Source: an uncultured Myxococcales bacterium (GTDB taxonomy: Bacteria; Myxococcota_A; UBA9042). Taken from it: a stretch of DNA of 64,000 nucleotides. How positions within the stretch are numbered: position 1 is the first letter of the stretch; every line of letters starts with the position of its first letter. The notes below the pieces were generated by a model. It was not told where the DNA came from and ran no database searches. It worked only from the letters and a program-made list of their open reading frames with translations. This document shows, piece by piece, positions 1 through 64,000 of this stretch. The position numbers and the translations under genes are program-made. The stretch covers positions 372,001-436,000 of the forward strand of contig CAIMLR010000036.1 in assembly GCA_903842345.1 (NCBI GenBank), read 5' to 3'.

Positions 1-2
1 AC

Positions 3-623
3 GCGCCAGAGAGCGATGAAGGCTTCGTTACGTACCGGCTGGAAAAGGACAAGACGACCGGCCAGAGCATCCTCGTGCGGCGTGAAAAGCCGGTCATTGA
101 CAACCAGCCGGAGAAAGGCGGCCAGAAGCTGGTGCTGGCGACGGGCGTGAGCAAGCTGACGTTCTCGTATTGGGACTTTGACAAGGAAAGTTGGCAGTCG
201 GACTGGAAAGTGGAGATCGACAACGCCAAGGAAGCCGAGATGAAGAAGTCCATGGCGGCGACGGCGATCGGCGCAGCGACGGGCAACAACGACCTGGGCA
301 AGGCGCTGGTGCAGGCGCAAGCGCAGACGCAGGAGAACACCCACGGTCCGGACGACCTGTGGCTGCCGGCGCGCGTGCGGATCGCGATGACGCTGGAGAC
401 GGACGATACGGAGCTGGCGTTTGAGACGCAGACCCGCGTGCGTGTGATGCAGCCGATTGAGTTTGGCGGCATTCACACGCCCAAGCCGTATGAGAACACG
501 CTGAATCCGTATGCGGCGATTCCGGCGACGACGCCCAACGGCTTCAGCGTGCCGGGCGCGGGCGTCGGCATCGGCGGCGCAGCGGGCATGGGCGGCATGG
601 GCGGCATGGGGCTGGGACGATGA
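3..623 (+). CDS. gspJ: Type II secretion pseudopilin GspJ, 3' part only
   Basis: The frame is open from the window edge, so the N-terminus (prepilin leader and hydrophobic helix) lies outside. The visible 206 residues match the C-terminal half of GspJ-type minor pseudopilins: a region reading FVTYRLE...LVRRE, then a beta-rich stretch with SYWD and the pattern LPARVRIAMTLE near the end of the globular domain. GspJ sits with GspI and GspK at the tip of the type II secretion pseudopilus. After the domain comes an odd Pro/Gly/Met-rich tail (GGMGGMG repeats) that is not a usual part of GspJ. The stop overlaps the gspK start by ATGA. Family call is by motif and operon position; the partial length limits certainty. 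Confidence 0.85.
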   Translation, partial: APESDEGFVTYRLEKDKTTGQSILVRREKPVIDNQPEKGGQKLVLATGVSKLTFSYWDFDKESWQSDWKVEIDNAKEAEMKKSMAATAIGAATGNNDLGKALVQAQAQTQENTHGPDDLWLPARVRIAMTLETDDTELAFETQTRVRVMQPIEFGGIHTPKPYENTLNPYAAIPATTPNGFSVPGAGVGIGGAAGMGGMGGMGLGR

Positions 624-1885
624 AGCAACGCTGGACCACTGCTGTGGCAGAAGCGTTCGCCGCCGGAAGGCGCGCGGTTGGCGAAGGCGCGCCCGGTCCA
701 AGCGATCGGCAGCGCGGCATCGCGCTCATCCTGGCGCTGGCGGCGATCGCAATCCTGTCGATTTTCTCACTGGAATTCACGTACACCTCGCGCGTCGCGG
801 TCAAGACGTCGAATTACGTCGAGGCGGAAGTCGAGGCGCACCTGCATGCCCGCGCGGCGGTGGAATTGGCGGCGCTGGTGATTGGCTCGACGGACATCGT
901 GGAGAGCATCATCGGCAAGTACGCCAGTATGATGGGCGGGCAAAAGCCGCAGATCAACACGGGCGCCTACGCCTGCGAGTTCGTCAACGCGTTCTGCAAC
1001 GGCGAGATGAACCTGATGGGCATCCAGCTCGTCGACCTGAAAGGCAACCCCGGCGCGAGCCTGCAGCGCGGCACGTGCGGCTGCACGAGCACGGACGAGG
1101 ATGGCCGCGTCAACGTGAACCGCGTCAAGAGCCTCGGCGAGAAGCAGGCGGTGTTCGATACGCTGTACAAAGTGCTGGAGCGCAATGAAGGCGTGACCCA
1201 CGTTGGCGAGCTGGACAAGGAAATGGCGCAGTTGGCGCTGAACATCATCGACTGGTCGGACGCGGACCAGCTCAAGACGGACGTGGATCCGGCGACGCGC
1301 AAGCTGCTGGAATCTCAAGGCGCGGAAGGCTCGCCGTATGCGCGGCGCGGCGGCAAGGTCAAGGACGCGCCGTATGACACGAACGAGGAAGTGCGGATGG
1401 TCGACGGCATGACCGACGCGATCTGGTGCAAGTTGCGCAAGCAGGTGACCGTCTATCAGACGGAGAAGCTGAACGTGAACACGGCCAACATCGAGGTCAT
1501 CAAGGCGCTGATCTGCAAGAACCTGGCGAATCCGGCCAACGAGAACATCGCGTGCGCGCGCGGCTTCCAGCAAAACGCCTTTGTGCCCGTGAACATCGCC
1601 GGGCAGTACATTGAGGTCTGCCGGACGTTGAAGAAGATGGTGTTCTCGCCGCCATTCGCCAATCCGCAGCGCTTTGTGCAGTTCTTCAGCCGTTTGGGCA
1701 TGGTGCTGCCGCAGGACTACACGCAGGTGCTGCAAATCAACCAGCAGCGGATGCTGGATGACGTGGGCACGACCGGCAAGATCGTGCGCATCGACGCGTA
1801 CGGCACGTCTGGCAAAGTGGTGAAGAAGATCACGGCGCTGCTCGATACGTCGACGCAGAAGTACGTGTACTGGAACGAAGACTGA
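620..1885 (+). CDS. gspK: Type II secretion minor pseudopilin GspK
   Basis: This 421-residue protein has a prepilin-like leader of about 33 residues ending RQRG, then a hydrophobic helix (ALILALAAIAIL) followed by SLEFTYTSRVAVKTSN, typical of GspK. GspK characteristically lacks the Glu at position +5, as here. The large alpha domain contains the GspK-like features DIIDWSDAD (about residue 212) and LNVNTANIEVI (about residue 288), the latter a helix-hairpin-helix-like segment. GspK caps the pseudopilus with GspI and GspJ at the inner membrane. It overlaps gspJ by four bases and is followed 12 bases later by gspL, so the genes are presumably one operon. Confidence 0.93.
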   Translation: MKQRWTTAVAEAFAAGRRAVGEGAPGPSDRQRGIALILALAAIAILSIFSLEFTYTSRVAVKTSNYVEAEVEAHLHARAAVELAALVIGSTDIVESIIGKYASMMGGQKPQINTGAYACEFVNAFCNGEMNLMGIQLVDLKGNPGASLQRGTCGCTSTDEDGRVNVNRVKSLGEKQAVFDTLYKVLERNEGVTHVGELDKEMAQLALNIIDWSDADQLKTDVDPATRKLLESQGAEGSPYARRGGKVKDAPYDTNEEVRMVDGMTDAIWCKLRKQVTVYQTEKLNVNTANIEVIKALICKNLANPANENIACARGFQQNAFVPVNIAGQYIEVCRTLKKMVFSPPFANPQRFVQFFSRLGMVLPQDYTQVLQINQQRMLDDVGTTGKIVRIDAYGTSGKVVKKITALLDTSTQKYVYWNED

Positions 1886-1897
1886 GGGAACGACGCT

Positions 1898-3964
1898 ATG
1901 GCACACCGGATTTTGGGCCTGGACATCGGCCGACGCGCGCTGAAGCTCGCCATTGTCGACAAGACATTGCGGCAGGCTTCGCTCACGGGCTGGGATGAAG
2001 AGCCGTTGCCCCACGAGGCGACCGATGACACGCGTGCAGCGGCGTTGAAGCGTCTGATGGATCGCAATCTGCGGCCGGACGACATGCTGGCGGTCAGCAT
2101 GCCGACTGACGCCGTGATGCACCGCGTGCTGACGTTTCCGTTCCGCGACGACAAGAGCATCCAGGAAGCCGTGGGCTTTGAACTGGAGAATCACATTCCG
2201 GTGCCGGTGTCCGACCTGTGCGTGGACTACACGCGGATTGGCGAAAAGGACGGCCAGACAGAAGTCCTCGCGATTGCGGCGCACCGCGAGACGGTGCAGA
2301 AGCAGCTCGATTGGCTGCGGTCGGCGGGAATTGAGCCGCGGCGGCTCGGCCTGACGTCGCTGGCGTACGCGAGCCTGGTGCGCAAGCTGCCGGACATGGC
2401 GACGGGCTGGACGCTGCTGTGCGACATCGGGACGCGGTCGACCGACGTGGTGCTGTTGAACAACGGCAAAACGGAGATGGTGCGGAGCCTGTCGGTCGGC
2501 GCGGATGCGGTCGCAGCGATCTTTGCCGGCCACTTCAAGTCCGACAAGCCGTCCGACGACGTGCTGGCCGAGCACGCGTGGCTGCTCCCGACCGGCTCGA
2601 TGGCGGAGACCGCGGATGAGCGGCGGCTGGACACGGCGACCCGCGAGGCGCTGGAGCCGTTGACCCGCGAGTTGCGGCAGACGCTGGCGTACGCGATGCG
2701 CCGATCCCGGGTGCGGCCTGAACGGCTGATCGTCACGGGCGGACTCTGCCGGCTGGCGGGCCTGGACGAATACCTCGAGCGCGCGTTGGGCCTGCGCGTC
2801 ATGGGCGTGCGGCTGAACGAGCTGCCGGACCAGAAACTGAGCGAATCCGGGACGCTGGGCGATCGCGGCGCGCTGGCGGTGGCCCTGGCGCTCGCTGCGG
2901 CCGACCCGACGGCGGCGGACGATGACGTCAATTTCCGCCAAGGTGAGCTGGGCTACGAGGGCGACTTCAAGGTGCTGCGGGCGCGACTGCCGATGCTCGC
3001 GGCGTTTGCGGTGATCGCGGTGCTGCTGCTCGGTGTGCGGGCGACGTTGACGTGGAAGGCGCTGGCGACGGAACAGGAGGCGCAGGTCACTCACCTGGAG
3101 GCGCTGTCCAAGGCGCTGATCGGCAAGGCCTCGGGCGATTTTGAGTACGTGCAGAAGGAGCTGACGCGCGAGCCGAGCCTGGACGTCGCGGCGCTGTATC
3201 CGGACATGTCCGCGTTCAAGGTGTTGGAGGAGATTTCCCAGGTCATCGACAAAGTGACGGAGCCGCCCGATGTGGTGCCTGAGGTGGGTGGCCCAGGCGA
3301 GCCCAATGCGCCGAATCCGGAAGCGCGTTCGCCCGTCGTGCCGATTGGCCCGGTGGCGGATCCGTCCATGCGTGCGCCGGGGATGATTCGGCCCGCCGTG
3401 AAGCCGGACGAGGAAGGCAGTGAGCCGCCCCCCGATCCCAAATTAGAGCGCGCCAATCGCAACTCGTTCCTGCGCCGACCGCCGGAGCCGACGGACATGG
3501 GCACGCCGACGAATTTGCAGCCGCCCAGCGCCCTGAAGCCGCCCGAGAAGAAGGATGCGGAGAAGAAGGACAAGGAAAAGGACGGCGAGAAGAAGGACGA
3601 GGAGGGCGCCAAGTCCGACAAGCCGTTTGCCGGTCACAAGATCGAGTTGAACGCGATGCAGATCGAGCGCACCGGCGTGACGATGCGCGGCGAAGCGGAC
3701 ACGCAGGACGCGCTGCTGGCGCTGCAACAGGCGATCGACAGCCACAAGTGCTTCAGCAAGGTCAAGTCGTCGTCGGATCGCATCACGTTCGAGCGGCACC
3801 GCGACTGGTTCAAGTTCACGATGCAGTTTGAAGTGGCGTGCCCGCAAGCCGTCGAGAAGAAGCCCAAAGCCATGGCGGCGACGAAGCCGGACGCGGCCGA
3901 TGGCAAAGATTCGGGCAAGAAAGACGGCAAGGCCAAAAAGGCCGAGGCCGAGGAGGAACCCTGA
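1898..3964 (+). CDS. gspL: Type II secretion assembly protein GspL (PilM-like actin fold)
   Basis: The 688-residue protein begins RILGLDIGRRALKLAIV, the phosphate-1 motif of the actin/PilM fold. It has a second nucleotide-site signature LLCDIGTRSTDVVLL near residue 170 and TGGLCRLAGLDEYLE near 275. A single membrane segment lies at about 363-382. A long Pro/Lys/Glu-rich linker (about 440-580) and a C-terminal ferredoxin-like alpha/beta domain follow. This is the GspL layout: a cytoplasmic domain that binds the GspE ATPase, a membrane span, and a periplasmic domain that pairs with GspM. The length is well above the usual 400, because of the low-complexity linker. The start has GAGGG upstream. 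The stop overlaps the gspM start (TGATG). Confidence 0.9.
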   Translation: MAHRILGLDIGRRALKLAIVDKTLRQASLTGWDEEPLPHEATDDTRAAALKRLMDRNLRPDDMLAVSMPTDAVMHRVLTFPFRDDKSIQEAVGFELENHIPVPVSDLCVDYTRIGEKDGQTEVLAIAAHRETVQKQLDWLRSAGIEPRRLGLTSLAYASLVRKLPDMATGWTLLCDIGTRSTDVVLLNNGKTEMVRSLSVGADAVAAIFAGHFKSDKPSDDVLAEHAWLLPTGSMAETADERRLDTATREALEPLTRELRQTLAYAMRRSRVRPERLIVTGGLCRLAGLDEYLERALGLRVMGVRLNELPDQKLSESGTLGDRGALAVALALAAADPTAADDDVNFRQGELGYEGDFKVLRARLPMLAAFAVIAVLLLGVRATLTWKALATEQEAQVTHLEALSKALIGKASGDFEYVQKELTREPSLDVAALYPDMSAFKVLEEISQVIDKVTEPPDVVPEVGGPGEPNAPNPEARSPVVPIGPVADPSMRAPGMIRPAVKPDEEGSEPPPDPKLERANRNSFLRRPPEPTDMGTPTNLQPPSALKPPEKKDAEKKDKEKDGEKKDEEGAKSDKPFAGHKIELNAMQIERTGVTMRGEADTQDALLALQQAIDSHKCFSKVKSSSDRITFERHRDWFKFTMQFEVACPQAVEKKPKAMAATKPDAADGKDSGKKDGKAKKAEAEEEP

Positions 3965-4632
3965 TGGCGGCATCGATGGGCAGATTTGGCAGCATGTTGG
4001 AGCGGATGAGCGACCGCGAGCGCAACCTCGTGTTGGGCGGCGTCGTGTTGTCGGCGATCGTCGCGATCGTGCTGGCGGGCGTCCTTGTGACGCGGAAGGT
4101 GAACGCGCTGGAAGAGGACGTCGCGACGGGTGAGGCCGCGCTGCGCGAGATTGAGAAGCAGGGACCGACGTACTTGGCCAACCGCGCCGAGGAAAAGGCG
4201 ACCGACGAGCAGCTCGAGCGCGCGAGCAAGGAGCAGCTGCAGGCGACGGTGCTGAACATCGCCAAGACCATCGAGTTCGAGCGCAAGGATGAGGACGGAT
4301 CGACGTCAGGCAAGGAGAAGCTCAGTGAGCTCATCAAGTTTGCCAACGCGACGGACGTGCTCGCGGAGCTGACGCAGCGCAAGAAAGGCGCGCCGGCCAA
4401 GAAGCAGAAGAAGGCGAAGAAGGGCCAAAAAGAGGTCTTTCTTTCAACCATCGACGCGGTGTTCACCAACGTGCCGGAGGAAGCGCTGATGCGGTTCCTC
4501 GCCAAGCTGGAATCGCACCCTGACCCGCTGTTCGGCATCTCGCTGGACTTTACCCGCACCGGTACGACGCGCGAACAGTTCGCCGCGACGATCAAGATTG
4601 GCCAGTTTCGCTACGGCGTGATGGAAGAATAA
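3964..4632 (+). CDS. gspM: Type II secretion protein GspM
   Basis: Starting at the ATG that overlaps the gspL stop gives a 222-residue protein. It has a short cytoplasmic N-terminus (RMSDRERNLVLGG), one membrane helix (about 22-42), a coiled-coil-like Glu/Lys-rich region, and a C-terminal ferredoxin-like domain (VFLSTIDAVFTNVPEEALMRF onwards). This is the GspM plan. The 'RERxLV' motif before the helix is typical of the family. GspM stabilises GspL in the inner-membrane platform. Reading frames extending further upstream are open only because of overlap with gspL; the overlap decides the start. Confidence 0.88.
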   Translation: MAASMGRFGSMLERMSDRERNLVLGGVVLSAIVAIVLAGVLVTRKVNALEEDVATGEAALREIEKQGPTYLANRAEEKATDEQLERASKEQLQATVLNIAKTIEFERKDEDGSTSGKEKLSELIKFANATDVLAELTQRKKGAPAKKQKKAKKGQKEVFLSTIDAVFTNVPEEALMRFLAKLESHPDPLFGISLDFTRTGTTREQFAATIKIGQFRYGVMEE

Positions 4633-4659
4633 CGGCGGACCGCCGATCACGAGACGCGC

Positions 4660-6273
4660 ATGTTTAGACTTTTTGCCAATCCGCGCTTGCAGGCCGCCGT
4701 CCAGTTCGTGGGCTACGCGCTGTTTTTCTGCCTGATCGCGGCCATTGCGGTGCCGTTCACGTTTCCCACCCGGCAGCTGCGGTCCTTTGTGACGCGGCAG
4801 GCGCGCGCGCAGGGGTACCCGATTGAAATCGAGGACCTGAAGCTGCACGGCTTGGGTGGCATTGAGCTGCTGGGCGTCCGCCTCGTGCTGCCGGCCAAGC
4901 CGGGCGAGCCGGGCGAAAATGGCCAGGTGACGGCCGGCGTGCCGGAGACGGAACTGCGCATCGACCGCGTGAGCGCCAAGATCGCGCTCTGGCCGGCGCT
5001 GATGGGCAAGGCGATCGACGTGCATTTTGATGTGGACGCGGGCGGCGGCAAGCTGGAAGACGGCCGGCTGGTCAAGCGGGGCGAGGACTACGACTTTGAA
5101 ATCGGCAAGCTGAGCGACATGGCGCTGGGCGAAATGGGCATTGGCAACCGGCTCCTCGCTGGCAACAAGAGCCTGAACGCGGGCGTCGATGGCGACCTCA
5201 ACGGCACCGCCAAGCTGCACTACGGCAACGGCGGCGAAGACATGAGCGGTGACGTCGACCTGGAGTTGGCGGACGCGATCCTGAAGTCGCCGGAGCTGGA
5301 AGGTGGCTTGCGGATGACCGACCTTGGCCTTGGCACCGTGACGCTGAAAGTGAAGATCGGCCTGAAATCGAACATCGCGGCGCTGGCCGCGGCGCGCGGC
5401 AGCGACAAGGCGACGATCATCCACATCGAGAAGATGGAAGCGGGCGGCGAAGGCGCGGACGTGGAGATCCTGACCGACGAGACGGCGCACATCCTGATTC
5501 CGCCCGGCAAGGGGATGCTGAAGCAGGCGACGCTGCAGCTGCACTTCGCGATCAACCTGAACGAAAAAGACAAGAAGGACGCCAAGAAGCCCAAGGAAAG
5601 CGACAAGGCCGCCAAGAAAGACACCGCGGCGACGGACGACGAGGAAGCGGCAGACGAGGAAAAAGCCGACAAGCCGGTGGACGATCGGGTGAAGTGGTCC
5701 AAGTTGTTGACGCTTTTTGGCGCCAAGCTGAAGCCGTTTGAACGCGCAGGCTACATTGGCATTGGCTGCACGGGCCCGCTGATGCGCCCGCAGTGCAAGC
5801 CGGAGCTGCCGGTCGTCAGCGTGGGCACGCGCGGCAAAGCGCCGGTGGGCGGCACCGGGCCAGAAGGCCAGAATCCGGGCCAGCCGCAGCCGACGACGCC
5901 GGGTCCTGCGCAGCCTGCGGTGCCTGCCGTTGTCGCGACGCCGATGCCGACGCCACCGCCGGATTTTCGTCCGATTGTGCAGCCCACGCCGGCACCAACG
6001 CCGATCGCGGCGCCGGAGCCGCCCAAGCCCGAAGAGAAGAAGGCAGAACCGCCCAAGCCGGAGCCGGCGGTGGACGAGAAGAAGCCCGCAGACGACGAAG
6101 TCGGGCGCGGTCGAGGGCGGCGCGGTCGGGGCGCCGACGAAGAGGACCCGCGGGCGAATGCGCGCGGCAACGCGGACGACGATGAGGATCGGCCCAAGCG
6201 CCGGGCTCGCGACGACGGCGACGACGAGAAGCGCCCCGATGAGGGCGACCAGCCGGCGGAAGATCGGCCGTAG
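4660..6273 (+). CDS. gspN: GspN-like / AsmA-like type II secretion protein
   Basis: The protein has 537 residues. An N-terminal membrane anchor (about 14-36) is followed by FTFPTRQLRSFV and the phrase IEIEDLKLHGLGGIELLGVRL, typical of GspN/AsmA-like beta-helical domains. A repetitive beta domain runs to about residue 300. The last 180 residues are low complexity: a Lys/Asp/Glu stretch, a Pro-rich stretch, then an acidic/Arg-rich tail. GspN proteins accompany some type II systems and are thought to sit in the periplasm attached to the inner membrane. It is the last recognisable gene of the operon. The polar, disordered tail is unusual; its role is unknown. Confidence 0.8.
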   Translation: MFRLFANPRLQAAVQFVGYALFFCLIAAIAVPFTFPTRQLRSFVTRQARAQGYPIEIEDLKLHGLGGIELLGVRLVLPAKPGEPGENGQVTAGVPETELRIDRVSAKIALWPALMGKAIDVHFDVDAGGGKLEDGRLVKRGEDYDFEIGKLSDMALGEMGIGNRLLAGNKSLNAGVDGDLNGTAKLHYGNGGEDMSGDVDLELADAILKSPELEGGLRMTDLGLGTVTLKVKIGLKSNIAALAAARGSDKATIIHIEKMEAGGEGADVEILTDETAHILIPPGKGMLKQATLQLHFAINLNEKDKKDAKKPKESDKAAKKDTAATDDEEAADEEKADKPVDDRVKWSKLLTLFGAKLKPFERAGYIGIGCTGPLMRPQCKPELPVVSVGTRGKAPVGGTGPEGQNPGQPQPTTPGPAQPAVPAVVATPMPTPPPDFRPIVQPTPAPTPIAAPEPPKPEEKKAEPPKPEPAVDEKKPADDEVGRGRGRRGRGADEEDPRANARGNADDDEDRPKRRARDDGDDEKRPDEGDQPAEDRP

Positions 6274-6407
6274 CGGGCGAAATTGGGTCCCGGTGGCAAA
6301 ATCGCCGCGAATCCGTTCACACGCACCCCGGAGCGCGTTATGCTAGCTGGCGGCTGGCCACGCGGTGGTTGGCCGACTCGGATGGCCCATCCGTCGCGGC
6401 GTGCCGA

Positions 6408-6968
6408 ATGTGGATCGCAATCGCAATCGTTGTGTTGATCGCCACTGGTGCCAGCGCCTTTGCGCTCCTGCGGGCGCGCGGTGCCGCATCGCCGTCGGCC
6501 AAACCGACTGAACCGGCAAGCAAAGCCGCGGAACCGCCAGCCGCCAGCGCAGCGCCAGTTCGCAGGGCAACCGCGCGCACCGCCGTGGTGCCAACGCCGT
6601 TGAACCCGTCGGAAGACCTCAAGATGATTTGCTGTCAGGTCGGCGGCGCGATGCACGGCGCCATGCCGCCATTTGGCAAGCTGCACGTCACGCCCGATGG
6701 CCTGCTGTTTGAGGCGACCTCGCGCGTTACGTCCAAGGCCGGCGATGCCCTGGACAGCAGCGACGGCGCGACGACGATGCAATCGCTCGGCTCCATGGAA
6801 ATGGGCCAGTTCCGCTTTGAGATTCCGCGCTCGGCGACGCAGAAAGTGCAGTTTCAGGGCGCCAAGGCGACGCTGTACGTCGATGACGCCGTCTACGTCC
6901 TGGAAGGCCTCGGGCCGTCCGCGGGCGCGCTCGCCGGCTGGCTGCAAGCCAACGGGTTCGATTCCTAG
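6408..6968 (+). CDS. Membrane-anchored protein with PH/GRAM-like domain, function unknown
   Basis: From the ATG at 6408 the product is 186 residues: an N-terminal membrane helix (WIAIAIVVLIATGASAFALL), an Ala/Pro-rich linker, then a compact domain. That domain contains GKLHVTPDGLLFEA, FRFEIPRSATQKVQF and YVLEGLGPSAGALAGWLQANGF. The strand pattern and the final amphipathic helix resemble GRAM/PH-like domains, which often bind lipids; this is a structural impression, not a family match. An in-frame TTG at 6369 could give 13 more residues; no strong ribosome site settles it. The gene ends two bases before the convergent HD gene. Confidence 0.6.
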   Translation: MWIAIAIVVLIATGASAFALLRARGAASPSAKPTEPASKAAEPPAASAAPVRRATARTAVVPTPLNPSEDLKMICCQVGGAMHGAMPPFGKLHVTPDGLLFEATSRVTSKAGDALDSSDGATTMQSLGSMEMGQFRFEIPRSATQKVQFQGAKATLYVDDAVYVLEGLGPSAGALAGWLQANGFDS

Positions 6969-6971
6969 CGT

Positions 6972-8270
6972 TCACATCGCCTTGCGCAGTTCCACAAGCC
7001 ACTTCGCCGCCAACTCCGCGGATTCCTGCGGCACGTACAGCCGCTCCAGCACCGTGGCGTCCGCGTAGCGTTCATACAGTCGCGTCGCCGCGGCCAACGG
7101 CAGCAGATACGGCTCGCCCACGGCTGGCTGCTTGCGCACGTAGATCGCGCGGGCGGCGTCGTCCGGCTGGTACTTGGTCAGCGCGCCCTGCGACGACACG
7201 TGCAGGTAATCGATGCGCTCCGCGTCCAGCCGCGCCAACAGCGGGACAATCGGCTCCGGGCGATCCGTCGGCGTCGCCTCGATCAGCACGCTCAGCGGCT
7301 TGCGGCGCATGATGCCCGCGGCCCACGGCGACTCCGTTTCCATGGCACGCAGCGCCTGCCACACGCGGTGATCGTCCAGTTCCAGGTACGCCTCAGGGTC
7401 GGCCGGCGCGCGGCAGAGATCGGGAAACTGCTCGTAAAAGCGCTTGAGCATGTGATCATAACAAACTGATTTCTTGTGAAAATACACCATCAGGAACATG
7501 TGGTGGCGGCTCAACAAGAAATCGTCAAACGTGAAGATCGCCCGATCGTCGAGCGTCAGGTGCAGCGGGCCACCTTGCACGTCGTCGTGGCCCAGATGCG
7601 CGATCAGCCAATCACAGTCGAACTGGCCGTAGCTCACGCCCGTGAAATAGCTGTCGCGCAGCAGGTAGTCCATCCGGTCGACATCGAGCTCCGAGGACGC
7701 GAGCGTCGCCAGCAGCCCGTGCAGATTGCGCCCGCCGACTTCAAAAACCGCCGGATCGCACTGGACGTCGTCGCTCAGCAACGCCGCGACGTGCCGGGCC
7801 TCGATGCCCAGATCCGCGCCCACGTCCGCAATCAGCTGCGTCAGCCCGGAATCCAGCAGGATCTTGAGGGTCATGTGCTCATGGGTCGCCGGTTCGTCGG
7901 GATCGGCCACGCGCACGCCCGGCAGCTGCAGCGCACCAACCCGCGGCAGCAGCATTTCCGAGCTGTGCGAGAGCGGCGGATGGCCCAGGTCGTGGCACAG
8001 CGTCGCCAAGCGGATTGTCTGCCGGAGGCGCGCGCGCTCGGCATCCACAAGCCATGGCGAATGGCGAAACACGGCGTCAAAGGCCTTTCCGGCCAGCTGC
8101 ATCGCGCCGAGCGAATGGAGAAAGCGGCTGTGACTGGCGCCGGGAAACGTCAGCTCGGAGAAGCCCAACTGCTTGATCGCGCGCAGGCGCTGCAAGTACG
8201 GGCTGTCGGTCAGCGCCTGTTCAGCGGCTGACAGCGCGATGGAACCGTGGATTGGGTCGCGAATATCCAT
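6972..8270 (-). CDS. HD-domain phosphohydrolase (SAMHD1/dGTPase-like)
   Basis: The 432-residue protein opens MDIRDPIHGSIALS, the typical start of HD-domain deoxynucleotide triphosphohydrolase-like proteins. It carries the metal ligands of the HD fold: H52 in RFLHSLG, the pair H93-D94 in CHDLGHPPLSH, and a later Asp in SSELDVDRMDYLLRDSYFTGVSYG. SSELDVDRMDYL is highly characteristic of the SAMHD1/YfhH-like group. Members hydrolyse dNTPs or related phosphoesters in the cytoplasm; the substrate here is not known. It is the last gene of the leftward run, nine bases after the TMTC-like gene, so it is probably co-transcribed with the cell-shape genes. Confidence 0.88.
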   Translation of the reverse strand: MDIRDPIHGSIALSAAEQALTDSPYLQRLRAIKQLGFSELTFPGASHSRFLHSLGAMQLAGKAFDAVFRHSPWLVDAERARLRQTIRLATLCHDLGHPPLSHSSEMLLPRVGALQLPGVRVADPDEPATHEHMTLKILLDSGLTQLIADVGADLGIEARHVAALLSDDVQCDPAVFEVGGRNLHGLLATLASSELDVDRMDYLLRDSYFTGVSYGQFDCDWLIAHLGHDDVQGGPLHLTLDDRAIFTFDDFLLSRHHMFLMVYFHKKSVCYDHMLKRFYEQFPDLCRAPADPEAYLELDDHRVWQALRAMETESPWAAGIMRRKPLSVLIEATPTDRPEPIVPLLARLDAERIDYLHVSSQGALTKYQPDDAARAIYVRKQPAVGEPYLLPLAAATRLYERYADATVLERLYVPQESAELAAKWLVELRKAM

Positions 8271-8279
8271 CTCGATTGC

Positions 8280-10223
8280 CTACTCCGTCATCTTCCAGGT
8301 CGCCTGCAGCAGCGCGCGCATCGCCGGGGCATCCGCGTGATCGCGATGCCGTTCGTACAGGTCGCGGGCCGCCTTGTCGAGTCCCGCAAGCGTCGGCTGG
8401 GCTTGCTGCAGGTCCGCCAAGTGCTGCAGCGCCTCGAGCGGGCGGGCGCCTGAATCCGCACCGAACACACCGGCGGCCGTCCACGCCGGCGCTTGCCAGG
8501 GCGATTTTTCCAGCGGCGCCGCCCACGCTTCCGCTGCCGCGTTCTGTCCCGCCGCGACGCCCAGCGCGAACACGTCCAGCGGTTCGCGACCGCGCAACTG
8601 CCGCGGCGGCAACAGCCGCACCGCCGCCCAGCCGTCGGACCAGGCGCGGCACCGCATCGCCCAATCCAGGGCAATCCGCCGCGTCAGCACCGCCGGCTTG
8701 GGCACCTGCGCCAACGTGCGTGCCAGCGGCGTCCCGTCTTCGCACCGCCCTTCCTTGCGCGCCAAATCAAAGCCGAGCGCCAGCACGTCCAAATCCGTCG
8801 GCCGAATCTGCAGCGCTTGCTGCTGGAAGTGGCGCGCTTCAACAAGCCGCCCGCGCTCCATCAGCGTGAAGGCGAGGTTATTGGCCATGCGCATGGAATG
8901 GGGCTGAAGCACAACGCCGCGCGCATACAGCGCCAGCGCGTTTGTCCAGGCCGCCGCGGCCGTGGGCGTCTCCTGCAGGCACACGCCCAGCGTCACCGCC
9001 GCCAACGCCGCCGCGCCAAGCGCGCGCAACCGCGGGACGATCCGACCCTGCGGCCGCCAGATCGCAACCGCCAAAGGCACGCCCGCGCACAGCGCCACGG
9101 ATGGCGCAAACAGCAGGCGATCGGCGTACAGCGTCGTCGAGACAAACAGCAAATTGGCCACCGGCAACCACGTCAGCATCGCCCACACCAGCGCCAGCAC
9201 GCCCAATTCAGCCGGCACAAGATCCTGTTCGTCCACCAGCGGTTTTTGCCGCGCGCGCCGACCGAGAAAAATTGCCGCCGCCAGCGAAATGAGCAGCAGC
9301 GCGAGTCCACCCAGCACTTCCGCATCCGGCTGGAGCAGCGGCGGCCACGCGTTGAAGGCATAGTCGGGCGCGAGATCCACCGGCCAAACCAGATGCAGCG
9401 CCGCGCGCAGCACGATCGCCAGCGCCGTCCAGACGCGCACGGCAGTTGACACGTTGACCAGCGGGTTGTCGGCCTCGGAGATCGGCAGCGCCGCGATGGG
9501 GCCAAACAGCCAATGGCGCCAGGCAAGCCACGCGACGGCGATCAGCGTCCACGCCACGAGCAGCGGCAGAAAACGCCGGAAAAGGTGAGGCCGCGCGATC
9601 GCCCACACGCACGCCAGGGGTAGGAGCATGAGCGGCTGTTCCTTGCTCCACAGCGCCGCGCCAAACGCCAGCGTCCCGACGGCGAGGTTCAGCGGCGTCC
9701 CGCGCCCCTGTCGCCATGCCAGCAGGACCTCAAACGCCGCGAGTTCGAACAGCAACGCCAGCAGCTCCGGCCGGTAGGCGACCTGCATCACCACCTCCGC
9801 GTGCGCGGGATGCAGCGCGAACCACAGGCCGCCCGCCAGCGCCGCCAGCCGTCCCGCCACATCCAGCCGCCAAAGCGCCGCCAGCCGCGCAATCAGCGCC
9901 GTGAGCCACGCGCAAGCGAGCGCGTACAGGAGGACATCGGTCCAATGGCGCGCGCGACTTGAGTCGGCGCCGAGGCCCTTCTCCACTGCGAAACTCAGCG
10001 TCGCCAGCGGCCGTGAGAGGCGGATGTAGGCGTGATCGGCGTCGCCAAAATACGGCGCGCGGACGATCTGACCGAGATCAACCGGCCACTTGACCGCGGG
10101 GTGCTGCAGGAACGCCGGCGCGTCGTCCTGAACAAATTCAGCGCGATCCGCCGGCGGACCGTAGACCGCCAGAACCGCGAGCGCGACGAGCAGCGGCGCC
10201 AGCCAGGCGCGCGGGGCCGTCAT
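8280..10223 (-). CDS. Polytopic membrane protein with C-terminal TPRs (TMTC/GT-C-like)
   Basis: The 647-residue protein has a first membrane helix followed by AEFVQDDAPAFLQHPAV, resembling the acidic FVxDD motif in the first luminal loop of TMTC-type and other GT-C glycosyltransferases. About ten membrane segments run to about residue 400. A soluble C-terminal part follows with tetratricopeptide-like helices (LALYARGVVLQPHSMRMANN, LMERGRLVEARHFQQQALQI). In eukaryotes TMTC proteins O-mannosylate proteins; bacterial relatives are uncharacterised. The start overlaps the rodA stop (ATGA), so it is translationally coupled to a cell-elongation gene. That neighbourhood suggests an envelope role, but the donor and acceptor are unknown. 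Confidence 0.65.
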   Translation of the reverse strand: MTAPRAWLAPLLVALAVLAVYGPPADRAEFVQDDAPAFLQHPAVKWPVDLGQIVRAPYFGDADHAYIRLSRPLATLSFAVEKGLGADSSRARHWTDVLLYALACAWLTALIARLAALWRLDVAGRLAALAGGLWFALHPAHAEVVMQVAYRPELLALLFELAAFEVLLAWRQGRGTPLNLAVGTLAFGAALWSKEQPLMLLPLACVWAIARPHLFRRFLPLLVAWTLIAVAWLAWRHWLFGPIAALPISEADNPLVNVSTAVRVWTALAIVLRAALHLVWPVDLAPDYAFNAWPPLLQPDAEVLGGLALLLISLAAAIFLGRRARQKPLVDEQDLVPAELGVLALVWAMLTWLPVANLLFVSTTLYADRLLFAPSVALCAGVPLAVAIWRPQGRIVPRLRALGAAALAAVTLGVCLQETPTAAAAWTNALALYARGVVLQPHSMRMANNLAFTLMERGRLVEARHFQQQALQIRPTDLDVLALGFDLARKEGRCEDGTPLARTLAQVPKPAVLTRRIALDWAMRCRAWSDGWAAVRLLPPRQLRGREPLDVFALGVAAGQNAAAEAWAAPLEKSPWQAPAWTAAGVFGADSGARPLEALQHLADLQQAQPTLAGLDKAARDLYERHRDHADAPAMRALLQATWKMTE

Positions 10224-11350
10224 CGGGCTTTGCGCCGCAGGGCGATGTTCAGGAGAAAACCCGCGCCGATGAGCACCGTCAGGGCGGAAGAACCGCCGTA
10301 GCTCAGGAGCGGCAACGTGAGGCCGACAACCGGCAAAAGGCCGATGACCATGCCGGCGTTGATGAAGAACTGCCAGAAGACCAGACCGGCGACGCCGATG
10401 GCGAGCAGCGCGTCAAAGCGTTCCTGGGCGCGGTCGGCGATGTGGAGTGCCCACCAGACGAGGCCGAGGTAGAGGCCAAAAAGGAAGATGCAGCCGATGA
10501 GGCCCCAGCGTTCGGCGAAGCAGGCGAGCGCGAAGTCCGTGTGGACGAATGGCACGTGGCGGAGGACGGAGACGCGGGCTTCGTCATCGCCCCGGCCGGC
10601 GACGCGCCCGGAGCCAACGGCCCACAGGGCTTTTTCAGCCTGCCAGTTGTCGCGATTGGCGCCGCCCTGCCCGGTGTCGGGCGTCTTGTCGTCGTCCTGC
10701 ATGGCGTGCCACCAGGTCTCCGCGCGGCCTTTCTGGTAGTCGCGGATGATGTCGAATTTCCAAGCGAGCCCCACGCCGATCAGCGCCACGCACAGCGCCA
10801 TCACCAGCGTGCGCCGCTGCACGCCGTCGTAGAGCAGCACGCCGAGCGCGATGAGCGCGACGCACACCGACGTGCCCAAATCCGGTTCGCGGTTGATCAG
10901 CGCCACGGGCATGCCGATCAGCAGCGCGGGGATCAGCAGTTGCCGCAGCTTCCACGGTGTTTGGCTGCGCTTCTTGTCAAACCAGTCCGCGAGCATCAGC
11001 GCGATCGACATCTTCATGAATTCACTGGGCTGGATGTTGGCGGGGCCCAGCTCCAGCCAGCGCTTGGAGTAGTTGATCTCCCGGCCAAAGAACAACACCG
11101 CGAACAGCAGGACGACGAGCACCGCGTACACGAACGGGCTGACGCGGCGCACGAACTGCATGTCCAGGCGCGCGGTGACGCCCGCACCGATGAGGCCGAC
11201 GACGATCCAGATGGTCTGCGAACGGTGGTAGGTCGTGCCGAGCATGGAGTCGGCGAAGTGGAGGTTTTCAATGGCGATGGCGCAGAGCCCGAGCACACAG
11301 AACAACCCGATGAGGGTCGAGGGCTGGCGCATGCGGGCGAGGTCGGACAT
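10220..11350 (-). CDS. rodA: Rod-shape SEDS glycosyltransferase RodA
   Basis: The 376-residue protein has about ten membrane helices. It carries the SEDS signatures: YSKRWLELGPANIQPSEFMK (periplasmic loop and the conserved PSE motif), INREPDLGTS (the conserved EPDLG/S segment), and the C-terminal LPLLSYGGSSALT signature. RodA polymerises lipid II into glycan strands and works with penicillin-binding protein 2, which is encoded two genes upstream on the same strand. Gene order from right to left is mrdA, TauE-like, rodA. The loop between 'EPDLG' and 'HTDFALACFAERWG' is complete, so the protein looks intact. Confidence 0.95.
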   Translation of the reverse strand: MSDLARMRQPSTLIGLFCVLGLCAIAIENLHFADSMLGTTYHRSQTIWIVVGLIGAGVTARLDMQFVRRVSPFVYAVLVVLLFAVLFFGREINYSKRWLELGPANIQPSEFMKMSIALMLADWFDKKRSQTPWKLRQLLIPALLIGMPVALINREPDLGTSVCVALIALGVLLYDGVQRRTLVMALCVALIGVGLAWKFDIIRDYQKGRAETWWHAMQDDDKTPDTGQGGANRDNWQAEKALWAVGSGRVAGRGDDEARVSVLRHVPFVHTDFALACFAERWGLIGCIFLFGLYLGLVWWALHIADRAQERFDALLAIGVAGLVFWQFFINAGMVIGLLPVVGLTLPLLSYGGSSALTVLIGAGFLLNIALRRKAR

Positions 11351-11362
11351 CAGCGGGCAACC

Positions 11363-12121
11363 TTACGCGTGGGCGAAGAAGAACTTGACGGTCATGACGG
11401 CGCCCGTCGCGATCACGAACTGCCGGACGCGGGCGGCATCGACCCGCTTGGCGAGACGCGCGCCAAAATACCCGCCCACGAGCGATCCCGCCACCATCAG
11501 CAGCGCTGGCCGCCAGTGCACGACGCCGGCGACGATGAACGTGACGACCGCGGCGGCGTTGATGGCCGCACCGAGGAGCGACTTGAGGCCGTTCATCGCG
11601 TGGATGTCGCTCAAGCCGGCGAGCGCGTAGACAGCGAGCATCAGGATACCCATGCCGCCGCCGAAATAGCCGCCGTAGATGGCGATGACGAACTGGCCGG
11701 CGAGCATCGCGTACGGATGGATCGCGCCGTGGCTGCGGGCGCGCAGAAAGGTCACCGCGCGGCCGGAGACGGCAAAAAGCAGCGTCGCGGTGAGGAGCAG
11801 CCAGGGGACAATGCGGGCGAAAGTTTCGTTGCGGGTCCAGAGCAGGAGGAGGGCGCCAAGGAGGCCGCCCAACAGGCTGACGAACGCGAGCTGGGGCAAT
11901 TGTCCGCCGTGGCTGCTGACGTCCTTGCGGTAGGCCCACGTGCTGGCGAGGCTGCCGGGCCACAGGGCGACGGTGCTTGTGGCGTTGGCGGCAATGGGCG
12001 CGAGGCCGCCCGTGACCAACGCGGGGAACGTAAAGAAGCTGCCGCCGCCCGCGACGCTGTTGATGGCGCCGCCGGTCATGGCGGCCCCGATGATGAGGGC
12101 GTCCTGGGCGGAGAACATCAC
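11363..12121 (-). CDS. TauE/SafE-family (TSUP) membrane permease
   Basis: The product is about 252 residues with seven or eight membrane segments. The pattern IGAAMTGGAINSVAGGGSFFTFP in the first helix pair and a repeat-like second half (FVIAIYGGYFGGGMGILML) are hallmarks of the TSUP/TauE family. These proteins carry anions such as sulfite, organosulfonates or related compounds; the substrate cannot be read here. Start choice: a GTG (12121) sits seven bases after GAGG and overlaps the mrdA stop by GTGA, while the next codon is ATG (12118). Its place between mrdA and rodA is unusual and suggests a supporting role or chance insertion in the operon. Confidence 0.85.
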   Translation of the reverse strand: MMFSAQDALIIGAAMTGGAINSVAGGGSFFTFPALVTGGLAPIAANATSTVALWPGSLASTWAYRKDVSSHGGQLPQLAFVSLLGGLLGALLLLWTRNETFARIVPWLLLTATLLFAVSGRAVTFLRARSHGAIHPYAMLAGQFVIAIYGGYFGGGMGILMLAVYALAGLSDIHAMNGLKSLLGAAINAAAVVTFIVAGVVHWRPALLMVAGSLVGGYFGARLAKRVDAARVRQFVIATGAVMTVKFFFAHA

Positions 12122-14505
12122 GGAAGCACCTCGTCAGCAGCGCCGCCCGGCGCCTCGCGCGGTTCACCAGCCGGACGGTTGGCTGGGTCGTCCTCCGGCG
12201 GCACCGTCGGCACCGACTCAGGGTCGGCGATCGGCGTTTCATCCAGTTCTTCCGAATTCGCCGCCTTCCGCCGCCCCTTGCCGGCCGGTGCATCCATGGC
12301 CTTGGCGTGCGGATGGCGGGCGAACCACGATTCGACGATCTTCACAGCGATCGGCGCAGCGTTGTGGCCACCCGATCCGCCGTGTTCGACAAAGACCGCC
12401 ACCGTGATCTCTGGATCTTCGGCCGGCGCGTAGCCCACAAACCACGCGTGATCGTTCTGCATCCAGGTCGTCAGCCGGCCCAGCGCCAGGGGATCCGCCT
12501 TCAGTCGCTCGATCATGTCCGGCCGCGGCCGTTGCGCCGCCTGCGCCGTACCCGTCTTGCCCGCGAGCACCACGTTGGTCGGCTGGCTGCTGTACGCCGT
12601 GCCGCCTTCGTCATTGACCACCGCCAGCAGCGCGTTGCGGATGAAACGCAGCGTGGACGCCTTCACCGGCAAGTCGCGACCTTCCGGACGCGGCAGGCGC
12701 GGCAGCAGCTTGCCGTCCGGCCCCTCAAAACCCTGCACGAGCGTCACGTTGGGCAAGATGCCGTCGCGCCCCAGCGCTGAATACACGCGCGCGACCTGCA
12801 GCGGCGTCGCCGTCACGTCCTTCTGACCCACCGCCGTCGACAGCGCAAAACCCGGGTAGTAGCCGCCCTTCACGTGCTGCGCGTACCACTCGCGCGTCGG
12901 CAGCCGGCCCTGCGCTTCGTGGATTTCAATGCCGGTCAGCTCGCCGTACCCCAGCTTGCGCGCCCAGGATTCCAGGCGATCGAGGCCGAGCAGCTCGCCC
13001 AGATGGTAGAAATAGACGTCGCACGACGAGCGGATCGCCTCCCGCAGGTTGACGTCGCCATGGCCGCGCTTGGAGTGGCAGTGAAAGCGCCGACCGCCAA
13101 AATCGTAGTAGCCCGGGCAGTGAAACGTCGTCGCCGGATTGACGATGTTCTCCTCCAGCGCCGCGATCGCCGCCACGATCTTGAAGGTCGACGCGGGCGG
13201 AAACGCGTGGATCGCCTTGTCGAGCAGCGGCGCGTAGGCCGCCGTGTCAGAACCAGTCTTGCCGTGCGGCGCGCGCTTGCCGGACATCGTGTTGGGGTCA
13301 AAGCTCGGCTTGGAGTAAAGCGCCAGCACTTCGCCCGATCGCGCGTCGATCACCACCGCCGCGCCGGAAAACACGTCTTTCATCGCGACTTTGGCGACGC
13401 GCTGCAGCTCCAGATCCAGCGTCAACCGCAGCGTCAGCCCGGCCACAATCGGCCGCGGCTGCAGGCCGGCGATCAGGTCGTCCATGCCCTTGGCGCTCTC
13501 ATCGGTGCCGGAACGCCGCACCACGACCTGCTCGCCGTCGATGCCGCGCAGCGCCTGGTCAAACGCCCGCTCCAGACCCGTGCGCCCCACGCGATCCGTC
13601 AGCGCATACCGCGGCGGCAACCACGGCAGCAGCGGCGCGCGGTCCGCGTCGGTCACATAGCCGACGTAGCCCAGCAGGTGACTCGCCAGGTAGCGGAACG
13701 GGTACTCGCGCTGAATCTCCGACTGCAACCGCGCCTCCGGCAGCAGGTGCAGATTGGCGCGCAGCACCGCCACTTCATCATTGAACGTGCGCTGGCACAG
13801 CGGGCACTTGAGGTTGTGGTGGCCGTGATGCAGCGCGTGGTGGTCATACGGGCAGAGATCCGCCGACGAGAACTCGCGCTCGCACGACGAGCAGCGCATT
13901 CCGTCGCCGCCGGGGACCGATTGCAGCTTGCGCTGGTCAAACGGGCAAGCCTTCCGCGCCGGGATCGGCTCAAAATTGCGCCCACAGACCGGGCAGAAGC
14001 GGTACTCGACCTCCGAAGTCAGCTCCAGCTGGCTGGAATCGTAGGGGCAATGCGTGGAGACCAGGTCGCGCCGCACCACCAGCGGCTGACGCTTGCGCGG
14101 ATCGGCGTCGCGGACCAGTTCTGCGCGCAGTTGCTGCACTTCGCTGTCGGTCATGTCCAGCAGCTCGCGCAGCCGGCCGACAATCGCCGCCACGCGGTCA
14201 GTCTTGACCTTGGCCGGCAGCAGTTCCAGCGAATGGCTCTCCAGATTGCGCGCCAGCACCGTGCCGTCCGAGCCCTTGATCTGCCCGCGCGGCGCCTGGG
14301 ACCGCACTTTGCCGACGCGTTCAATCGTCGCGATCTTTTCGTAGTTGGCGCCCATCAGGCCCTGGACGATCACGAGCCGGGCGATCAGCACCAACACGGC
14401 GACAAAAACGCCGGCCATCGCCAGGCGATTGCGGGCATGAAAGCGTTGCGCGTCGTGGGAAGGGCCAAGAACAGTCATCGGTTGTTGCGCCGCGGGCGGG
14501 CCCAT
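12118..14505 (-). CDS. mrdA: Penicillin-binding protein 2 with three zinc-ribbon-like repeats
   Basis: From the ATG at 14505 the protein is 795 residues; an in-frame ATG at 14478 is an alternative and nothing decisive separates them. There is one N-terminal membrane helix (RNRLAMAGVFVAVLVLIARL), then the pedestal domain. The transpeptidase domain carries PPASTFKI (S439-x-x-K), SSCDVYFYHLG (the SxN-equivalent) and AGKTGTAQ. These are the complete class B penicillin-binding motifs, so it should cross-link peptidoglycan with RodA. Oddity: residues about 152-240 form three repeats of the pattern CPxD-x3-L ... CxxCxRxF (nine Cys in all) inside the periplasmic pedestal domain. The C-terminal tail after about 735 is Pro/Glu-rich. 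Confidence 0.93.
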   Translation of the reverse strand: MGPPAAQQPMTVLGPSHDAQRFHARNRLAMAGVFVAVLVLIARLVIVQGLMGANYEKIATIERVGKVRSQAPRGQIKGSDGTVLARNLESHSLELLPAKVKTDRVAAIVGRLRELLDMTDSEVQQLRAELVRDADPRKRQPLVVRRDLVSTHCPYDSSQLELTSEVEYRFCPVCGRNFEPIPARKACPFDQRKLQSVPGGDGMRCSSCEREFSSADLCPYDHHALHHGHHNLKCPLCQRTFNDEVAVLRANLHLLPEARLQSEIQREYPFRYLASHLLGYVGYVTDADRAPLLPWLPPRYALTDRVGRTGLERAFDQALRGIDGEQVVVRRSGTDESAKGMDDLIAGLQPRPIVAGLTLRLTLDLELQRVAKVAMKDVFSGAAVVIDARSGEVLALYSKPSFDPNTMSGKRAPHGKTGSDTAAYAPLLDKAIHAFPPASTFKIVAAIAALEENIVNPATTFHCPGYYDFGGRRFHCHSKRGHGDVNLREAIRSSCDVYFYHLGELLGLDRLESWARKLGYGELTGIEIHEAQGRLPTREWYAQHVKGGYYPGFALSTAVGQKDVTATPLQVARVYSALGRDGILPNVTLVQGFEGPDGKLLPRLPRPEGRDLPVKASTLRFIRNALLAVVNDEGGTAYSSQPTNVVLAGKTGTAQAAQRPRPDMIERLKADPLALGRLTTWMQNDHAWFVGYAPAEDPEITVAVFVEHGGSGGHNAAPIAVKIVESWFARHPHAKAMDAPAGKGRRKAANSEELDETPIADPESVPTVPPEDDPANRPAGEPREAPGGAADEVLP
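13789..14052 (-). other. Triple zinc-ribbon-like insert within mrdA
   Basis: This segment encodes three tandem repeats. Each starts CPYD or CPFD, has a Leu four residues later, and after 8-11 residues shows CxxC followed by RNF, REF or RTF. The third repeat is also His-rich (HHALHHGHH). Flanking residues on both sides match ordinary penicillin-binding protein 2 pedestal sequence, so this is an in-frame insertion rather than a frameshift. Each unit supplies three Cys plus an Asp or His and could bind one zinc; that is inferred from the pattern only. Confidence 0.75.
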
Positions 14506-14641
14506 GAGTGTCTGATGCCAACGGCAGCGGGTCAACCGCAACGTTGCACTCGCGGGGGCAAATGGGAGCAAACGTGCAAATTTGCGCGGATGCCCGCCGA
14601 CCCACTGGCGATGATTCACCGGCCGTGTACGATACTGGAAT

Positions 14642-14660
14642 TCCCGGCATTGCGCCGGGA
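14642..14660 (+). promoter_or_regulatory. 5' leader hairpin before the Cys-rich lipoprotein gene
   Basis: TCCCGGC (14642-14648) pairs perfectly with GCCGGGA (14654-14660) around a five-base loop. It sits immediately before the AAAGGG ribosome site of the gene at 14673, so it could affect translation. No ligand-type riboswitch motif is visible. Confidence 0.35.
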
Positions 14661-14672
14661 CAAAGGGATTCG

Positions 14673-15794
14673 ATGATGCGTCAAGTCGTTGTTCTGGTGC
14701 TCGCTTCTGTGGCTCTCGTGGCTTGTGGCTCAACCTCCGGCGGCGGTGGCAGCGGTGGCACCTACTACGGCCTGGATGGCACGAGTCTGGGCGACGTCAG
14801 CACGCCGACCGATGCCGCGGCGGACGCCGATAGCGCGTTGACCGACACGGGAACCAAGGCCGATGTGGCCGCCGACGTCCCGCAGCCCGCGACGCTGAAG
14901 ACGTGCGTGGCCGCATCCCAGTGTGCGATCGACGCGTGCAAGGCCAATTGGACGTCGACGTGCGGCGCGACGTGTGCCAACGCGACGGCGAAGGAAGCGG
15001 CAACGACGGCCGCCGCGCTCCTGGACTGTACCGTGAAGAAATGCCTGCAGGGCAAGTGCGCTGGCGCGACGCCGCCGAGCCAGAAGTGCATGGACGACTG
15101 CACGGCGTCGGATTGCCCGACCGAGCTCATCGGCTGCTGGGAACAGGGCGCGACGCCGGGCACCAAAGGCTGCAGCACGATCGTCGGCTGCCTGACCGGC
15201 TGCGACAACGCCGCCGAGCGTTTCACCTGCCAAGCCGCCTGCTACAACGCCATCGACAAGGCCAGCGAGACGCAGTTCAAGGCCCTGAGCACCTGCGTCA
15301 ACGCCAACGGCGGCAAGACCGGGCCGTGCGCCAAGGAATCGCTGAGCTGCCTCGCCGATGGCAAGACCGGCAGCGGCTCGTGCTACGACGTGCAGGACTG
15401 CATCGGCAAGTGCGCGAGCACCGACACGGCTTGCCAGGGTGCCTGCTACGGCAACGGCAGCGGCACCGCGCAGACCCAGTTGCTCGCGCTCCTGGACTGC
15501 GTCAACACAAGCGGCGCGGACAAGTGCCTCGCCCCGACCATCACGTGTGCGACGCCGACTGGCTCGACCGGCTGCGTCGACACGGCCACGTGCGTCGGCG
15601 CGTGCCCCACGGGCGCTGGTCAGTCCACGTGCATCATGAACTGCCTGCACAAAGCCACCTCCGGCGGCGCCCAGGCGTTCGCCAAGCTCGCGCCCTGCAT
15701 GCAGAAGAATTGCGCCGGCTGCACCGGCAGCGCCTGCCAGAGTTGCGCGGGCAGCAAGTGCCTGAGCGACGCGCTGAACTGCAACAGCAACTGA
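14673..15794 (+). CDS. Cys-rich surface lipoprotein with internal repeats
   Basis: The start is one of two adjacent ATGs behind AAAGGG. The 373-residue product has a lipoprotein signal peptide (MMRQVVVLVLASVALVAC, lipobox LVAC, Cys18) and then a Gly/Ser and Asp/Ala-rich linker. The rest is made of repeats of roughly 50-90 residues with the recurring pattern C-x-x-x-C ... ALLDC ... C-x-x-x-C, for example AALLDCTVKKCLQGKC and LALLDCVNTSGADKC. Regular Cys spacing suggests disulfide-bonded exported domains. No enzyme motif is seen. Such proteins are common in myxobacteria-like genomes and are usually of unknown function. It is the first of three exported-protein genes on this strand. Confidence 0.8.
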   Translation: MMRQVVVLVLASVALVACGSTSGGGGSGGTYYGLDGTSLGDVSTPTDAAADADSALTDTGTKADVAADVPQPATLKTCVAASQCAIDACKANWTSTCGATCANATAKEAATTAAALLDCTVKKCLQGKCAGATPPSQKCMDDCTASDCPTELIGCWEQGATPGTKGCSTIVGCLTGCDNAAERFTCQAACYNAIDKASETQFKALSTCVNANGGKTGPCAKESLSCLADGKTGSGSCYDVQDCIGKCASTDTACQGACYGNGSGTAQTQLLALLDCVNTSGADKCLAPTITCATPTGSTGCVDTATCVGACPTGAGQSTCIMNCLHKATSGGAQAFAKLAPCMQKNCAGCTGSACQSCAGSKCLSDALNCNSN

Positions 15795-15821
15795 CCCGTG
15801 GCCAGCCTGTGACGCGGAGGC

Positions 15822-15849
15822 TTGAGTCCGCGCGCCACCGGCCTAGACT
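15822..15849 (+). promoter_or_regulatory. Candidate promoter for the dikinase-like lipoprotein
   Basis: TTGAGT (15822-15827) and TAGACT (15844-15849) are separated by 16 bases, each matching four of six consensus positions, about 45 bases before the ATG at 15895. Confidence 0.4.
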
Positions 15850-15894
15850 GACGTACGTGGCGCGTCCGGACCTGCGCCCGCGCGTGGGCGAGCC

Positions 15895-18240
15895 ATGACG
15901 ATTTCCCGAACTGCCGCGCTCCTTGCCGCCGCCGCCGCGTGCTTCGCGTGTGGCCATACCGCGGGTTCGCCTTCTGCCGTCCACGTCGGCGTCGCGAACG
16001 CCGATCCGTTCGTCGCCATCGCCGCATTTGCGCCGCGCGACGTCGTCGTCCTCGCTTGTCCAGCCACCTCGTCTGTCGATGCGCGCGTCGCGTGTTCGGC
16101 AGGCGGTCTGGATTTCGCCGCGGACGTGACAACGGTCGACCTGCTCCTCAAGGCGCGCGAGCGGGCGTTCCTGCGTCAGGTCATTTCCGGCACGTCGCTG
16201 GATCTGACGCTTGCCGCGCTGCCAGCGGCCAAGGTGACGCCGGACTACCGCATGGGCTTTGCCGCGGACGACGAGCCAGCTTTTCGCGCATTGGCCTACC
16301 GCGCCGACACGGAATTGGGCGATGCGTGGTCGGTGAAATTCTACATCGCCGACGTCCAGACCGCGCCGAAGGTCTACTTCCAGAACACGCGCAAACATCC
16401 GCTGCACTACGCTTTTGCCCACGACGTGCTGGGCGTGCCGGGCACGGTGGATGCGTTTGAGGCCGCGACGTATCACGGCGCCAATCGCCAAGCGCTGGCG
16501 GGCACGCTTGTGTACTACCCGAACTTGCACGCCCACGGCGCGTCGCTGCCGGACGATGTCTCCGGCGTCGTCGCGCTGACGTTCTTTCCCAGCGACGACG
16601 CAACGCCTGCGCAGATCGCCCTGGCGCACGGTGCGATTGAGGAGCGGCTGGGATTCGTCGCGCTTTCCGGCGGCGACAAGCGGCTGATTTACGTTCCGGC
16701 GGGCAGCACGCAGGAGGACGACGCCACCGCGCATCCCGAGCCGCTGCTCCGGCAAGGCGCGCCGTGGCTGACGCGGACGGAGCTGTATGGCGGGCTGCAG
16801 CAGCAGCTGCTCAATCCCGGCGTGGCGTATGGCAAGCTGCAGCGCATCGATCCGGACACGCTGAGCCACACGCCGGTGTCGCGGGGCGATGTGCTGGTCC
16901 TGACCCGGCTGCCCAATCAGGCGCCGCTGGTGGGCGGGACGATCACGGAGGAATTGCAGACGCCGCTGGCGCACGTCAACGTGGCGGCGCACACGCGCGG
17001 CGCACCGAACATGGCGCTGTTGGGTGCGGGCGCAGATCCGCGGATCGCGCCGCTGCTGGGCAAGTTCGTGCGTTTTGAGGTGGCCAAAGGCGCATTCTCC
17101 CTGCGCGAAGCGACGCTCGACGAAGCGAAGGCGTATTGGCAGAGTCAGGAACGGCCGTTGTACGTGCCGCCGCATGATGAAGCGGCGACGGACCTGCGCG
17201 ACTTCACGCAGCTCGGCTTTGCGGATGCGGTCCGGGTCGGCGTGAAGGCGGCGAATCTCGCGGAGATGACGCACGTGCTGCCGGATAACACGCCCAAGGG
17301 CTTTGGCGTGCCGTTTCACTACTACGCAGTCTACATGGCGACAACGCACGCGACGCCGACATTGTGCGATGGCGCGCGGACGAATTGCACCGGCGAAGGC
17401 CGTCCAGCCGCCGTGTGCGATGCCGCGCGGGCGATTTGCCTGCCAGCGGGCGCGACGGCGGAGACGCTCAACGACCACGTCGCGCGTTTGCTCCAGGACG
17501 ACAATTTTGCAACGGATACGGCGCTGCGCGAGGCGGCGCTGGACAACCTGAACTGGCTCGTGGCGGCGGGTGAAGTCGATCCGGCGTTCGCGACCGAGTT
17601 GGACACCCGCGTGACGGCGCTCAACGGAACTGCCAACGTCAAGCTGCGCTCGTCGACCAACAGCGAGGACTTGCCGGATTTCAGCGGCGCCGGGCTGTAC
17701 GAGTCCTACTCCGCCAAGGGCACGGGCGGCAACGCGGCGCATCTGCGGATCCGGCTGGTCTGGGCGTCCGTCTGGACGTTCCGCGCGTTTGAGGAGCGGG
17801 CTTTCTGGCACATCGATCAGCAGGCCGTGCGCATGGGCGTGGTCGTGCAGCCGTCGTTTCCTGACGAGCAAGCCAACGGCGTGATCATCACGCAGAACCT
17901 CGCGGATCCCAATACCGTGGGCTACTACGTCAATGTCCAAAAAGGCGAGGAGTCCGTGACCAACCCGGTCAACGGCGAGCTCGCGGAGATCTTCAGCATC
18001 CTGCCATCGCCGACCGGCCTGCAAGTTGAACGCTCGCGGTTCTCATCGCTCTCGCCGGGCGTCGCGCTGCTGACACTGCCGGAAGTGGCGGCGCTCTACG
18101 GCGCGGCGTACAAGGTCCAGCAGCACTTTGCCCCGCTGTACGGTCAGGATCCGGGCACGATGGCGCTGGACATGGAGTTCAAGTTTGAGGGGCCAACGCG
18201 CGCGCTGTTCCTGAAGCAAGTGCGGCCGTACCACCAATAG
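15895..18240 (+). CDS. Exported PEP/pyruvate-dikinase-like protein (glucan water dikinase-like order)
   Basis: The 781-residue protein has a signal peptide with lipoprotein-like Cys at positions 16 and 19. Residues 340-375 read LVGGTITEELQTPLAHVNV, a phosphohistidine swivel domain with H360 in the position of the phosphorylated His. Residues about 440-780 form the ATP-grasp domain of PEP synthase-type enzymes: VKAANLAEM, LRSSTNSEDLPDFSGAGLY (584-602) and LFLKQVRPY (771-779). The swivel-before-ATP-grasp order and the TPLAHVNV context resemble glucan/phosphoglucan water dikinases rather than PEP synthase. Why an ATP-using enzyme should be exported is unclear; the signal peptide could be misread, but the hydrophobic N-terminus with Cys is plain. 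Confidence 0.72.
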   Translation: MTISRTAALLAAAAACFACGHTAGSPSAVHVGVANADPFVAIAAFAPRDVVVLACPATSSVDARVACSAGGLDFAADVTTVDLLLKARERAFLRQVISGTSLDLTLAALPAAKVTPDYRMGFAADDEPAFRALAYRADTELGDAWSVKFYIADVQTAPKVYFQNTRKHPLHYAFAHDVLGVPGTVDAFEAATYHGANRQALAGTLVYYPNLHAHGASLPDDVSGVVALTFFPSDDATPAQIALAHGAIEERLGFVALSGGDKRLIYVPAGSTQEDDATAHPEPLLRQGAPWLTRTELYGGLQQQLLNPGVAYGKLQRIDPDTLSHTPVSRGDVLVLTRLPNQAPLVGGTITEELQTPLAHVNVAAHTRGAPNMALLGAGADPRIAPLLGKFVRFEVAKGAFSLREATLDEAKAYWQSQERPLYVPPHDEAATDLRDFTQLGFADAVRVGVKAANLAEMTHVLPDNTPKGFGVPFHYYAVYMATTHATPTLCDGARTNCTGEGRPAAVCDAARAICLPAGATAETLNDHVARLLQDDNFATDTALREAALDNLNWLVAAGEVDPAFATELDTRVTALNGTANVKLRSSTNSEDLPDFSGAGLYESYSAKGTGGNAAHLRIRLVWASVWTFRAFEERAFWHIDQQAVRMGVVVQPSFPDEQANGVIITQNLADPNTVGYYVNVQKGEESVTNPVNGELAEIFSILPSPTGLQVERSRFSSLSPGVALLTLPEVAALYGAAYKVQQHFAPLYGQDPGTMALDMEFKFEGPTRALFLKQVRPYHQ

Positions 18241-18251
18241 GAGATTTTGCG

Positions 18252-19052
18252 ATGCGGATTCTGAGCCTGTTCCTTGCCGCGCTGGGCGTGGCCGCCTGTT
18301 CCAACACAACGACAAGCAGCGGCGGCGAGACCGACGTGACGGCCGACGTCCAGCCCGATGGCAGCGATGCGAGCGATCTGTGCAGCGAGGACCTCTGCGA
18401 TACCTTCGCACCCGACGTAGTGGCCGACGCCATGAGCGACACGGCGACCGCCGATGTGTCGCCGACGGACGCTGCGGACGCGGGGGACGCCGTTGACGCG
18501 GGCGATGCTGGCCCCGTCGGCGAGTACGGCTTCAGCTACCGCAAGTCGCAGAGCGTTGACCTGACCTGCTCCAAGGGCGGCCCGATGGGCTCCAGCGGAA
18601 CCTTCGCCTACACCGACTGGCTGTGCACGTTCGCGCACGGCGCTACGCAGGGCTACCTCTACCTGCAAGGCACGCCCAGCGACTGCACTTGCACCATGGG
18701 CTGCACGCCCGTGTTCACGACCGAGGGCTGGCTTTCGGTCGACGGCAAGGTCACGCCACTCAGCCCGGTCAGCTACGACTGGGGCGGCAACCACAACAAC
18801 GACAGCGCGGAATTCGCGTTCGCCGGCGCGACCTACAAGGCGTATCACGCGTCGTTCGGCTTTGGCTGGCGCAAGTGCCAGCCGATGGATTGCCTGCAAG
18901 TGGAGGACAAGATCGCCGGCACCGTGAGCGAGGATGGCTGCACCAAGGCGCGGACGCTGCCGATCGCGTGCGTGCCGATCCTGCCCGATGGCACGCACGC
19001 AGCGCTGACGGATACGTTCAAGCCGTGCCTGGGCGATCCGAATTACCCGTAG
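18252..19052 (+). CDS. Lipoprotein of unknown function
   Basis: The 266-residue product has a clear lipoprotein signal (MRILSLFLAALGVAAC) and an Asp/Ala/Val-rich acidic linker (about 30-90) like the other exported proteins here. A compact C-terminal domain of about 170 residues follows, with paired Cys (CTCTMGC, CQPMDC, CTK) and conserved-looking aromatic segments (YDWGGNHNN, YHASFGFGWRKC). The Asn/Asp-rich HNND segment might bind a metal; this is a guess. It lies 11 bases after the dikinase-like gene and has GGAG before its ATG, so the two are probably co-expressed. I do not recognise the family. Confidence 0.7.
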   Translation: MRILSLFLAALGVAACSNTTTSSGGETDVTADVQPDGSDASDLCSEDLCDTFAPDVVADAMSDTATADVSPTDAADAGDAVDAGDAGPVGEYGFSYRKSQSVDLTCSKGGPMGSSGTFAYTDWLCTFAHGATQGYLYLQGTPSDCTCTMGCTPVFTTEGWLSVDGKVTPLSPVSYDWGGNHNNDSAEFAFAGATYKAYHASFGFGWRKCQPMDCLQVEDKIAGTVSEDGCTKARTLPIACVPILPDGTHAALTDTFKPCLGDPNYP

Positions 19053-19058
19053 TCGCAA

Positions 19059-19577
19059 CTACTTGCGACCGAGCAGGCCCGAGCGGTGCGGATGCTCGAA
19101 CCGGCCAGTCACGCGGTCCAGCAGGCCAAACCACGGCGGCGCGACAAGCATCGTGATGAGCGCCAGCGGCAGCGCCATGCGCAGGACGTCGCCGTACGCG
19201 TCAAACGCGCGATGGAACACCGCCTCCAACAGCAGGAACACGACCGTCGCGGCCAGGCTCAGCGCCGCCGACGTCGCCATCACCGGCACCGCGCTGCGCA
19301 GGTCAACGCGCGGCTCCAGGAAGCGCCCGAGCAGCGCCGCGAGCACGCCGACCTCCGTGTACAGGCCCACGGGCACGGAAAGCGAGAGCCCGTCCTTGAG
19401 CAGGCCAACGGCGAAACCGACAAACACGGCCGTTGGCGTACTCGTGCGACTCCCAGCGTAGAGCGCGGTGAGGAGCGCGATATCCGGCGCAAAGAACTGG
19501 CTGTCAAAATGCCCCAGGAGCGGCGACAGCAGCGCGAGCGCGAGGAAAGCCAGCAGGATCCAGGCAAATGGCTTCAT
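19059..19577 (-). CDS. mreD: Rod-shape protein MreD
   Basis: The start at 19577 is set by GAGGAG seven bases upstream and by the membrane helix that begins at residue 4. The 172-residue protein has five or six membrane helices. The segment FVGFAVGLLKDGLSLSVPVGLYT matches the conserved MreD GLxxDxxxxxxxG region. MreD is an inner-membrane partner of MreC in the elongation complex. It follows mreC by seven bases. The gene ends six bases from the convergent lipoprotein gene. Confidence 0.88.
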   Translation of the reverse strand: MKPFAWILLAFLALALLSPLLGHFDSQFFAPDIALLTALYAGSRTSTPTAVFVGFAVGLLKDGLSLSVPVGLYTEVGVLAALLGRFLEPRVDLRSAVPVMATSAALSLAATVVFLLLEAVFHRAFDAYGDVLRMALPLALITMLVAPPWFGLLDRVTGRFEHPHRSGLLGRK

Positions 19578-19584
19578 GGGCTCC

Positions 19585-20544
19585 TCATGGCGGCGAATCC
19601 GGCGTGTTGGCGGGGTCAACCGTGCGGCGGCCCTTGGCGTCTGCCGCGGGCGCGGCGGCGGGTGCGGTTGGCGAGGGCGGCGCATCGGCATCCGGACCGT
19701 GGTAGCCCGTGACGATCAGCACTTCTTCCAGCGTGGCGTAAGAAACCGCCGCGGCCAGCACGAACTCCTGATAGGGACCACTTTGCGTCGGCGCTGCATC
19801 GGCGATGTGGCCAATCTCCAGGCCCGCCGGGAACACGCGGTCATGCCCCGTCGTCAGCACCGCATCGCCCGCCGCCAACGGCGCGCCGCGATCCAGCTTA
19901 TCCAAGTGCACAAACTGCGCGGTGAACTCGTTGCGCTTGCCATTGCCTTTCACCGACCCGATCACGCCCTTGCCCGGCACCGTCGCGTGCACCTGGCTGC
20001 GCGCGTCGGTCACCAGCATCACGTCGGCAAATCCTTGGGACACGCGGTCGATACGCCCGACCACGCCGTCGTCGGTGATCACGGCCATGCCTTCCTTGAT
20101 GCCAATCAGGCCATCGGTGTCGATCTTGATGCGCATGACCTGAAAGAACTGCGACACGTCGCGGCCAATCACGCGCGCCGGCACCGTCGTGAAGTCGCGG
20201 TGCTCGGCTTTGAACTCGCACAGTTCCTTGACCCGCTGCAATTCCTCGCCAATCGCGCGGGACTTCAGCGCCTCGCCGAGCAGCACCCGATTCTCGCGCT
20301 CCAGCACCTCCGCGTGCTGCTCCACGTTGGAGAGGAAGACGTAGCGCTGCGCCATCTTGCGCGTCGCCTCGATTGCGTCGTGGTTGAGCTGCGTGAACGG
20401 CGACGTGATGGCCAGCAGCCCGCGTTCCACAAACGTCGATTCCGTCCGCGTCTTGCCGTGCCAATACATGGACGCGATCGGCAGCACGAGCGCGAGCGTC
20501 AGCAGCAGCGATTGGCGGTAGCGTTGGAAAAGGTCGCGCAACAT
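19585..20544 (-). CDS. mreC: Rod-shape protein MreC
   Basis: The 319-residue product has an N-terminal membrane helix (LLLTLALVLPIASMYW), a coiled coil (FLSNVEQHAEVLERENRVLLGEA) and two beta-barrel modules. MreC signatures include ARVIGRDVSQFFQVMRIKIDTDGLIGIKEGMAVIT, split over residues about 120-155, and VGRIDRVSQGFADVMLVTD. A Pro/Ala-rich tail follows. MreC scaffolds the elongation machinery (PBP2, RodA, MreD) in the periplasm. mreB is not next to it in this window. Confidence 0.93.
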   Translation of the reverse strand: MLRDLFQRYRQSLLLTLALVLPIASMYWHGKTRTESTFVERGLLAITSPFTQLNHDAIEATRKMAQRYVFLSNVEQHAEVLERENRVLLGEALKSRAIGEELQRVKELCEFKAEHRDFTTVPARVIGRDVSQFFQVMRIKIDTDGLIGIKEGMAVITDDGVVGRIDRVSQGFADVMLVTDARSQVHATVPGKGVIGSVKGNGKRNEFTAQFVHLDKLDRGAPLAAGDAVLTTGHDRVFPAGLEIGHIADAAPTQSGPYQEFVLAAAVSYATLEEVLIVTGYHGPDADAPPSPTAPAAAPAADAKGRRTVDPANTPDSPP

Positions 20545-20553
20545 GCTTGGGTA

Positions 20554-21114
20554 TCAGCTCCGCGACGTCTTGCTGTGGTGAATCCGGCGCAGGCGATAGT
20601 GCGGCGCCAACAGGCCGTGGACAATGAGAAAACCGGCGCACAGCAGCAGCAGGGCAACCGGCAGCCAGAACCACAGCGACGCATCGGGCGCGAGCGCAAG
20701 CGGCGGCTGCTTGGACGCGTGCCACTGCCCCGCGCGGGCGCGGTCAACCAGCAGCAACATCCAGACGGCGTCGACAATCAGCGCGGCCAGCGTCGTCCAC
20801 GCGCGGTGGATCCAGCCCGCAGACGGCCCCCAGCGCATGAAATTGCCGATCAGGACCGCCGTCAGCAAGCCGGTCCACGCGTAGAGCTGCCAATCGGCGA
20901 AATCGCGGTGCAGCGCCACGATTGTCGCGCTCAGCGTCGCGAGCAGATGGCTGACGAGCGCCCACCGCAGCCAGGTCGCGTGGCCCAGGACTTCCTCGAC
21001 CGGCGCCATCGCGACGTCGGCAATTGCCGTCACCGCCTCCTGCATCGCATGCTGGAGCGACGCGTCGTGCGGCGGCGCATCCGGCGGCGCGCCGTTGGGC
21101 GGCTGCGTGGCCAT
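20554..21114 (-). CDS. Membrane protein upstream of mreC, function unknown
   Basis: From the ATG at 21114 the product is 186 residues. A Pro-rich N-terminus is followed by four membrane helices in two pairs (WALVSHLLATLSATIVAL; LYAWTGLLTAVLIGNFMRW; AWTTLAALIVDAVWMLLLV; FWLPVALLLLCAGFLIVHGL) and a short Arg/His-rich tail. An upstream GTG at 21141 preceded by GGGAAG could be the true start. It precedes mreC by nine bases, so a role in envelope growth is possible. No family recognised. Confidence 0.6.
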   Translation of the reverse strand: MATQPPNGAPPDAPPHDASLQHAMQEAVTAIADVAMAPVEEVLGHATWLRWALVSHLLATLSATIVALHRDFADWQLYAWTGLLTAVLIGNFMRWGPSAGWIHRAWTTLAALIVDAVWMLLLVDRARAGQWHASKQPPLALAPDASLWFWLPVALLLLCAGFLIVHGLLAPHYRLRRIHHSKTSRS

Positions 21115-21219
21115 GGGCGGTGTCTTGTCGTTCTCCGTCACGGGCTTCCCAACGGCCCTTCGCTGGCGGCCGTGCGCTGGATGATCGTTGCGGTTGCGCG
21201 CGTTGGCAAATCTCCGCCG

Positions 21220-21228
21220 TGCTATTCT
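21220..21228 (+). promoter_or_regulatory. Candidate extended -10 for the ThiD-like gene
   Basis: TGCTATTCT is a TGn-extended -10 element 25 bases before the ATG at 21253. A TTGGCA at 21203 is only 14 bases from it, so the -35 is weak. Confidence 0.35.
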
Positions 21229-21252
21229 ATGCCGTCGGAGGGGCGAAGCGTC

Positions 21253-22008
21253 ATGCAAACACAAAACACCGCGACAGTCGTGCTTTGGGGCGGTCTTGAT
21301 CCGGGCGGTCAGGCTGGGCTGGCCGCTGATCTGCATGTCGTGCATGCGCTGGGCGCCTCAAGCCGGATCGTCGCAACCGCGCTCACTTCGCAGACCAGCA
21401 AGAGCTGGCTGGGCGGTTGGCCGATCGCCAACGATCTGCGCAGCCACGTGGTCAAGCACCTGGATGTACCCAGCGAGCATCTGGCGATCAAGTCCGGCAT
21501 GCTGGCGACCCGCGCGCACGCGAAGGCGCTCGCGGCGTTTTCCAAACGCTACCCGACGGCGCCACTTGTCGTGGATCCGCTGATGACGTCGAGTTCGGGC
21601 GGATCGATGTGGCCGCGCGAAGATTTGGCGACGCTGCCGGCGTGGCTGCTGCGCCATCTTTTGCCGCACGCGCACGTGGTGACGCCAAACTGGCCCGAGC
21701 TCGCGTGGCTGACCGGCCGCGAACTGACGACCTTGCCGGAAGCCGAAGCTGCGCTGCGGACGCTCCCGTGTGCGGCGGTGCTGAAGGGCGGTCACGCGCC
21801 AGAGCTGCTGCGCGGCGTTGATCTCGTGTGGGACGGCCAGACGCTGACCGCGCTGAAACCCAGCGAAATCTGGCGCACGAGTCCGCGTGGCACCGGCTGC
21901 AGGCTGGCGACGGCGCTCAGCCTGAAGCTGGCGCACGGAATGACGCTGCTGGACTCAACGGTTGCGGCCAAGGCGCTGGTAGCCCGCTTGGCCGATCATC
22001 TGACTTGA
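21253..22008 (+). CDS. thiD: ThiD-like hydroxymethylpyrimidine (phosphate) kinase
   Basis: GGAGGGG ten bases upstream selects the ATG at 21253 (an in-frame ATG at 21229 lies before it). The 251-residue protein has the ribokinase-like fold of ThiD. It has GGLDPGGQAGLAADL near the N-terminus (ThiD usually has AGSDxSGGAGIQADL), VDPLMTSSSGG near 110, TPNWPELAWLTGRE near 150, AAVLKGGH near 180, and the anion-hole/catalytic GTGC near 217. ThiD phosphorylates the thiamine pyrimidine precursor. Substitutions in the first motif (Leu for Ser, Gln for Gly) leave the exact substrate open. No other thiamine gene is adjacent. Confidence 0.78.
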   Translation: MQTQNTATVVLWGGLDPGGQAGLAADLHVVHALGASSRIVATALTSQTSKSWLGGWPIANDLRSHVVKHLDVPSEHLAIKSGMLATRAHAKALAAFSKRYPTAPLVVDPLMTSSSGGSMWPREDLATLPAWLLRHLLPHAHVVTPNWPELAWLTGRELTTLPEAEAALRTLPCAAVLKGGHAPELLRGVDLVWDGQTLTALKPSEIWRTSPRGTGCRLATALSLKLAHGMTLLDSTVAAKALVARLADHLT

Positions 22009-22031
22009 GACGCACCCGGAACGGCGCAGGC

Positions 22032-22382
22032 TCAGGGCGTGTAGCCGTGCTTCTTGAAATTCGTGGCGACCTGGTCAGCCGTCGGTGCCGGACCCTTGTG
22101 GACCTTGGCAACGACGAAGCTGCCGATGTCGTCGGCGATCGTGCGGTTGCCTTCGATGTCCGCTTTGAAGAGGCTCGGCACTTCGTCTTCCTCAAAGATC
22201 GCCTTCCACGGGCACGCCGGCTCGCAGTTGGTGCAATCGATGCATTCATCCGGGTGAATGAACAGCTGATTCTTGTACTTGGCGGCGCCGCCGGCTTCTT
22301 CGTAGATGCATTCGACCGGGCAGACGTCCGCGCACGCGGTGTCTTTGCAGTCCACGCAGAGGCTGGTGATGATGTAGGCCAT
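22032..22382 (-). CDS. fdxA: Seven-iron/2[4Fe-4S] ferredoxin
   Basis: GGAGGA upstream sets the start at 22382 and gives 116 residues. Two iron-sulfur motifs are present: CVDCKDTACADVCPVECI (residues 9-26) and CIDCTNCEPACPWKAI (about 48-63). The first resembles the FdxA-type arrangement able to hold a 3Fe-4S and contribute to a 4Fe-4S cluster; the second gives a standard cluster. The protein should be a small cytoplasmic electron carrier. A C-terminal extension of about 50 residues is predicted helical. The partner enzymes are not in the window. Confidence 0.9.
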   Translation of the reverse strand: MAYIITSLCVDCKDTACADVCPVECIYEEAGGAAKYKNQLFIHPDECIDCTNCEPACPWKAIFEEDEVPSLFKADIEGNRTIADDIGSFVVAKVHKGPAPTADQVATNFKKHGYTP

Positions 22383-22453
22383 GAGAGATTCCTCCAGAAA
22401 GTTCAAGCAGTTGGCAGTTCGCGGCGGCCTGCGCACGTCGGGCCAGCGGCGCG

Positions 22454-22477
22454 ATTCTCGCTTCCACGCGCGAGAAT
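22454..22477 (-). other. Eight-base inverted repeat before the ferredoxin gene
   Basis: ATTCTCGC (22454-22461) pairs with GCGAGAAT (22470-22477) around an eight-base loop, between the PEGA gene end and the ferredoxin start. There is no following T-run, so it is not a standard intrinsic terminator; it may be an operator or an RNA-processing stem. Confidence 0.35.
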
Positions 22478-22519
22478 GTCGAGGGCTCCGTCCCCCTGGA
22501 CAGGCCCGCACTACGGCGT

Positions 22520-23953
22520 TTACGGCTTGGGCACCGACGTGTTCAGGTTGAATTGCAGGGTGCCGGTCGCGCCCTTCTCAGCGGAAGTCCCGCGGGTCAG
22601 CAGGTAAATGCCGCCGCCAACAAGCGCCGCACCGCCGACAATCGCGGTCCAGAACCACCATTCTTTGGTGATCGGCCGATCTTCTTTCTTTTCGTCTTCA
22701 AACAGCGGCGCGTTCGGATCGATGTAGGCAGAAGCCGCGTCCGTCGCCGCGCCCGCGGCCTTGTTCTGGGTCACGACGCTCTGGCGCGCGTCCAGCGGCG
22801 CGGTCGTCGGATCCGCCACGAGCTTGGAGCCCACGGTCGTCGCGACAAACTCGGCGATCTTGTCCAGGTACTTCTCGTCCTTGTCGATCGTGATCTTCAC
22901 GGTCTTGAATACGCCGTCCGCGCCGAGGAAAAAGCCGTTCAGCTCCGTCGTCTTCTTGGCCAGCTTCGGCCGCAGCACGAGCATCTGGTCCGCGCCGAGC
23001 TGATTGCGCAGCTCGCGAATGCGGTCTTCCACCAGCGCCGGCTGCGTGAAATTGTCCATCAGCACCTTGCGACCGCCGTCCAGTTCCTGGGCAAACGGCG
23101 CGGGCTTCAGATCAAATTCGACGGTCATGACCTTGCCCGTCACCACGTCCACGGTCTTGCGCTCGGCGCCCTGACCCGGCGCGCGCACCGTGATGCGATG
23201 CGGACCCGCCGCGACGTCTTCCAGGACCGCAACGCCCGTGCCGCGATACGCGCCGTCCACGAACACGTCGCCGCGGCCGCCTTTGCTCACGACCTTCAAG
23301 TCGCCGGTGCCCAGGTTCGTGATCAACTGCTTGACGGTCTCGAACATCTCGCGCGCCGACGCGCCGTAACTCGTGTACTCCTCCACGGTCTGATTCGGAA
23401 AGAGCACCATGGACTTGGCGATCGCGTCGCGTGCCTTGACCAGGTCGTTGTTGGCGAGAAACGCGAGGCCATTGGCCTTGTGGTAGCGCGCCAGCAAGCG
23501 CTCGTCGCCGGCATTGGGCGCCTCAGACAGCGCGACTTCCGTCGCCGTCAAGCGCTCCTGCGCCCGCTTGGGCGTCCGCAGCAGCAGCGCGCGCAGGGCG
23601 TCCTCCACGTTTTCCGCAGCCTTCAGCGCTTGGTCCTGCGCCGGCGCCGGCGACAGGTCGAAAGGCCGCACGGTGTCCAGACGGCGCGACGCTTCAAACA
23701 GCAGGCGCTCGATGCCTTCAGCCTCGTCCGCGGTCTTCTTGTTCGTCGGGACGCACAGAATCGCCAGCGTGGAGTTCGCCGCCGTCTGCGCGTGCGCTTG
23801 CGGCAACCAGTGCGCGCTCTGGCCGGACAGCACGGACCACCACTGCAGGTTGACGAGCGCAACCGCAGTCAGGGTCGCGACGGCCACGCGCAGCCCGCGC
23901 GAACGCGGCAGAAGAGAAGTGGGTTCGTGATGCTTCATGTCGATACCTGCCAT
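22520..23953 (-). CDS. PEGA-domain protein with C-terminal membrane anchor
   Basis: The 477-residue product has an N-terminal hydrophobic export segment (LRVAVATLTAVALVNLQWWSV). A helical domain of about 190 residues follows (possible TPR-like pairs, LLARYHKANGLAFLANNDL), then a PEGA domain at about 215-275 (FVDGAYRGTGVAVLEDVAAG, HRITVRAPG), and a further domain of unknown type. A terminal membrane helix (EWWFWTAIVGGAALVGGGIYLL) comes near residue 440. PEGA domains are beta-sandwich modules frequent on surface and signalling proteins. An in-frame ATG at 23938 is an alternative start. The same WFWTA...VVGG terminal anchor recurs in the PEGA protein at 36272. Confidence 0.75.
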   Translation of the reverse strand: MAGIDMKHHEPTSLLPRSRGLRVAVATLTAVALVNLQWWSVLSGQSAHWLPQAHAQTAANSTLAILCVPTNKKTADEAEGIERLLFEASRRLDTVRPFDLSPAPAQDQALKAAENVEDALRALLLRTPKRAQERLTATEVALSEAPNAGDERLLARYHKANGLAFLANNDLVKARDAIAKSMVLFPNQTVEEYTSYGASAREMFETVKQLITNLGTGDLKVVSKGGRGDVFVDGAYRGTGVAVLEDVAAGPHRITVRAPGQGAERKTVDVVTGKVMTVEFDLKPAPFAQELDGGRKVLMDNFTQPALVEDRIRELRNQLGADQMLVLRPKLAKKTTELNGFFLGADGVFKTVKITIDKDEKYLDKIAEFVATTVGSKLVADPTTAPLDARQSVVTQNKAAGAATDAASAYIDPNAPLFEDEKKEDRPITKEWWFWTAIVGGAALVGGGIYLLTRGTSAEKGATGTLQFNLNTSVPKP

Positions 23954-23998
23954 TTGAATCTCACAGGAAAACGTCGTTCTTTCAGGGCGATTGCCGAC

Positions 23999-25789
23999 CT
24001 ACTGCGCGAGAAAACCCGGGCAGTAGACGTCGCTGGCACCGCCATCGTGGGTCTTCAGATCGTCAAAATCGGCCACACCGCCAAACAACAGGATGCAGTC
24101 GTTGCTGAGCTTCAGCGACGCCAGCGCCCCGCGCGGCACAAACGCAGCGGCCGCGGCCGGCGCATCGCCCACGACAAGCGGGCCAAACAGATCGTCCGCA
24201 TTCGGCGCAAAGTCGGTCAGCGTCGCGCCGCCGCCCTTCAGGCCGGTCAAACCGCCGCTGACCACCACGTGGCCGCCCGTCGCCGTCGCGCTGTGGAAGT
24301 AGACGCCGTCCGTCAGGCCCGGCATCTTCTGGATCACAATGGTCTTTTTCGCGTCGTTGACCGTCAGCAACCACGCATCGTCCTTGCTCGGCTTGGCCCA
24401 AACGCCGTCTTTCCAGCGCGCGCCGCCAATGGCCGCAAAGCGCTCGACCTTGGAGCCGTCGTCGAGCGTCACCGGACCGAGCGCCGAAAGCGTCGGGAAG
24501 AACAGCGAACCGGTCGCCTCGCTGTACTCCGTCGTCGGCTTGCCGTCGGTGCCGAGCAGCGTGTAGGTGTCGTCAAACCGGCCATCGCCGAGGTTGGACG
24601 ATTCCAGGAACGATTCGACGACCTTGCCCGGCGCGGAAGACACGCCGCTCGCGCTGATCGACTGATTGCCGCCCCACACGAGGTAGTGCAGCGTGCCCGC
24701 CTCGGTCGGCAAGGTGAATGGCGCCATCGCGGCGCCGGCACGCGATCCGTTCATGCACAGTGCGCCGGCCTTGAGCTTGACGAAGCCGCCCTTGCCGCCG
24801 TCGACCTGCGTCGCGAGCGTTGGGTCAAACAAGTCGGCGCAGCGGAAGTCCTGCGAATCGACGGTCGGCCACGGCGCGCCGCCGGAAGCGACAACGTAGT
24901 CCGCCGTGAGCAGCATCAAGTTCGGCATCACGCGCGGCTTGACGTTGTCCTGGATCGTCGCGTCCGTGGAGCACTGCAGCTGATTGTTGGCGTCCAGCGA
25001 GCAGACCTCCCAGCGCGGATTGACCGCGTTGGCCGCGTTCCACGTCGGCGGCGCCGAACCATCCGCCTTCACTTTCATTTCCGTCGCGCCGCCCGCGATC
25101 AGGATCTTGCCGGACTTGGGCAGGTAGATCGCCGAATGGGCGCCACGCGGCGCGGCGAGCTGGCCGGCATCGGTGAACGTGCCCTTGGACGGGTCAAACA
25201 ACCACGCCTGGGATTGCGGCAGCGTCAGCTTGAGATCGGCGCCGTCGACCACTTCATCGGCAAAGCCGCCGGTGATCAGGATCTTGTCGCTGGCGATGCG
25301 CGTCACGACCGGGAACGCCAACTTGCTGACGCCGGCCTCGGGACCGACGCAGGTGAAGCCCTCGGCGGCCATCAGCGTCACGTCCACCGTCTGCGTTTCC
25401 AGCTTGTTGATGGTCAGCGCGGTCTTGCGGGCGTACCACGCCGGCTTGTTGTCCTGCGTGTAGCCGAGCAGCGTCACTTCCCGCGGGCTACCCGCCGGGA
25501 TGCCCGTGAACGTGATCGACTTGGACGAGCCGTTGAAGCTCGAGTCCATCGTCGCGATCGTGCTGAGCACGCCCTGATCGTTGGGTTCGCGCACGATGAG
25601 CTTGAAGCTGCGAATCTCACCGAGCGGCGAGTTCGTCGATGCACTGCCGCAGGTGCCAGTCAGCGCGGACACTTTCATGGCAAAATCACCCGTTTCTGGC
25701 ACCGGCTGCGCGGCGCAACCAGCCAGAAGAGACAGGGCGCAGGACCAGCCCGCGGCGACGGCGACGAGGCGGAAACGCTTGAGGGTCAT
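23999..25789 (-). CDS. Exported lipoprotein with Kelch-like repeats
   Basis: GGAGG upstream and a lipoprotein signal (lipobox LLAGC, Cys25) fix the start at 25789; the product is 596 residues. After an N-terminal beta domain come repeated strands with Gly-Gly motifs (KILITGGFADEV, KILIAGGATEM, YVVASGGAPW, FAAIGGARW, HVVVSGGLTG, CILLFGGVAD), spaced like blades of a Kelch-type beta-propeller. Cys residues (GTCGSAS, FTCVG, FRCADLF, DVYCPG) could form disulfides. The role is unknown; propellers of this sort usually bind proteins or glycans at the cell surface. It ends with a Cys near the C-terminus. Confidence 0.72.
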   Translation of the reverse strand: MTLKRFRLVAVAAGWSCALSLLAGCAAQPVPETGDFAMKVSALTGTCGSASTNSPLGEIRSFKLIVREPNDQGVLSTIATMDSSFNGSSKSITFTGIPAGSPREVTLLGYTQDNKPAWYARKTALTINKLETQTVDVTLMAAEGFTCVGPEAGVSKLAFPVVTRIASDKILITGGFADEVVDGADLKLTLPQSQAWLFDPSKGTFTDAGQLAAPRGAHSAIYLPKSGKILIAGGATEMKVKADGSAPPTWNAANAVNPRWEVCSLDANNQLQCSTDATIQDNVKPRVMPNLMLLTADYVVASGGAPWPTVDSQDFRCADLFDPTLATQVDGGKGGFVKLKAGALCMNGSRAGAAMAPFTLPTEAGTLHYLVWGGNQSISASGVSSAPGKVVESFLESSNLGDGRFDDTYTLLGTDGKPTTEYSEATGSLFFPTLSALGPVTLDDGSKVERFAAIGGARWKDGVWAKPSKDDAWLLTVNDAKKTIVIQKMPGLTDGVYFHSATATGGHVVVSGGLTGLKGGGATLTDFAPNADDLFGPLVVGDAPAAAAAFVPRGALASLKLSNDCILLFGGVADFDDLKTHDGGASDVYCPGFLAQ

Positions 25790-25852
25790 CAGAAACCTCC
25801 GGACCAGAGAAGCAGGAGCAAAGACAAGACGGCCGCGCAACGGGGCGCGCGG

Positions 25853-26410
25853 TCAGAACGGCGTCAGGAACAGGATGCGCGGCTTGCCTTCGATGTCGCC
25901 GATCGTGATCGGCGGGGGCATCTGTTTGGCTTCAGCCGTGACGATGAAGTACTTGCGGCCGTTTTCGACCGGCACGCTGCGACAGATCGTGTAGTCCGGC
26001 TTGCCCGGCGCCACAGTGTACTTGTGGACGTTGGCGCGTAGGCGCGGCCAGTACATCTCCCGCAATTCACGCAAGTTGCGCTCCGGCGGAAAGAGCGCGC
26101 CAAAGGCCTGGAAGCCCGCTTCATCGTCCGGACCAAGGGCGAGCTGGTAGGCGCGCCAGATGATCCACTCCGCGGTGTCCACGGGCGGGTTGCTGACCAG
26201 CTTGTTCAGCTCGCAGCCGCCGCCTTTTTGCGCCAACTCGCTGGCGCCCACAGTCTGTTCAGATGCCGCCTTGGCCGGCGCGGTGCCGCGGCTCTTGCCG
26301 ACGGACGTGCTGCCATTGCATGCCGACATGCCGACGAGCGCCGCGACGATAGCCAGAAAACGCCAGAAATGGCGCACGGTTGTCGGATTGCGGGGCGCGG
26401 CACGGGTCAT
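25853..26410 (-). CDS. Small lipoprotein, function unknown
   Basis: The start at 26410 gives a signal peptide ending in the lipobox GMSAC; the product is 185 residues. A Ser/Ala linker is followed by a compact domain with two Cys (GGGCELNKL, YTICRSVPV) and motifs such as VDTAEWIIWRAYQLALGP and NGRKYFIVTAEA. The proline-rich segment KQMPPPITIGDIEGKPRIL may be a strand pair. No family recognised. It lies 63 bases upstream of the Kelch-like gene on the same strand; both are outer-envelope candidates. Confidence 0.65.
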   Translation of the reverse strand: MTRAAPRNPTTVRHFWRFLAIVAALVGMSACNGSTSVGKSRGTAPAKAASEQTVGASELAQKGGGCELNKLVSNPPVDTAEWIIWRAYQLALGPDDEAGFQAFGALFPPERNLRELREMYWPRLRANVHKYTVAPGKPDYTICRSVPVENGRKYFIVTAEAKQMPPPITIGDIEGKPRILFLTPF

Positions 26411-26561
26411 CCAATTCCCTGATTCCGGCAGAGGCCAACAGGCCGCCACCGCCAGCGTGGCAGTAGCGCCGCGCGACTGTAGCAGAAGGCCCGCGATCGG
26501 GCCAACCCCCCGAGAACGCCGCGGACCGCAACAACGCATCTGGTGCGATCGCGATCCGTAT

Positions 26562-26570
26562 TGCTATAGT
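26562..26570 (+). promoter_or_regulatory. Candidate extended -10 for the Ser/Thr kinase
   Basis: TGCTATAGT is a TGn-extended -10 (TATAGT matches five of six) 45 bases before the kinase ATG; no clear -35 is seen. Confidence 0.45.
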
Positions 26571-26614
26571 CAAACGCGAAGCCCGCTATTTGGAGTGGGT
26601 TTCAGCGGGAGTGG

Positions 26615-28447
26615 ATGGCGAACCCGAGCAGCCATGTCGGCCTGGTCCTGTGCGGCCGTTACCACCTGACCAAGCTCATTGGCCAGGGTGGCATGGGCTC
26701 GGTTTACGAGGCGCGTGACCGGGCGATGGCCGATCGCGTCGTCGCCGTGAAGGTGCTGGCGCCCCACCTCGTCGCCGATCAGACACAAGTGACCCGGTTT
26801 GAGCAGGAAGCGCGCGCCGCCAATCAGCTGCGCCACCCCAATACGATCAGCGTGCTGGACTTTGGCCACACGGACGACGGCCTGCTGTTCATGGCGCTGG
26901 AATACCTGCATGGCGAAACGCTGACACAGGTGATGCGCCATGGGCCGATCGATCCGGCGCGCGGGCTGTACATGCTGCGGCAGGTCTGCAAGTCGCTGGC
27001 GGAGGCGCACGCCAAGGGCATCATTCACCGCGATCTCAAGCCGGACAATATCTTTGTCTGCGAGATCTATGGCGAGAGCGACTTCATCAAGGTCATCGAT
27101 TTTGGCATTGCCAAGCTCGCAGTCGGCGGCGCGGAGCTGACGCAGGTGGGCAAGATGTTTGGGACGCCGCGCTACCTGTCGCCGGAGCAGGCCCAGGGCT
27201 TGCCGCTGACGGCGACGAGCGATCTGTACTCCCTGGGCGTGATCCTGTTTGAGATGCTGACTGGGCAGCCGCCTTTTCACGCGGACGATCCGATGTCGAT
27301 CGCCGTCAAGCACGTGCAGGAGCCCGCCCCGACCCTGCGCGATCGGGCGCCGCAGCTGCAATTGCCGGCGGAGTTGGAGGCGATTGTCACGCGGCTGCTG
27401 GCCAAGAAGCCGACGCGGCGTTTTCAGACCGCGGAAGAGGTGCTCGCGGCGGTGGACGCGTGTCTGCACCTCCTGGGCGCGGCGGCGCGCCTGACCGGAC
27501 CCGTGGCGGCCGTGGGGCCGCGGACGCCGACCCGACCCAAGACGATTCCGCCGATTCCCGCGCCACGACCGGTTACAGCGCCGCCGCAGCCAAAGTCGAT
27601 CGCGGCGACCGATGCGACCCGCCCGGTGACGGTCGGCGACGACGCGACGCAGATGATCGGGGCAATGGCCGATGACGCGACCGATGGCGAGGAAGCGACA
27701 CGCGCGGTGGCAGCGATGGAAGACGCCCCGGCGGCGGCCCTGCGCACGCCAAGCGCGCACGTGGAGGCGCGCCCGGGGGCTGAAGGCCGGACGCTGGCGC
27801 TTGAAATTGCGGAAAGTCCTGAGGGCGGCGTCCAGGCGCGCCGCGCGGAGAGAGCTGCCCCGGCGCGCCGCCGGACTGCGCCGGCCCCGGCCAACCGGAC
27901 GCCGGTGCCCGCGTCAGAAGCCGTTCATGCCGGTCCGGACAAGCTGATCCTGGTGGCCATCGCCGTCGTGCTCGCAGCGCTGGGTGGCGGCGGCGCTTGG
28001 TGGTGGCGCGGCGCCCATGACGTGCCCGTCGCCCAACCTGCAAGCGCACCGCCAGCGCCGGAATCGGAGGCAACGCGCGCGCCGGTCGTCTCGTCGACCA
28101 TCGTCGCCGCTCCGGACCCGCTGCCGCCGGCCAACCCCGCTGAAGCGCCGCCATATGCGCTGGAAATCGTCTCCGACCCGTCTGGCGCGAATCTGACCGT
28201 CAATGGCATGCCCGCGGGGACGACGCCGGTCCAGCTCAAGCTCAGCGCGTCCGCCAAGGTCCTCGTCGCCGTGCTCACCCTGCCCGACCATGAGGACTAC
28301 CGGTTGGAGATCGACTCGCAAAAGGTCCGCGAGGCGGGGATCGCGCGCATGCCGATTCACTTGGTGGCGAAAGCGCAGCCCAAAGTGGCGGCGCCCAAAC
28401 CCGCGCCGGTCAAAGCAGCGCCCCACAAGCCCAAGATCGAGTGGTAA
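26615..28447 (+). CDS. Transmembrane Ser/Thr protein kinase with PEGA domain
   Basis: The 610-residue protein has a bacterial Pkn-type kinase domain (about 14-280): glycine loop LIGQGGMGSVYEARD, VAVKVLAPH with the catalytic Lys, HRDLKPDN (about 138), DFGIAKL (about 162), and GTPRYLSPEQ. A Thr-rich juxtamembrane region (about 300-440, with repeated DATxxx and ATRAV that may be autophosphorylated) leads to one membrane helix (LILVAIAVVLAALGGGG, about 443-463). An external PEGA-type domain (LEIVSDPSGANLTVNGMPAG) follows. All catalytic residues are present, so it should be active. It has GGGAG before the ATG. The PEGA domain likely reads an envelope signal. Confidence 0.92.
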   Translation: MANPSSHVGLVLCGRYHLTKLIGQGGMGSVYEARDRAMADRVVAVKVLAPHLVADQTQVTRFEQEARAANQLRHPNTISVLDFGHTDDGLLFMALEYLHGETLTQVMRHGPIDPARGLYMLRQVCKSLAEAHAKGIIHRDLKPDNIFVCEIYGESDFIKVIDFGIAKLAVGGAELTQVGKMFGTPRYLSPEQAQGLPLTATSDLYSLGVILFEMLTGQPPFHADDPMSIAVKHVQEPAPTLRDRAPQLQLPAELEAIVTRLLAKKPTRRFQTAEEVLAAVDACLHLLGAAARLTGPVAAVGPRTPTRPKTIPPIPAPRPVTAPPQPKSIAATDATRPVTVGDDATQMIGAMADDATDGEEATRAVAAMEDAPAAALRTPSAHVEARPGAEGRTLALEIAESPEGGVQARRAERAAPARRRTAPAPANRTPVPASEAVHAGPDKLILVAIAVVLAALGGGGAWWWRGAHDVPVAQPASAPPAPESEATRAPVVSSTIVAAPDPLPPANPAEAPPYALEIVSDPSGANLTVNGMPAGTTPVQLKLSASAKVLVAVLTLPDHEDYRLEIDSQKVREAGIARMPIHLVAKAQPKVAAPKPAPVKAAPHKPKIEW

Positions 28448-28513
28448 TGACCGCCGCTGCCGGGTAGCCCGCCAGCGCCGTTCTTGCTACCCTCCATCGT
28501 CGGAGGCAGGGCA

Positions 28514-29581
28514 ATGATCGTGGCGCAAAGCCTGAAGCAACTGGCAAAGCTGACGCTGCACGCGGTCCTCGCGCTCTCGCTTGGTGCCACGCCGGCTTTT
28601 GCCGCCGACCCGAACGCGGAAGCGCGCGCCAACAGCATCTACAAGGACGCGAAGGAGCGTTTTGAGGCCGGCGATCTGGCCAAGGCGCTGTCGCTCGTCA
28701 AGCAAGCGGAGGGGCTGTTTGCCCATCCGGCGATCGTATTCCTGCGTGGCCGCGTGCTGCACAAGATGGCGCGGCTGCGTGAAGCGGACGAGGCGCTCCG
28801 CCTCGCCGACAGCGCCACGCTGCCCAAGCCGCTGCAGAAGCCGCTGGCCGATGAACGGCTTGAAGTGGCTGAAGAGATGCGCGCCAAAGGCGAGCTGCTG
28901 CTGACGGTGGATCCTGACACGGCGCGCGTGACGATCGACGGCGAGGACGTGCGCCTGGATTCCGTGGGCTGGCTGTCGCCCGGCAAGCACCGGATTGAAG
29001 CCGCGGCGCCCGGGTTCCAGCCGATGGTGCGCGACGTGCAGATTCCAACCGGCGAATCGGCAACCGCCACGCTGCGGCTGATTCCGGTGGCCGGTTCGCT
29101 GGTGATTGTCGTTCCGGGCGGCCTGCGCGATGCCGAAGTGCGGCTCGACGGGCTGCTGGTTGAACTGAAGGCCGGCGAGAAGCTGGGCGACCGCACGCCG
29201 CCGATGCACGTGCAGGCTGGCCCCCATCGCGTGGTGTGCAACCGCGGAAGCGAAGAATCGGCGCATGACGTTGAGGTCTCAGCCAGCGGCGCAACGGAAG
29301 TGACGTGCACGGACATCGCGCCCTCGACGGGCACCGCGCGAAAAGTCGTCGGCTGGACGGGCGTCGCCGCGGGCGCAGGCTTGGTCGGCGTCGGCGCTTA
29401 CGGCCTGCTCTCCTTTTTCCTGGTCGATGCCAAGGACGCACGCTACAGCGATCCGCGGTATGAAGTCAGCCACAACAAGGTTATCTTCGGCAGCACCTAC
29501 GCCGCGCTCGGCGTCGCAGTCGGGGTCTGCAGTTGGCTCTTCCTGCTGCGCGACCCGAAACCCGCCGAATCCGAGCGCTGA
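28514..29581 (+). CDS. Exported TPR/PEGA membrane protein
   Basis: GGAGGCAGGG precedes the ATG at 28514. The 355-residue product has a signal peptide (cleavage near TPAFAADP) and a TPR-like region (YKDAKERFEAGDLAKALSLVKQAE). Two PEGA-like beta modules follow (DTARVTIDGEDVRLDSVGWLSPGKHR; GGLRDAEVRLDGLLVELKAG), then two C-terminal membrane helices (VGWTGVAAGAGLVGVGAYGLLSFF and a second near 325-345). Myxobacterial genomes hold many proteins with this layout. It follows the PEGA kinase by 66 bases and may be its partner, an inference from position. Confidence 0.78.
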   Translation: MIVAQSLKQLAKLTLHAVLALSLGATPAFAADPNAEARANSIYKDAKERFEAGDLAKALSLVKQAEGLFAHPAIVFLRGRVLHKMARLREADEALRLADSATLPKPLQKPLADERLEVAEEMRAKGELLLTVDPDTARVTIDGEDVRLDSVGWLSPGKHRIEAAAPGFQPMVRDVQIPTGESATATLRLIPVAGSLVIVVPGGLRDAEVRLDGLLVELKAGEKLGDRTPPMHVQAGPHRVVCNRGSEESAHDVEVSASGATEVTCTDIAPSTGTARKVVGWTGVAAGAGLVGVGAYGLLSFFLVDAKDARYSDPRYEVSHNKVIFGSTYAALGVAVGVCSWLFLLRDPKPAESER

Positions 29582-29598
29582 CGGGACCGCCACACACG

Positions 29599-30114
29599 AT
29601 GAGCCAACTTCCCCACCAGCAAGGCGCGACCGACACCGCGCACGAAGACAAATGCCGCCGTTGCGGTGTCAGCTGCCACGTCGCCGTGCCCATCGGCAAG
29701 CGGGTGATCGCGGTGCCGGGTCTGCATTGCCGTTTTCTGGCCGAGGACGCGCCGGGGCAATTCAGCTGCACGGTCTACGCCGACCGCTTCACCCAAGCGC
29801 CCTGGTGCCACCACGCGGACGTCGCCAGCCCCCTCGGCTATCTGGCCCACGACTGTCCATACGGCACGCCCGGGCGCGGCAAAGAGCGCGTCTCCGACGA
29901 CGAGTTCCGCGTGCTGTGGCCGCACATCTGGCGCATTTTGCGCAGTTGGGGTGTGCCGAATTTTGTGCACCATGAGCGGTTTCTGGACGCGATGCGCGAA
30001 CGAACCGGGCGCGAATGGGAACTGGTGCCGATGCTGACGCCGGACGATCAACCTTTTGCGACCGACACGCAACAAATGCGTCTTCGCGCCGTGTCGACGA
30101 GTCCTGATGCCTGA
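29599..30114 (+). CDS. Cys-rich metal- or cluster-binding protein, unknown
   Basis: The start at ATG 29599 follows the PEGA gene by 17 bases; the product is 171 residues without a signal peptide. It contains CRRCGVSCHVAV near residue 19, then C at about 46 (LHCRFL), about 58 (SCTVY), CHH near 70 and C near 86 (HDCPYG). This Cys spacing recalls YkgJ-type small cluster-binding proteins, but the match is loose. A helical C-terminus contains FRVLWPHIWRILRSWGVPNF. It overlaps the following gene by several bases. The likely ligand is zinc or an iron-sulfur cluster. Confidence 0.6.
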   Translation: MSQLPHQQGATDTAHEDKCRRCGVSCHVAVPIGKRVIAVPGLHCRFLAEDAPGQFSCTVYADRFTQAPWCHHADVASPLGYLAHDCPYGTPGRGKERVSDDEFRVLWPHIWRILRSWGVPNFVHHERFLDAMRERTGREWELVPMLTPDDQPFATDTQQMRLRAVSTSPDA

Positions 30115-31834
30115 GATGCCCCGCCCCCATCCTTTTGCCTCCCGCGCCCCGTGGCGCCTGACCGTACTGCTGGCCTTGGCCGTGGCGACGACCGGCTGTT
30201 CCGCGTTCCGCCGCTGGTTGGTGCCGCCGCCGTCGCATGTCGACAGCACCGTGACGGGTTATGGCCACACGCATCCAAGCAACTTCGCCGAGCTGATTCT
30301 CGTCGTGGCGAGCCTTCCGGGCGGCGACACGCAGGAGACAGCGATCGCCGTGCGCGACGGCCACATCATGGCGCGCGGCTCGCTGCAGGACGTGGATCCG
30401 TTGCGCGGCGACGCGACGCGGACGATCCGGCTGCCAGGCGGCGCGGCGACGGCGGGGTTGGTTGCGGGGCACGTGCGCTTGGAAATGGCCGCGATGGCCG
30501 CGGATTCCGTGGATCTGCGGACCTGCAAGACGACCGCAGACGTGGTGAATGCGATCAAGCTGGCCAAGCCGCTGGTCCTGACGGAGAGCGGCTGGCTGTG
30601 GGGCGACGGCTTGGACCCGAGCGTGTTTGAGAAGCTGAGCAGCGCGGATTTGGACCGCGCGGTCGGTCGGACGGCGGTCCTCGTGACGCCCGCTGGCAAG
30701 CCGGTCGCGCTGGCCAACGGCGGAATGCTCGCGCGGCTCGGTGAACTCGGCGCGGACGCGGCCAATCACGGCGGGCGACTGGACGACAGGCAAATCCGCC
30801 TCGCCTGGCAGCAACTGCCGCCCACCCGCCCGGAGCGCTTGAAGCCGCTGCTGCTGGGGCTGTTTGCCGATCTGCAGCGCCAGGGGGTCACGGAAGTCCA
30901 CGCTTTTGCCGCGAGCCAGTCGGCGCTTGAGGCGCTGCACATGCTCGACCGCGAGAGTCGGCTGACGGTGCGCGTCCGACTCTACCTCGATGCGGAACGG
31001 CCGGAAGGTCGCGCGCTGCTGCAACCGCCACAGCCGACGGCGGCGCCCGGGGCGCAGGCGCCAAAGGACGACCGGCTGCTGCTGCCGCAACGGGGCAAAC
31101 GCGTGCCGCTGGTGCAAGTGGCTGGCGTGTCGCTTGAGCTGGATGGCGGCGTGCTGGCCGGATCGGCGGCGCTCGCGGAGCCGTATGCGGATTTGCCGTT
31201 TGCCGGAACGCTGACGTACAGCGATGCCGTGCTGCAGGAGCGCCTCACCGCGGCGGATCGCGCCGGCGTGCAAGTCGCCATCCGCGCGAGTGGCGACGCC
31301 GCGTTGGCGCAGGTCGCGCGCGTGCTTACGGCCATGCAGCGCGCGGCGAACGCGCCGCAAGTGCGCGTGGAACTGCCGGAAGTCGTGTCGCCGGAGACCC
31401 TGGACGCGCTGCATACGTCCGGGGTGCTGTGCGTCGTCGCGCCGATGCTGACGCAAAGCGCGCTGGACCATGCCAGGCATCGCTTGGGGCCGCTGCGCAT
31501 GGCGTGGTTTGATCGCGCGGCGTCGCTGGCGGCGGCGACTCCGCTGCAGGTCGCGCTTGATTTTGTCCACCCGGAAGCGATGCGCGCCCACGATCGCCTG
31601 ACGCGCCACAACAGCGCCGATCCGGAAGCAATGGCAAGCGTTCAAGCCTGGCGCGCGCTGTCGTCAGGCGGCACGGCGCGGCTGACGCCGCCGATCCAGG
31701 TGGGCGAAGATGCCGATTTCGTCGTGTGGTCGCGCGATCCGCTGCTGCCCGGCAAGCTGCCGCCCAAGGTCATCGCGTCGATGGTGGGCGGCACGCTGAC
31801 GCTGCTGATCGGTCGGGACGCCAACAACGAGTAG
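30107..31834 (+). CDS. Degenerate amidohydrolase-family lipoprotein
   Basis: The start at ATG 30107 overlaps the previous stop (ATG 30116 also possible). The product of about 575 residues has a lipoprotein signal (TVLLALAVATTGC). The fold follows the YtcJ-like amidohydrolase 3 family: AIAVRDGHIMARGSL, TIRLPGGAATAGLVAGHVRLEM, ALAEPYADLPFAGTLTY, VQVAIRASGDAAL, and an ending VGEDADFVVWSRDPL. Metal-binding residues appear lost: the usual DxHxH after PGF is replaced by AGHVR, and the His of 'VAIHAIGD' is Arg. This points to a catalytically dead, exported relative, probably a binding or structural protein. Confidence 0.7.
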   Translation: MPEMPRPHPFASRAPWRLTVLLALAVATTGCSAFRRWLVPPPSHVDSTVTGYGHTHPSNFAELILVVASLPGGDTQETAIAVRDGHIMARGSLQDVDPLRGDATRTIRLPGGAATAGLVAGHVRLEMAAMAADSVDLRTCKTTADVVNAIKLAKPLVLTESGWLWGDGLDPSVFEKLSSADLDRAVGRTAVLVTPAGKPVALANGGMLARLGELGADAANHGGRLDDRQIRLAWQQLPPTRPERLKPLLLGLFADLQRQGVTEVHAFAASQSALEALHMLDRESRLTVRVRLYLDAERPEGRALLQPPQPTAAPGAQAPKDDRLLLPQRGKRVPLVQVAGVSLELDGGVLAGSAALAEPYADLPFAGTLTYSDAVLQERLTAADRAGVQVAIRASGDAALAQVARVLTAMQRAANAPQVRVELPEVVSPETLDALHTSGVLCVVAPMLTQSALDHARHRLGPLRMAWFDRAASLAAATPLQVALDFVHPEAMRAHDRLTRHNSADPEAMASVQAWRALSSGGTARLTPPIQVGEDADFVVWSRDPLLPGKLPPKVIASMVGGTLTLLIGRDANNE

Positions 31835-31849
31835 CGTCCGGGGCCGCGC

Positions 31850-32494
31850 TCAGTGCGCCTTGTCCGGCTTGTTCTCGCGGCCGCTGATCGTCGCGAGCGC
31901 CGTTTCAATCGCCTTGGCGGCCTGCGCGATGTTTTCTTCGTCGCCGCCGAGCCACACGCGGCCAAAAGCGCCGTAGAAAATCATCTCCAGCACCTTGATC
32001 TTCGCCGCCTTCTCCGCCTCGTTGGTCGCCAGGAGCGCATAGCCCGCGGGGTGCACTTCCAGCACGTACATCGTCTCACCCTGCTGGATCATGTCGCCAT
32101 GGCGCATGCGGTTGATCAGCTGCGTGTGGTAGCCCTCGATGCCGGTGATCACCTGCGACGACTGGATCCGCGGCGCGAGGCGGTCTTCCTTCTTGATCCC
32201 GTAGTGATCCAGCAGCGCATCGCCCGCCGCAGTCACTTGCCCCTGATCTTCGCTGTGCACTTCCAGCATGCCAAACGCCCGTTCGACGATCTGCATGCCC
32301 GGAATCACAGCGGTTTTCTTCAGGATGGCGTCCGTCACGACGTTGACGCTCATGCCCGGCGCCACCTCAACAAGCAGCGCGGACTGACCTTCCAGCGGCA
32401 GGAAGCCGCGCGCCACGGTCGCGATGAAGGAGGCCACCTGGGGCTGCAGCACGTCGATTTGGGTGAAAGTGCGCAGTTCGATTGACTCAGCCAT
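31850..32494 (-). CDS. Tandem BMC-domain shell-like protein (BMC-T), orphan
   Basis: GAGGA before the ATG at 32494 gives a 214-residue protein. Two BMC-like halves are visible. Residues 39-100 contain ALLVEVAPGMSVNVVTDAILKKTAV and a later GQVTAAGDALLDHYG. Residues 141-203 contain MYVLEVHPAGYALLATNEAEKAAKI, GRVWLGGDEENIAQAAKAIETAL. This is the pattern of bacterial microcompartment shell proteins: strand, glycine turn, helix with AxxAxKxA, strand, GD(x)2V/I helix. Tandem copies form pseudohexameric trimers. No other shell gene, vertex protein or cargo enzyme is nearby, so the role is uncertain. Confidence 0.65.
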   Translation of the reverse strand: MAESIELRTFTQIDVLQPQVASFIATVARGFLPLEGQSALLVEVAPGMSVNVVTDAILKKTAVIPGMQIVERAFGMLEVHSEDQGQVTAAGDALLDHYGIKKEDRLAPRIQSSQVITGIEGYHTQLINRMRHGDMIQQGETMYVLEVHPAGYALLATNEAEKAAKIKVLEMIFYGAFGRVWLGGDEENIAQAAKAIETALATISGRENKPDKAH

Positions 32495-32611
32495 GGGCGT
32501 CCTCGCGTGCGGCCTGTGCAGCCGTGGGTCGTGGTTGTAACGGAGGCCGCGGGTTGCGGTCAAACGGATTGCCGGGAAGCACGCGTGCCGGTATCGTCAG
32601 GACGGAGCCAG

Positions 32612-33919
32612 ATGACGCAGTCCCGTCAGCAGAATTTGATCGCCGAACGGCAACGCGAGCTCGCGGCGCTGGCACGCAAGCGCTTGGGCTTTTGGCGGCG
32701 CATGGGCCGCTCCAACCGGCTGTTCCCGCGCAAGCTCGTCGTGACCCGCGAGGGCCGATGGATCATCGGCGTGACGTTGCTGCTCGGCGCCGCGGCGGTG
32801 AATACCGGCAACAATCTGCTCTACTTGCTGCTGAGTCTGGCGATTTCCGTGATCTCCATCAGCGGCATCTTGTCCGAGCTGTGCCTGGCCGATCTGGAAT
32901 TGACGCGTTGCTACCCGGCCGAAGTGCCCGCCAACACGGTCACGACGCTGCGGCTGGAAGTGCTCAACGCCAAGAATCGCGCGGCGCTGCACATTGAGGC
33001 GGGCGAACTCGTCGACTCGCCGAGCGTACTGGCGCGACCGGGCTACGTGCTGCATCTGGCGCCGCATGAACGCGGCCAAGCGTTTGGCGCCATCAAGCCG
33101 CTGCGGCGTGGGCCGGTGTCAACCGTCGGGCTGCTGCTGACCACGGCGTATCCCTTCGGCTTTGCCCGCAAGTCGCGGCTGTACGAAACGCCTGTCCAAC
33201 TGCTGGCGCTCGCAGGCGTGACGCCGGTGCTGTTGCCGTGGCGCGGGGCGGCGGCGCGCGGGGCCCAACACAGTTCCATTCGCGCCGGTCAGGGCGACGC
33301 GTTCCGCGGCTTGCGGGACGCCCGTCTGGGCGATGCGATGCGGGACATCCATTGGAAAGTCTCCGCGCGGCGGGAGCGGCTTGTGGCGCGCGAATGGGAG
33401 GCGGATGCCAGTCGCGTGGCGCTTGTGCGTTTTGTCCACGTGGCGCCGGGTCCATCCGACGACGTTGCCTCGCTGGATCGCGCGTGCGCCACCGTTGCGG
33501 GCCTGTGCGCGGCGCTGCTGGCCGATGGCCTCGCGGTCGGTCTGCAGACCCTGCAGGGCGATGTCCCGCCGGCGATGGACGCGACCGGCTTGGGCGACGC
33601 CCTGCAGCGCATCCGCCAGCACCTTGCGCACCTGGTGTTGGCCGATCGGCGACCGCCAGCGGATTGGGCGGTCGCGGATCCGGAATGGGCCAAGCTGGCA
33701 CTCGGTTGTGAGGAACGCGCGGCGCAGGTCGCCCGCGGTGAAGCCTTGGCGTGGCCGCCGCTGACCGCGATGGCCAAGGCGGAGATCTTCCTGGTCGCGT
33801 TCCAGAGCCGCGCGGAAGTGCTGACCCAAGGCCAAGCAGACGTGCGCGTCACGCTGGATGCCGACGGCGAGCTCCTGACCATCGCCCGTGTCGCCGATTT
33901 CAAAGTGGGGGCCGCGTGA
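32612..33919 (+). CDS. DUF58 protein with two N-terminal membrane helices
   Basis: GGAG upstream sets the ATG at 32612; the product is 435 residues. Two membrane helices (IIGVTLLLGAAAVNTGNNLLY; LLLSLAISVISISGILSEL) precede a beta domain. The DUF58 signature FRGLRDARLGDAMRDIHWK lies near 233-251, followed by ARRERLVAREWE. DUF58 proteins resemble von Willebrand type A domains and are usually encoded beside MoxR ATPases or transglutaminase proteins. Its stop overlaps the GTG start of the TgpA gene (GTGA), a strong sign of joint function. The molecular role is not established. Confidence 0.87.
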   Translation: MTQSRQQNLIAERQRELAALARKRLGFWRRMGRSNRLFPRKLVVTREGRWIIGVTLLLGAAAVNTGNNLLYLLLSLAISVISISGILSELCLADLELTRCYPAEVPANTVTTLRLEVLNAKNRAALHIEAGELVDSPSVLARPGYVLHLAPHERGQAFGAIKPLRRGPVSTVGLLLTTAYPFGFARKSRLYETPVQLLALAGVTPVLLPWRGAAARGAQHSSIRAGQGDAFRGLRDARLGDAMRDIHWKVSARRERLVAREWEADASRVALVRFVHVAPGPSDDVASLDRACATVAGLCAALLADGLAVGLQTLQGDVPPAMDATGLGDALQRIRQHLAHLVLADRRPPADWAVADPEWAKLALGCEERAAQVARGEALAWPPLTAMAKAEIFLVAFQSRAEVLTQGQADVRVTLDADGELLTIARVADFKVGAA

Positions 33920-36210
33920 ACGTCGCCTTCGCCCTCACCGCGGTCGCTTATGCCCTCGTCGCCGCGGCTTTCCTGCCCGTGGCGCTCTCAGGCGAAATTG
34001 GCGTCGCCTCGCCCGTGGCATTCCTGATCGCGATGGCCGCATCCTTGGCGCGCGATCCGCGGACGGCGACGCCGCGGCCGCTCACCGCGCGGATCTGGAC
34101 GGGTGCGCTGCTCGCCGCCGCCGCTGCGCTCGTGGCGTGGTCGTGGCAGGACAACAACTGGCTCCTGCACGCGCTGCAATTCGCTCTCCTGCTCACGGTC
34201 AGCCGGTTTTTCCAGCGCCGCTTCGCCAAGGACTTCCTGCAGCTCATGGCGCTGTCCTTCGTGATGCTGCTGGTCGGCGCCATCGTCAGTCCGGGTCCGG
34301 CTTTTGCCGCCGCGTTCCTCGTCTACACGGTCCTGACCATGTGGGGACTGACCCTGCTGCACCTGACCCGCGAGATCGAGATCCACACGCACACCGGTCC
34401 TGAGCATCTGACGCCGGAGCCACCGGGCAAGCGCCGCTGGTTTGGCTTGCGCAAGGCGCTGCCGCCGCCGCCGCCGAGCCCGTGGCCCGATGCGGCGGCG
34501 GACGAGAACGTGCTCGCGTGGCGTACCCGGCGGCTGCTGACCAAGCGGTTCCTCGCGGCGCTGAGCGGCATGGCGATGGGAATGCTCGTGATTTCCGCGC
34601 TGTTTTTCTTCCTGTTCCCGCGCATCGGCGTCGGTCTGCTGTTTGCCCAGACGCGCGGCCATTCCGTCACGGGCTTTGGCCTGGATGCGCAGTTGGGCAA
34701 CTTTGGCCAGATCAAGTCGTCGCCAGAAGTGGTGGCGCGCGTCAGCTTTCCAAAGGATCCCAAGCGCATGCAGGATCCGGTGCGGTTGCGCGGCGCGAGC
34801 TTTGAGAATTTTGTCGGCAACGGCTGGACGCGGCCGCAGGGCGATCCGACCGACCTGATGATGGACATGAACGGGCGGTACGTGGTGCCGTGGGCGGGCC
34901 ATCCGGATCCGCAAACCGAGCGCACGGTGCTTGTGGACGTCTATCTGGAGCCGCTGGGCCAGGACATCAAGGTGCTCTTCGCGCCGCCGCGGGCGCGCAC
35001 GGTGCAGATCCTCGACGCGACGTTTGACATGTACCGCGGGCGATCGCGGCGGGTGCGCGGAACGGAAGCGGGCGATTTGACGTACCGCGTGCGGTCGGCG
35101 CTGCTGAAGACCCAGCCGGACATGGCGCTGCACTACGCGGTGGAGGCGATCGAGCCCCTGAGCGACGCCACGGAAATGGCGCTCCTGCGCGCGGCGGACG
35201 ACGCGCCCAATGAGGACGTCGCGGATCGTTGGCTGGCAGTGCCACGGAGCCTGGATCCGCGGGTGGCGACGCTGGCAGCGCGACTGGTTGGAAAAGCGAC
35301 GACGCGGTACGACCGCGCGGCGACGCTGCAGGAGGCGCTGCGCACCGGCTGGACGTACTCGCTGGCAGGCGATCAGGATGATGCGAGGCCGCTCGCCGAC
35401 TTCCTGTTTGGCAAAAAGCACGGCCATTGCGAGTATTTTGCCACGGCGATGGCGCTGATGCTGCGCACACAGGGGATTCCGGCGCGCGTTGTGCACGGCT
35501 TTGCGGGCGGCGTGTACAACCCGTACGGCGAATACCGGATGATCCGCCAAGCCGACGCGCATTCCTGGGTCGAGGTCTACTTTGAAGGCGTGGGTTGGCG
35601 GACGTTTGACCCGACGCCGCCCGGCGGACAGGTGCCACCCGAGGATACGGGCATCGGCGCGGCGGTGCGCCAACTCGCCGACGGTGCGGCGATGCTGTGG
35701 TACCAGTGGATTGTCGAGTACGACCTGGAGCAACAAATCAACGTGGTCAAGGGCTTGGCCAACTTCCTGCCAAGCGGCGCGGCAATGGGCAATTGGGGCG
35801 TGCACCCGACCTCGCAGCAGCGCTCTGCGCGAACCAAGGCGCACGTGCAGAATTTCCTGCTGGCGGCTGGTGCGATCGCCGCGGTCGTGGGCCTGGGCTA
35901 CGGCCTCTGGTGGCTGTTGCGGCGGCGGATCCGCGACAAGACCTGGGATCGCAGCGTCCAGCGCGCAGCTTCAGCGCTGCAGCGGCAGTTGGTGCGCGTC
36001 AATCAGGGCCGCGCGCAGTGGGAAACCTGGGCGGCGGTCGCCAAGCGGCTGCAGGACGTGGACCGCGAAGTCAGCGAGTCGATCGGTGCTTTTGCCGTCG
36101 CCTACGACCGCGCTCGGTACGCCGCAGCCACCGGCGCCCCTGAACGCGCAGTCGCCCGCGCACGCGCGCAAGAGGCCGCCGCGCTCGCCCGCAAGCTGCG
36201 AAAACCTTAG
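33916..36210 (+). CDS. TgpA-type membrane transglutaminase-like protein
   Basis: The start is GTG overlapping the DUF58 stop; the product is 764 residues. Five or six membrane helices occupy the first 130 residues plus one near 215-235 (DUF3488/TgpA region). An external transglutaminase core follows: Cys about 504 in KKHGHCEYFATAMALMLR, His about 548 in ADAHSWVEVYF, Asp about 565 in GWRTFDPTPP. A further membrane helix (LLAAGAIAAVVGLGYGLWWLL) leads to a cytoplasmic tail with a DUF4129-like helical end. The catalytic triad is intact. Relatives are inner-membrane proteins with a periplasmic catalytic domain. The pair with DUF58 is widely conserved. Confidence 0.92.
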   Translation: MNVAFALTAVAYALVAAAFLPVALSGEIGVASPVAFLIAMAASLARDPRTATPRPLTARIWTGALLAAAAALVAWSWQDNNWLLHALQFALLLTVSRFFQRRFAKDFLQLMALSFVMLLVGAIVSPGPAFAAAFLVYTVLTMWGLTLLHLTREIEIHTHTGPEHLTPEPPGKRRWFGLRKALPPPPPSPWPDAAADENVLAWRTRRLLTKRFLAALSGMAMGMLVISALFFFLFPRIGVGLLFAQTRGHSVTGFGLDAQLGNFGQIKSSPEVVARVSFPKDPKRMQDPVRLRGASFENFVGNGWTRPQGDPTDLMMDMNGRYVVPWAGHPDPQTERTVLVDVYLEPLGQDIKVLFAPPRARTVQILDATFDMYRGRSRRVRGTEAGDLTYRVRSALLKTQPDMALHYAVEAIEPLSDATEMALLRAADDAPNEDVADRWLAVPRSLDPRVATLAARLVGKATTRYDRAATLQEALRTGWTYSLAGDQDDARPLADFLFGKKHGHCEYFATAMALMLRTQGIPARVVHGFAGGVYNPYGEYRMIRQADAHSWVEVYFEGVGWRTFDPTPPGGQVPPEDTGIGAAVRQLADGAAMLWYQWIVEYDLEQQINVVKGLANFLPSGAAMGNWGVHPTSQQRSARTKAHVQNFLLAAGAIAAVVGLGYGLWWLLRRRIRDKTWDRSVQRAASALQRQLVRVNQGRAQWETWAAVAKRLQDVDREVSESIGAFAVAYDRARYAAATGAPERAVARARAQEAAALARKLRKP

Positions 36211-36271
36211 GCTTGCCCGGCGGTTGTTGCGAAACGCGCCAAGAGAACGCACCATGTGTGCCGGAGGAAGG

Positions 36272-36997
36272 ATGCCACGCCCGGACCGCACAATCGCTTC
36301 TGCTGCGCTGCTCAGCGTCCTGCTGTCGGCGTTCTCGCCGCTGGCGTATGCCGCGCCCCCCAAGAAGGCCGCAGGCAAGCTCCAGACGGCGGAGACGCCC
36401 AGCACGGAGCAGGCGACAATCACGGTCTCCTCGCTGACGCGCGGCGCCAAGGTCTACCTGAACGACGAGGAAGTGGGCGAGGTGCCGCTCAAGGCGCCGC
36501 TCAAGGTCAAAGGCGGCGAGACTTACGCCGTGCGCGTCCAGAAGCGCGGCTACGCGCCGTACAGCGACACGGTGATGGCGGGCAGCGGCCAGAATTCCGA
36601 GGTCGAAGCTGATCTGGTCCCGACGATGGGCGTGCTGCGCATCAACTGCAACGTGCTCCGGGCGCGCGTGACGCTCGCGGGCAAGCCGATTGGCTTGACG
36701 CCCTTTGATGGCGACGTGCCGCCGGGCAAGCACGAACTCCGCATCGCCGCGCCGGGCTACCTGCAAGAGACGCGCGAGTTCCAAATCGAAGCGGGTCAAG
36801 AACAGTCGCTGGATATCGCGCTGGCCGCGGTTCCGGCAGCGATCGTCCAGGAGGACAAGTCGATCTTCGCGCGCTGGTGGTTCTGGACGGCGGTGGGCGC
36901 GGTCGTCGTCGGCGGCGTGACGGCTGGCGTCGTGGCAAGCCAAGGTCCCAAGCACGTGCCGGCGGGCGATGCGGATGCCCGCGTGCAGCTGCCCTAG
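36272..36997 (+). CDS. PEGA-domain protein with terminal membrane anchor
   Basis: GGAGGAAGG directly before the ATG at 36272 decides the start over an in-frame ATG at 36254. The 241-residue product has a signal peptide (ASAALLSVLLSAFSPLAYA). Two PEGA modules follow (GAKVYLNDEEVGEVPLKAPL; RARVTLAGKPIGLTPFDGDV with GKHELRIAAPGY), then a C-terminal anchor FARWWFWTAVGAVVVGGVTAGV. The anchor is strikingly like that of the PEGA protein at 22520. It lies 61 bases after the transglutaminase gene. Confidence 0.82.
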   Translation: MPRPDRTIASAALLSVLLSAFSPLAYAAPPKKAAGKLQTAETPSTEQATITVSSLTRGAKVYLNDEEVGEVPLKAPLKVKGGETYAVRVQKRGYAPYSDTVMAGSGQNSEVEADLVPTMGVLRINCNVLRARVTLAGKPIGLTPFDGDVPPGKHELRIAAPGYLQETREFQIEAGQEQSLDIALAAVPAAIVQEDKSIFARWWFWTAVGAVVVGGVTAGVVASQGPKHVPAGDADARVQLP

Positions 36998-37000
36998 CGG

Positions 37001-38425
37001 CTAGCCGTCGATGACGTCCACGGGGCTGCTGCTGGGGACGCGTTTGCGGCTGCCGGGCGTCTCGGCCACCGCAACTTCGCCTGAATCTTTCACGTGCTCG
37101 ACGTCGATCAGCACCACGCGGTTGTCGTCAGCTTCGCGCACCGTGATCACAAGGCCATCGACGCGCACGGTTTCGCCAATCTTCGGGACGCGGCCGAGCT
37201 GTTCGATGACAAACCCGCCAACCGTCGCGTAGCTGTGCGAATCCGGCAGCTCCAGGCCAATCTCCTGCGCGAAATCGCGGACTTCCGCCGTCGCATCGAC
37301 CGTCCAGGTGCCCTCGCCCGTGCTGCGAATCAGCGGCTCTTCCTGGTCGTATTCGTCGTAGATCTCGCCGACCAACTGCTCCAGCACGTCTTCCAGCGTG
37401 ACGATGCCCGCGGTACCGCCGTGCTCATCGACAACGATCGCCATATGCACGGATTCTTTCTGGAAATCCCGCAGCAACTCGGCCGCTTTTTGACTATCCG
37501 GCACAAACCGCGCCTCGTGGACGTGTTCCGCGAGATTGAACTGCCGCACGTCGCCGCGCAGCATGTGATCGACGAGATCCTTGGCGTAGAAGACGCCGAC
37601 GATCTTGTCCACGGACTTCTCATACACCGGAAAGCGCGAGAATTTCGTCGTCGTGATCAGGTGCGCGATCTGATCAAAGCCCGCGTCGACAGGCAAACCG
37701 TCGATCTTGGTCCGCGGCGTCATGATCGCGCGCACGGGCAGGTCCGCGAGTTCAAACACGCCTTGCAGCATGTCGCCCTGCTCTTCATTGATCATGCCGG
37801 ACTCGCTGCCGAGGCGGACCATGTCTTCAATCTGCTCTTCCGTGACCTGAAACGTCGTCGGCGTCGACGAACCGCCGAGCGCGCGCACGAAGCCCATCGC
37901 CACCCACGTCGCCAACCTCGTCAGCCAACGCGTCGCGAGATGAAACCACCAGACGATGTGCAGGCCCGGCAGGAAACGCTCGGGATGGTTGTTGGCCAGC
38001 GTCTTGGGCGCGATTTCAGCAAAAACCAGCACCATGAACGTCAGGAATGCGACCACACACGCTTCAGTCCAGGACGGATCGAGCGAATTGGCGTGCGCGA
38101 GGCGAAGCGCCAGCGAAGTCACAAGCGCGGAGGACAGGATATTGGCGAGCGTATTGCCAGCCAGCAGCGTCGTCAGCACGTGCGAGGGCTGGGTCAGCCA
38201 AAGCTCCAGCAGGCCGCGCGGCCCTTGACGGGTGTCGATCAGCTTGCGAATTCGCAATTCGCCCATGCCCGTGATGGCCGTTTCACTGCCCGCAAACAGG
38301 AAGGAAATGACGAGCGACAACAAAATCGCGAGGATGGACATCAGCCAATCGGGGGCGGCGAGGACGTCGGCCACGGAGAGCGCGCTGAGATGTGCGAGAC
38401 TACTAGCAGGGTAAGGGTCGGTCAT
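37001..38425 (-). CDS. CorC/HlyC-family membrane protein with CBS domains
   Basis: The 474-residue protein has an N-terminal CNNM (DUF21) domain with four membrane helices (about 25-200; FLFAGSETAITGMGELRIRK, LAGNTLANILSSAL, VFAEIAPKTLAN). A CBS pair follows (VRAIMTPRTKIDGLPVDAG; VHMAIVVDEHGGTAGIVTLED, LEQLVGEIYDE), and then a C-terminal CorC/HlyC transporter-associated domain (VGGFVIEQLGRVPKIGETVRVDGL). Members are implicated in magnesium/cobalt efflux or membrane integrity. All parts are intact. The start is ATG 38425; downstream it ends three bases from the convergent PEGA gene. Confidence 0.93.
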   Translation of the reverse strand: MTDPYPASSLAHLSALSVADVLAAPDWLMSILAILLSLVISFLFAGSETAITGMGELRIRKLIDTRQGPRGLLELWLTQPSHVLTTLLAGNTLANILSSALVTSLALRLAHANSLDPSWTEACVVAFLTFMVLVFAEIAPKTLANNHPERFLPGLHIVWWFHLATRWLTRLATWVAMGFVRALGGSSTPTTFQVTEEQIEDMVRLGSESGMINEEQGDMLQGVFELADLPVRAIMTPRTKIDGLPVDAGFDQIAHLITTTKFSRFPVYEKSVDKIVGVFYAKDLVDHMLRGDVRQFNLAEHVHEARFVPDSQKAAELLRDFQKESVHMAIVVDEHGGTAGIVTLEDVLEQLVGEIYDEYDQEEPLIRSTGEGTWTVDATAEVRDFAQEIGLELPDSHSYATVGGFVIEQLGRVPKIGETVRVDGLVITVREADDNRVVLIDVEHVKDSGEVAVAETPGSRKRVPSSSPVDVIDG

Positions 38426-38531
38426 GTCGCGGATCGGCTTGCCGAATCCCTATCGCCGCGAAGCTGCGCCGTGCCAACAAAATAACACGCTGTTGGGAGC
38501 TTCGCAATGATTTCAGCGACCAGCTGGCAAG

Positions 38532-38978
38532 TTACTGAATCGTGCAGACTTTGACGCCAGTTTGGAACGCCGTGGAGGTCTCCACGCACGCCGTGAAGCG
38601 CGGATTCACCTTCTGGCAGTCGGCCACGGACGTGCACTGGACGCCGCATTCCGACGCGCCGCCGCTCGGGGCTTTCAGGCACTTGAAGTGCACGTTGTTG
38701 GCCAGATCGTCGTCGACGTCGCAGGCCGAGTTGGTGCCGCAGCTGCAGTTCTTGGTGCAGACGCCCTCGGTCGTCGTGACGTGGCCGGCCAGCTGCATCG
38801 CGACTTTGTTGCAGTCGCCGTACAGGCAGTCCGCGTCCTTGGTGCAGCTCGCGCCGTGGACCGCGCCCTTGGTGTTGGTGATGTGCGGCGCGTTGGTGCA
38901 GGTGTAGTCGCCGCCGGCTGCGCCGTTGGTGTCACATCCCGCGAGGACGACGAACAGGATTGTCAGCGCCATCCGCAT
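38532..38978 (-). CDS. Small Cys-rich lipoprotein
   Basis: The start at ATG 38978 gives 148 residues with a lipoprotein signal ([11 protein letters not shown]). The mature part has 14-15 Cys in the pattern of disulfide-rich exported domains ([55 protein letters not shown]). The xxDADCxxG and VADCxxxxPRFTAC phrases recur in many myxobacteria-like Cys-rich lipoproteins. It begins four bases after the transglycosylase gene. No enzymatic motif seen. Confidence 0.72.
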
Positions 38979-38982
38979 CCGG

Positions 38983-39810
38983 TTACCTCGCGTCGCGCAG
39001 TTGGTAGTAGAGGCGCAGAACCTTGCGCACGTAGTCGTCCGTCGCGGCGAACGGCGTGGCGTCCCGTCCAAGCACGCGCGTGGAGCCGGCGTGGTAGGCG
39101 GAAAGCACCTTGACCAGATCGCCGTCAAACCGGTTCGCCAGCACCCGCAGAAAACGCGCGCCGCCCAGGAGGTTCTGCGCCACGTCGTGGATGTCGTCGA
39201 CGCCCATCTCGCGCGCCGTCGCTGGCAGCAACTGCATCAGGCCAACGGCGCCCTTGTTGGAGAGGACGAGCGGATTGCCGCCCGATTCCGTCATCATCAC
39301 GGCGCGAATCAACTGCGGCGGCAGCTTGTAGCGCTGCGCGGCGGCGCCCACTTCATCCGCAAAGATGCCGCTGTCCAGCGGATCCTTGGGCGCGAGCGTC
39401 GGCCCATGCTTGGCGTTGTCGCGGTTGATCGTCGGCTGTGGAAGCGGGTCGGGAACCGGCGATGGCGGGAGCGAGTCGGTGTACGTCGGGCTGGCTTTGG
39501 CGAGGACCGTCGTCGCACCCGCACCGGCCAACGGCGCGCTGCCCGGTCGCGAGGACCAGTCGCAGCCCGGCGGCTCAATGACCTCCGCGTGACACCGCGA
39601 GCGGATCCACGCGGCGCTCCGGCCCTCGGAAAACAGCGCCTTGGCGTTCTTGATGGTGACGTCGCCGTTGCGGCCGCAGTCAAAGATGGCCTCCGTGCAC
39701 GGACGCGCGGACGCGACCGCGGGCAGCAGCACACCAAACGTCAGGATCATGGGCAGAAAACGCGACAGCCGGACCTCCGATTCTCCAACCCCCAAGTCTA
39801 CCGGATTCAT
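38983..39810 (-). CDS. Lytic transglycosylase (SLT/Slt70-like domain)
   Basis: The C-terminal domain (last 130 residues) is a clear SLT domain: [29 protein letters not shown] with catalytic Glu in [25 protein letters not shown] and [13 protein letters not shown]. The N-terminal half has a Cys pair and a Pro/Ser linker. The signal peptide is clear ([21 protein letters not shown]), but the start is not. ATG 39810 gives a 14-residue polar leader; a GGAGG lies inside the gene seven bases before an in-frame CTG, so a shorter product is possible. The enzyme should cleave peptidoglycan glycan strands in the periplasm. Confidence 0.85.
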
Positions 39811-39837
39811 CCCCGTTCGCCACTTTCGGTTGTCGGA

Positions 39838-41484
39838 ATGGGGCCCGCCGTGGTACACGCGCCTCGCGAGGTGCCTGTGCCGCAAACCCCTTCTGACATT
39901 CAAGTCGCGCTCGTGGGCTTTGGCCCTTGGGGCCGCAATATCGCCCGCAATCTGGACGCCCTGGGCGCACTTGCCGTCATCTGTGATCCCGAGCCGGCGA
40001 GCCAGGCTGCGGCGCAGAAACAGTACCCGCACGTGCGTGTGGTTGCGACGCGCGACGAGGTTCCCGCCGACCTGGCCGTGGCGATCGCGGCCCCCGCCGC
40101 GCAGCACGCTGAACTGGCCCACTACTTCCTGCAGCGCAACCAACACGTGTTCGTCGAAAAGCCGCTGGCGCTGAACGTGGACGAATGTCCGCCGCTGATC
40201 GCACTGGCGCGCAAGAAACACCGCGTGCTGATGGTGGGCCATCTGCTGCAATACCACCCCGCCGTGAACAAGCTGGATCAGCTGATCCGCCAAGGCGCGC
40301 TGGGACGGCTGCTGTATTTCTACTCCAACCGCCTGAATCTGGGTCGGATTCGCCGCGAGGAAAACAGCCTCTGGTCGTTCGCGCCGCACGATATTTCCGT
40401 GATGCTGCGACTCGCCGGCGGCATGCCGAGCGAAGTCCACGCGACCGGCGGCTACTTTCTGCACCCGAAGATCGCCGATTCGACCGTGACGCACCTCAGC
40501 TGGGAGTCAGGCCTCCGCGCGCACATCTACGTGTCGTGGCTGCACCCGTTCAAGGAGCAGCGGCTCGTCGTTGTCGGTCAGGATGCGATGGCGCTGTTTG
40601 ACGATACGTTGCCGCTTGAGCAGAAGCTCGTGTTGTACCGCCACGGCGTGGACTGGAAAGACGGCGTGCCGGTGCCGCGCAAGGCCGAGCCGGAGCCGGT
40701 GGCGCTGCCCAACGACGAACCGCTGCGCTGCGAGATGCAGGCGTTTCTGGACGCGTGCGCGGGCACGGGCGCGCCGCTCTACACGGATGGCCAGGAGGGC
40801 ATGCGCGTGCTGCGCGTGCTCGATGCGGCGGAACAGTCGCTCACCCATGGCGGCGTGCCAGTGGCGCTGGCGGATCTGCCTTCGGAGCGCCATGCGGGCG
40901 TGACGATCCACCCGTCGGCGGTGGTCGGCGATGCGGCGCAGATCGGCGCGGGCAGCAAGATCTGGCACTTCAGCCACGTCATGGACGGCGCGGTCCTCGG
41001 CCGCAATTGCGTCGTCGGCCAGAACGGTTTTGTGCAAAGCGGCGCGGTCCTGGGCGACGACGTCCGGCTGCAGAACAACGTCTCGATCTACGACGGCGTC
41101 ACGCTCGGCGACGGCGTTTTCTGCGGCCCGTCGTGCGTGTTCACCAACGTGACGCGACCGCGCGCCACCGTCAGCCGCCGCGGCGAGTTCAGCGCCACGC
41201 CAGTCGGCCGCGGCGTGACAATCGGCGCCAACGCCACCATCGTCTGCGGGCACAGCATCGGCGAATACGCGTTCATCGGCGCGGGCAGCGTCGTCACCCG
41301 CGATGTCCCGGCGCATGCGCTCGTCACCGGCAACCCGGCGCGGGTCCGCGGCTGGGTCTGCACGTGCGGCGAGAAACTGCCCCTGGACGTGACGCTCCGC
41401 TCAGGCAGCGCCGCCACCTGCACCCGTTGCGGCAGCGCGTGGCAACACGACGGCGCGGGCCTCATTGCCGCGGAGAATGCCTGA
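39838..41484 (+). CDS. Fused sugar dehydrogenase and acetyltransferase (WlbA-WlbB)
   Basis: The 548-residue protein joins two enzymes. Residues about 20-340 are a Gfo/Idh/MocA dehydrogenase: Rossmann start [39 protein letters not shown]. These match WlbA-type UDP-N-acetylglucosaminuronic acid dehydrogenases. Residues about 355-520 are a left-handed beta-helix acetyltransferase ([68 protein letters not shown]), matching WlbB. A C-terminal zinc ribbon (CTCG ... CTRCG) ends it. The next gene is the matching aminotransferase, so the three activities make a UDP-diacetamido-uronic acid. A GTG at 39877 with GAGG before it is an alternative start. Confidence 0.88.
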
Positions 41485-42596
41485 TGGCTGTCCCACTTTT
41501 TGACCTCGCGCGCGTCCTGGAGCCGCTGCGGCCGCAACTGCACGCGGCGCTGGAGCGCTGCTTGACGCACGGCGTCTTTGTGCTCGGACCGGAAGTGCAG
41601 GCGTTTGAGAAGGCGTTTGGTGCCTACACCGGCGCCGAGCACGTCGTCGGCGTGTCGAGCGGTACGGACGCGCTCCTCCTGACGTTCATGGCGCTGGACC
41701 AAAAAGGCCTGCAGCCGGGCGATGAAGTCCTTTGCACGCCGTTCACGTTCATCGCGACCGCGACGTCGGTGCTGCGCGCCGGGCTGCGGCCGGTGTTTGT
41801 CGATCTGGCTCCCGGCAAATTCTATCCGGACGTCGAGCAGTTCCGCGCCGCGTGGACGCCGCGGACCAAGGCCGTGCTGAACGTGCACCTGTTTGGCGAG
41901 CCGCAGCCGCTGACGGGCTTGGCGGCGTTGTGCGCGGAGCGCGGCGCGCTGTTGATCGAAGATTGCGCGCAAGCCCACGGCGCCAGGCAGCCTGACGGCC
42001 GCTCCGTTGGCAAAGCCGGACTCGCCGGCGTGTTCAGCTTCTTCCCGGCCAAGAACCTCGGCGCGCTGGGCGACGGCGGCGCGGTCATCACGGACGACGC
42101 GGACCTCGCGCAGCGCGTGCGGGAAAAACGCCAGCACGGCGGCGCCGTTCGCTATCAGTTCAACCACCTCGGCGGCAATTTCCGGCTGGACGCGCTGCAC
42201 GCGGCGTTCCTGCAGGTCCTGCTGCCAGAGTTGGACGGTTGGGTGGCAAAACGTCGCGCGAATGCGGAAGCTTACGACGCGGCGTGGCACGATATCGGCG
42301 CGGATCGGCTAGCCTTGCCGGCGCTGACGCCGGGTCACGCGTGGAACCAGTACGTTGTGCGCACGCCGCGCCGCGACGAGCTCAAGGCTGCGCTGGAACG
42401 CGCCGGCATCGGCGTCGCGGTGTACTACCCTACTGCGCTGCACCAATTGGGCGCGCTGGCTGCGGCGCACCCGCCCGCGCACTTGCCTGAGACCGAGCAG
42501 GCGTGCAAGGAAGTGCTTGCGCTTCCGGTCTACCCAGGCCTGCGCCCGCAAGAACGGGACGAAGTAATCGACACGGTGCGGGCATTTTTTGCGTGA
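41484..42596 (+). CDS. wlbC: DegT-family sugar aminotransferase (WlbC/WbpE-like)
   Basis: The start ATG overlaps the previous stop (TGATG). The 370-residue protein is a DegT/DnrJ/EryC1 PLP enzyme: VGVSSGTDALLLTFMAL, DEVLCTPFTFIATATSVLRAG, LFGEPQPL, LIEDCAQAHGA. FSFFPAKNLGALGDGGAV carries the PLP-binding Lys. Motifs fit the WlbC/WbpE 3-keto aminotransferase that acts with WlbA and WlbB. The product is cytoplasmic and would supply a nucleotide sugar for O-antigen or capsule. It is intact at usual length. Confidence 0.9.
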   Translation: MAVPLFDLARVLEPLRPQLHAALERCLTHGVFVLGPEVQAFEKAFGAYTGAEHVVGVSSGTDALLLTFMALDQKGLQPGDEVLCTPFTFIATATSVLRAGLRPVFVDLAPGKFYPDVEQFRAAWTPRTKAVLNVHLFGEPQPLTGLAALCAERGALLIEDCAQAHGARQPDGRSVGKAGLAGVFSFFPAKNLGALGDGGAVITDDADLAQRVREKRQHGGAVRYQFNHLGGNFRLDALHAAFLQVLLPELDGWVAKRRANAEAYDAAWHDIGADRLALPALTPGHAWNQYVVRTPRRDELKAALERAGIGVAVYYPTALHQLGALAAAHPPAHLPETEQACKEVLALPVYPGLRPQERDEVIDTVRAFFA

Positions 42597-42654
42597 CCGC
42601 AACCTTCTAAGAGCCGGCAAGTGATGCCGTACCTACCCCATGGCGGAGAGACAG

Positions 42655-43263
42655 ATGGCGACGATGGAAGAAGAAGAACCGAAGAAGGCCGACGCGCCGC
42701 AGGACGACAAGACCCCGAGCCTGCAGGACAAACTGCTCAAGGCGCGGACCATCCAGATCACCGGTGGCATCGACGACAAGCAGTCGGCGCGCGTGGTCAG
42801 TGAGTTGCTGCTGCTGGAAGCGGACGACGGCGACAAGCCGATCACCATCTTCCTCAACTCGCCCGGCGGCAGCGTCACGGCGGGCTTTGCCATTTTTGAC
42901 ACGATCCGCTTCATCAAGCCGAAGTGCCGCATCATCTGCAACGGCCTGACGGCGTCGATCGCGACGGTCATCCTGTTGGCGGTCAAGCCGGAGGACCGCC
43001 TGTCGCTGCCGAACACGCGCCTGCTGATCCACCAGCCGCTCATTCCGATGACCGTCTACGGTCCGGCGAGCGACCTGGAAATCACCGCGAACGAGATTCT
43101 GAAGACGCGCGCCAAGGTCAACGCGCTGATGGCGGCGGAAACGGGTCAGGAACTGGCGCGGATTGAAAAGGACACGCAGCGCGACTACTGGCTGACGGCG
43201 CAAGAAGCTGTGGCGTACGGTCTGCTGGCGCGCGTCATCGCCACCCGCGCCGAAATTGCCTGA
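42655..43263 (+). CDS. clpP: ClpP-family serine protease, divergent
   Basis: GGAGA before the ATG at 42655 supports this start (in-frame ATGs lie at 42640 and 42664). The 202-residue protein has the ClpP core: KPITIFLNSPGGSVTAGFAIFDTIRF, then GLTASIATVILLA in the place of the usual GxAASMGxxLL, LLIHQP and RDYWLTAQEAVAYGLLARV. The catalytic triad Ser, His and Asp all seem present. The acidic N-terminus (EEEEPKK) is unusual. It could be a ClpP paralogue that works with a Clp ATPase or a specialised subunit; no clpX is adjacent. Confidence 0.85.
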   Translation: MATMEEEEPKKADAPQDDKTPSLQDKLLKARTIQITGGIDDKQSARVVSELLLLEADDGDKPITIFLNSPGGSVTAGFAIFDTIRFIKPKCRIICNGLTASIATVILLAVKPEDRLSLPNTRLLIHQPLIPMTVYGPASDLEITANEILKTRAKVNALMAAETGQELARIEKDTQRDYWLTAQEAVAYGLLARVIATRAEIA

Positions 43264-43275
43264 TCGATCAGGCGA

Positions 43276-43470
43276 TTACATATCGAGGATAATCACTCCA
43301 CGGTCGCTTTCCTCTTCGTCGCGCTCGACGTCGGAATCGCGGCGCGAGTCCGGGCGCCAGTTCGGCGGCGGCATGGGATAGCGGCTCGGTTGATCCAGCC
43401 GCGGCTGGATCCGGGTATCGCGTTCGCGCTCCCGCCGTTGGATTTCCTCAATGATGAAGGCGTCAAGCAT
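43276..43470 (-). CDS. Small charged protein, function unknown
   Basis: This 64-residue protein starts MLDAFIIEEIQRRERERD and has a Pro-rich middle (PMPPPNWRP) and an acidic end finishing VIILDM. GGAGG six bases before the ATG supports translation. The strongly polar composition and short predicted N-terminal helix suggest a soluble or protein-binding peptide. I do not recognise the family. It lies nine bases from the end of the convergent clpP-like gene. Confidence 0.6.
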   Translation of the reverse strand: MLDAFIIEEIQRRERERDTRIQPRLDQPSRYPMPPPNWRPDSRRDSDVERDEEESDRGVIILDM

Positions 43471-43645
43471 CGCAACCTCCAGGACTGCCGGTTTCTCGCC
43501 TTGGTTGGCAGGCCGGCTTGTCTATTAGACGCACCAACCGGCCATTCGATTCGATCCGCCGGACTCGGCCACCCCTGCGGCAGCCTGTGCCCTTCCTGAG
43601 TCAACCTAACATTCGATCTGGGGTCCCGCAACTTCACATGGGCAA

Positions 43646-43663
43646 CGTGACATAGCTGTCACG
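43646..43663. other. Seven-base inverted repeat near the methylase stop
   Basis: CGTGACA (43646-43652) pairs with TGTCACG (43657-43663) around TAGC, overlapping the end of the methylase gene. Without a T-run it may be a stabilising stem or operator rather than a terminator. The remaining space between 43471 and 43658 shows no gene. Confidence 0.35.
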
Positions 43664-44426
43664 CGGGCACCGGGTCGGCGAGCCCAGCGAAGAACGCCGC
43701 GAGATCCGGCTGAAAGACGCGATCCGGCTGATCCTGCAAGTGAATCGCGCGATCGGGCAGGTGCGTCACGCCGGCCGGCCCCAACGCCGCGCGCACGAGA
43801 ATCCTGTTCGGTTTCATGTCATTGGGGCGGTGCAACACCGCCATGACCGCGCGATCGCCCAGGCCAACGGCGGCGAGGTCATCAAGCAGACGCGCCGCGT
43901 CGTGATGCGGAAATACCCAGCAACTTTGAGAACTTGCCACCATGTTCTGGGCCGCGACGTGACAAAATTGTCGCAGGTCCGCCGTCGTCTCCTGATGGGC
44001 GATCTGCCGCTCCGGGTCGCGTGGCGCGTTGCCTTGGGTGCGCTTGCGATACGGCGGGTTGCACAGCACCAGCCCAAACGGTCCGGGGAGGGTCGGCGGC
44101 GCTGCCAGGTCGCCCTCGACGACAGTGAGACGCCCATCGACGCCATTGAGCCGCGCGTTGCGGCGCGCCCGATCGGCCATGGCCGGCTGCTTCTCCAGCA
44201 AGTGGAGGCGAATCCCGGGCAGCACCTTCGCCAGGACGATCGCCACGAGACCGCTGCCCGCCCCCAACTCCAGGGCGTGCCGCGCGTGCGGCGCCTGCTG
44301 GGCGGCAAACCAGGCCAGCAGCGGCGCATCGATCGCGGTGCGATAGCCGGTGCGCGCCTGCAGCAGCTGGACGTTGCCGCTCAGGATGCAGTCGAGGGAT
44401 TCATGTGGCTGCGGAAGGAGGTCCAC
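43659..44426 (-). CDS. N6-adenine methyltransferase, TrmN6-like
   Basis: The start is GTG 44426, which is the only suitable codon in frame with the conserved N-terminus; the product is 255 residues. SAM-binding motif I is LELGAGSGLVAIVLA; the catalytic NPPY motif is CNPPYRKR. The N-terminal region LQARTGYRTAIDAPLLAWF matches the YfiC/TrmN6 type that methylates A37 of tRNA-Val. The substrate here is inferred. It follows the PEGA gene by 21 bases. Confidence 0.88.
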   Translation of the reverse strand: MDLLPQPHESLDCILSGNVQLLQARTGYRTAIDAPLLAWFAAQQAPHARHALELGAGSGLVAIVLAKVLPGIRLHLLEKQPAMADRARRNARLNGVDGRLTVVEGDLAAPPTLPGPFGLVLCNPPYRKRTQGNAPRDPERQIAHQETTADLRQFCHVAAQNMVASSQSCWVFPHHDAARLLDDLAAVGLGDRAVMAVLHRPNDMKPNRILVRAALGPAGVTHLPDRAIHLQDQPDRVFQPDLAAFFAGLADPVPA

Positions 44427-44447
44427 GCGGTCGAGCCTTGCGGAGCG

Positions 44448-45944
44448 CTAATGGCCCGGCGCGGTTGTGAAGACCGTCGGCACAAAGCCCAGCTGCGGCG
44501 GCGGCATGGCGTCCTGGCCCGGCGTGAACTGGGCATTCGCGGCCGGCGAGGCCTGACCTGCGCGCCAGAAGAAGAAAGCCGCGGCGCCTGCGAGCAGCGC
44601 GCCCACGCCCAGGGAGACGCCCGCGATCACACGGCCGCTCTCGGCTTTGTCTTTTTCGGCTTGGGTGTGCACTTCGGTCACGGTGAAGTTCGAGGCATAC
44701 GCCGCGCCTACGCCGAGCGCTACCAACGCCCCAACACCACAAGCGATTCCGGGGACCGACTGGTACCAGGCCGCCTTGGACTTGTCGCCCTCGACCGGCT
44801 CCGTTCCGTCCGCGCCCTTGCGCTCGCCCAGCAGCGTGTTCAGGACCTTGGCCACCGCGCGCGGGCTCGTGCCGATGCCGGGCACCTTGAAGCTGGAGGA
44901 CCGTTCAATGCGCGCCTGCCCAACGTCGATGAGCCACGTGTACAGGGTGCCGTCCATCACGCCCACTGCCGCGATACTCGCGACACCCAGCTCGTGACCC
45001 AGCGCAACGCTGTCGCTCAGCACGCGCTTCTGCGCGCCGTCGAAATCGGGATAGCCGAGGCCAACGCGCGCATCGTCCAGCACCAGATGCCGTTCATATT
45101 CCACGCCCACGGCGAGCTTGGCTTTGTTGCCTCCCACGACTTTCACGCGGTGCAGCATCGAGCTCGCCGGCCCCGCCTGCAGACGAATCGCGTAGATGCC
45201 CGGCGCGAGATCCGTGATCGTCGCGGGCGTGACGCCGCGGTCAATGCCATTGATGAGCACGTGCGCGCCCGGCGGATCAGACGTGACTTCAACCTGCCCC
45301 TTGGGCTGTGTCGACGCTTCCTTCGCCACCTTCCGGAACAACTCCACGACGTCCGGCCGGTAGTTGTCGTCGGTCACGTTGGCCTTGGCGCCAAACGCCG
45401 TGACGACCGTGCGAAACACCTCCGCCGCAGCGTCCTTGTCTTTCGCGATCACATGGGCCGTCGCGAGCTGCGCCAACACGTCCAAATACTCCTTGCGCAG
45501 CTTGTCCTCAGCGCCTGGCGCTGCGATCGCCGCCCGGTACTTGGCCTCCGCCGATTGCAACGCCTTGATCGCGTTGACCGCGTCTGCGTTGTCCAGGAAG
45601 TTGATGCCCTGTTTGCGCGCGGCCGCCAAGCCACTGCGCCGCTCTTCCGTCAGCGCGTTCGGCACTTGATCGCGGTCCCGCCGGAGCTTCTCGGCGCTTT
45701 TTTGCATCGGCACGACCATCACGTCGCCATGGGCTTCTTTTTGCAGGCCGACCAGCACTTCCTGCAGATAGTCGGCCGTCAGCGGATTGGCGTCGTCGCC
45801 CGCGCGAAGTTCCACGAGCGCCAACGTCCGCTCGGCCTCATCGGCCAGCGCGACCTGAACGGGAAGCGCCATCGCGACCAGCATCATCGACACAAGCCAA
45901 CGATTGTGGCGCATTACACGAGGCGGGCGGGCGAGCATCGGCAT
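44448..45944 (-). CDS. PEGA-domain protein with two terminal membrane helices
   Basis: The 498-residue product has a signal peptide (LVSMMLVAMALPVQVALA) and an N-terminal domain resembling the TPR-flanked regions of other PEGA proteins here. A PEGA module (VEVTSDPPGAHVLINGIDRGVTPATITDLAPG, split around residue 215-245, and YAIRLQAGP) is followed by a regulatory-like beta domain (about 260-380). Two C-terminal membrane helices are near 400-415 and 440-460. Its domain order resembles the product at 28514. A strong promoter lies upstream (46017-46044). ATG 45944 is preceded by GAAGG; ATGs at 45938 and 45914 are alternatives. Confidence 0.75.
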   Translation of the reverse strand: MPMLARPPRVMRHNRWLVSMMLVAMALPVQVALADEAERTLALVELRAGDDANPLTADYLQEVLVGLQKEAHGDVMVVPMQKSAEKLRRDRDQVPNALTEERRSGLAAARKQGINFLDNADAVNAIKALQSAEAKYRAAIAAPGAEDKLRKEYLDVLAQLATAHVIAKDKDAAAEVFRTVVTAFGAKANVTDDNYRPDVVELFRKVAKEASTQPKGQVEVTSDPPGAHVLINGIDRGVTPATITDLAPGIYAIRLQAGPASSMLHRVKVVGGNKAKLAVGVEYERHLVLDDARVGLGYPDFDGAQKRVLSDSVALGHELGVASIAAVGVMDGTLYTWLIDVGQARIERSSSFKVPGIGTSPRAVAKVLNTLLGERKGADGTEPVEGDKSKAAWYQSVPGIACGVGALVALGVGAAYASNFTVTEVHTQAEKDKAESGRVIAGVSLGVGALLAGAAAFFFWRAGQASPAANAQFTPGQDAMPPPQLGFVPTVFTTAPGH

Positions 45945-46010
45945 CCTTCGGGCGGTCGTCGGCCAAACTGCCGTCCACGCGATCGCGGATCGGCCACGCT
46001 GGCCAGAGCG

Positions 46011-46147
46011 GTCTCGATTGTAGGCTTCGTTGGTCTCGTGTCAAGGCGATGACCGACGCGCATGGTCTTGAAATTACAATCTAAACTCAAGTGGCTGCAA
46101 CGTTGGCGAGAGCAGATGAGACCAAGTGAGACCGGGAAAGCGAGACC
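46011..46147. repeat. Cluster of GAGACC hexamers in a divergent intergenic region
   Basis: GGTCTC occurs at 46011 and 46032, and GAGACC at 46118, 46128 and 46142, within the 305-base gap 45945-46249 between divergent genes. Two copies bracket the -10 of the minus-strand promoter; the other three lie in the leader of the plus-strand gene. They may be operator sites, though GAGACC is also short enough to recur by chance. The rest of the gap shows no gene; an A/T-rich patch at 46066-46090 might hold the plus promoter. Confidence 0.35.
46017..46044 (-). promoter_or_regulatory. Strong sigma-70-type promoter for the PEGA gene
   Basis: On the minus strand TTGACA (46044-46039) and TACAAT (46022-46017) are 16 bases apart, a perfect -35 and a five-of-six -10. 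It lies about 70 bases before the ATG at 45944. GAGACC copies flank the -10. Confidence 0.75.
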
Positions 46148-46249
46148 GCGATGCCCGCAACCGGCTGAAATCGCGGGTCGCGCCAGATGGCACGGACGTT
46201 GCACGGTGCGGAAATGCCGCGCCGCCCAATACGCGGCCAAGGGGATGTC

Positions 46250-46978
46250 ATGTTGCGAGACCTGATGCTGACGATTGTGCTGTGCCTGACGCCTGCCGCG
46301 TGGGCCAATCCGGTGGCAGGGGAGCCACCGCCTCTGCCGCCCGCCGTTCCGCGCTTGGTCATCTCCGAGATCCAAAGCAACCCGCTGTTGCATGACGATC
46401 GCGCCGGGGAATTCGTCGAGGTCGTCAATCTGGCGCGTGAACCCGTGCGGCTTGCGGACCTGGCGCTGCTGTTGCCCTCGGGTGTGCGCGCGGTGCCGGT
46501 CCGTCCGTCAGCGCCGCTGCTCCACGCCGGGGAAGTGGTGCTCCTCACGCCATTGGGCGGCCAAGCCGGGGAGGCAGCGGTCAAAGGGATGCGGTTGCCC
46601 AACGATGCCGGGCGGCTGGAGCTGTTCTGGCGGCAGAGCCGGGTGGACGTGGCGCAGTGGCACAAGAAGCCGCCGTGGCCCAAGCCATTGCCTGGACAGT
46701 CACTTGAGCGCGTGCGGCCAACCCAAGACGGCGAATCGGGTCGCGCGTGGCGGCGGGCGCAAAGCGTGTTGCACGGCGTGGAGCGGGCGTCCCCGGGACG
46801 GGTCGATTGGCTGTGTCCGGATGTGCAGGGGACTGCGCTTGAGGGCCGTTGCGTGACGCCGCACAAGGCCAAGCCGCAGCAGCGGTGCCGCGTCTCGCAG
46901 GGCGGCGATCGCAGTCCGCGTCCAGCGCCGGGCACGCGGCCAATCTTGTCGGAAGAACTGGCTTTTCTGATTGGGTAG
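46250..46978 (+). CDS. Exported lamin-tail-domain-like protein
   Basis: The start ATG 46250 has AGGGG before it and opens a signal peptide (MLRDLMLTIVLCLTPAAWA); the product is 242 residues. Residues about 37-165 match a lamin-tail domain: RLVISEIQSNPLLHDDRAGEFVEVVNLAREPV, LADLALLLP, VVLLTP and RLPNDAGRLEL. These beta-sandwich domains occur on exported bacterial proteins and nucleases, often as binding modules. The remaining 75 residues have several Cys (WLCPDVQ, GRCVTPHKAK, QRCRVSQ). No catalytic module seen. The stop lies at the edge of the tRNA-derived repeat block. Confidence 0.78.
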   Translation: MLRDLMLTIVLCLTPAAWANPVAGEPPPLPPAVPRLVISEIQSNPLLHDDRAGEFVEVVNLAREPVRLADLALLLPSGVRAVPVRPSAPLLHAGEVVLLTPLGGQAGEAAVKGMRLPNDAGRLELFWRQSRVDVAQWHKKPPWPKPLPGQSLERVRPTQDGESGRAWRRAQSVLHGVERASPGRVDWLCPDVQGTALEGRCVTPHKAKPQQRCRVSQGGDRSPRPAPGTRPILSEELAFLIG

Positions 46979-47203
46979 CTGAAGGCGGATTTGACCGCTC
47001 GACCGGCAAGCGCTCAACAGAGCGCGCGGCAGCTGAAGCACCGTTCGCGCCCGGAGGCAGGCCAAGCACTTCTGTCTTTCCGGATTCGGTCGCTGAGGGG
47101 GGACTTGAACCCTCGACCGGCAAGCGCTCAACAGAGCGCGCGGCAGCCGGAGCACCGTTCGCGCCCGGAGGCAGGCCAAGTACTTCTGGATTTCCGGATT
47201 CGG
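46979..47203. repeat. Tandem 114-base repeat carrying copies of the tRNA-Met 3' end
   Basis: Two units of about 114 bases lie next to the tRNA-Met. Each has about 85 bases of near-identical spacer and a 29-base block matching the tRNA T-arm and acceptor 3' strand. The block at 47090-47118 is identical to the tRNA; the one at about 46976-47004 is diverged but keeps a paired T-arm-like core (GCGG, loop, CCGC in the minus sense). Each spacer holds a GCGCTC/GAGCGC hairpin. It looks like repeated duplication of the tRNA 3' end with its downstream flank. Confidence 0.8.
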
Positions 47204-47277
<74 letters not shown>

Positions 47278-47285
47278 GGGCGCCA

Positions 47286-47299
47286 GCGCGCGAACGCGC
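47286..47299 (-). other. UUCG-capped hairpin between rpsI and tRNA-Met (second)
   Basis: On the minus strand GCGCG pairs with CGCGC around TTCG. It lies nine bases before the tRNA 5' end. No T-run follows, so processing or partial termination is more likely than an intrinsic terminator. Confidence 0.6.
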
Positions 47300-47313
47300 C
47301 GACTGGAGAACCT

Positions 47314-47329
47314 GGCGCGCGAACGCGCC
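47314..47329 (-). other. UUCG-capped hairpin between rpsI and tRNA-Met (first)
   Basis: On the minus strand GGCGCG pairs with CGCGCC around TTCG, ten bases after the rpsI stop. The same motif recurs 28 bases downstream, giving two stable UUCG stems in a row. Confidence 0.6.
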
Positions 47330-47338
47330 GCAGACCGA

Positions 47339-47764
47339 TTAACGCTTCGAGAACTGGAAGCGGGCGCGCGCAGCGTAGCGGCCGTACTTCTTGCGCTCTT
47401 TGGCGCGGGCATCGCGGGTCAGCAGACCAGCGGCTTTCAGCGGCGGGCGCATTTCAGCTTCAAACACCGTCAGCGCGCGGGCAATGCCGTGACGCAGGGC
47501 GCCGGCCTGACCAGCCAGACCGCCGCCGCTCACAGTGGCGCGCACGTCGAACTGACCCGGGCGCTCGACGACTTCGAACGGCTGGGCAACAACCATTTCC
47601 AACGTCGGGCGACGCAGGTACTCGGCGATCTCACGGCCATTGACCGTGATCTTGCCCGTTCCGGCGAGCAGGTGGACGCGCGCGGTCGCTTCTTTGCGAC
47701 GACCGGTGGCGTACCAGCGCTTGGCGGGGGCGGAGGACTCATTGACGCGGCGGGTGGTGGCCAT
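47339..47764 (-). CDS. rpsI: Ribosomal protein S9 (30S)
   Basis: The 141-residue product shows the S9 signatures [46 protein letters not shown] and the C-terminal [18 protein letters not shown]. The last Lys-Arg reaches the ribosomal P site. It is encoded directly after rplM with an 82-base gap, the classic L13-S9 operon. Confidence 0.97.
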
Positions 47765-47846
47765 TGTGTGAACCTGTGACGCTGGAGTATCGGTCAGCGT
47801 AAGAGAAAGTCAGTTGAACCAGTGCTGATTACAGCTGAACTTGGGC

Positions 47847-48287
47847 TTAGACAGCGCGGGCGATCGGGTTCTGCGCGGCATGCTTGTGCTGCGGACCCGG
47901 GTACACCTTGAGCTTGGTGATCAAACGACGACCAAGCGCGCCCTTGGGCAGCATGCCCCACACAGCGCGACGAACCGCTTCCGCGCTGTTGCGGGCGATG
48001 AACGCCTTGGCCGTGAATTCCTTCAGGCCGCCCATGTGCTGGGTGTGGTAGCGGTAGATCTTGTTGTCCATCTTGTTGCCGGTCAGCTTGAACTGAGCGG
48101 CATTGATGACGACAACAAAGTCGCCCACATCCGCATTCGGCGTGTAGGACGGCTTGTCCTTGCCCCGCAGAATGTTGGCGATGTTGACGGCGGCACGACC
48201 GAGGACAGCGTCCTTCAGGTCAATGACGTACCACTGGTGCGGCGCGTCTTCCGTGCGCACGCTGACGGTTTGCTTGCTCAGGCTCAT
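47847..48287 (-). CDS. rplM: Ribosomal protein L13 (50S)
   Basis: AGAGGAAG upstream sets the ATG at 48287 and gives 146 residues. L13 signatures: WYVIDLKDAVLGRAAVNIANILRGKD, DVGDFVVVINAAQFKLTGNKMDNKIYRYHTQHMGGL (given in part), VWGMLPKGALGRRLITKLKVYPGPQHKHAAQ. It leads the L13-S9 operon and is served by the promoter at 48348-48377. Confidence 0.97.
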   Translation of the reverse strand: MSLSKQTVSVRTEDAPHQWYVIDLKDAVLGRAAVNIANILRGKDKPSYTPNADVGDFVVVINAAQFKLTGNKMDNKIYRYHTQHMGGLKEFTAKAFIARNSAEAVRRAVWGMLPKGALGRRLITKLKVYPGPQHKHAAQNPIARAV

Positions 48288-48347
48288 GGAAACTTCCTCT
48301 GACAAATCGGACCGCGCGTTGGCATGTGCGCAAACGCGGGGGCCGAG

Positions 48348-48377
48348 ATTCTAGCGGCGGTGACACCGTTGTGTCAA
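48348..48377 (-). promoter_or_regulatory. Promoter of rplM-rpsI
   Basis: On the minus strand TTGACA (48377-48372) and TAGAAT (48353-48348) are 18 bases apart. This gives a leader of about 55 bases. The -35 is part of a palindrome (48361-48376). Confidence 0.75.
48361..48376. promoter_or_regulatory. Palindrome overlapping the rplM -35
   Basis: TGACAC and GTGTCA flank CGTT as a perfect six-base inverted repeat that covers most of the -35 and part of the spacer of the rplM promoter. A dimeric regulator could bind here; none is identified. Confidence 0.4.
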
Positions 48378-48427
48378 GCCAAACCCGTTTCGAAGCGATC
48401 ACATACCGGCACGAGCCGGGGGATCCC

Positions 48428-49591
48428 TCAGGAACCAGCCAGACGCTTCAGATCCGCGGCAGCGTCGGTACGCTCCCACGTGAAGCCCGGCCCAGTGCGA
48501 CCGAAGTGGCCGCCCGAAGCCGTCTGACGGTAGATCGGCCGCATCAGGTCGAGGCGGCGGATGATTTCAGCAGGACGGAAATCAAAGACTTCCAGCACGG
48601 CCTTCTCGATCTTCTCGGGCGAGACTTTCTCGGAACCGTAGGTATCGACCTTGACGCTCGTGGGGCGGGCGACGCCGATCGCGTACGAGACCTGGAGCTC
48701 AACCTCGTCGGCGAGACCCGCGGCGACGATGTTCTTGGCCACATAGCGCGCGAAGTACGCCGCCGAGCGATCGACCTTGGACGGGTCTTTGCCGGAGAAC
48801 GCGCCGCCGCCGTGACGACCCCAGCCGCCGTAGGTGTCGACGATGATCTTGCGACCCGTCAGACCCGCGTCGCCGTGGGGGCCGCCAACGACAAACTTGC
48901 CCGTCGGATTGATATGGAACTTGGTGTCTTTGCTCAGCAACTCGTTCGGCAGCGACGGCAGGATCACGTGCTCCATGACCGCGTCGTACAAATCCTTGTG
49001 GCTGATCGTGTCGCGGTGCATCGTGCTCACGACAACCGCATCGATGCCGACCGGACGGCCGTTCTCAAAGCGCACGGAGACTTGGCTCTTGCCGTCGGGA
49101 CGCAGCCACGGCAGCGTCTTGCCATGCAGCAGGGTCTCCAGCGTGCGCGTCAGGCGCGACGCCAGCGTGATCGGCAGCGGCATCAATTCCGGCGTGTGAT
49201 CGCAGGCATAACCGAACATCAAGCCCTGGTCGCCAGCCCCCTGTTCGGGATTCAGCCCGGCGTGGACGTCGACGCCCTGCGCGATGTCCGGGGACTGCTT
49301 GCCGATGGACGTCAGCACGGCGCAGCTCGAACCTTCAAAGCGATCGTTCGGATCGTCGTAGCCGATTTCCGTGATCGTCTTGCGGATGATCGAGGGCATG
49401 TCGACGTAAGCCGTCGTGGTGATCTCGCCGGCGATGAGCGCCAAGCCCGTGGTCACGAGGGTCTCACACGCGACACGCGAACGCGGATCCTGCTCGAGCA
49501 GGGCGTCCAAAATGGCGTCAGAGATTTGATCGGCGACCTTGTCCGGATGCCCGGCGGTGACAGATTCAGAAGTGAAGATGAAATCGCGCAT
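48428..49591 (-). CDS. metK: S-adenosylmethionine synthetase
   Basis: The start ATG 49591 has GGGAGC upstream; the product is 387 residues, normal for MetK. Signatures: [55 protein letters not shown] and the P-loop-like [21 protein letters not shown], quoted in part. It forms SAM from methionine and ATP in the cytoplasm. A TTGACA sits about 55 bases upstream of the ATG, but its -10 is weak. No SAM riboswitch structure is visible in the leader. Confidence 0.97.
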
Positions 49592-49764
49592 AGTCTGGTC
49601 AGCTCCCACGACAAAAGGGGGCGCGAGGATCGACGCGAGCCGCCCCATTGTCAAGAGGAAGTGACAGCGCAACACACAAGGCGCGATCTTCTGGCGATCT
49701 CGGGGGGCGATCGTCTACACTGGGAGCGTGCGGGATCCACAACCCGGTGAATGAGGACGCGTCG

Positions 49765-51939
49765 ATGGAGCAACGCTGGGCACGGATCGCGACGCGCGGA
49801 ACGCAAAGTTCGCTGATCGGCGTTGGCTGTTTGGCCGTCCTGGCCGTCCTGGCCTCGTGCTCGACGCCGACGTCGGCGGGCGTTGGCACTGGATTCCTCC
49901 CTGACACGAGCGGCAACAGCCTGCCCGGTTTTGACGGCTTCGCCTTTGACGTCGCGACCAGCGATGTTCCCGGCGACTCCAGCCCCGACGGCGCGGGCGA
50001 TCTCGCCGACGACGACACCCAGACGGCGGTCGACGACGCCGACGACGCCACCGCCGCCGACAGCGTCAGCATCACGTGCAGCCAGCCCTGCCAGATCGAC
50101 GACGACTGCAATCCCGCCGCCGATCCGTGCACGGCGACGCTCTGCCAATTCGGCTGCTGCCAGGTCGCGCCAACCGTCGGCGTCGCGTGCGACGACGGGA
50201 TTCCGTGCAACGGCCCGGACGCGTGCAAGAACGGCAAGTGCACGCCCGCGCTGCCCGCCGGCTGCGACGACGCCTTGAACTGCACTTCTGACAGCTGCGA
50301 CGGCGAGAAATGCCACCACATCGTGCTCGACGGCTGGTGCCACATCGGCAACACGTGCGTGCAGGCACAGGCCGCGATTCCCGGCGATCCGTGCAAGATC
50401 TGCGACCCGACGCAGGACCAGGACAGCTGGAGCAAGCTCTCCGGCTGCTGCCAGAAGGACGCCGACTGCACCGCCAAGGGCCAGTGCGACAAGCCGACGT
50501 GCGACGCGATCGCGGGCACGTGCCTCATCGTCAAAATTCCGGGCTGCTGCAAGAGCGACGGCGACTGCGATGACGGCAATTTGTGCACCACTGACGTCTG
50601 CAACACCAGCGACGGCAACTGCACGAGCACGGGCGTGGCCTGCGGCGCGCCGTCAGATTGTCAGGCCGCTTCGTGCGATCCCGTCGATGGCCAATGCAAG
50701 CCGGAATTGCTGCCCGGCTGGTGCTTGATTGACGGCCAGTGCATCGGCAGCAACGCCACGAACGCCGCCAACCCGTGCCAGATCTGCGTCCCCGGCAACA
50801 AGCCGACCAGTTGGTCCGGCACGCCGGGCACACTGTGCAACGACAACAATGCGTGCACGTTCAGCGATATCTGCACGTCTACGGGCGAGTGCAAAGGCAC
50901 CGCGCAACCGGGCTGCTGCCAAAGCGACGCGGACTGCAGCAACAGCGGGATCCCCTGCAAGATCGGCACGTGCAACACCAGCGTGGGCCTGTGCGCGGTC
51001 AGCGACAAACCGGGATGCTGCACCGCGGGCATCTGCTGCGACACGGTTGGCCAGGTGATTCAGCCCGCCGGCACCGCGTGTGGGACCGCGGTCATCGGAT
51101 CGGACTATCAGTGCAGCGGCGCCGACGTCCAGAAGCGCGACTTCACCGCGGGCTGCAACGGCACATCCGCCACCGTCTGCGCGAATTCGACCGCGACCGG
51201 CGCTCCAGGCGCGTGGGCGACGGTCAGCAGTTGCCCGCCCGGGACCGCGTGCACAGAAGTCGGCAGCGGCGTGATACCCAGTTGCGTGAACTTGGGCACG
51301 TGTCAGGGCGCGTGCGGCGGCACCGGCTCCACGGGCTGCTCGTGCGCCCCCGGCTGCGCGGGCGCCGGCACGTGCTGCCCCGATGCGCAAACGCTCTGCG
51401 GCTGCGTCGGCGGCGAATGCTGTGACCTGACCACGAGCCTCATCACCAGCGGCCCCGCGTGCCAGGTGAACGCCGCGAGCCAGTTCCAATGCGCGGGCAA
51501 CGTGCTGCGAAAACGCCTCGGTTCGGGCGTCTGCAAAGGCGGAGCCACCTGCGCCACCGGCCCTGCGGACCTCGTCTGGAGCGCTTGGACCGACGTCGAG
51601 ACCTGCCCCAACAGCTGCACCGCCGCGGCAGACGGCAGTTCCGGGTCGTGCGTCGCGCCGGCGGGTACGTGCGTGGGCGTGTGCGGTGGTTGGTGGGTCG
51701 GTCAACCATGCCAGTGCGATACCGCCTGCGTCGGCAAAGGCAACTGCTGCGCGGACTACCTCACGGTCGGCTGCGACAAGGTCACAGGCTGCTACGCGGA
51801 TTCCAGTCACAGCTGCTACGACCCCAACAATGGCGCCATGTGCGGCTCCACTGCAGCCAACGGCTGTAATTGCGACATCAGCACCTGCAAGGCAGCCGGC
51901 AACTGTTGCCCCGATGCGGGCTTCTGCTGCTATTTCTGA
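49765..51939 (+). CDS. Large Cys-rich lipoprotein with repeated domains
   Basis: The start ATG 49765 follows GAGGA and opens a lipoprotein signal (CLAVLAVLASC). The 724-residue product is about 15% Cys and has an Asp/Ala-rich linker (about 40-90). Repeats of roughly 40-60 residues follow, such as GCCQKDADCTAKGQCDKPTC, PGCCKSDGDCDDGNLCTTDVC and GCCQSDADCSNSGIPC, and similar modules to the C-terminus (CCPDAGFCCYF). The repeats resemble the Dictyostelium-type and other disulfide-rich modules found in myxobacteria-like surface proteins. No catalytic residues recognised. Its stop is close to the tatD-like gene, with the ribosome site of that gene overlapping the stop. Confidence 0.82.
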   Translation: MEQRWARIATRGTQSSLIGVGCLAVLAVLASCSTPTSAGVGTGFLPDTSGNSLPGFDGFAFDVATSDVPGDSSPDGAGDLADDDTQTAVDDADDATAADSVSITCSQPCQIDDDCNPAADPCTATLCQFGCCQVAPTVGVACDDGIPCNGPDACKNGKCTPALPAGCDDALNCTSDSCDGEKCHHIVLDGWCHIGNTCVQAQAAIPGDPCKICDPTQDQDSWSKLSGCCQKDADCTAKGQCDKPTCDAIAGTCLIVKIPGCCKSDGDCDDGNLCTTDVCNTSDGNCTSTGVACGAPSDCQAASCDPVDGQCKPELLPGWCLIDGQCIGSNATNAANPCQICVPGNKPTSWSGTPGTLCNDNNACTFSDICTSTGECKGTAQPGCCQSDADCSNSGIPCKIGTCNTSVGLCAVSDKPGCCTAGICCDTVGQVIQPAGTACGTAVIGSDYQCSGADVQKRDFTAGCNGTSATVCANSTATGAPGAWATVSSCPPGTACTEVGSGVIPSCVNLGTCQGACGGTGSTGCSCAPGCAGAGTCCPDAQTLCGCVGGECCDLTTSLITSGPACQVNAASQFQCAGNVLRKRLGSGVCKGGATCATGPADLVWSAWTDVETCPNSCTAAADGSSGSCVAPAGTCVGVCGGWWVGQPCQCDTACVGKGNCCADYLTVGCDKVTGCYADSSHSCYDPNNGAMCGSTAANGCNCDISTCKAAGNCCPDAGFCCYF

Positions 51940-51950
51940 GGAAGCCGCCT

Positions 51951-52730
51951 TTGACGCCCTGGCTCGACAGCCACACGCACCTCGACGACCCGGACGAGCC
52001 GCCGGACCGCCTGCACGACGCGTTGACCCGGCTCGTGGCCGCAGGCTGGCCAGGTGCGCTGACGGCCGGCTACGGTCCAGAGCGTCTGGCGCGGAGTCGC
52101 GACTTGGCGGCGCAGTGGCCGATGATTCGCCGCGCGGTGGGCATGCACCCCGAGTACCTCGCGCGGCTGCCCGACGACGCCGCGCGCATGCACGCCTACG
52201 CCGCGATGTGCGCGGAGCTGGCGCATCCGTCGGTCGTGGCGCTGGGGGAGATTGGCCTCGATCGCAGGTACAAGGCCATCTGGCCGTTGCCGCAGCAGTT
52301 GGCGTTCTTTGAGCGCGGGCTGCGGGAAGCCCAGGCGCGGCAGTTGCCAGTCGTGCTGCATCTGGTCGGCTGGTATGGGCACGCGCTGGACGCGCTCCGC
52401 CGCGTTGGCGTGCCTGCGGGTGGCGCGGTGCATCGGTGGTCGGGTCCGCTGGAGCTTGTGCCGGCGTTTGAGGCGCTCGGATTGGGCATCGCGCTTGCGC
52501 TGGAGCCGCGCGAAGTGCTGGAGAAGCGGCGTCTGCTGGCGCAAACCATCGCCGCGGACCGGCTGCTGCTGGAGACGGACTGGCCGTTCCTGGACTTGCC
52601 CTACGACGCAGCCGTGGCGCAGATGACGCGCCTCGGCGAGCAGATCGCAGCGTGGCGCGGCGAGACGGCGCACGCCCTGCAAATTCGTGTGGCTGAGAAC
52701 GCCCGCAGGCTATACCATCTCGCGCCCTGA
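51951..52730 (+). CDS. TatD-family metal-dependent hydrolase
   Basis: A TTG at 51951 placed seven bases after GAGGAAG is the best start: no ATG precedes the conserved N-terminus WLDSHTHLD. The product is 259 residues. Metal-site motifs: DSHTHLDD, LGEIGLDRR, VVLHLVGWYG, GGAVHRWSG and LLLETDWPF. The TIM-barrel hydrolase family includes 3'-5' exonucleases and D-aminoacyl-tRNA deacylases. The first His pair and the Glu/Asp are intact. Confidence 0.87.
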   Translation: MTPWLDSHTHLDDPDEPPDRLHDALTRLVAAGWPGALTAGYGPERLARSRDLAAQWPMIRRAVGMHPEYLARLPDDAARMHAYAAMCAELAHPSVVALGEIGLDRRYKAIWPLPQQLAFFERGLREAQARQLPVVLHLVGWYGHALDALRRVGVPAGGAVHRWSGPLELVPAFEALGLGIALALEPREVLEKRRLLAQTIAADRLLLETDWPFLDLPYDAAVAQMTRLGEQIAAWRGETAHALQIRVAENARRLYHLAP

Positions 52731-52742
52731 ACGAGGATGCCG

Positions 52743-53687
52743 ATGGACCACGATCACAGCCACGATACCCGCCCGCAACCGGCCGAGGCACCGCCGCGAC
52801 CCGCGCGGACGCGTCCCAACCAGCGGCGCTTTGACCGGCTTGTGCGGCTGACTTCTGAGGCCGGTTTTGACCGCCTGGAAGCGGCGCACGTCGTCGTCTT
52901 CGGTGTCGGCGGCGTCGGTGGTTTTGCCGTGGAAGGCCTCGCGCGATCGGGCATCGGCCGCCTGACGCTCGTGGATTACGACGTGGTGTGCGCGACGAAC
53001 GTAAACCGGCAAATCCAGGCGCTGCAAGGCACTGTGGGGCAAAGCAAGGCGGAGCTGCTGGCGGAGCGCTGCCGCAAAATCAACCCGCTGGTGACCGTGA
53101 CGCCCGTGCAGGCGTTCTACCAGGCCAAAGACGCTGAGACGCTCCTGCCGGAGGACAACAAGCCAGACTTCGTGATCGACGCGATCGACAACATCGCGGC
53201 GAAGGCGCACCTCATCGACCGCTGCAAGAAGCTGGGGATTCCGATCGTGTCGTCGATGGGTGCGGCGGGCAAACTGGACCCGACGCAAGTGCGCGTCGCC
53301 GATCTCTTCGCGACGCACGGCGATCCGCTGGCGCGCACCATTCGCAAGCACCTGCGGCAAAAGCTGAAGTGGCCGCCGGGTGAGAATTCCGGCCCTGCGG
53401 GCGTGCTGGCCGTGTACAGCCTGGAGTCACGGCGCCTGCCCATCCCGCCCATCTGGGATGCCCAAGGCTTTGAGTGCCTGTGCCCGACGAGTCCGGACGG
53501 GACGTGGGGCAAGGACAATGACTTTCACGCGTGCACCGATCGCCCGCTCATCGAAGGCTCGGCCGTTTTCGTCACATCGGTCTTTGGCATGGTGGCCGCA
53601 AGCGTCGTCGTGCGCGCGATCGTCGGCGAATTGGCGGCCAGGACGGCGATTGAACGCGGCGCGGACCTGCCCGTCGACGCGTCATAA
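52743..53687 (+). CDS. tcdA: tRNA threonylcarbamoyladenosine dehydratase (ThiF/E1-like)
   Basis: GAGG six bases before the ATG at 52743 favours it over the ATG at 52737. The 314-residue protein has the E1-like adenylation domain: VVVFGVGGVGGFAVEGLARSGIG, DYDVVCATNVNRQIQAL, FVIDAIDNIAAKAHLIDRC, SSMGAAGKLDPTQVRVAD. These match TcdA/CsdL, which cyclises t6A at position 37 of tRNAs. A His-rich N-terminus (DHDHSHD) is added. The gene overlaps the convergent gene by six bases. Confidence 0.92.
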   Translation: MDHDHSHDTRPQPAEAPPRPARTRPNQRRFDRLVRLTSEAGFDRLEAAHVVVFGVGGVGGFAVEGLARSGIGRLTLVDYDVVCATNVNRQIQALQGTVGQSKAELLAERCRKINPLVTVTPVQAFYQAKDAETLLPEDNKPDFVIDAIDNIAAKAHLIDRCKKLGIPIVSSMGAAGKLDPTQVRVADLFATHGDPLARTIRKHLRQKLKWPPGENSGPAGVLAVYSLESRRLPIPPIWDAQGFECLCPTSPDGTWGKDNDFHACTDRPLIEGSAVFVTSVFGMVAASVVVRAIVGELAARTAIERGADLPVDAS

Positions 53688-54527
53688 GCCAGCGCTGGTT
53701 TCCGACGCAGCGCCCGGGACCGGACAGCCATTGTCTGGCAGGACTGCCGGCACGACGTTATCCCAATGCCACGCGATCGCGGCGCCCGCCATGAACACGA
53801 AACGACTGTTGGCGGGCTGGCTGAGCCAGTTGCCGAGCCCTTGGACCTGCACGTCGATGCGCGCGCCCAGATGCGCCGTGAGGTTCAGGCCAAAGCGGCT
53901 GGAGAGGTACGGGCCGTATTCGAAGCGCAGGACGTCGCTCGCCTTGGCGTCCGCGGGCTTGATCGTGCCGGCGGCAATGTCGTCGATCGCCTTGCGGTTG
54001 ACGTTCAGGTCCATGCCCAGCCCGGCGGTGCCTTCCACCCAGGGCGTGACCGTGAGCCAACTGATCGGGCTGATCGGCAGGCCGAGGCCGAAGTGCGCCG
54101 GGAGCGCAATCGCCGCATAGTCGCCGGACACGATGGCTGACGGCGACAGCCCGATGTACGGCGCGAGCGCCACCCACGGCAGGCCGTTGGGCTGCCTGCC
54201 GCTGAGCGGAATCTCATAGAGCGCCGTCGCGGATCCCGCCATGCCATGCGCGGACGACGAACCCTCTTCGCCGTAGCCGATGTAGTGAAGGCCAAACTGC
54301 GAGGAGAGCCGCCCCGTTGTCGACGTGAAGTTGGTGAAATACGAAGCGAAGCGCAGGTGGCCGGCGCCAAACAGGCCTTCCATGTAGGCGAAGGTCAGGG
54401 ACGACGCCCGCGTGTCCCAACTGCCGATCGTCGGCGCAGATTCGCCGCTGCGGGCAAAGGCGCTCCGCGGCGACGCGAGGCCAAGAGCCAAGGCTGCGAG
54501 CACGACCCAATGCGCAACTTTTCCCAT
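53682..54527 (-). CDS. Exported beta-barrel-like protein, function unknown
   Basis: The 281-residue product has a signal peptide (VVLAALALGLASPRSAFA). Alternating hydrophobic/polar strands rich in Gly and aromatic residues follow (LTFAYMEGLFGAGHLRFASYF, GLHYIGYGEE, YIGLSPSAIVSGDY, FGLGLPISPISWLTVTPWVEGTAGLG), typical of an outer-membrane beta-barrel. A short tail with a single Cys follows. It ends inside the tcdA-like gene. No enzyme motif; perhaps an outer-membrane channel or structural barrel. Confidence 0.6.
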   Translation of the reverse strand: MGKVAHWVVLAALALGLASPRSAFARSGESAPTIGSWDTRASSLTFAYMEGLFGAGHLRFASYFTNFTSTTGRLSSQFGLHYIGYGEEGSSSAHGMAGSATALYEIPLSGRQPNGLPWVALAPYIGLSPSAIVSGDYAAIALPAHFGLGLPISPISWLTVTPWVEGTAGLGMDLNVNRKAIDDIAAGTIKPADAKASDVLRFEYGPYLSSRFGLNLTAHLGARIDVQVQGLGNWLSQPANSRFVFMAGAAIAWHWDNVVPAVLPDNGCPVPGAASETSAGL

Positions 54528-54617
54528 GACGCCCCTCCCGGTTGCTCACGAGATAGGTGGCGGGCCACGGCGCGCAAGGGCTGTCTGTCGGGGTGCTGTC
54601 ACGGCTCCACCGCGGTG

Positions 54618-55577
54618 TCAGGGCGCGACGCCACCCGGGCCTGCGCCCTCACCGGCAAAAGCCATCCATGCATAGTAGGCACTTTGGGCGGCCGCCTGAC
54701 GCGCCGCGGCCTTCTGCGTGTCCGGCACCGGTGCGACCTCATCGCGACCCGCGGCGCGCCACGACGCCAGATAATTGTCCACCGTTTCTGCGGCGAACGT
54801 GCGCTCGTTCGCGCGCGTGCCGTCGTTTTGCTGCGCGCGCGCCAGCCAAAAATCGGCCAGCACCGGATCGCCCGCGGCAAGACACAGGTGGCCGCAGAGC
54901 TCGTCGAAGCCGTGGCGCAGATCCGCATCCATCGGCACTTCCAGCGCCGCCGCGACCGCGCGATCGAGCATCCGCGCGGACACCAGCGCCGCCGCCAGAA
55001 AGATGTGCGCATCGCCGTGGCCCAGCACGCGCGTCAGGAAACCGCCGCCGCGCAGCGCCAGCGACAGGTTGCCCACCTCCGTCCACTCCGCCATCGCGTC
55101 CAGGAGCTTGCCCGGCCATGCCTGCGGTGGCATTCCCAGCTGCTCCACCAGGCCGTCCACCGCCGCGCGTGCATCGGGCTGCTGCGCCAGCCATCCCTCC
55201 AACGCGGCAAAAACCTCATGGGCCGTCGGCGCGTGGAGCTGGTCGGCGTATTCCGCGGCAAATTCCGCGTCGATCAGGTACGCCAGCATCCGACCCAGGC
55301 GATCCAGCGGCCAGGACGGCAACTGCCAGCGCTGCCACAGTTCGCGCACGCTGAGCCACACGAACACCTGCAGATTCTCATCGGTGACGCCCGATTCCTG
55401 CAGCCAGTCTTCTTCCTGGTCCGTCTGGCTCTTGTCCGCCACCAAGGCCGTGAACAGCCGCTGATCGGTGACAATGCCCAGCTGCCGCAGGCCGTCCAGC
55501 AGCTCCGCGTCACTCCATGCACGGAGATCCGGCTGACGGCCATCCCACTGCCGCAAACGTCCCGTCAGCGCCGCCAT
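54618..55577 (-). CDS. Alpha-helical protein, function unknown
   Basis: The 319-residue product is rich in Ala, Leu, Trp and acidic residues and looks fully helical, without signal peptide or membrane span. Possible repeat-like helices: LIDAEFAAEYADQLHAP, HIFLAAALVSARMLDRAVAAAL, ELCGHLCLAAGDPVLADFWLARA. The latter two resemble degenerate TPR or HEAT-like pairs. It lies three bases after bcp on the same strand, so it may be co-transcribed. No family recognised. Confidence 0.55.
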   Translation of the reverse strand: MAALTGRLRQWDGRQPDLRAWSDAELLDGLRQLGIVTDQRLFTALVADKSQTDQEEDWLQESGVTDENLQVFVWLSVRELWQRWQLPSWPLDRLGRMLAYLIDAEFAAEYADQLHAPTAHEVFAALEGWLAQQPDARAAVDGLVEQLGMPPQAWPGKLLDAMAEWTEVGNLSLALRGGGFLTRVLGHGDAHIFLAAALVSARMLDRAVAAALEVPMDADLRHGFDELCGHLCLAAGDPVLADFWLARAQQNDGTRANERTFAAETVDNYLASWRAAGRDEVAPVPDTQKAAARQAAAQSAYYAWMAFAGEGAGPGGVAP

Positions 55578-55580
55578 CCG

Positions 55581-56051
55581 CTACACCAACTTCGCGAGTT
55601 CGGCGAGCACCGCGTCCGCATGGCCCTTGACGCTCACCTTCGGCCACGCCGCGGCGATCTTGCCTGTCGCGTCGATGAGGTAGGTCGAGCGAATCACGCC
55701 CTCGACTTCCTTGCCGTACATCATCTTCTTGCCAAACGCGCCGTAGGCCGCGAGCGTCGTGCGCTCGGGATCGGAAAGCAGCGTGAACGGCAGGCCGTAT
55801 TTCGTCTTGAACCGGAGATGCGCCTTCTGGGCATCGGGACTCACGCCCAGCACGCGGGCGCCCTGGCCTTGCACGCTCTCGTGGCGATCGCGGAAGTCGC
55901 AGGCTTCGGTCGTGCAACCCGGCGTGTCGTCGCGCGGGTAGAAGTACAGAATCACCGGCTTGCCGCGCAGCGCCGACAATTGCACCGTCGTGCCATCGTC
56001 CGCCAGAAGCGCAAAGTCCGGGGCCAAGTCACCTGTCTTCAACGTCGCCAT
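55581..56051 (-). CDS. bcp: Bcp-type thiol peroxidase (peroxiredoxin)
   Basis: GGAGG before the ATG at 56051 gives a 156-residue protein. The AhpC/TSA fold is clear: GDLAPDFALLADDG, VILYFYPRDDTPGCTTEACDFRDR, in which the first Cys of PGCTTEAC is the peroxidatic one and the second resolving. The extra LLSDPERTTLAAYGAFGKK supports the BCP/PrxQ group. It reduces peroxides using thioredoxin in the cytoplasm. Confidence 0.95.
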   Translation of the reverse strand: MATLKTGDLAPDFALLADDGTTVQLSALRGKPVILYFYPRDDTPGCTTEACDFRDRHESVQGQGARVLGVSPDAQKAHLRFKTKYGLPFTLLSDPERTTLAAYGAFGKKMMYGKEVEGVIRSTYLIDATGKIAAAWPKVSVKGHADAVLAELAKLV

Positions 56052-56129
56052 TGCATCCTCCGCTTGAGCTTGCCACGGTGTCACACGCCCGGGCAGAACG
56101 TCAACGGCGAGGCGGCGACGCGTTTGCGC

Positions 56130-56158
56130 TTGCCCAGATGGCCGACCGCGTCTATGGT
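56130..56158 (+). promoter_or_regulatory. Candidate promoter of the phosphoesterase gene
   Basis: TTGCCC (56130-56135) and TATGGT (56153-56158) are 17 bases apart, both matching four of six positions, about 28 bases before the ATG. Confidence 0.5.
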
Positions 56159-56185
56159 GAAGAACGGGCTGCGGGAGAGTGACAG

Positions 56186-56920
56186 ATGCGATTTGCCATC
56201 ATCAGCGACATTCACGCCAACATCCAGGCGCTTGAACAGGTGCTCGCCAAGTGCGACCAGCTGGACGTGGACGAGATCATCTGCTTGGGCGACGTCGTCG
56301 GCTACGGCGGCAATCCCAATGAATGCTGCGATTTGCTGCGCGAGTACTGCACGATCTGCCTGATGGGCAACCACGACGCGGCGACCGTCGGCGTGATGGA
56401 CGCGGACTACTACTACGATTCAGCCAAGCGCGTGCTGTACTGGTCGCGCAGCGTGCTCACCGAAGACAACTTCAAGTGGCTGTATTCACTGCCTTATTCG
56501 CACCAGCGCCCGGAGCTGGACATGGCGTTCTACCACGCCGCGCCGATCCTGCCGTCGAGCTTCTACTACGTCGTGCGCAATGAAGAGGCGGAGACGCTGA
56601 CGCGGATGAAGGCCGGGCTTTTTGGCCACAACTTCATCGGCCACAGCCATCTGACCACGACGTACGAGTACAATGGCAAGAAAGTGCGGGACGTCACCGG
56701 CAACTACGACTACATCAAGGGTCGCCGCTACCTGACCAACGTCGGCTCGGTTGGCCAGCCGCGCGACCGCAACCCGGACGCGTGCTTCGTGGTGTTCGAC
56801 AGCGACTCCAAGGCGATGGAACACGTCCGCGTGCCGTACGACGTCGCCACCGCCGCCGCGCGGATCCGCGAAGTCGGCCACGACGAGAAATTCGCCCGCC
56901 GGCTGGCCCTCGGCGTCTAG
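56186..56920 (+). CDS. YfcE-like metallophosphoesterase
   Basis: The 244-residue protein has the calcineurin-like signature: MRFAIISDIHANIQALEQVL, DEIICLGDVVGYGGNPNE, LMGNHDAATVG, FIGHSHLTTTY. All metal ligands (DIH, GD, GNHD, GHSH) appear. The C-terminal region with NVGSVGQPRDRNPDACFVVFD is typical. Such enzymes hydrolyse phosphodiesters, often of nucleotides; the substrate is unknown. Downstream, 56921-57079 contains no gene. Confidence 0.92.
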   Translation: MRFAIISDIHANIQALEQVLAKCDQLDVDEIICLGDVVGYGGNPNECCDLLREYCTICLMGNHDAATVGVMDADYYYDSAKRVLYWSRSVLTEDNFKWLYSLPYSHQRPELDMAFYHAAPILPSSFYYVVRNEEAETLTRMKAGLFGHNFIGHSHLTTTYEYNGKKVRDVTGNYDYIKGRRYLTNVGSVGQPRDRNPDACFVVFDSDSKAMEHVRVPYDVATAAARIREVGHDEKFARRLALGV

Positions 56921-57079
56921 CCGTCGCCCTCCGTCAGACCCATCAGCCACACATTTACGCGGTTTCCTTTACCGATCTTGACGGCCTTGCGGCTTTACAG
57001 TCGCGGCTGGGACCGCCACCCTTGCTCTCGCTGATTGTGGCTCGCGGTTGCGAACACGACCCGGCGGTTGAGGGGCGGG

Positions 57080-57895
57080 ATGAAGTCAGTCTTGACGCTG
57101 GGCGCTGTGGCATACGAACCGAGGGTCGTGACGATCTGGGACGGCCTTTCGCATTGGCTCCATCAGCGCGGCGTGCCCACCCAATACGTGCTGTACCAGA
57201 CCTATGAGCAGCAGGTCGCGGCGCTCCTGGACGGCCACATCGACGTCGCCTGGAATTCGCCGCTCGCCTGGCTGGAGACGGAACGCGCCGCGCTGAGCCG
57301 CGGTCGCCAAGCCCGGGCGATCGCGATGCGCGATAGTGACCGCGACCTGCGCTCGGTCGTTGTGGTCCGGAGCGATAGCCGCCTCACAACGCCAGCCGAT
57401 CTGCGCGGCAAGCGGGTGGGCGTGGGTGCGACCGACTCGCCGCAAGCGACGATCCTGCCGCTGTATGAGCTGCTGAAAGCCGATGTGATGCCGGTGCCCG
57501 TGTGTTTTGACGTGGCGACCGGGCGGCACGGCGACGTGATTGAAGGCGAGCGGGCGGCGGCGCAGGCGCTGGCGAACGGCACAGTCGACGCGGCGTGCAT
57601 GATGGATTCCAACCTGCTGCTGTTTGCCCTGGAAGGCGTGCTGCCCGGCAGCATGCCGCGCGTCGTGGCCCAGACGGCGCCGTACGATTGCCGCTGCTTG
57701 ACGGCGTTGGACAACGGCCCGACGGCGCTGATCGGCCAGTTCCAGGACCGGCTGATGGAGATGGATTACAACGATCCGGAACTGCGCGCGGTGTTTGACT
57801 TGGAAGGCCTGCGGGCGTGGAAGCCGGGAAGAACCAGCGGTTTTGCCACGCTGCAGGACGCCGTTGCAGCCCTGCGCGCCGCCAGCCTGCTGTAG
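57080..57895 (+). CDS. PhnD-like periplasmic-binding-fold protein without signal peptide
   Basis: GAGGGGCGGG before the ATG gives 271 residues. The fold of the PhnD/phosphonate-binding family is visible: LGAVAYEPRVVTIWDGLSHWLHQRG, YEQQVAALLDGHIDVAWNSPLAWL, SVVVVRSDSRLTTPADLRGKRVGVGATDSP, ALANGTVDAACMMDSN. No signal peptide or lipobox is present, and no permease or ATPase gene is nearby. It may therefore act in the cytoplasm as a sensor or enzyme partner rather than in transport. Confidence 0.75.
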   Translation: MKSVLTLGAVAYEPRVVTIWDGLSHWLHQRGVPTQYVLYQTYEQQVAALLDGHIDVAWNSPLAWLETERAALSRGRQARAIAMRDSDRDLRSVVVVRSDSRLTTPADLRGKRVGVGATDSPQATILPLYELLKADVMPVPVCFDVATGRHGDVIEGERAAAQALANGTVDAACMMDSNLLLFALEGVLPGSMPRVVAQTAPYDCRCLTALDNGPTALIGQFQDRLMEMDYNDPELRAVFDLEGLRAWKPGRTSGFATLQDAVAALRAASLL

Positions 57896-57897
57896 CG

Positions 57898-60174
57898 CTA
57901 CTTCCCGGAAACGACGCCCGACAGATAGCGCACCCGCACCTGCCACTTGGGTTCGCCTTTGCCGTGCGCCGCGATCTTCAGCAGCACGCCGTCGCCGCTC
58001 CCGCCAATGACCAAATCCTGCGGCTGCCCGGGTTGCACGACGAGCGTGCGGACGTCGACTTGCTGCCCCACGTCCCGCACCGTCAGCTGATACGCACCCG
58101 CGCCGGTCGCCTGCGCTTCCAGCCGAATCCGCGCGAGGCTCGGGTCGCCGCCATCCAAACGCAGCCAATCCGCGCCGTCCTGCGCCAAACCGGTCTGCCA
58201 CGTGCCCAGCGCCAGCGGATTGGCCTGTTCCGCGGTATCATTCGGCTCGATTTCGGCGAATTCGACCACGTCGCGCTGGTCATACTTGAGGCGATACGGC
58301 GCTTCCTCAGCCGGCAGCGGCACGTCCTTGGGTGCCTGACGCAACAGCACAAGGCGATCGGGGATCTGGTCGCCCGTCGGCACAAAGCCCAACGACGCCT
58401 GACGCTCGCCCGCGCGCATCGCCCGACTCGCGATGGTGCGCCCCGCCTGATCCAGCAGCAGCATTTGCGTCCCCACCGGCGGATTTTCCGGCAGCTCCAG
58501 GGAAACCCACACAAGGCGACCGTCGACCGCGCCCTCCAGCCGAAACACGTCGCGGTCCTTTGGCCCTTCCAGGCTGCCTGTGCGCAGCGCGCCGACGGGC
58601 AGGTTCTCGCCCGGCGCCACATCATTGGGCTCCTGCTCGCTGTCGGCGGCCCCCTCTGAATGGGTCACCCTGAGCTTGTACGCATCGCTCAGGCTCTCGC
58701 TCGCCGTGCCATTTGGCGCGATCGCCTCCGTCACGCACACCGCCGTCACCGGTAGCCGCGGATCGGCAAACCGCAGCAGTTCGCCCTGACCGCGGCCGCG
58801 ATGGTCCACGCTCAGACGCGCGTCCCCATCCTTGTCGTTCAGCGTCAGCAGCACGTCCATGTTCGGCAGGCCTGTGACCTGCACGCTGAACGTCTCGCCC
58901 GCCGCCAGTTTGGGCAATGCGTAGCAGTCCTGATCCGCCTGGGTCGCGGAGCGGCGCTTGCCCAGATAGCCCACCGCACTGCCGTCAGCCGCCAGCATCC
59001 CCGGATGGCGCGCGTCATCGTTGGGCTCCACTTCCTGGCCAGGCGTCGGTTCGCTGTGGGACGTCAGCACAAGCGCAGTTCCGACCGTCAGCGCCGTCAG
59101 CACTGCCACGAACACCGCCACGCGCCGCAACGTCGTCCGCCGCGCCATCGACTCCACGTGCGGCTCGGGGATCTCCGGCTCGACCTCGTGGCCCACGTCC
59201 TGCCAGCCGGACTGCTGCGCCACCTGCAGCGCATCGGCCAGCTCGGCCATCGTCTGGAAACGGTCCTCCGGCTTCTTGGCCAGGCACTTCGCGACGATCC
59301 GCTCCACCACCGGCGGAATCGCCACGCCCGCGGGCGCGACCTCCGCCATCTGCGGCGTGCGATCCATCAGGTGCGCCTTGAGGATGTCGAACGTCGCCTG
59401 ATCGCTGCCGTGGACGTAGCGCCCGGTGAGCATGCGGAACATCAGCGCGCCCACCGAGTAGATGTCGCTCCGCCCGTCCACGTCGGCCGCGCGGATTTGC
59501 TCGGGGCTCATGTAGTACGGCGTGCCGAACAGTTCAGCGCGCGAATGCACGTCGTACAGGTCTTCTGAGTTCTTGAGCTTGGCGAGGCCGAAATCGAGGA
59601 TCTTGACGAAATCCGTCGGCCCTTCGCCGGCCACGAGGAAGATGTTCTCCGGCTTCAGGTCGCGGTGCACGACGCCCGCTTCGTGCGCCTCACCCAGCGA
59701 ATCGCACATCTGCACGACGAGGTTGGCCACGCGGTCGTGCGGCAGCGGCCCGCGCGCGAGCACCACGTCCAGGGTCTCGCCTTCCAGTAGCTCCATGACG
59801 AGAAAGAACAGGTCCTGCCAGCGACCGAAATCAAAGACCCGGATCGTGTGCGCGCTGGACAGCCGCGAGATCGCGCGCGCTTCCCGCGTGAACCGGCCAA
59901 CAACCTGCTTGCGCGCCGCGAGATCCGCGTGCAGCAGCTTGATCGCCACCGTCTTCTGCATCAGCGTCTGCTCGGCGCGAAAGACCGTGCCCATGCCGCC
60001 GTGGCCGATGATCTCCTGGATCAGGTACCGGCCGTCGAGCACCGTCCCGATGTACGCCGCGCCGATCTCGACGTCGTCCGCGCTGTCGCGCGCCTCGTCC
60101 AGCGCCTCGGACGGCGGTTCAGCAGTCGGCGGTGGCGGCGCTGTCGGCAACGGTGGCGGTGAATCCTGGTTCAA
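57898..60174 (-). CDS. Ser/Thr protein kinase with external PPC-like repeats
   Basis: The best start is TTG 60174, which overlaps the TolB-like stop as TTGA; the product is 758 residues. A Pro-rich N-terminus leads to the kinase domain (about 45-310): IIGHGGMGTVFRAEQ, VAIKLLHAD, VVHRDLKPENIF, ILDFGLAKL, GTPYYMSPEQ. A membrane helix (VAVFVAVLTALTVGTALVLT) near 345-365 is followed by repeats starting EPNDDARHP, EPNDVAPGE and EPNDTAEQA. These recall bacterial pre-peptidase C-terminal (PPC) modules. The kinase looks active, with an external sensory part. Confidence 0.9.
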   Translation of the reverse strand: MNQDSPPPLPTAPPPPTAEPPSEALDEARDSADDVEIGAAYIGTVLDGRYLIQEIIGHGGMGTVFRAEQTLMQKTVAIKLLHADLAARKQVVGRFTREARAISRLSSAHTIRVFDFGRWQDLFFLVMELLEGETLDVVLARGPLPHDRVANLVVQMCDSLGEAHEAGVVHRDLKPENIFLVAGEGPTDFVKILDFGLAKLKNSEDLYDVHSRAELFGTPYYMSPEQIRAADVDGRSDIYSVGALMFRMLTGRYVHGSDQATFDILKAHLMDRTPQMAEVAPAGVAIPPVVERIVAKCLAKKPEDRFQTMAELADALQVAQQSGWQDVGHEVEPEIPEPHVESMARRTTLRRVAVFVAVLTALTVGTALVLTSHSEPTPGQEVEPNDDARHPGMLAADGSAVGYLGKRRSATQADQDCYALPKLAAGETFSVQVTGLPNMDVLLTLNDKDGDARLSVDHRGRGQGELLRFADPRLPVTAVCVTEAIAPNGTASESLSDAYKLRVTHSEGAADSEQEPNDVAPGENLPVGALRTGSLEGPKDRDVFRLEGAVDGRLVWVSLELPENPPVGTQMLLLDQAGRTIASRAMRAGERQASLGFVPTGDQIPDRLVLLRQAPKDVPLPAEEAPYRLKYDQRDVVEFAEIEPNDTAEQANPLALGTWQTGLAQDGADWLRLDGGDPSLARIRLEAQATGAGAYQLTVRDVGQQVDVRTLVVQPGQPQDLVIGGSGDGVLLKIAAHGKGEPKWQVRVRYLSGVVSGK

Positions 60175-61757
60175 TGGCGCGGATTCCAAATCTTGGGGCC
60201 TTTGCCCGGCGTGCGCTGCCAGGACGGCGTGTAGTATTGACCGCACGGCACATCCAGGGGCTCGCGCGCGGCGCCATCGGCCGCGGTCACCCAGAGGCGC
60301 GAGCACTTTCCGTCCTCATTGGACGCATACACCAGCCGCTTGCCGTCCGGGGACCAGCTCGGCTCCAGCGAACGTCGCCCTTGGCCGGGCGTCAAACGCT
60401 GCAGCTTGCCGGCCATCGTCACGGTCATGATGTCCACGGCGTTGCCACGCAGCGCGGAAAACGCGATGCGGCCATCGGGACCCCAATCCGGGTCGGTGTT
60501 GTACGGTCCCACGAACGTGAGGCGCTTGGTGTCGTGGCCCGTCGCGTCCATCACGTAGACCTGCGGCGTGCCGGTGCGGTCGCTGACAAACGCGATGTGT
60601 TCGCCATCGGGCGAGAACGTCGGACCCAGATCGTCGTGCTCGTCGTGGGTCAGGTTGCGATCCATGTGGCCCGTGTAGTCGAGCGTGTAGATGTCCGACT
60701 GGTCGCCGTCATTGACGGTCACCACCAGATCCCCGCGGGAGTTCTGCGCGCACGAGTGAAACTGCAGATCCGGCCCCGACGCGAACGGCGGCGGAATCGG
60801 CGGCGGCTCATCGGGCGAGGTCGACTTGGTCGGCGCGCCCTTCTTGGGCTTGGCGTTCTTGACCACCGGCGTCATGTCCGAGAGCGCCATCACCTGCGCG
60901 AGGTCCAGCTTGTAGAGCGACGGCAAACCGCTGCGAAAGGACATGTACGCGAGCGCGGCGTCCTGCAGCTGGATCGGGAACATGTGGATGCCGTCCTTGC
61001 CACCGTCGCCGATCAGCACGCGCCGGTTGAAGCCGTCGGCGTCGGCCTGCCAAATCGCGCGGGTGCAGCCGGGAGCCGGCGCGCTGTAGTAAATGACCGT
61101 GTCAAACGTGCCCTCAATGCCGGTGACGGCGCCCTGGAGCGCGTTCATCAGCCGGTGCGCGGCCTGACGGACCGTCGCCTGCGGCACGATTTGGTTGGCC
61201 TGATCGCCGAGGTCGAGCATCTTGCCCGCGCGGACGTCATACAGGCTCGCACCGACGTCCAGCATGCCCGCCTGCTTGGCTGCGCGCACGTACGTGGCGA
61301 CGACGTACTGGATATTGGCGCCCGCAGGACCGCCGGGCTTGACGGCAAACGCCGGCATCGGCGCCTTGATGACCTGCGCCGCGAGACCGGGCGAATGGCG
61401 CACCGGCCGGACGAAACCGGACAGCCGCGCGTCATTCGCGAGCACGGACTCGAGTAGATCGCACGCGGACTTGAGCTCCGGCGCCGGCTTGGGACCGCCG
61501 CACGACGGCGCCACAACGTAGAGCGCGTCCATCGGCCGCGAGGACGCTTCGACGACCACGTACAGGCCACCGCTCTCATCGACCGCGGGCACGTCGACCG
61601 GATTCGTCGTTGTCTGATTGGGGATCGCCGCCTGCCCACCACGACCATCGCCACCCGGCACCGGCAACGGCTGCGCAGCCGCAACCCCGGACAAGAGCGA
61701 GGCAATCGCGACCAGCGCGGCAAAACGCGCGGCGGGACGGGTAGAAATTCGCGACAT
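60171..61757 (-). CDS. TolB-like beta-propeller protein
   Basis: The start ATG 61757 opens a signal peptide (FAALVAIASLLSGVAAAQP); the product is 528 residues. The N-terminal half has a TolB-N-like alpha/beta domain (YVVATYVRAAKQAGMLDVGASLYDVRAG). The C-terminal half shows TolB/WD40-like blades: LGPTFSPDGEHIAFVSDRTG, TDPDWGPDGRIAFSALRG, LEPSWSPDGKRLVYASNEDG. A Pro-rich linker joins them. TolB is a periplasmic part of the Tol-Pal system; here its partner is a Ser/Thr kinase whose TTG start overlaps its stop, so the two are translationally coupled. Confidence 0.82.
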   Translation of the reverse strand: MSRISTRPAARFAALVAIASLLSGVAAAQPLPVPGGDGRGGQAAIPNQTTTNPVDVPAVDESGGLYVVVEASSRPMDALYVVAPSCGGPKPAPELKSACDLLESVLANDARLSGFVRPVRHSPGLAAQVIKAPMPAFAVKPGGPAGANIQYVVATYVRAAKQAGMLDVGASLYDVRAGKMLDLGDQANQIVPQATVRQAAHRLMNALQGAVTGIEGTFDTVIYYSAPAPGCTRAIWQADADGFNRRVLIGDGGKDGIHMFPIQLQDAALAYMSFRSGLPSLYKLDLAQVMALSDMTPVVKNAKPKKGAPTKSTSPDEPPPIPPPFASGPDLQFHSCAQNSRGDLVVTVNDGDQSDIYTLDYTGHMDRNLTHDEHDDLGPTFSPDGEHIAFVSDRTGTPQVYVMDATGHDTKRLTFVGPYNTDPDWGPDGRIAFSALRGNAVDIMTVTMAGKLQRLTPGQGRRSLEPSWSPDGKRLVYASNEDGKCSRLWVTAADGAAREPLDVPCGQYYTPSWQRTPGKGPKIWNPRH

Positions 61758-61800
61758 GACCCCAACTACCGCGGCAACAAGCGCCGCGTCTCCAACGTGC

Positions 61801-61829
61801 CAGATAGCCTCTGGCGGGATCGCGGTCAA
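61801..61829 (-). promoter_or_regulatory. Promoter of the tolB-kinase pair
   Basis: On the minus strand TTGACC (61829-61824) and TATCTG (61806-61801) are 17 bases apart, with GC before the -10. It lies 44 bases before the ATG. The rest of the gap 61758-62089 holds this promoter and, on the other strand, the promoter of the structured RNA; no gene is visible. Confidence 0.6.
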
Positions 61830-62032
61830 GGAATTGCGCGATGATTGGAAACTGACGCGGATCCGGCGCGTTGCACGCCTGACACAATCGCGGTCGGCGA
61901 CTTCAGGGCCGTTCCAGGCGCTCATCCGCGCTTTCAACAGCAATCGCAGCTGGTTACGCGACACCACCCGGAGCACCGCACGACGCGCGCAAAACTATTT
62001 TCGCCACCAACATGGCAAAATGACACACATCC

Positions 62033-62051
62033 GTCACAAAGTTTGTGTGAC
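62033..62051. promoter_or_regulatory. Inverted repeat upstream of the structured-RNA promoter
   Basis: GTCACA (62033-62038) and TGTGAC (62046-62051) form a six-base inverted repeat directly before the -35 candidate at 62056. The arrangement suits a dimeric regulator. Confidence 0.45.
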
Positions 62052-62055
62052 AGAC

Positions 62056-62083
62056 TTGCAACATCCACGACACCTGTTATCTT
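62056..62083 (+). promoter_or_regulatory. Candidate promoter of the structured RNA
   Basis: TTGCAA (62056-62061), 16 bases, then TATCTT (62078-62083) with TG at 62075-62076, an extended -10. Transcription would begin near 62090, just where the T-poor hairpin-rich sequence begins. Confidence 0.55.
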
Positions 62084-62328
62084 CCTGAATGCGTGAGCGG
62101 CAGACGTTCACCAGCGGCCCGAAAGCAAGACGCCCTCTGCGCGAGGACAACGTCGAGACGGCCAGAGGCGCGCAGAACCGCGGAGGACCGAAAGGCCCGA
62201 CCAGGAACTGCGTGAGATGGAAAGGAACAGCAGCGAACCTTCAGGGTGCCAGCCGCAAGGCGAACATGAGAAGGGGATGCGCAGCGGACAGCGAGGCGGT
62301 AACGCGCTCCGCGCTGCAACGGTGAAGC

Positions 62329-62344
62329 GCGACGGCAACGTCGC
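62329..62344 (+). other. GCAA hairpin in the structured RNA
   Basis: GCGACG, GCAA, CGTCGC: six perfect pairs with a GNRA loop. Smaller GNRA stems lie at 62252-62261, 62296-62305 (GTAA), 62429-62440 and 62506-62517. Confidence 0.75.
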
Positions 62345-62773
62345 AGGTAGCTGGGCTGGACAACCATCGAGGCACTGGCAGTTGCACAAGGGCAAGAAGC
62401 TCAGGAGGGAGAAGCTGAAGACGGCAAAGCTCGCAAGAGCCAAGTACGGTCAGCGCGACGCCCATCGATTGAGACCTTGAGATGGCGACCCGGGACGGCA
62501 CAGAAGCACGCAAGTGCGGACGTGCGCACACGCTGACGCGCAAGCGATGGCGGCAAGGAACGGGCCAAACATGAGAAGGGAGCACCGGCGAAATCCGGCG
62601 CCCGGCGCAAGCCGAGGTAGCACGTGGCGGCGAAAGCCAAAACGCAATGTGCAAGGTGGACGGCGTAAAGCCCTGGAGAGCGGGAACCCCAAGAGAGGTG
62701 CGAGTCGAGCTAGCGGTGTGACAGCCGTTCCCGACCACGCGCTCATTGTGGGCTTAAACCCTTGAATCTGACT

Positions 62774-62811
62774 GCGAGGGACGCGACAGCAATGCCGCGG
62801 TAATCCCTCGC
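62774..62811 (+). other. Long two-part helix capped by GCAA
   Basis: GCGAGGGA (62774-62781) pairs with TCCCTCGC (62804-62811). Inside, CGCGACA (62782-62788) pairs with TGCCGCG (62793-62799) with one A-C mismatch around GCAA, leaving a four-base bulge (62800-62803). Together this is about 14 pairs. Confidence 0.75.
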
Positions 62812-62995
62812 GATGTGAAGGACGGTCGGTTGGACTGGTGCAGCACGGGTGCAAACCCGCGCTCAGGACCACCGAGGCGACGCAGCCGGGCGCAAGTCCG
62901 TGGGCGGAGTTCAAGAGGCCGCAAGGCCAAGCGTCTTTCAGACTTGTGCAGGCGACGCGAGGGCGACATCTCTCGCGCTCCAGCGCTGACGCGAT

Positions 62996-63055
62996 CCAGC
63001 AGCGATGCTGGCAAGCGACTGACGGCAACGTCAGGGAAACCGACAGCAATGTCGG
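62996..63055 (+). other. Three consecutive six-pair GNRA hairpins
   Basis: CCAGCA/TGCTGG with GCGA (62996-63011), CTGACG/CGTCAG with GCAA (63019-63034) and CCGACA/TGTCGG with GCAA (63040-63055). Each is 16 bases long with different stem sequences, so they are not simple copies; they are separated by only 7 and 5 bases. Confidence 0.8.
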
Positions 63056-63104
63056 CGACAACAGCGCGAAACCTGCGGCAGCGTGCGACGCTGCTTCGGT
63101 GTCA

Positions 63105-63118
63105 GTACCTTCGGGTAC
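63105..63118 (+). other. UUCG hairpin in the structured RNA
   Basis: GTACC, TTCG, GGTAC, a five-pair stem closed by C-G around a UUCG loop. A six-pair stem with a five-base loop precedes it (63078-63094) and a weaker UUCG stem follows (63125-63134). Confidence 0.75.
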
Positions 63119-63513
63119 AACTGGGCTTTCGGGCACAGGACGCCAACGTGCATACGGGCCTTGAGTCCGACAGCACGTACAAGTCAGCATCAGGTGCGAA
63201 CGGCGACGGCGGCGGCAACGCCAGGCCCAAGCTCAGGCGCACTTAGGAAAAGACAGAAGGGCACGGTAAACCGAGAGGTGTCCGGCTTACGATGAGAACA
63301 CACTCTGCAGGGGTAAACCCCATGGACGGAGCCAAGGTGGAAAAGACTTGGCAAGTGACCGAGGTAGGTGCGCAACGCTGCAAGAAAGCAGCGCGAAGCA
63401 CGCAACGTCACAGGGCGCAGGCTGAACAAGCCGCTTCCAACCGGGAGCACGCGAACCCTGGACGTTGAGAGAAGTGAGCGGACGTTCGCGAGAACGCAGC
63501 GCGACTTTGGGCA

Positions 63514-63532
63514 CGGCGATTGGGAATCGCCG
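63514..63532 (+). other. Eight-pair hairpin in the structured RNA
   Basis: CGGCGATT pairs perfectly with AATCGCCG around GGG. Just upstream, CGTTC/GAACG with loop GCGA lies at 63483-63496. Confidence 0.7.
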
Positions 63533-63634
63533 GGCAACAAGGCCTCAGTCATGCAACCGTCGGAGGGGCAAAAAACCTCAGGAAGGGACGTCATCTGACG
63601 AGCTACGCCGAGCACAAGGCGCAGACCGCCAGAA

Positions 63635-63662
63635 GCCAAGGATCGCGAAAGCGACCTTTGGC
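63635..63662 (+). other. GAAA-capped long helix in the structured RNA
   Basis: GCCAAGG (63635-63641) pairs with CCTTTGGC (63655-63662) with one bulge, enclosing TCGC, GAAA, GCGA (63643-63654). Further downstream CGAAC, GGAA, GTTCG lies at 63751-63764. Confidence 0.7.
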
Positions 63663-64000
63663 AGGACGACCGACACCGGAAAAAGTTCAGAAATGCGCCG
63701 AAGATGACCACGGGCGACTGTGGCGACTGCGGAGAGCATCTGGACCTGTTCGAACGGAAGTTCGGGCAGCCGCGCGGCGCAAGCCAAACAGCGGACGAAG
63801 CGCAAGCTGAGGCAACACGGTCAAGTGGCGCGAAAGACCACGAGCGATTGGCAGATTGAGGAGTCAACCTTTCTCTGCGCCGGTATGAAACGGAAAACCT
63901 CAGGGACCAGGACGTCGCGTCCAAAGGTCGAAGAGGGAGAGGCAACCCATGAGCCTCTACGTTTGATGCCGTGATCGCTGAAGGCACAAGCAACCACAAC

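Follow-up and report, generated by a model that had tools for sequence, protein, structure and literature searches.

A conserved zinc-ribbon-like insert, probably nested, in the pedestal of PBP2 from one class of Myxococcota-like bacteria

The window, a 64,000-nucleotide stretch of DNA from an uncultured Myxococcales bacterium, carries on its minus strand the PBP2 (mrdA) gene (14505-12118), a single open frame of 795 residues with a probable start at ATG 14505 and an alternative ATG at 14478. Its product passed the NCBIfam model pbp2_mrdA (TIGR03423; 513.7 bits, cut-off 455), matched the Pfam domains Transpeptidase and PBP_dimer, the latter split by an insert, and had intact catalytic motifs S-T-F-K, S-C-D and K-T-G, which bears out the identity given to it in the preliminary description. 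AlphaFold2 modelled the N-terminus as a long helix, in keeping with a transmembrane anchor. Downstream of PBP2 on the same strand are a TauE/SafE-type transporter gene (11363-12121; domain match and synteny) and rodA (10220-11350), which encodes the glycosyltransferase partner and was assigned by synteny and by its matches to NF037961 RodA_shape (168.5 bits, cut-off 150) and TIGR02210 (327.3 bits, cut-off 336.7). The gene for MreC, a protein with one Cys (19585-20544, minus strand; profile match and synteny), is directly followed by an mreD candidate (19059-19691, minus strand) that is a conserved neighbour in relatives. By score, motifs, domains and linkage to rodA and mreCD, the gene at 14505-12118 is an intact elongasome PBP2, a class B penicillin-binding protein (PBP). 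The order mreC-mreD-PBP2-rodA was retained in relatives; the transporter gene occupies the place between PBP2 and rodA only in this genus, and no such gene was seen at this position in the other relatives. The divergent neighbour (14673-15794, plus strand) encodes a putative lipoprotein that is rich in Cys, shows repeated Cys patterns and matches no Pfam family, and the frame at 15895-18240 (plus strand) a putative lipoprotein-like protein with a C-terminal PPDK_N (pyruvate phosphate dikinase AMP/ATP-binding) domain.

The insert of about 90 residues lies in the pedestal (PBP_dimer) domain. With short flanks it forms a segment of 109 amino acids (13747-14073, minus strand; insert numbering 1-109), which was also modelled alone; the span singled out originally, 13789-14052, corresponds to insert residues 8-95. 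The motif C-P-x-D...C-x2-C occurs three times in frame, as had been noticed, and yields six knuckles that alternate CPxD and CxxC and offer 12 ligand positions, nine Cys and three Asp. On the minus strand these are knuckle 1, C9-P-Y-D12 (14038-14049), present in every intact member; knuckle 2, C27-P-V-C30 (13984-13995); knuckle 3, C43-P-F-D46 (13936-13947); knuckle 4, C61-S-S-C64 (13882-13893); knuckle 5, C74-P-Y-D77 (13843-13854); and knuckle 6, C90-P-L-C93 (13795-13806). Two knuckles provide four ligands per site, and both the CPxD and the CxxC sets are conserved.

Bridging through L075, a PBP2 from outside the class, placed the insertion between L138 and E140 of E. coli PBP2, where the insert follows a strand and precedes a helix in the head subdomain. 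The pedestal, including the head, is the interface of PBP2 with MreC and RodA, and MreC binds the pedestal (PMC9974482, PMC10257715), so the proposal that the insert sits in this contact region agrees with the literature. E. coli-type PBP2/MrdA (6g9p, 8tj3) and the H. pylori PBP2-MreC complex (5lp5) share the pedestal-transpeptidase fold with the window protein (VIA Z 42-45), but E. coli-type PBP2 has no insert at this position. As anticipated for well-studied class B PBPs, no counterpart was found in solved class B PBP structures, nor in any of 40 PBP2s from other classes of the phylum. The insert matched Zn_ribbon_6 (PF07191, the YfgJ double zinc ribbon) below cut-off (19.5 vs. 25 bits), and weak matches to this family were seen in 19 of 31 members. 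A match to the Rad50 zinc hook (PF04423; 31.8 vs. 24.3 bits) was rejected, as only 16 residues were matched and flanking coiled coils were absent. When the PDB was searched by sequence with the profile of the insert, most matches were C2H2 zinc-finger look-alikes and none was a PBP, and literature searches found no paper on such a PBP2 insert, which apparently has not been described so far.

A second Cys-containing site lies in the transpeptidase domain. Residues C454, C467, H473 and C486 (model numbering; 13021-13119, minus strand) were invariant in 57 aligned PBP2s, and C486 is the middle residue of the S-C-D motif. In residue identity they match the arrangement of known zinc-binding PBPs, namely two Asp/Cys, one His and the Cys of SxN. 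Such sites are already known from A. baumannii PBP2 and C. difficile PBP2, PBP3 and SpoVD, which, like the protein described here, use Cys, Asp and His ligands outside the cytoplasm and whose four positions are invariant here (PMC9974482, PMC9334274). As judged by these residues, the known transpeptidase-domain zinc site is conserved in the window PBP2 too, and the initial remark that Cys-based zinc sites are unusual outside the cytoplasm is not borne out for class B PBPs. In those proteins a single site lies by the active serine, whereas the insert forms a module of its own within the head of the pedestal; it is this zinc-ribbon-like pedestal module that is apparently new.

Every one of the 26 intact three-unit homologues, which come from independent assemblies, retained all 12 ligand positions. 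D46 was replaced by His in three homologues (L019, L021 and L022), and an Asp/His exchange at this position is typical of a metal ligand. Intact full-length members had an odd number of Cys (nine, three per unit), with the exception of one member with 10. The dN/dS of the insert was 0.03-0.16, akin to that of the catalytic transpeptidase domain, which indicates purifying selection. Chance and assembly error were excluded as origins of the insert because the same ligand positions recur in 26 independent homologues at low dN/dS. At positions other than the ligands, conservation in the insert's base came close to that of the head helix, and the arm was variable. The stretch joining knuckles 1 and 2 was longer by 5 and 14 residues in L028 and L030, respectively, and that joining knuckles 5 and 6 was constant.

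As far as the sampling goes, only one class of the phylum has the insert. Most of the relatives with a name are metagenome assemblies of uncultured Myxococcales, and the isolate names of several point to lakes. At the corresponding place, the 40 out-of-class PBP2s have nearly always 55-57 residues (69 in one) vs. 148 in the window, with zero to two Cys. Within the class, a one-unit form that retains CPxD...CxxC was found in all 14 proteins of two families, units were eroded in three lineages (L031 with L049, L032, and L048), and one protein (L046) had no insert units. In a quick transpeptidase-domain tree rooted on an outgroup, the class formed a single clade (support 100) and the one-unit clade grouped with a family that contains a three-unit member (support 94), so contraction from three units to one is likelier than growth. 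On this tree, the class appears to have started from three units. Outside PBP2, profile matches across the phylum were to multi-ribbon tails and other Cys-rich proteins and included no PBP2 inserts. Five such proteins (L115, L116, L118, L120 and L122) carry several CPxC...CPxD ribbons at their C-terminal end, in most cases behind a transmembrane helix. The tails of L115, L116, L118 and L122 resemble the insert in their repeated CPxC and CPxD knuckles, with CPxH variants too, but differ in being C-terminal and in belonging to proteins other than PBP2. Multi-ribbon tails of this kind are a possible source of the PBP2 insert.

AlphaFold2 predicted the insert confidently, with pLDDT values of 91-95 within the whole protein and 85 for the insert alone and with identical strands in both models. 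The models are metal-free, and clustering of the Cys was read indirectly from the strands and from structural alignments. In every knuckle, a residue in a strand or bridge directly preceded the first ligand, and another stood six positions beyond that ligand. In both models, strands 17-26 and 82-89 were unbroken, which places knuckles 1 and 2, and likewise knuckles 5 and 6, at opposite strand ends. VIA alignments of the insert model to known single zinc ribbons (NudC, RNA polymerase Rpb9/RPC10 and eL37) were low (Z 2-3). The NudC ribbon fell on insert residues 36-70, covering knuckles 3 and 4 (35 residues aligned, 2.4 A); the NudC zinc ligands, which we take to be Cys98, Cys101, Cys116 and Cys119, would be put on C43, D46, C61 and C64 by a constant shift of 55. 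Known single ribbons also aligned to the two end regions of the insert together, where knuckles 1 and 6 lie (about 40 residues aligned within the range 6-109). These placements predict pairs 3-4 and 1-6 and leave 2-5, by elimination, as the likely third pair. The single ribbons are cytosolic, have one site and are usually Cys4, whereas the insert sites would be Cys3Asp, nested and periplasmic.

Loss patterns in the eroded lineages suggest the same pairing. On the premise that the periplasm disfavours free Cys, a damaged site is expected to keep either zero or two Cys or its full ligand set. Among the 15 possible pairings, 1-6/2-5/3-4 was the only one that left no damaged site with an odd number of Cys in the three lineages. 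With this nested pairing, L031 and L049 would have lost site 2-5 and be left with Cys pairs at 1-6 and 3-4, L032 would have lost site 1-6, and L048 would retain one complete zinc site. Since the multi-ribbon tails of the phylum are usually built from CPxC...CPxD units, pairing 1-6/2-3/4-5 was weighed too; it left three odd-Cys sites and is contradicted by the structural alignment of knuckles 3 and 4. The parity test, over three independent erosions, is suggestive of nesting.

The sequence order of three successive CPxD...CxxC units had led to a tandem arrangement being proposed, in which knuckles 1-2, 3-4 and 5-6 would each form a structural Cys3Asp site. We consider this improbable, though a reading to be weighed. 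Both arrangements share the 3-4 ribbon, and the length variation of the 1-2 linker in L028 and L030 fits a tandem hairpin tip more easily than nesting. Tandem ribbons, however, would require a turn between knuckles 1 and 2 and between 5 and 6 where both models have continuous strands, do not explain why single ribbons align to both ends of the insert, and leave five odd-Cys sites in the eroded proteins. The predicted structure of the insert aligned with NudC and other zinc ribbons at low scores (Z 2-3) and did not favour the tandem order; the units are probably three nested zinc ribbons.

The zinc sites of the helicase PriA are nested, as proposed here for the insert. Structures of its two-site zinc domain (6dcr, 8fak and 4nl8) were the best Foldseek matches to the insert (prob 0.75, E 0.04), although no match was significant. 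PriA is, like PBP2, an enzyme interrupted by zinc sites (PMC7290993), but it is a DNA helicase with two sites and has no detectable sequence relation to the insert.

The window genome appears well equipped for oxidative folding, and its periplasm is probably oxidising, to judge from VKOR and 18 DsbA-like thioredoxin domains. These Thioredoxin_4 domains are encoded at L126-L133, several of them as tandem threes within one open frame. One further open frame (L125; G000 contig C7, about 15839-17140) combines VKOR, DsbA-like thioredoxin and FGE-sulfatase-like domains in an unusual oxidative-folding fusion.

We favour, with slightly better than even confidence, the reading that the insert forms an arm of three nested, zinc-stabilised ribbons in the PBP2 head, with a structural role in docking a partner from the elongasome or the envelope. 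The chain would fold back on itself and its six knuckles would pair as base (1-6), middle (2-5) and tip (3-4), each pair joining a CxxD and a CxxC into one Cys3Asp zinc site. The base ribbon would be part of the head itself, set between a beta-strand and a helix, and the two inner ribbons would stick outward as a rigid arm beside the head, which contacts MreC and RodA. Such an arm could stiffen the head and present a docking surface, for which MreC is the first candidate and a lineage-specific protein the next, and docking might help to place or activate RodA-PBP2. With its one Cys, MreC was rejected as a matching Cys-rich partner, and the variable arm surface outside the ligands gave no sign of a single conserved partner. 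Zinc is the likeliest metal because each site offers three Cys and one Asp or His and class B PBPs bind zinc outside the cytoplasm (PMC9974482, PMC9334274). A more tentative extension is that the nested arm, assembled in an oxidising periplasm, provides the elongasome with a regulatory contact specific to the class and that some lineages swapped zinc for disulfides while keeping the arm.

The suggestion that metal or redox state tunes the elongasome would make the insert a periplasmic sensor in which zinc loss or Cys oxidation alters the head and switches RodA-PBP2 activity. A Cys-rich arm within an MreC-contacting domain, the wealth of VKOR and DsbA-like proteins, and the redox sensing speculated for zinc-binding C. 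difficile PBPs (PMC9334274) all fit this idea. We nevertheless regard it as unlikely: sister lineages hold the arm length with Cys sites gone or cut to even pairs, other relatives were trimmed to one ribbon or lack the insert although a required switch should be less dispensable, and no regulatory partner was found. A structural scaffold is favoured over a sensor because relatives eroded their ribbons to apparent disulfides, trimmed them or lost them. A metal-free, disulfide-bonded Cys-rich module appears less probable still: it suits the periplasmic location, the strong oxidative folding machinery and the disulfide-like eroded relatives, but three Cys and one Asp per unit leave an odd number that disulfides alone cannot satisfy in all but one intact member, the fourth position is invariably Asp or His, and the knuckle spacing is of the zinc-ribbon type.

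PBP2 is a near-universal drug target, and RodA is controlled by the PBP2 pedestal. A conserved metal arm on this pedestal, as predicted here, would mean that a whole bacterial class has remodelled the control point of RodA. The natural series of three ribbons, one ribbon, disulfide-like forms and none would offer material for studying how extracytoplasmic proteins acquire structural zinc sites and substitute other bonds for them.

Follow-up and report, generated by a model that had tools for sequence, protein, structure and literature searches.

To our knowledge, hardly any structured bacterial RNAs longer than 1 kb have been described besides rRNA and intron RNAs. Among the closest described systems, OLE measures ~600 nt (PMC12054373), ROOL 659 nt and GOLLD >800 nt; ROOL and GOLLD are encoded in phages and prophages, often beside tRNA genes (PMC12286853). 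Here we analyze a locus at the end of a 64,000-nt stretch of DNA (hereafter, the window), which is part of contig C36 of a 5.85-Mb genome (G000). A preliminary description of this DNA had proposed one rightward-transcribed, very large structured RNA of unrecognized family. Our analysis supports that proposal with strong covariation, the absence of a conserved reading frame and of any Rfam match, and a single promoter candidate and terminator. We are nearly certain that the locus encodes a giant bacterial RNA belonging to a new class.

Results

Extent and setting of the RNA gene

The RNA gene does not stop at the window edge. Sequence read beyond the window places its 3' end ~165 nt further on, at an intrinsic terminator (Table 1) that gives the gene a length of ~2.07 kb, and a similar terminator is present at the equivalent site in the other congeners whose contig extends far enough. 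The preliminary description had put the start near 62090, had the RNA running past the window and had ranked it above OLE, ROOL and GOLLD in size; all three points hold, with a hairpin marking the 5' end and a promoter candidate just upstream of it. The stem of this hairpin covaries in G012 (GTGGACG..CGTCCAC). Upstream of the RNA, CTTGCAACAT is unchanged in five congeners and in G005, a genome of the same family, while the -10-like TATCTT is replaced by CATAGT in G002, G003 and G005. The site fell below threshold in a consensus scan, and its role as promoter of the RNA is a candidate assignment inferred from conservation. The palindrome next to it is matched in G000, G001, G002 and G004; only its right half is matched in G003, where the alignment is incomplete.

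The position of the RNA is unchanged in four congeners, with homologous flanks where the contig permits. In G005, the RNA is flanked by a 5'-nucleotidase and an aldo/keto reductase, compared to a PD40 protein and a GDSL hydrolase in the window's genus, and its occurrence between such different genes indicates that the RNA gene is a self-contained unit. Upstream in the window, two genes run on the minus strand, away from the RNA (57898-60303 and 60171-61973); they encode a serine/threonine kinase and a TolB-like protein with a PD40 beta-propeller. The downstream side (L011:4972-8184) holds a frame for a GDSL-type hydrolase and the gene for an L-asparaginase II. The sole Rfam match in the window is a tRNA-Met (CAT) at 47204-47277 on the minus strand.

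Table 1 Features of the RNA locus, in window positions
Feature	Position	Strand	Description
Operator-like inverted repeat	62031-62053	.	CYGTCACA-N7-TGTGACAG; directly upstream of the promoter candidate
Promoter candidate	62056-62083	+	-35 TTGCAA (62056-62061), 16-nt spacer, -10 TATCTT (62078-62083)
RNA gene, part within the window	62090-64000	+	Homology and indel pattern in five congeners, hairpins, terminator
5'-end hairpin	62090-62116	+	TGCGTGAGCG-GCAGA-CGTTCAC-CA-GCG; conserved in five congeners and G005
5' and middle domain	62329-63051	+	GNRA loops at 62335, 62433, 62510, 62607, 62851, 62892, 62921, 63002, 63025 and 63046; pairs kept via double changes in congeners
Element P_a/P_b	63303-63352	+	CTCTGCAGGGG..CCCCATGGACGG, then hairpin GCCAAG-GUGGAAAAGA-CUUGGC (family loop RUGAAACARR); model R3, phylum-wide
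3' element D	63891-63961	+	Nested helices CCUC/GAGG, GACC/GGUC and GGACG/CGUCC, then hairpin AGAGGC/GCCUCU; model R1, many genera; 24-sequence covariation
Intrinsic terminator	64132-64158 (G000:C36:436132-436158)	+	CAAAAGCCCCGCAAGTCGGGGCTTTTG then TGTTTTT

Structure and coding potential

From 62090 on, a 2.1-kb stretch carries 17 GNRA or UUCG hairpins with stems of at least 4 bp on the plus strand, compared to one on the antisense strand, a mean of 1.4 (maximum 6) in 200 dinucleotide shuffles and a mean of 1.35 (maximum 5) in equal-length pieces from the rest of the window. More than 20 GNRA hairpins had been reported previously; most of the positions listed as examples are among our 17, but some of the loops listed then have stems shorter than 4 bp. 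Hairpins at 63714 and 63756 and the UUCG hairpin at 63110 are poorly preserved in congeners. Across four congeners, 244 of 260 stem pairs survive (197 identical, 18 with one-sided changes and 29 with double changes) and 16 are broken. The 29 double changes are direct compensatory evolution, so the lack of covariation that had been named as a possible refutation is not what we observed.

The RNA strand is poor in T (12.0% versus 15.9% in the window), as had been noted, and rich in A (26% versus 17.6%). Because T is rare on this strand, the open frames within the stretch, which reach 269 aa, are mostly antisense. Stops or frame-shifting indels disrupt the frames on either strand in four congeners, and the earlier statement that no credible gene is present stands. 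Minimum folding energy was unusual for the second half only (z = -7.2 for 63081-64000 and -1.05 for 62090-63080); energy alone is therefore insufficient proof of structure, which is supplied by conservation.

Covariance models define a phylum-wide family

A covariance model built from element D (R1) detected relatives with confidence both in other families and throughout the phylum, with E values down to 9e-12. R1 also gave a weak second match in the window's own genome (G000:C44:14356-14414, E = 0.0175). Further landmarks common to the R1 relatives gave model R2, which describes the core from P_b to P_e and was built from ten sequences, all outside the window's genus. Of 379 genomes from the phylum, at least 82 had an R2 match at E <= 0.001, a lower bound because only ten candidate places were scored per genome. 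In the 50 loci compared, all R1 matches (24/24) sit 164-281 nt downstream of an R2 match on the same strand; the two separately built models thus agree in order, strand and spacing. The relatives span the whole phylum, which is probably Myxococcota.

Covariation supports both models. In alignment A4 (55 distinct sequences), 95.2% of cells were paired and double changes occurred in 14 of 15 pairs, with 178 double-change cells compared to 48 after shuffling; controls with slid partners were 33-63% paired. Alignment A5 (24 sequences) was 94.9% paired, with 107 double-change cells compared to 27 after shuffling. Fitting to the models biases both alignments towards them; an unfitted MAFFT alignment showed compensatory changes in eight of ten predicted pairs.

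Related RNAs range from 0.9 to 2.7 kb and carry 6.7 GNRA or UUCG hairpins per kb on the RNA strand versus 0.34 antisense. A GAA/ANG 3x3 internal loop recurs between helices (34 versus 0 antisense in family loci L035-L126; 0.60 per kb versus 0.06 in flanks) and may serve tertiary contacts or protein binding. The strict pattern is absent from the window's own RNA, and so we do not claim the loop there. Members from G095 (L109:485-3175) are ~2.7 kb, near the size of 23S rRNA; their RNA strand has 18-19 tetraloop hairpins, versus 0-2 antisense. Two other genomes (G285, L121; G273, L122) have two R2 core matches ~270 nt apart on one strand, either a core domain duplicated within one RNA or a tandem copy.

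The R2 model had no significant match in the window's genus (L011, E = 0.37, weak), whose core has an altered P_c/P_d part, and the core is found in other members of its family. For this reason, we built a third model (R3) from the neighboring P_a/P_b element, using 35 sequences and excluding the window's genus, G005 and G012. In the 64-kb window, R3 scored best at 63315-63355 on the plus strand (E = 1.5e-5, versus 0.16 for the runner-up), and across the whole genome no other site reached E <= 0.01 (E = 0.0013 for this one). R3 also matched the equivalent place in all five congeners, G005 and G012. The window RNA has the defining pair of the family, P_a/P_b with element D (R1) further downstream in the same noncoding transcript, and the R3 and R1 matches together place it in the phylum-wide family.

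Comparison with known RNA classes

Searches against Rfam 15 at gathering and relaxed thresholds (E <= 1-5) returned no match for the window RNA or for 30 related loci. The Rfam check proposed in the preliminary description thus left the family as unrecognized as it had said, and we rejected OLE, GOLLD, ROOL, group II intron and rRNA identities for the window RNA. ARAGORN detected no tRNA or tmRNA in the RNA region and none inside the RNAs of relatives. No relative was found in phages or plasmids, and a search of viral contigs with the core pattern gave two chance matches without model support. Matches to an exact pattern searched genome-wide in Acidobacteriia (L082) and Paenibacillus (L085) were rejected as signs of a wider spread because they lie inside protein genes and lack a model match. 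We found no published description of this RNA class in the open literature; subscription journals and recent preprints were outside our scope.

Copies and genomic context

Some genomes carry several copies, up to six in G055. Dispersed paralogues were seen in G055 (L048, L087-L091), G095 (L109-L111) and G291 (L123, L124). Within a genome, homology spans only the unit from promoter to terminator (1.55 kb at 94.5% in G291, ~2.7 kb in G095). Across 40 loci, upstream neighbors were on the same strand in 19 cases and on the opposite strand in 21, and downstream neighbors were split 20 and 20. No Pfam family occurred in more than two of the 80 neighbors, which rules out a conserved partner gene; a tRNA-island setting was ruled out as well, with one tRNA near the 40 loci. 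The even orientation of neighbors and the lack of a recurrent family indicate that the RNA is not a leader, does not belong to an operon and lacks a linked partner gene, and dispersed paralogues with unrelated flanks and no recurring partner point to a free-standing, trans-acting RNA.

Expression signals in relatives

In many relatives, a sigma-54 promoter is followed by a boxA-like signal. Of 53 loci, 21-22 have a promoter of the TTGGCACG-N3-CCTGCATAG type ahead of the core (21 sites share the strand of the RNA, one is on the other strand, and 0.6 are expected by shuffling), and we have very little doubt that this signal is real. The boxA-like TCTTTGACGT (TTTGACG) occurs 77-122 nt after the promoter in 15 of 22 loci, and looser patterns gave 29 forward matches, two reverse and 3.8 after shuffling. 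A related GGTCTTTGAAAT is present in the 16S leader of G095, a family-carrying genome. On the basis of resemblance and position, TCTTTGACGT is probably a boxA as in rRNA leaders. Nus factors acting at boxA are reported to aid the folding of rRNA and, in reporters, can block termination by Rho (PMC5725501), activities that would suit a long untranslated RNA. In the window's own genus, we found neither the sigma-54 signal (TGGCACG-N-TTGCW, the -24/-12 element) nor the boxA signal; this part of the picture therefore rests on relatives.

Discussion

Four other explanations can be set against a single giant RNA gene. The many independent hairpins, the variable 5' domain and the long variable linkers between conserved elements would all be expected of a precursor cut into several smaller regulatory RNAs, or of a tandem set of small RNAs, which the preliminary description had named as its main alternative. 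We consider this unlikely: the unit has a single promoter and a single terminator, no terminator-like site interrupts the plus strand of its window part, the conserved elements are fixed in order and spacing, and paralogues duplicate as one 1.5-2.7 kb unit, although cleavage after transcription is still possible. The idea that either strand carries a protein gene, decayed or unusual, could draw only on the long antisense frames and is refuted by frame-breaking indels and stops in all congeners, together with the compensatory changes in stems. Nor does the locus behave as a cis-acting leader or regulatory 5' UTR. The next gene downstream is on the same strand in the window's genus, as such a reading would have it, yet no co-oriented gene is fixed among the 40 loci, intrinsic terminators separate the RNA from the next gene, and the neighbor differs in G005 with no neighbor family recurring, so that this reading is largely refuted.

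Copy number raises a different question. With up to six copies per genome, new surroundings and homology that stops at the unit borders, the RNA might be the body of a non-autonomous mobile element or of a ribozyme-type retroelement, its sequence selected for its own spread and its copies the products of transposition. Such an origin is quite unlikely in our assessment, since we saw no target-site duplication or terminal repeat at the borders of the G291 copies, no reverse transcriptase, transposase or nuclease recurring beside copies, and no group I or group II match in Rfam, whereas the locus is syntenic in those species of the window's genus with homologous flanks, and dedicated sigma-54 promoters point to regulated cellular use.

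What has been computed for the RNA is that its secondary structure is conserved, that it has a promoter region and a terminator of its own, that it codes for no protein and that its copies are dispersed; in many relatives, the sigma-54 promoter with a boxA-like signal 77-122 nt after it is a computed result as well. The explanation we lean towards, with some confidence and without transcript data, is that of a free-standing giant RNA gene whose regulated, trans-acting product folds with Nus assistance into a compact particle. The gene would be switched on under particular conditions, in many species by an enhancer-dependent activator of sigma-54 and in the window's genus by a transcription factor bound at the palindrome beside the promoter candidate. 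BoxA would recruit the NusB/NusE complex, such that the long untranslated transcript is completed and folded co-transcriptionally as for rRNA, and GNRA loops and the recurring GAA/ANG internal loops are presumed to lock the helices together. The product may be an abundant compact RNA particle acting in trans, alone, as a homo-oligomer or with proteins. Particle formation is drawn from analogy with OLE, ROOL and GOLLD; both the particle and its function are inferred, and we put the particle at slightly below an even chance. More tentative still is the idea that phylum-wide giant RNAs of up to 2.7 kb, induced by sigma-54 regulators and folded with the help of Nus factors, build a particle or machine based on RNA when cells are stressed or developing; such an RNA would be structural or catalytic, with no known counterpart.

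The class exceeds OLE, ROOL and GOLLD in size and is spread over many families of a single phylum, frequently in multiple copies. Its own expression logic, with a sigma-54 promoter and an rRNA-type boxA, makes the conditions of its use directly testable, and the covarying helices suffice as a starting point for annotating the RNA, following its expression, removing the gene and imaging by cryo-EM. A new particle, of RNA alone or of RNA and protein, may come to light here, as happened with ROOL and GOLLD.

Several known systems share features with the class. Group II introns are likewise multi-domain RNAs of ~2 kb with dispersed copies, but the new RNAs match no domain V or D1-D4 model, lack a reverse transcriptase and have their own promoter and terminator. 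The Pxr sRNA of Myxococcus xanthus is a regulatory noncoding RNA of myxobacteria (PMC11928866), although it is a small RNA with no link in sequence or size (no direct comparison was made). With rRNA operons, the class shares a long structured RNA and a boxA-type leader thought to aid folding via the Nus complex (PMC5725501); it differs in having no rRNA homology, promoters that are sigma-54-dependent or regulated, and no indicated ribosomal role. GOLLD, ROOL and OLE are also long, untranslated, GNRA-rich, extensively covarying and free-standing RNAs of unknown biochemical function. Unlike GOLLD and ROOL, the new class gave no supported match in phage or viral collections and showed no association with tRNA islands, and it is set apart from all three by the lack of an Rfam match even at E <= 1, by lengths of 0.9-2.7 kb compared to ~600-900 nt, and by sigma-54 promoters with a boxA-like leader.
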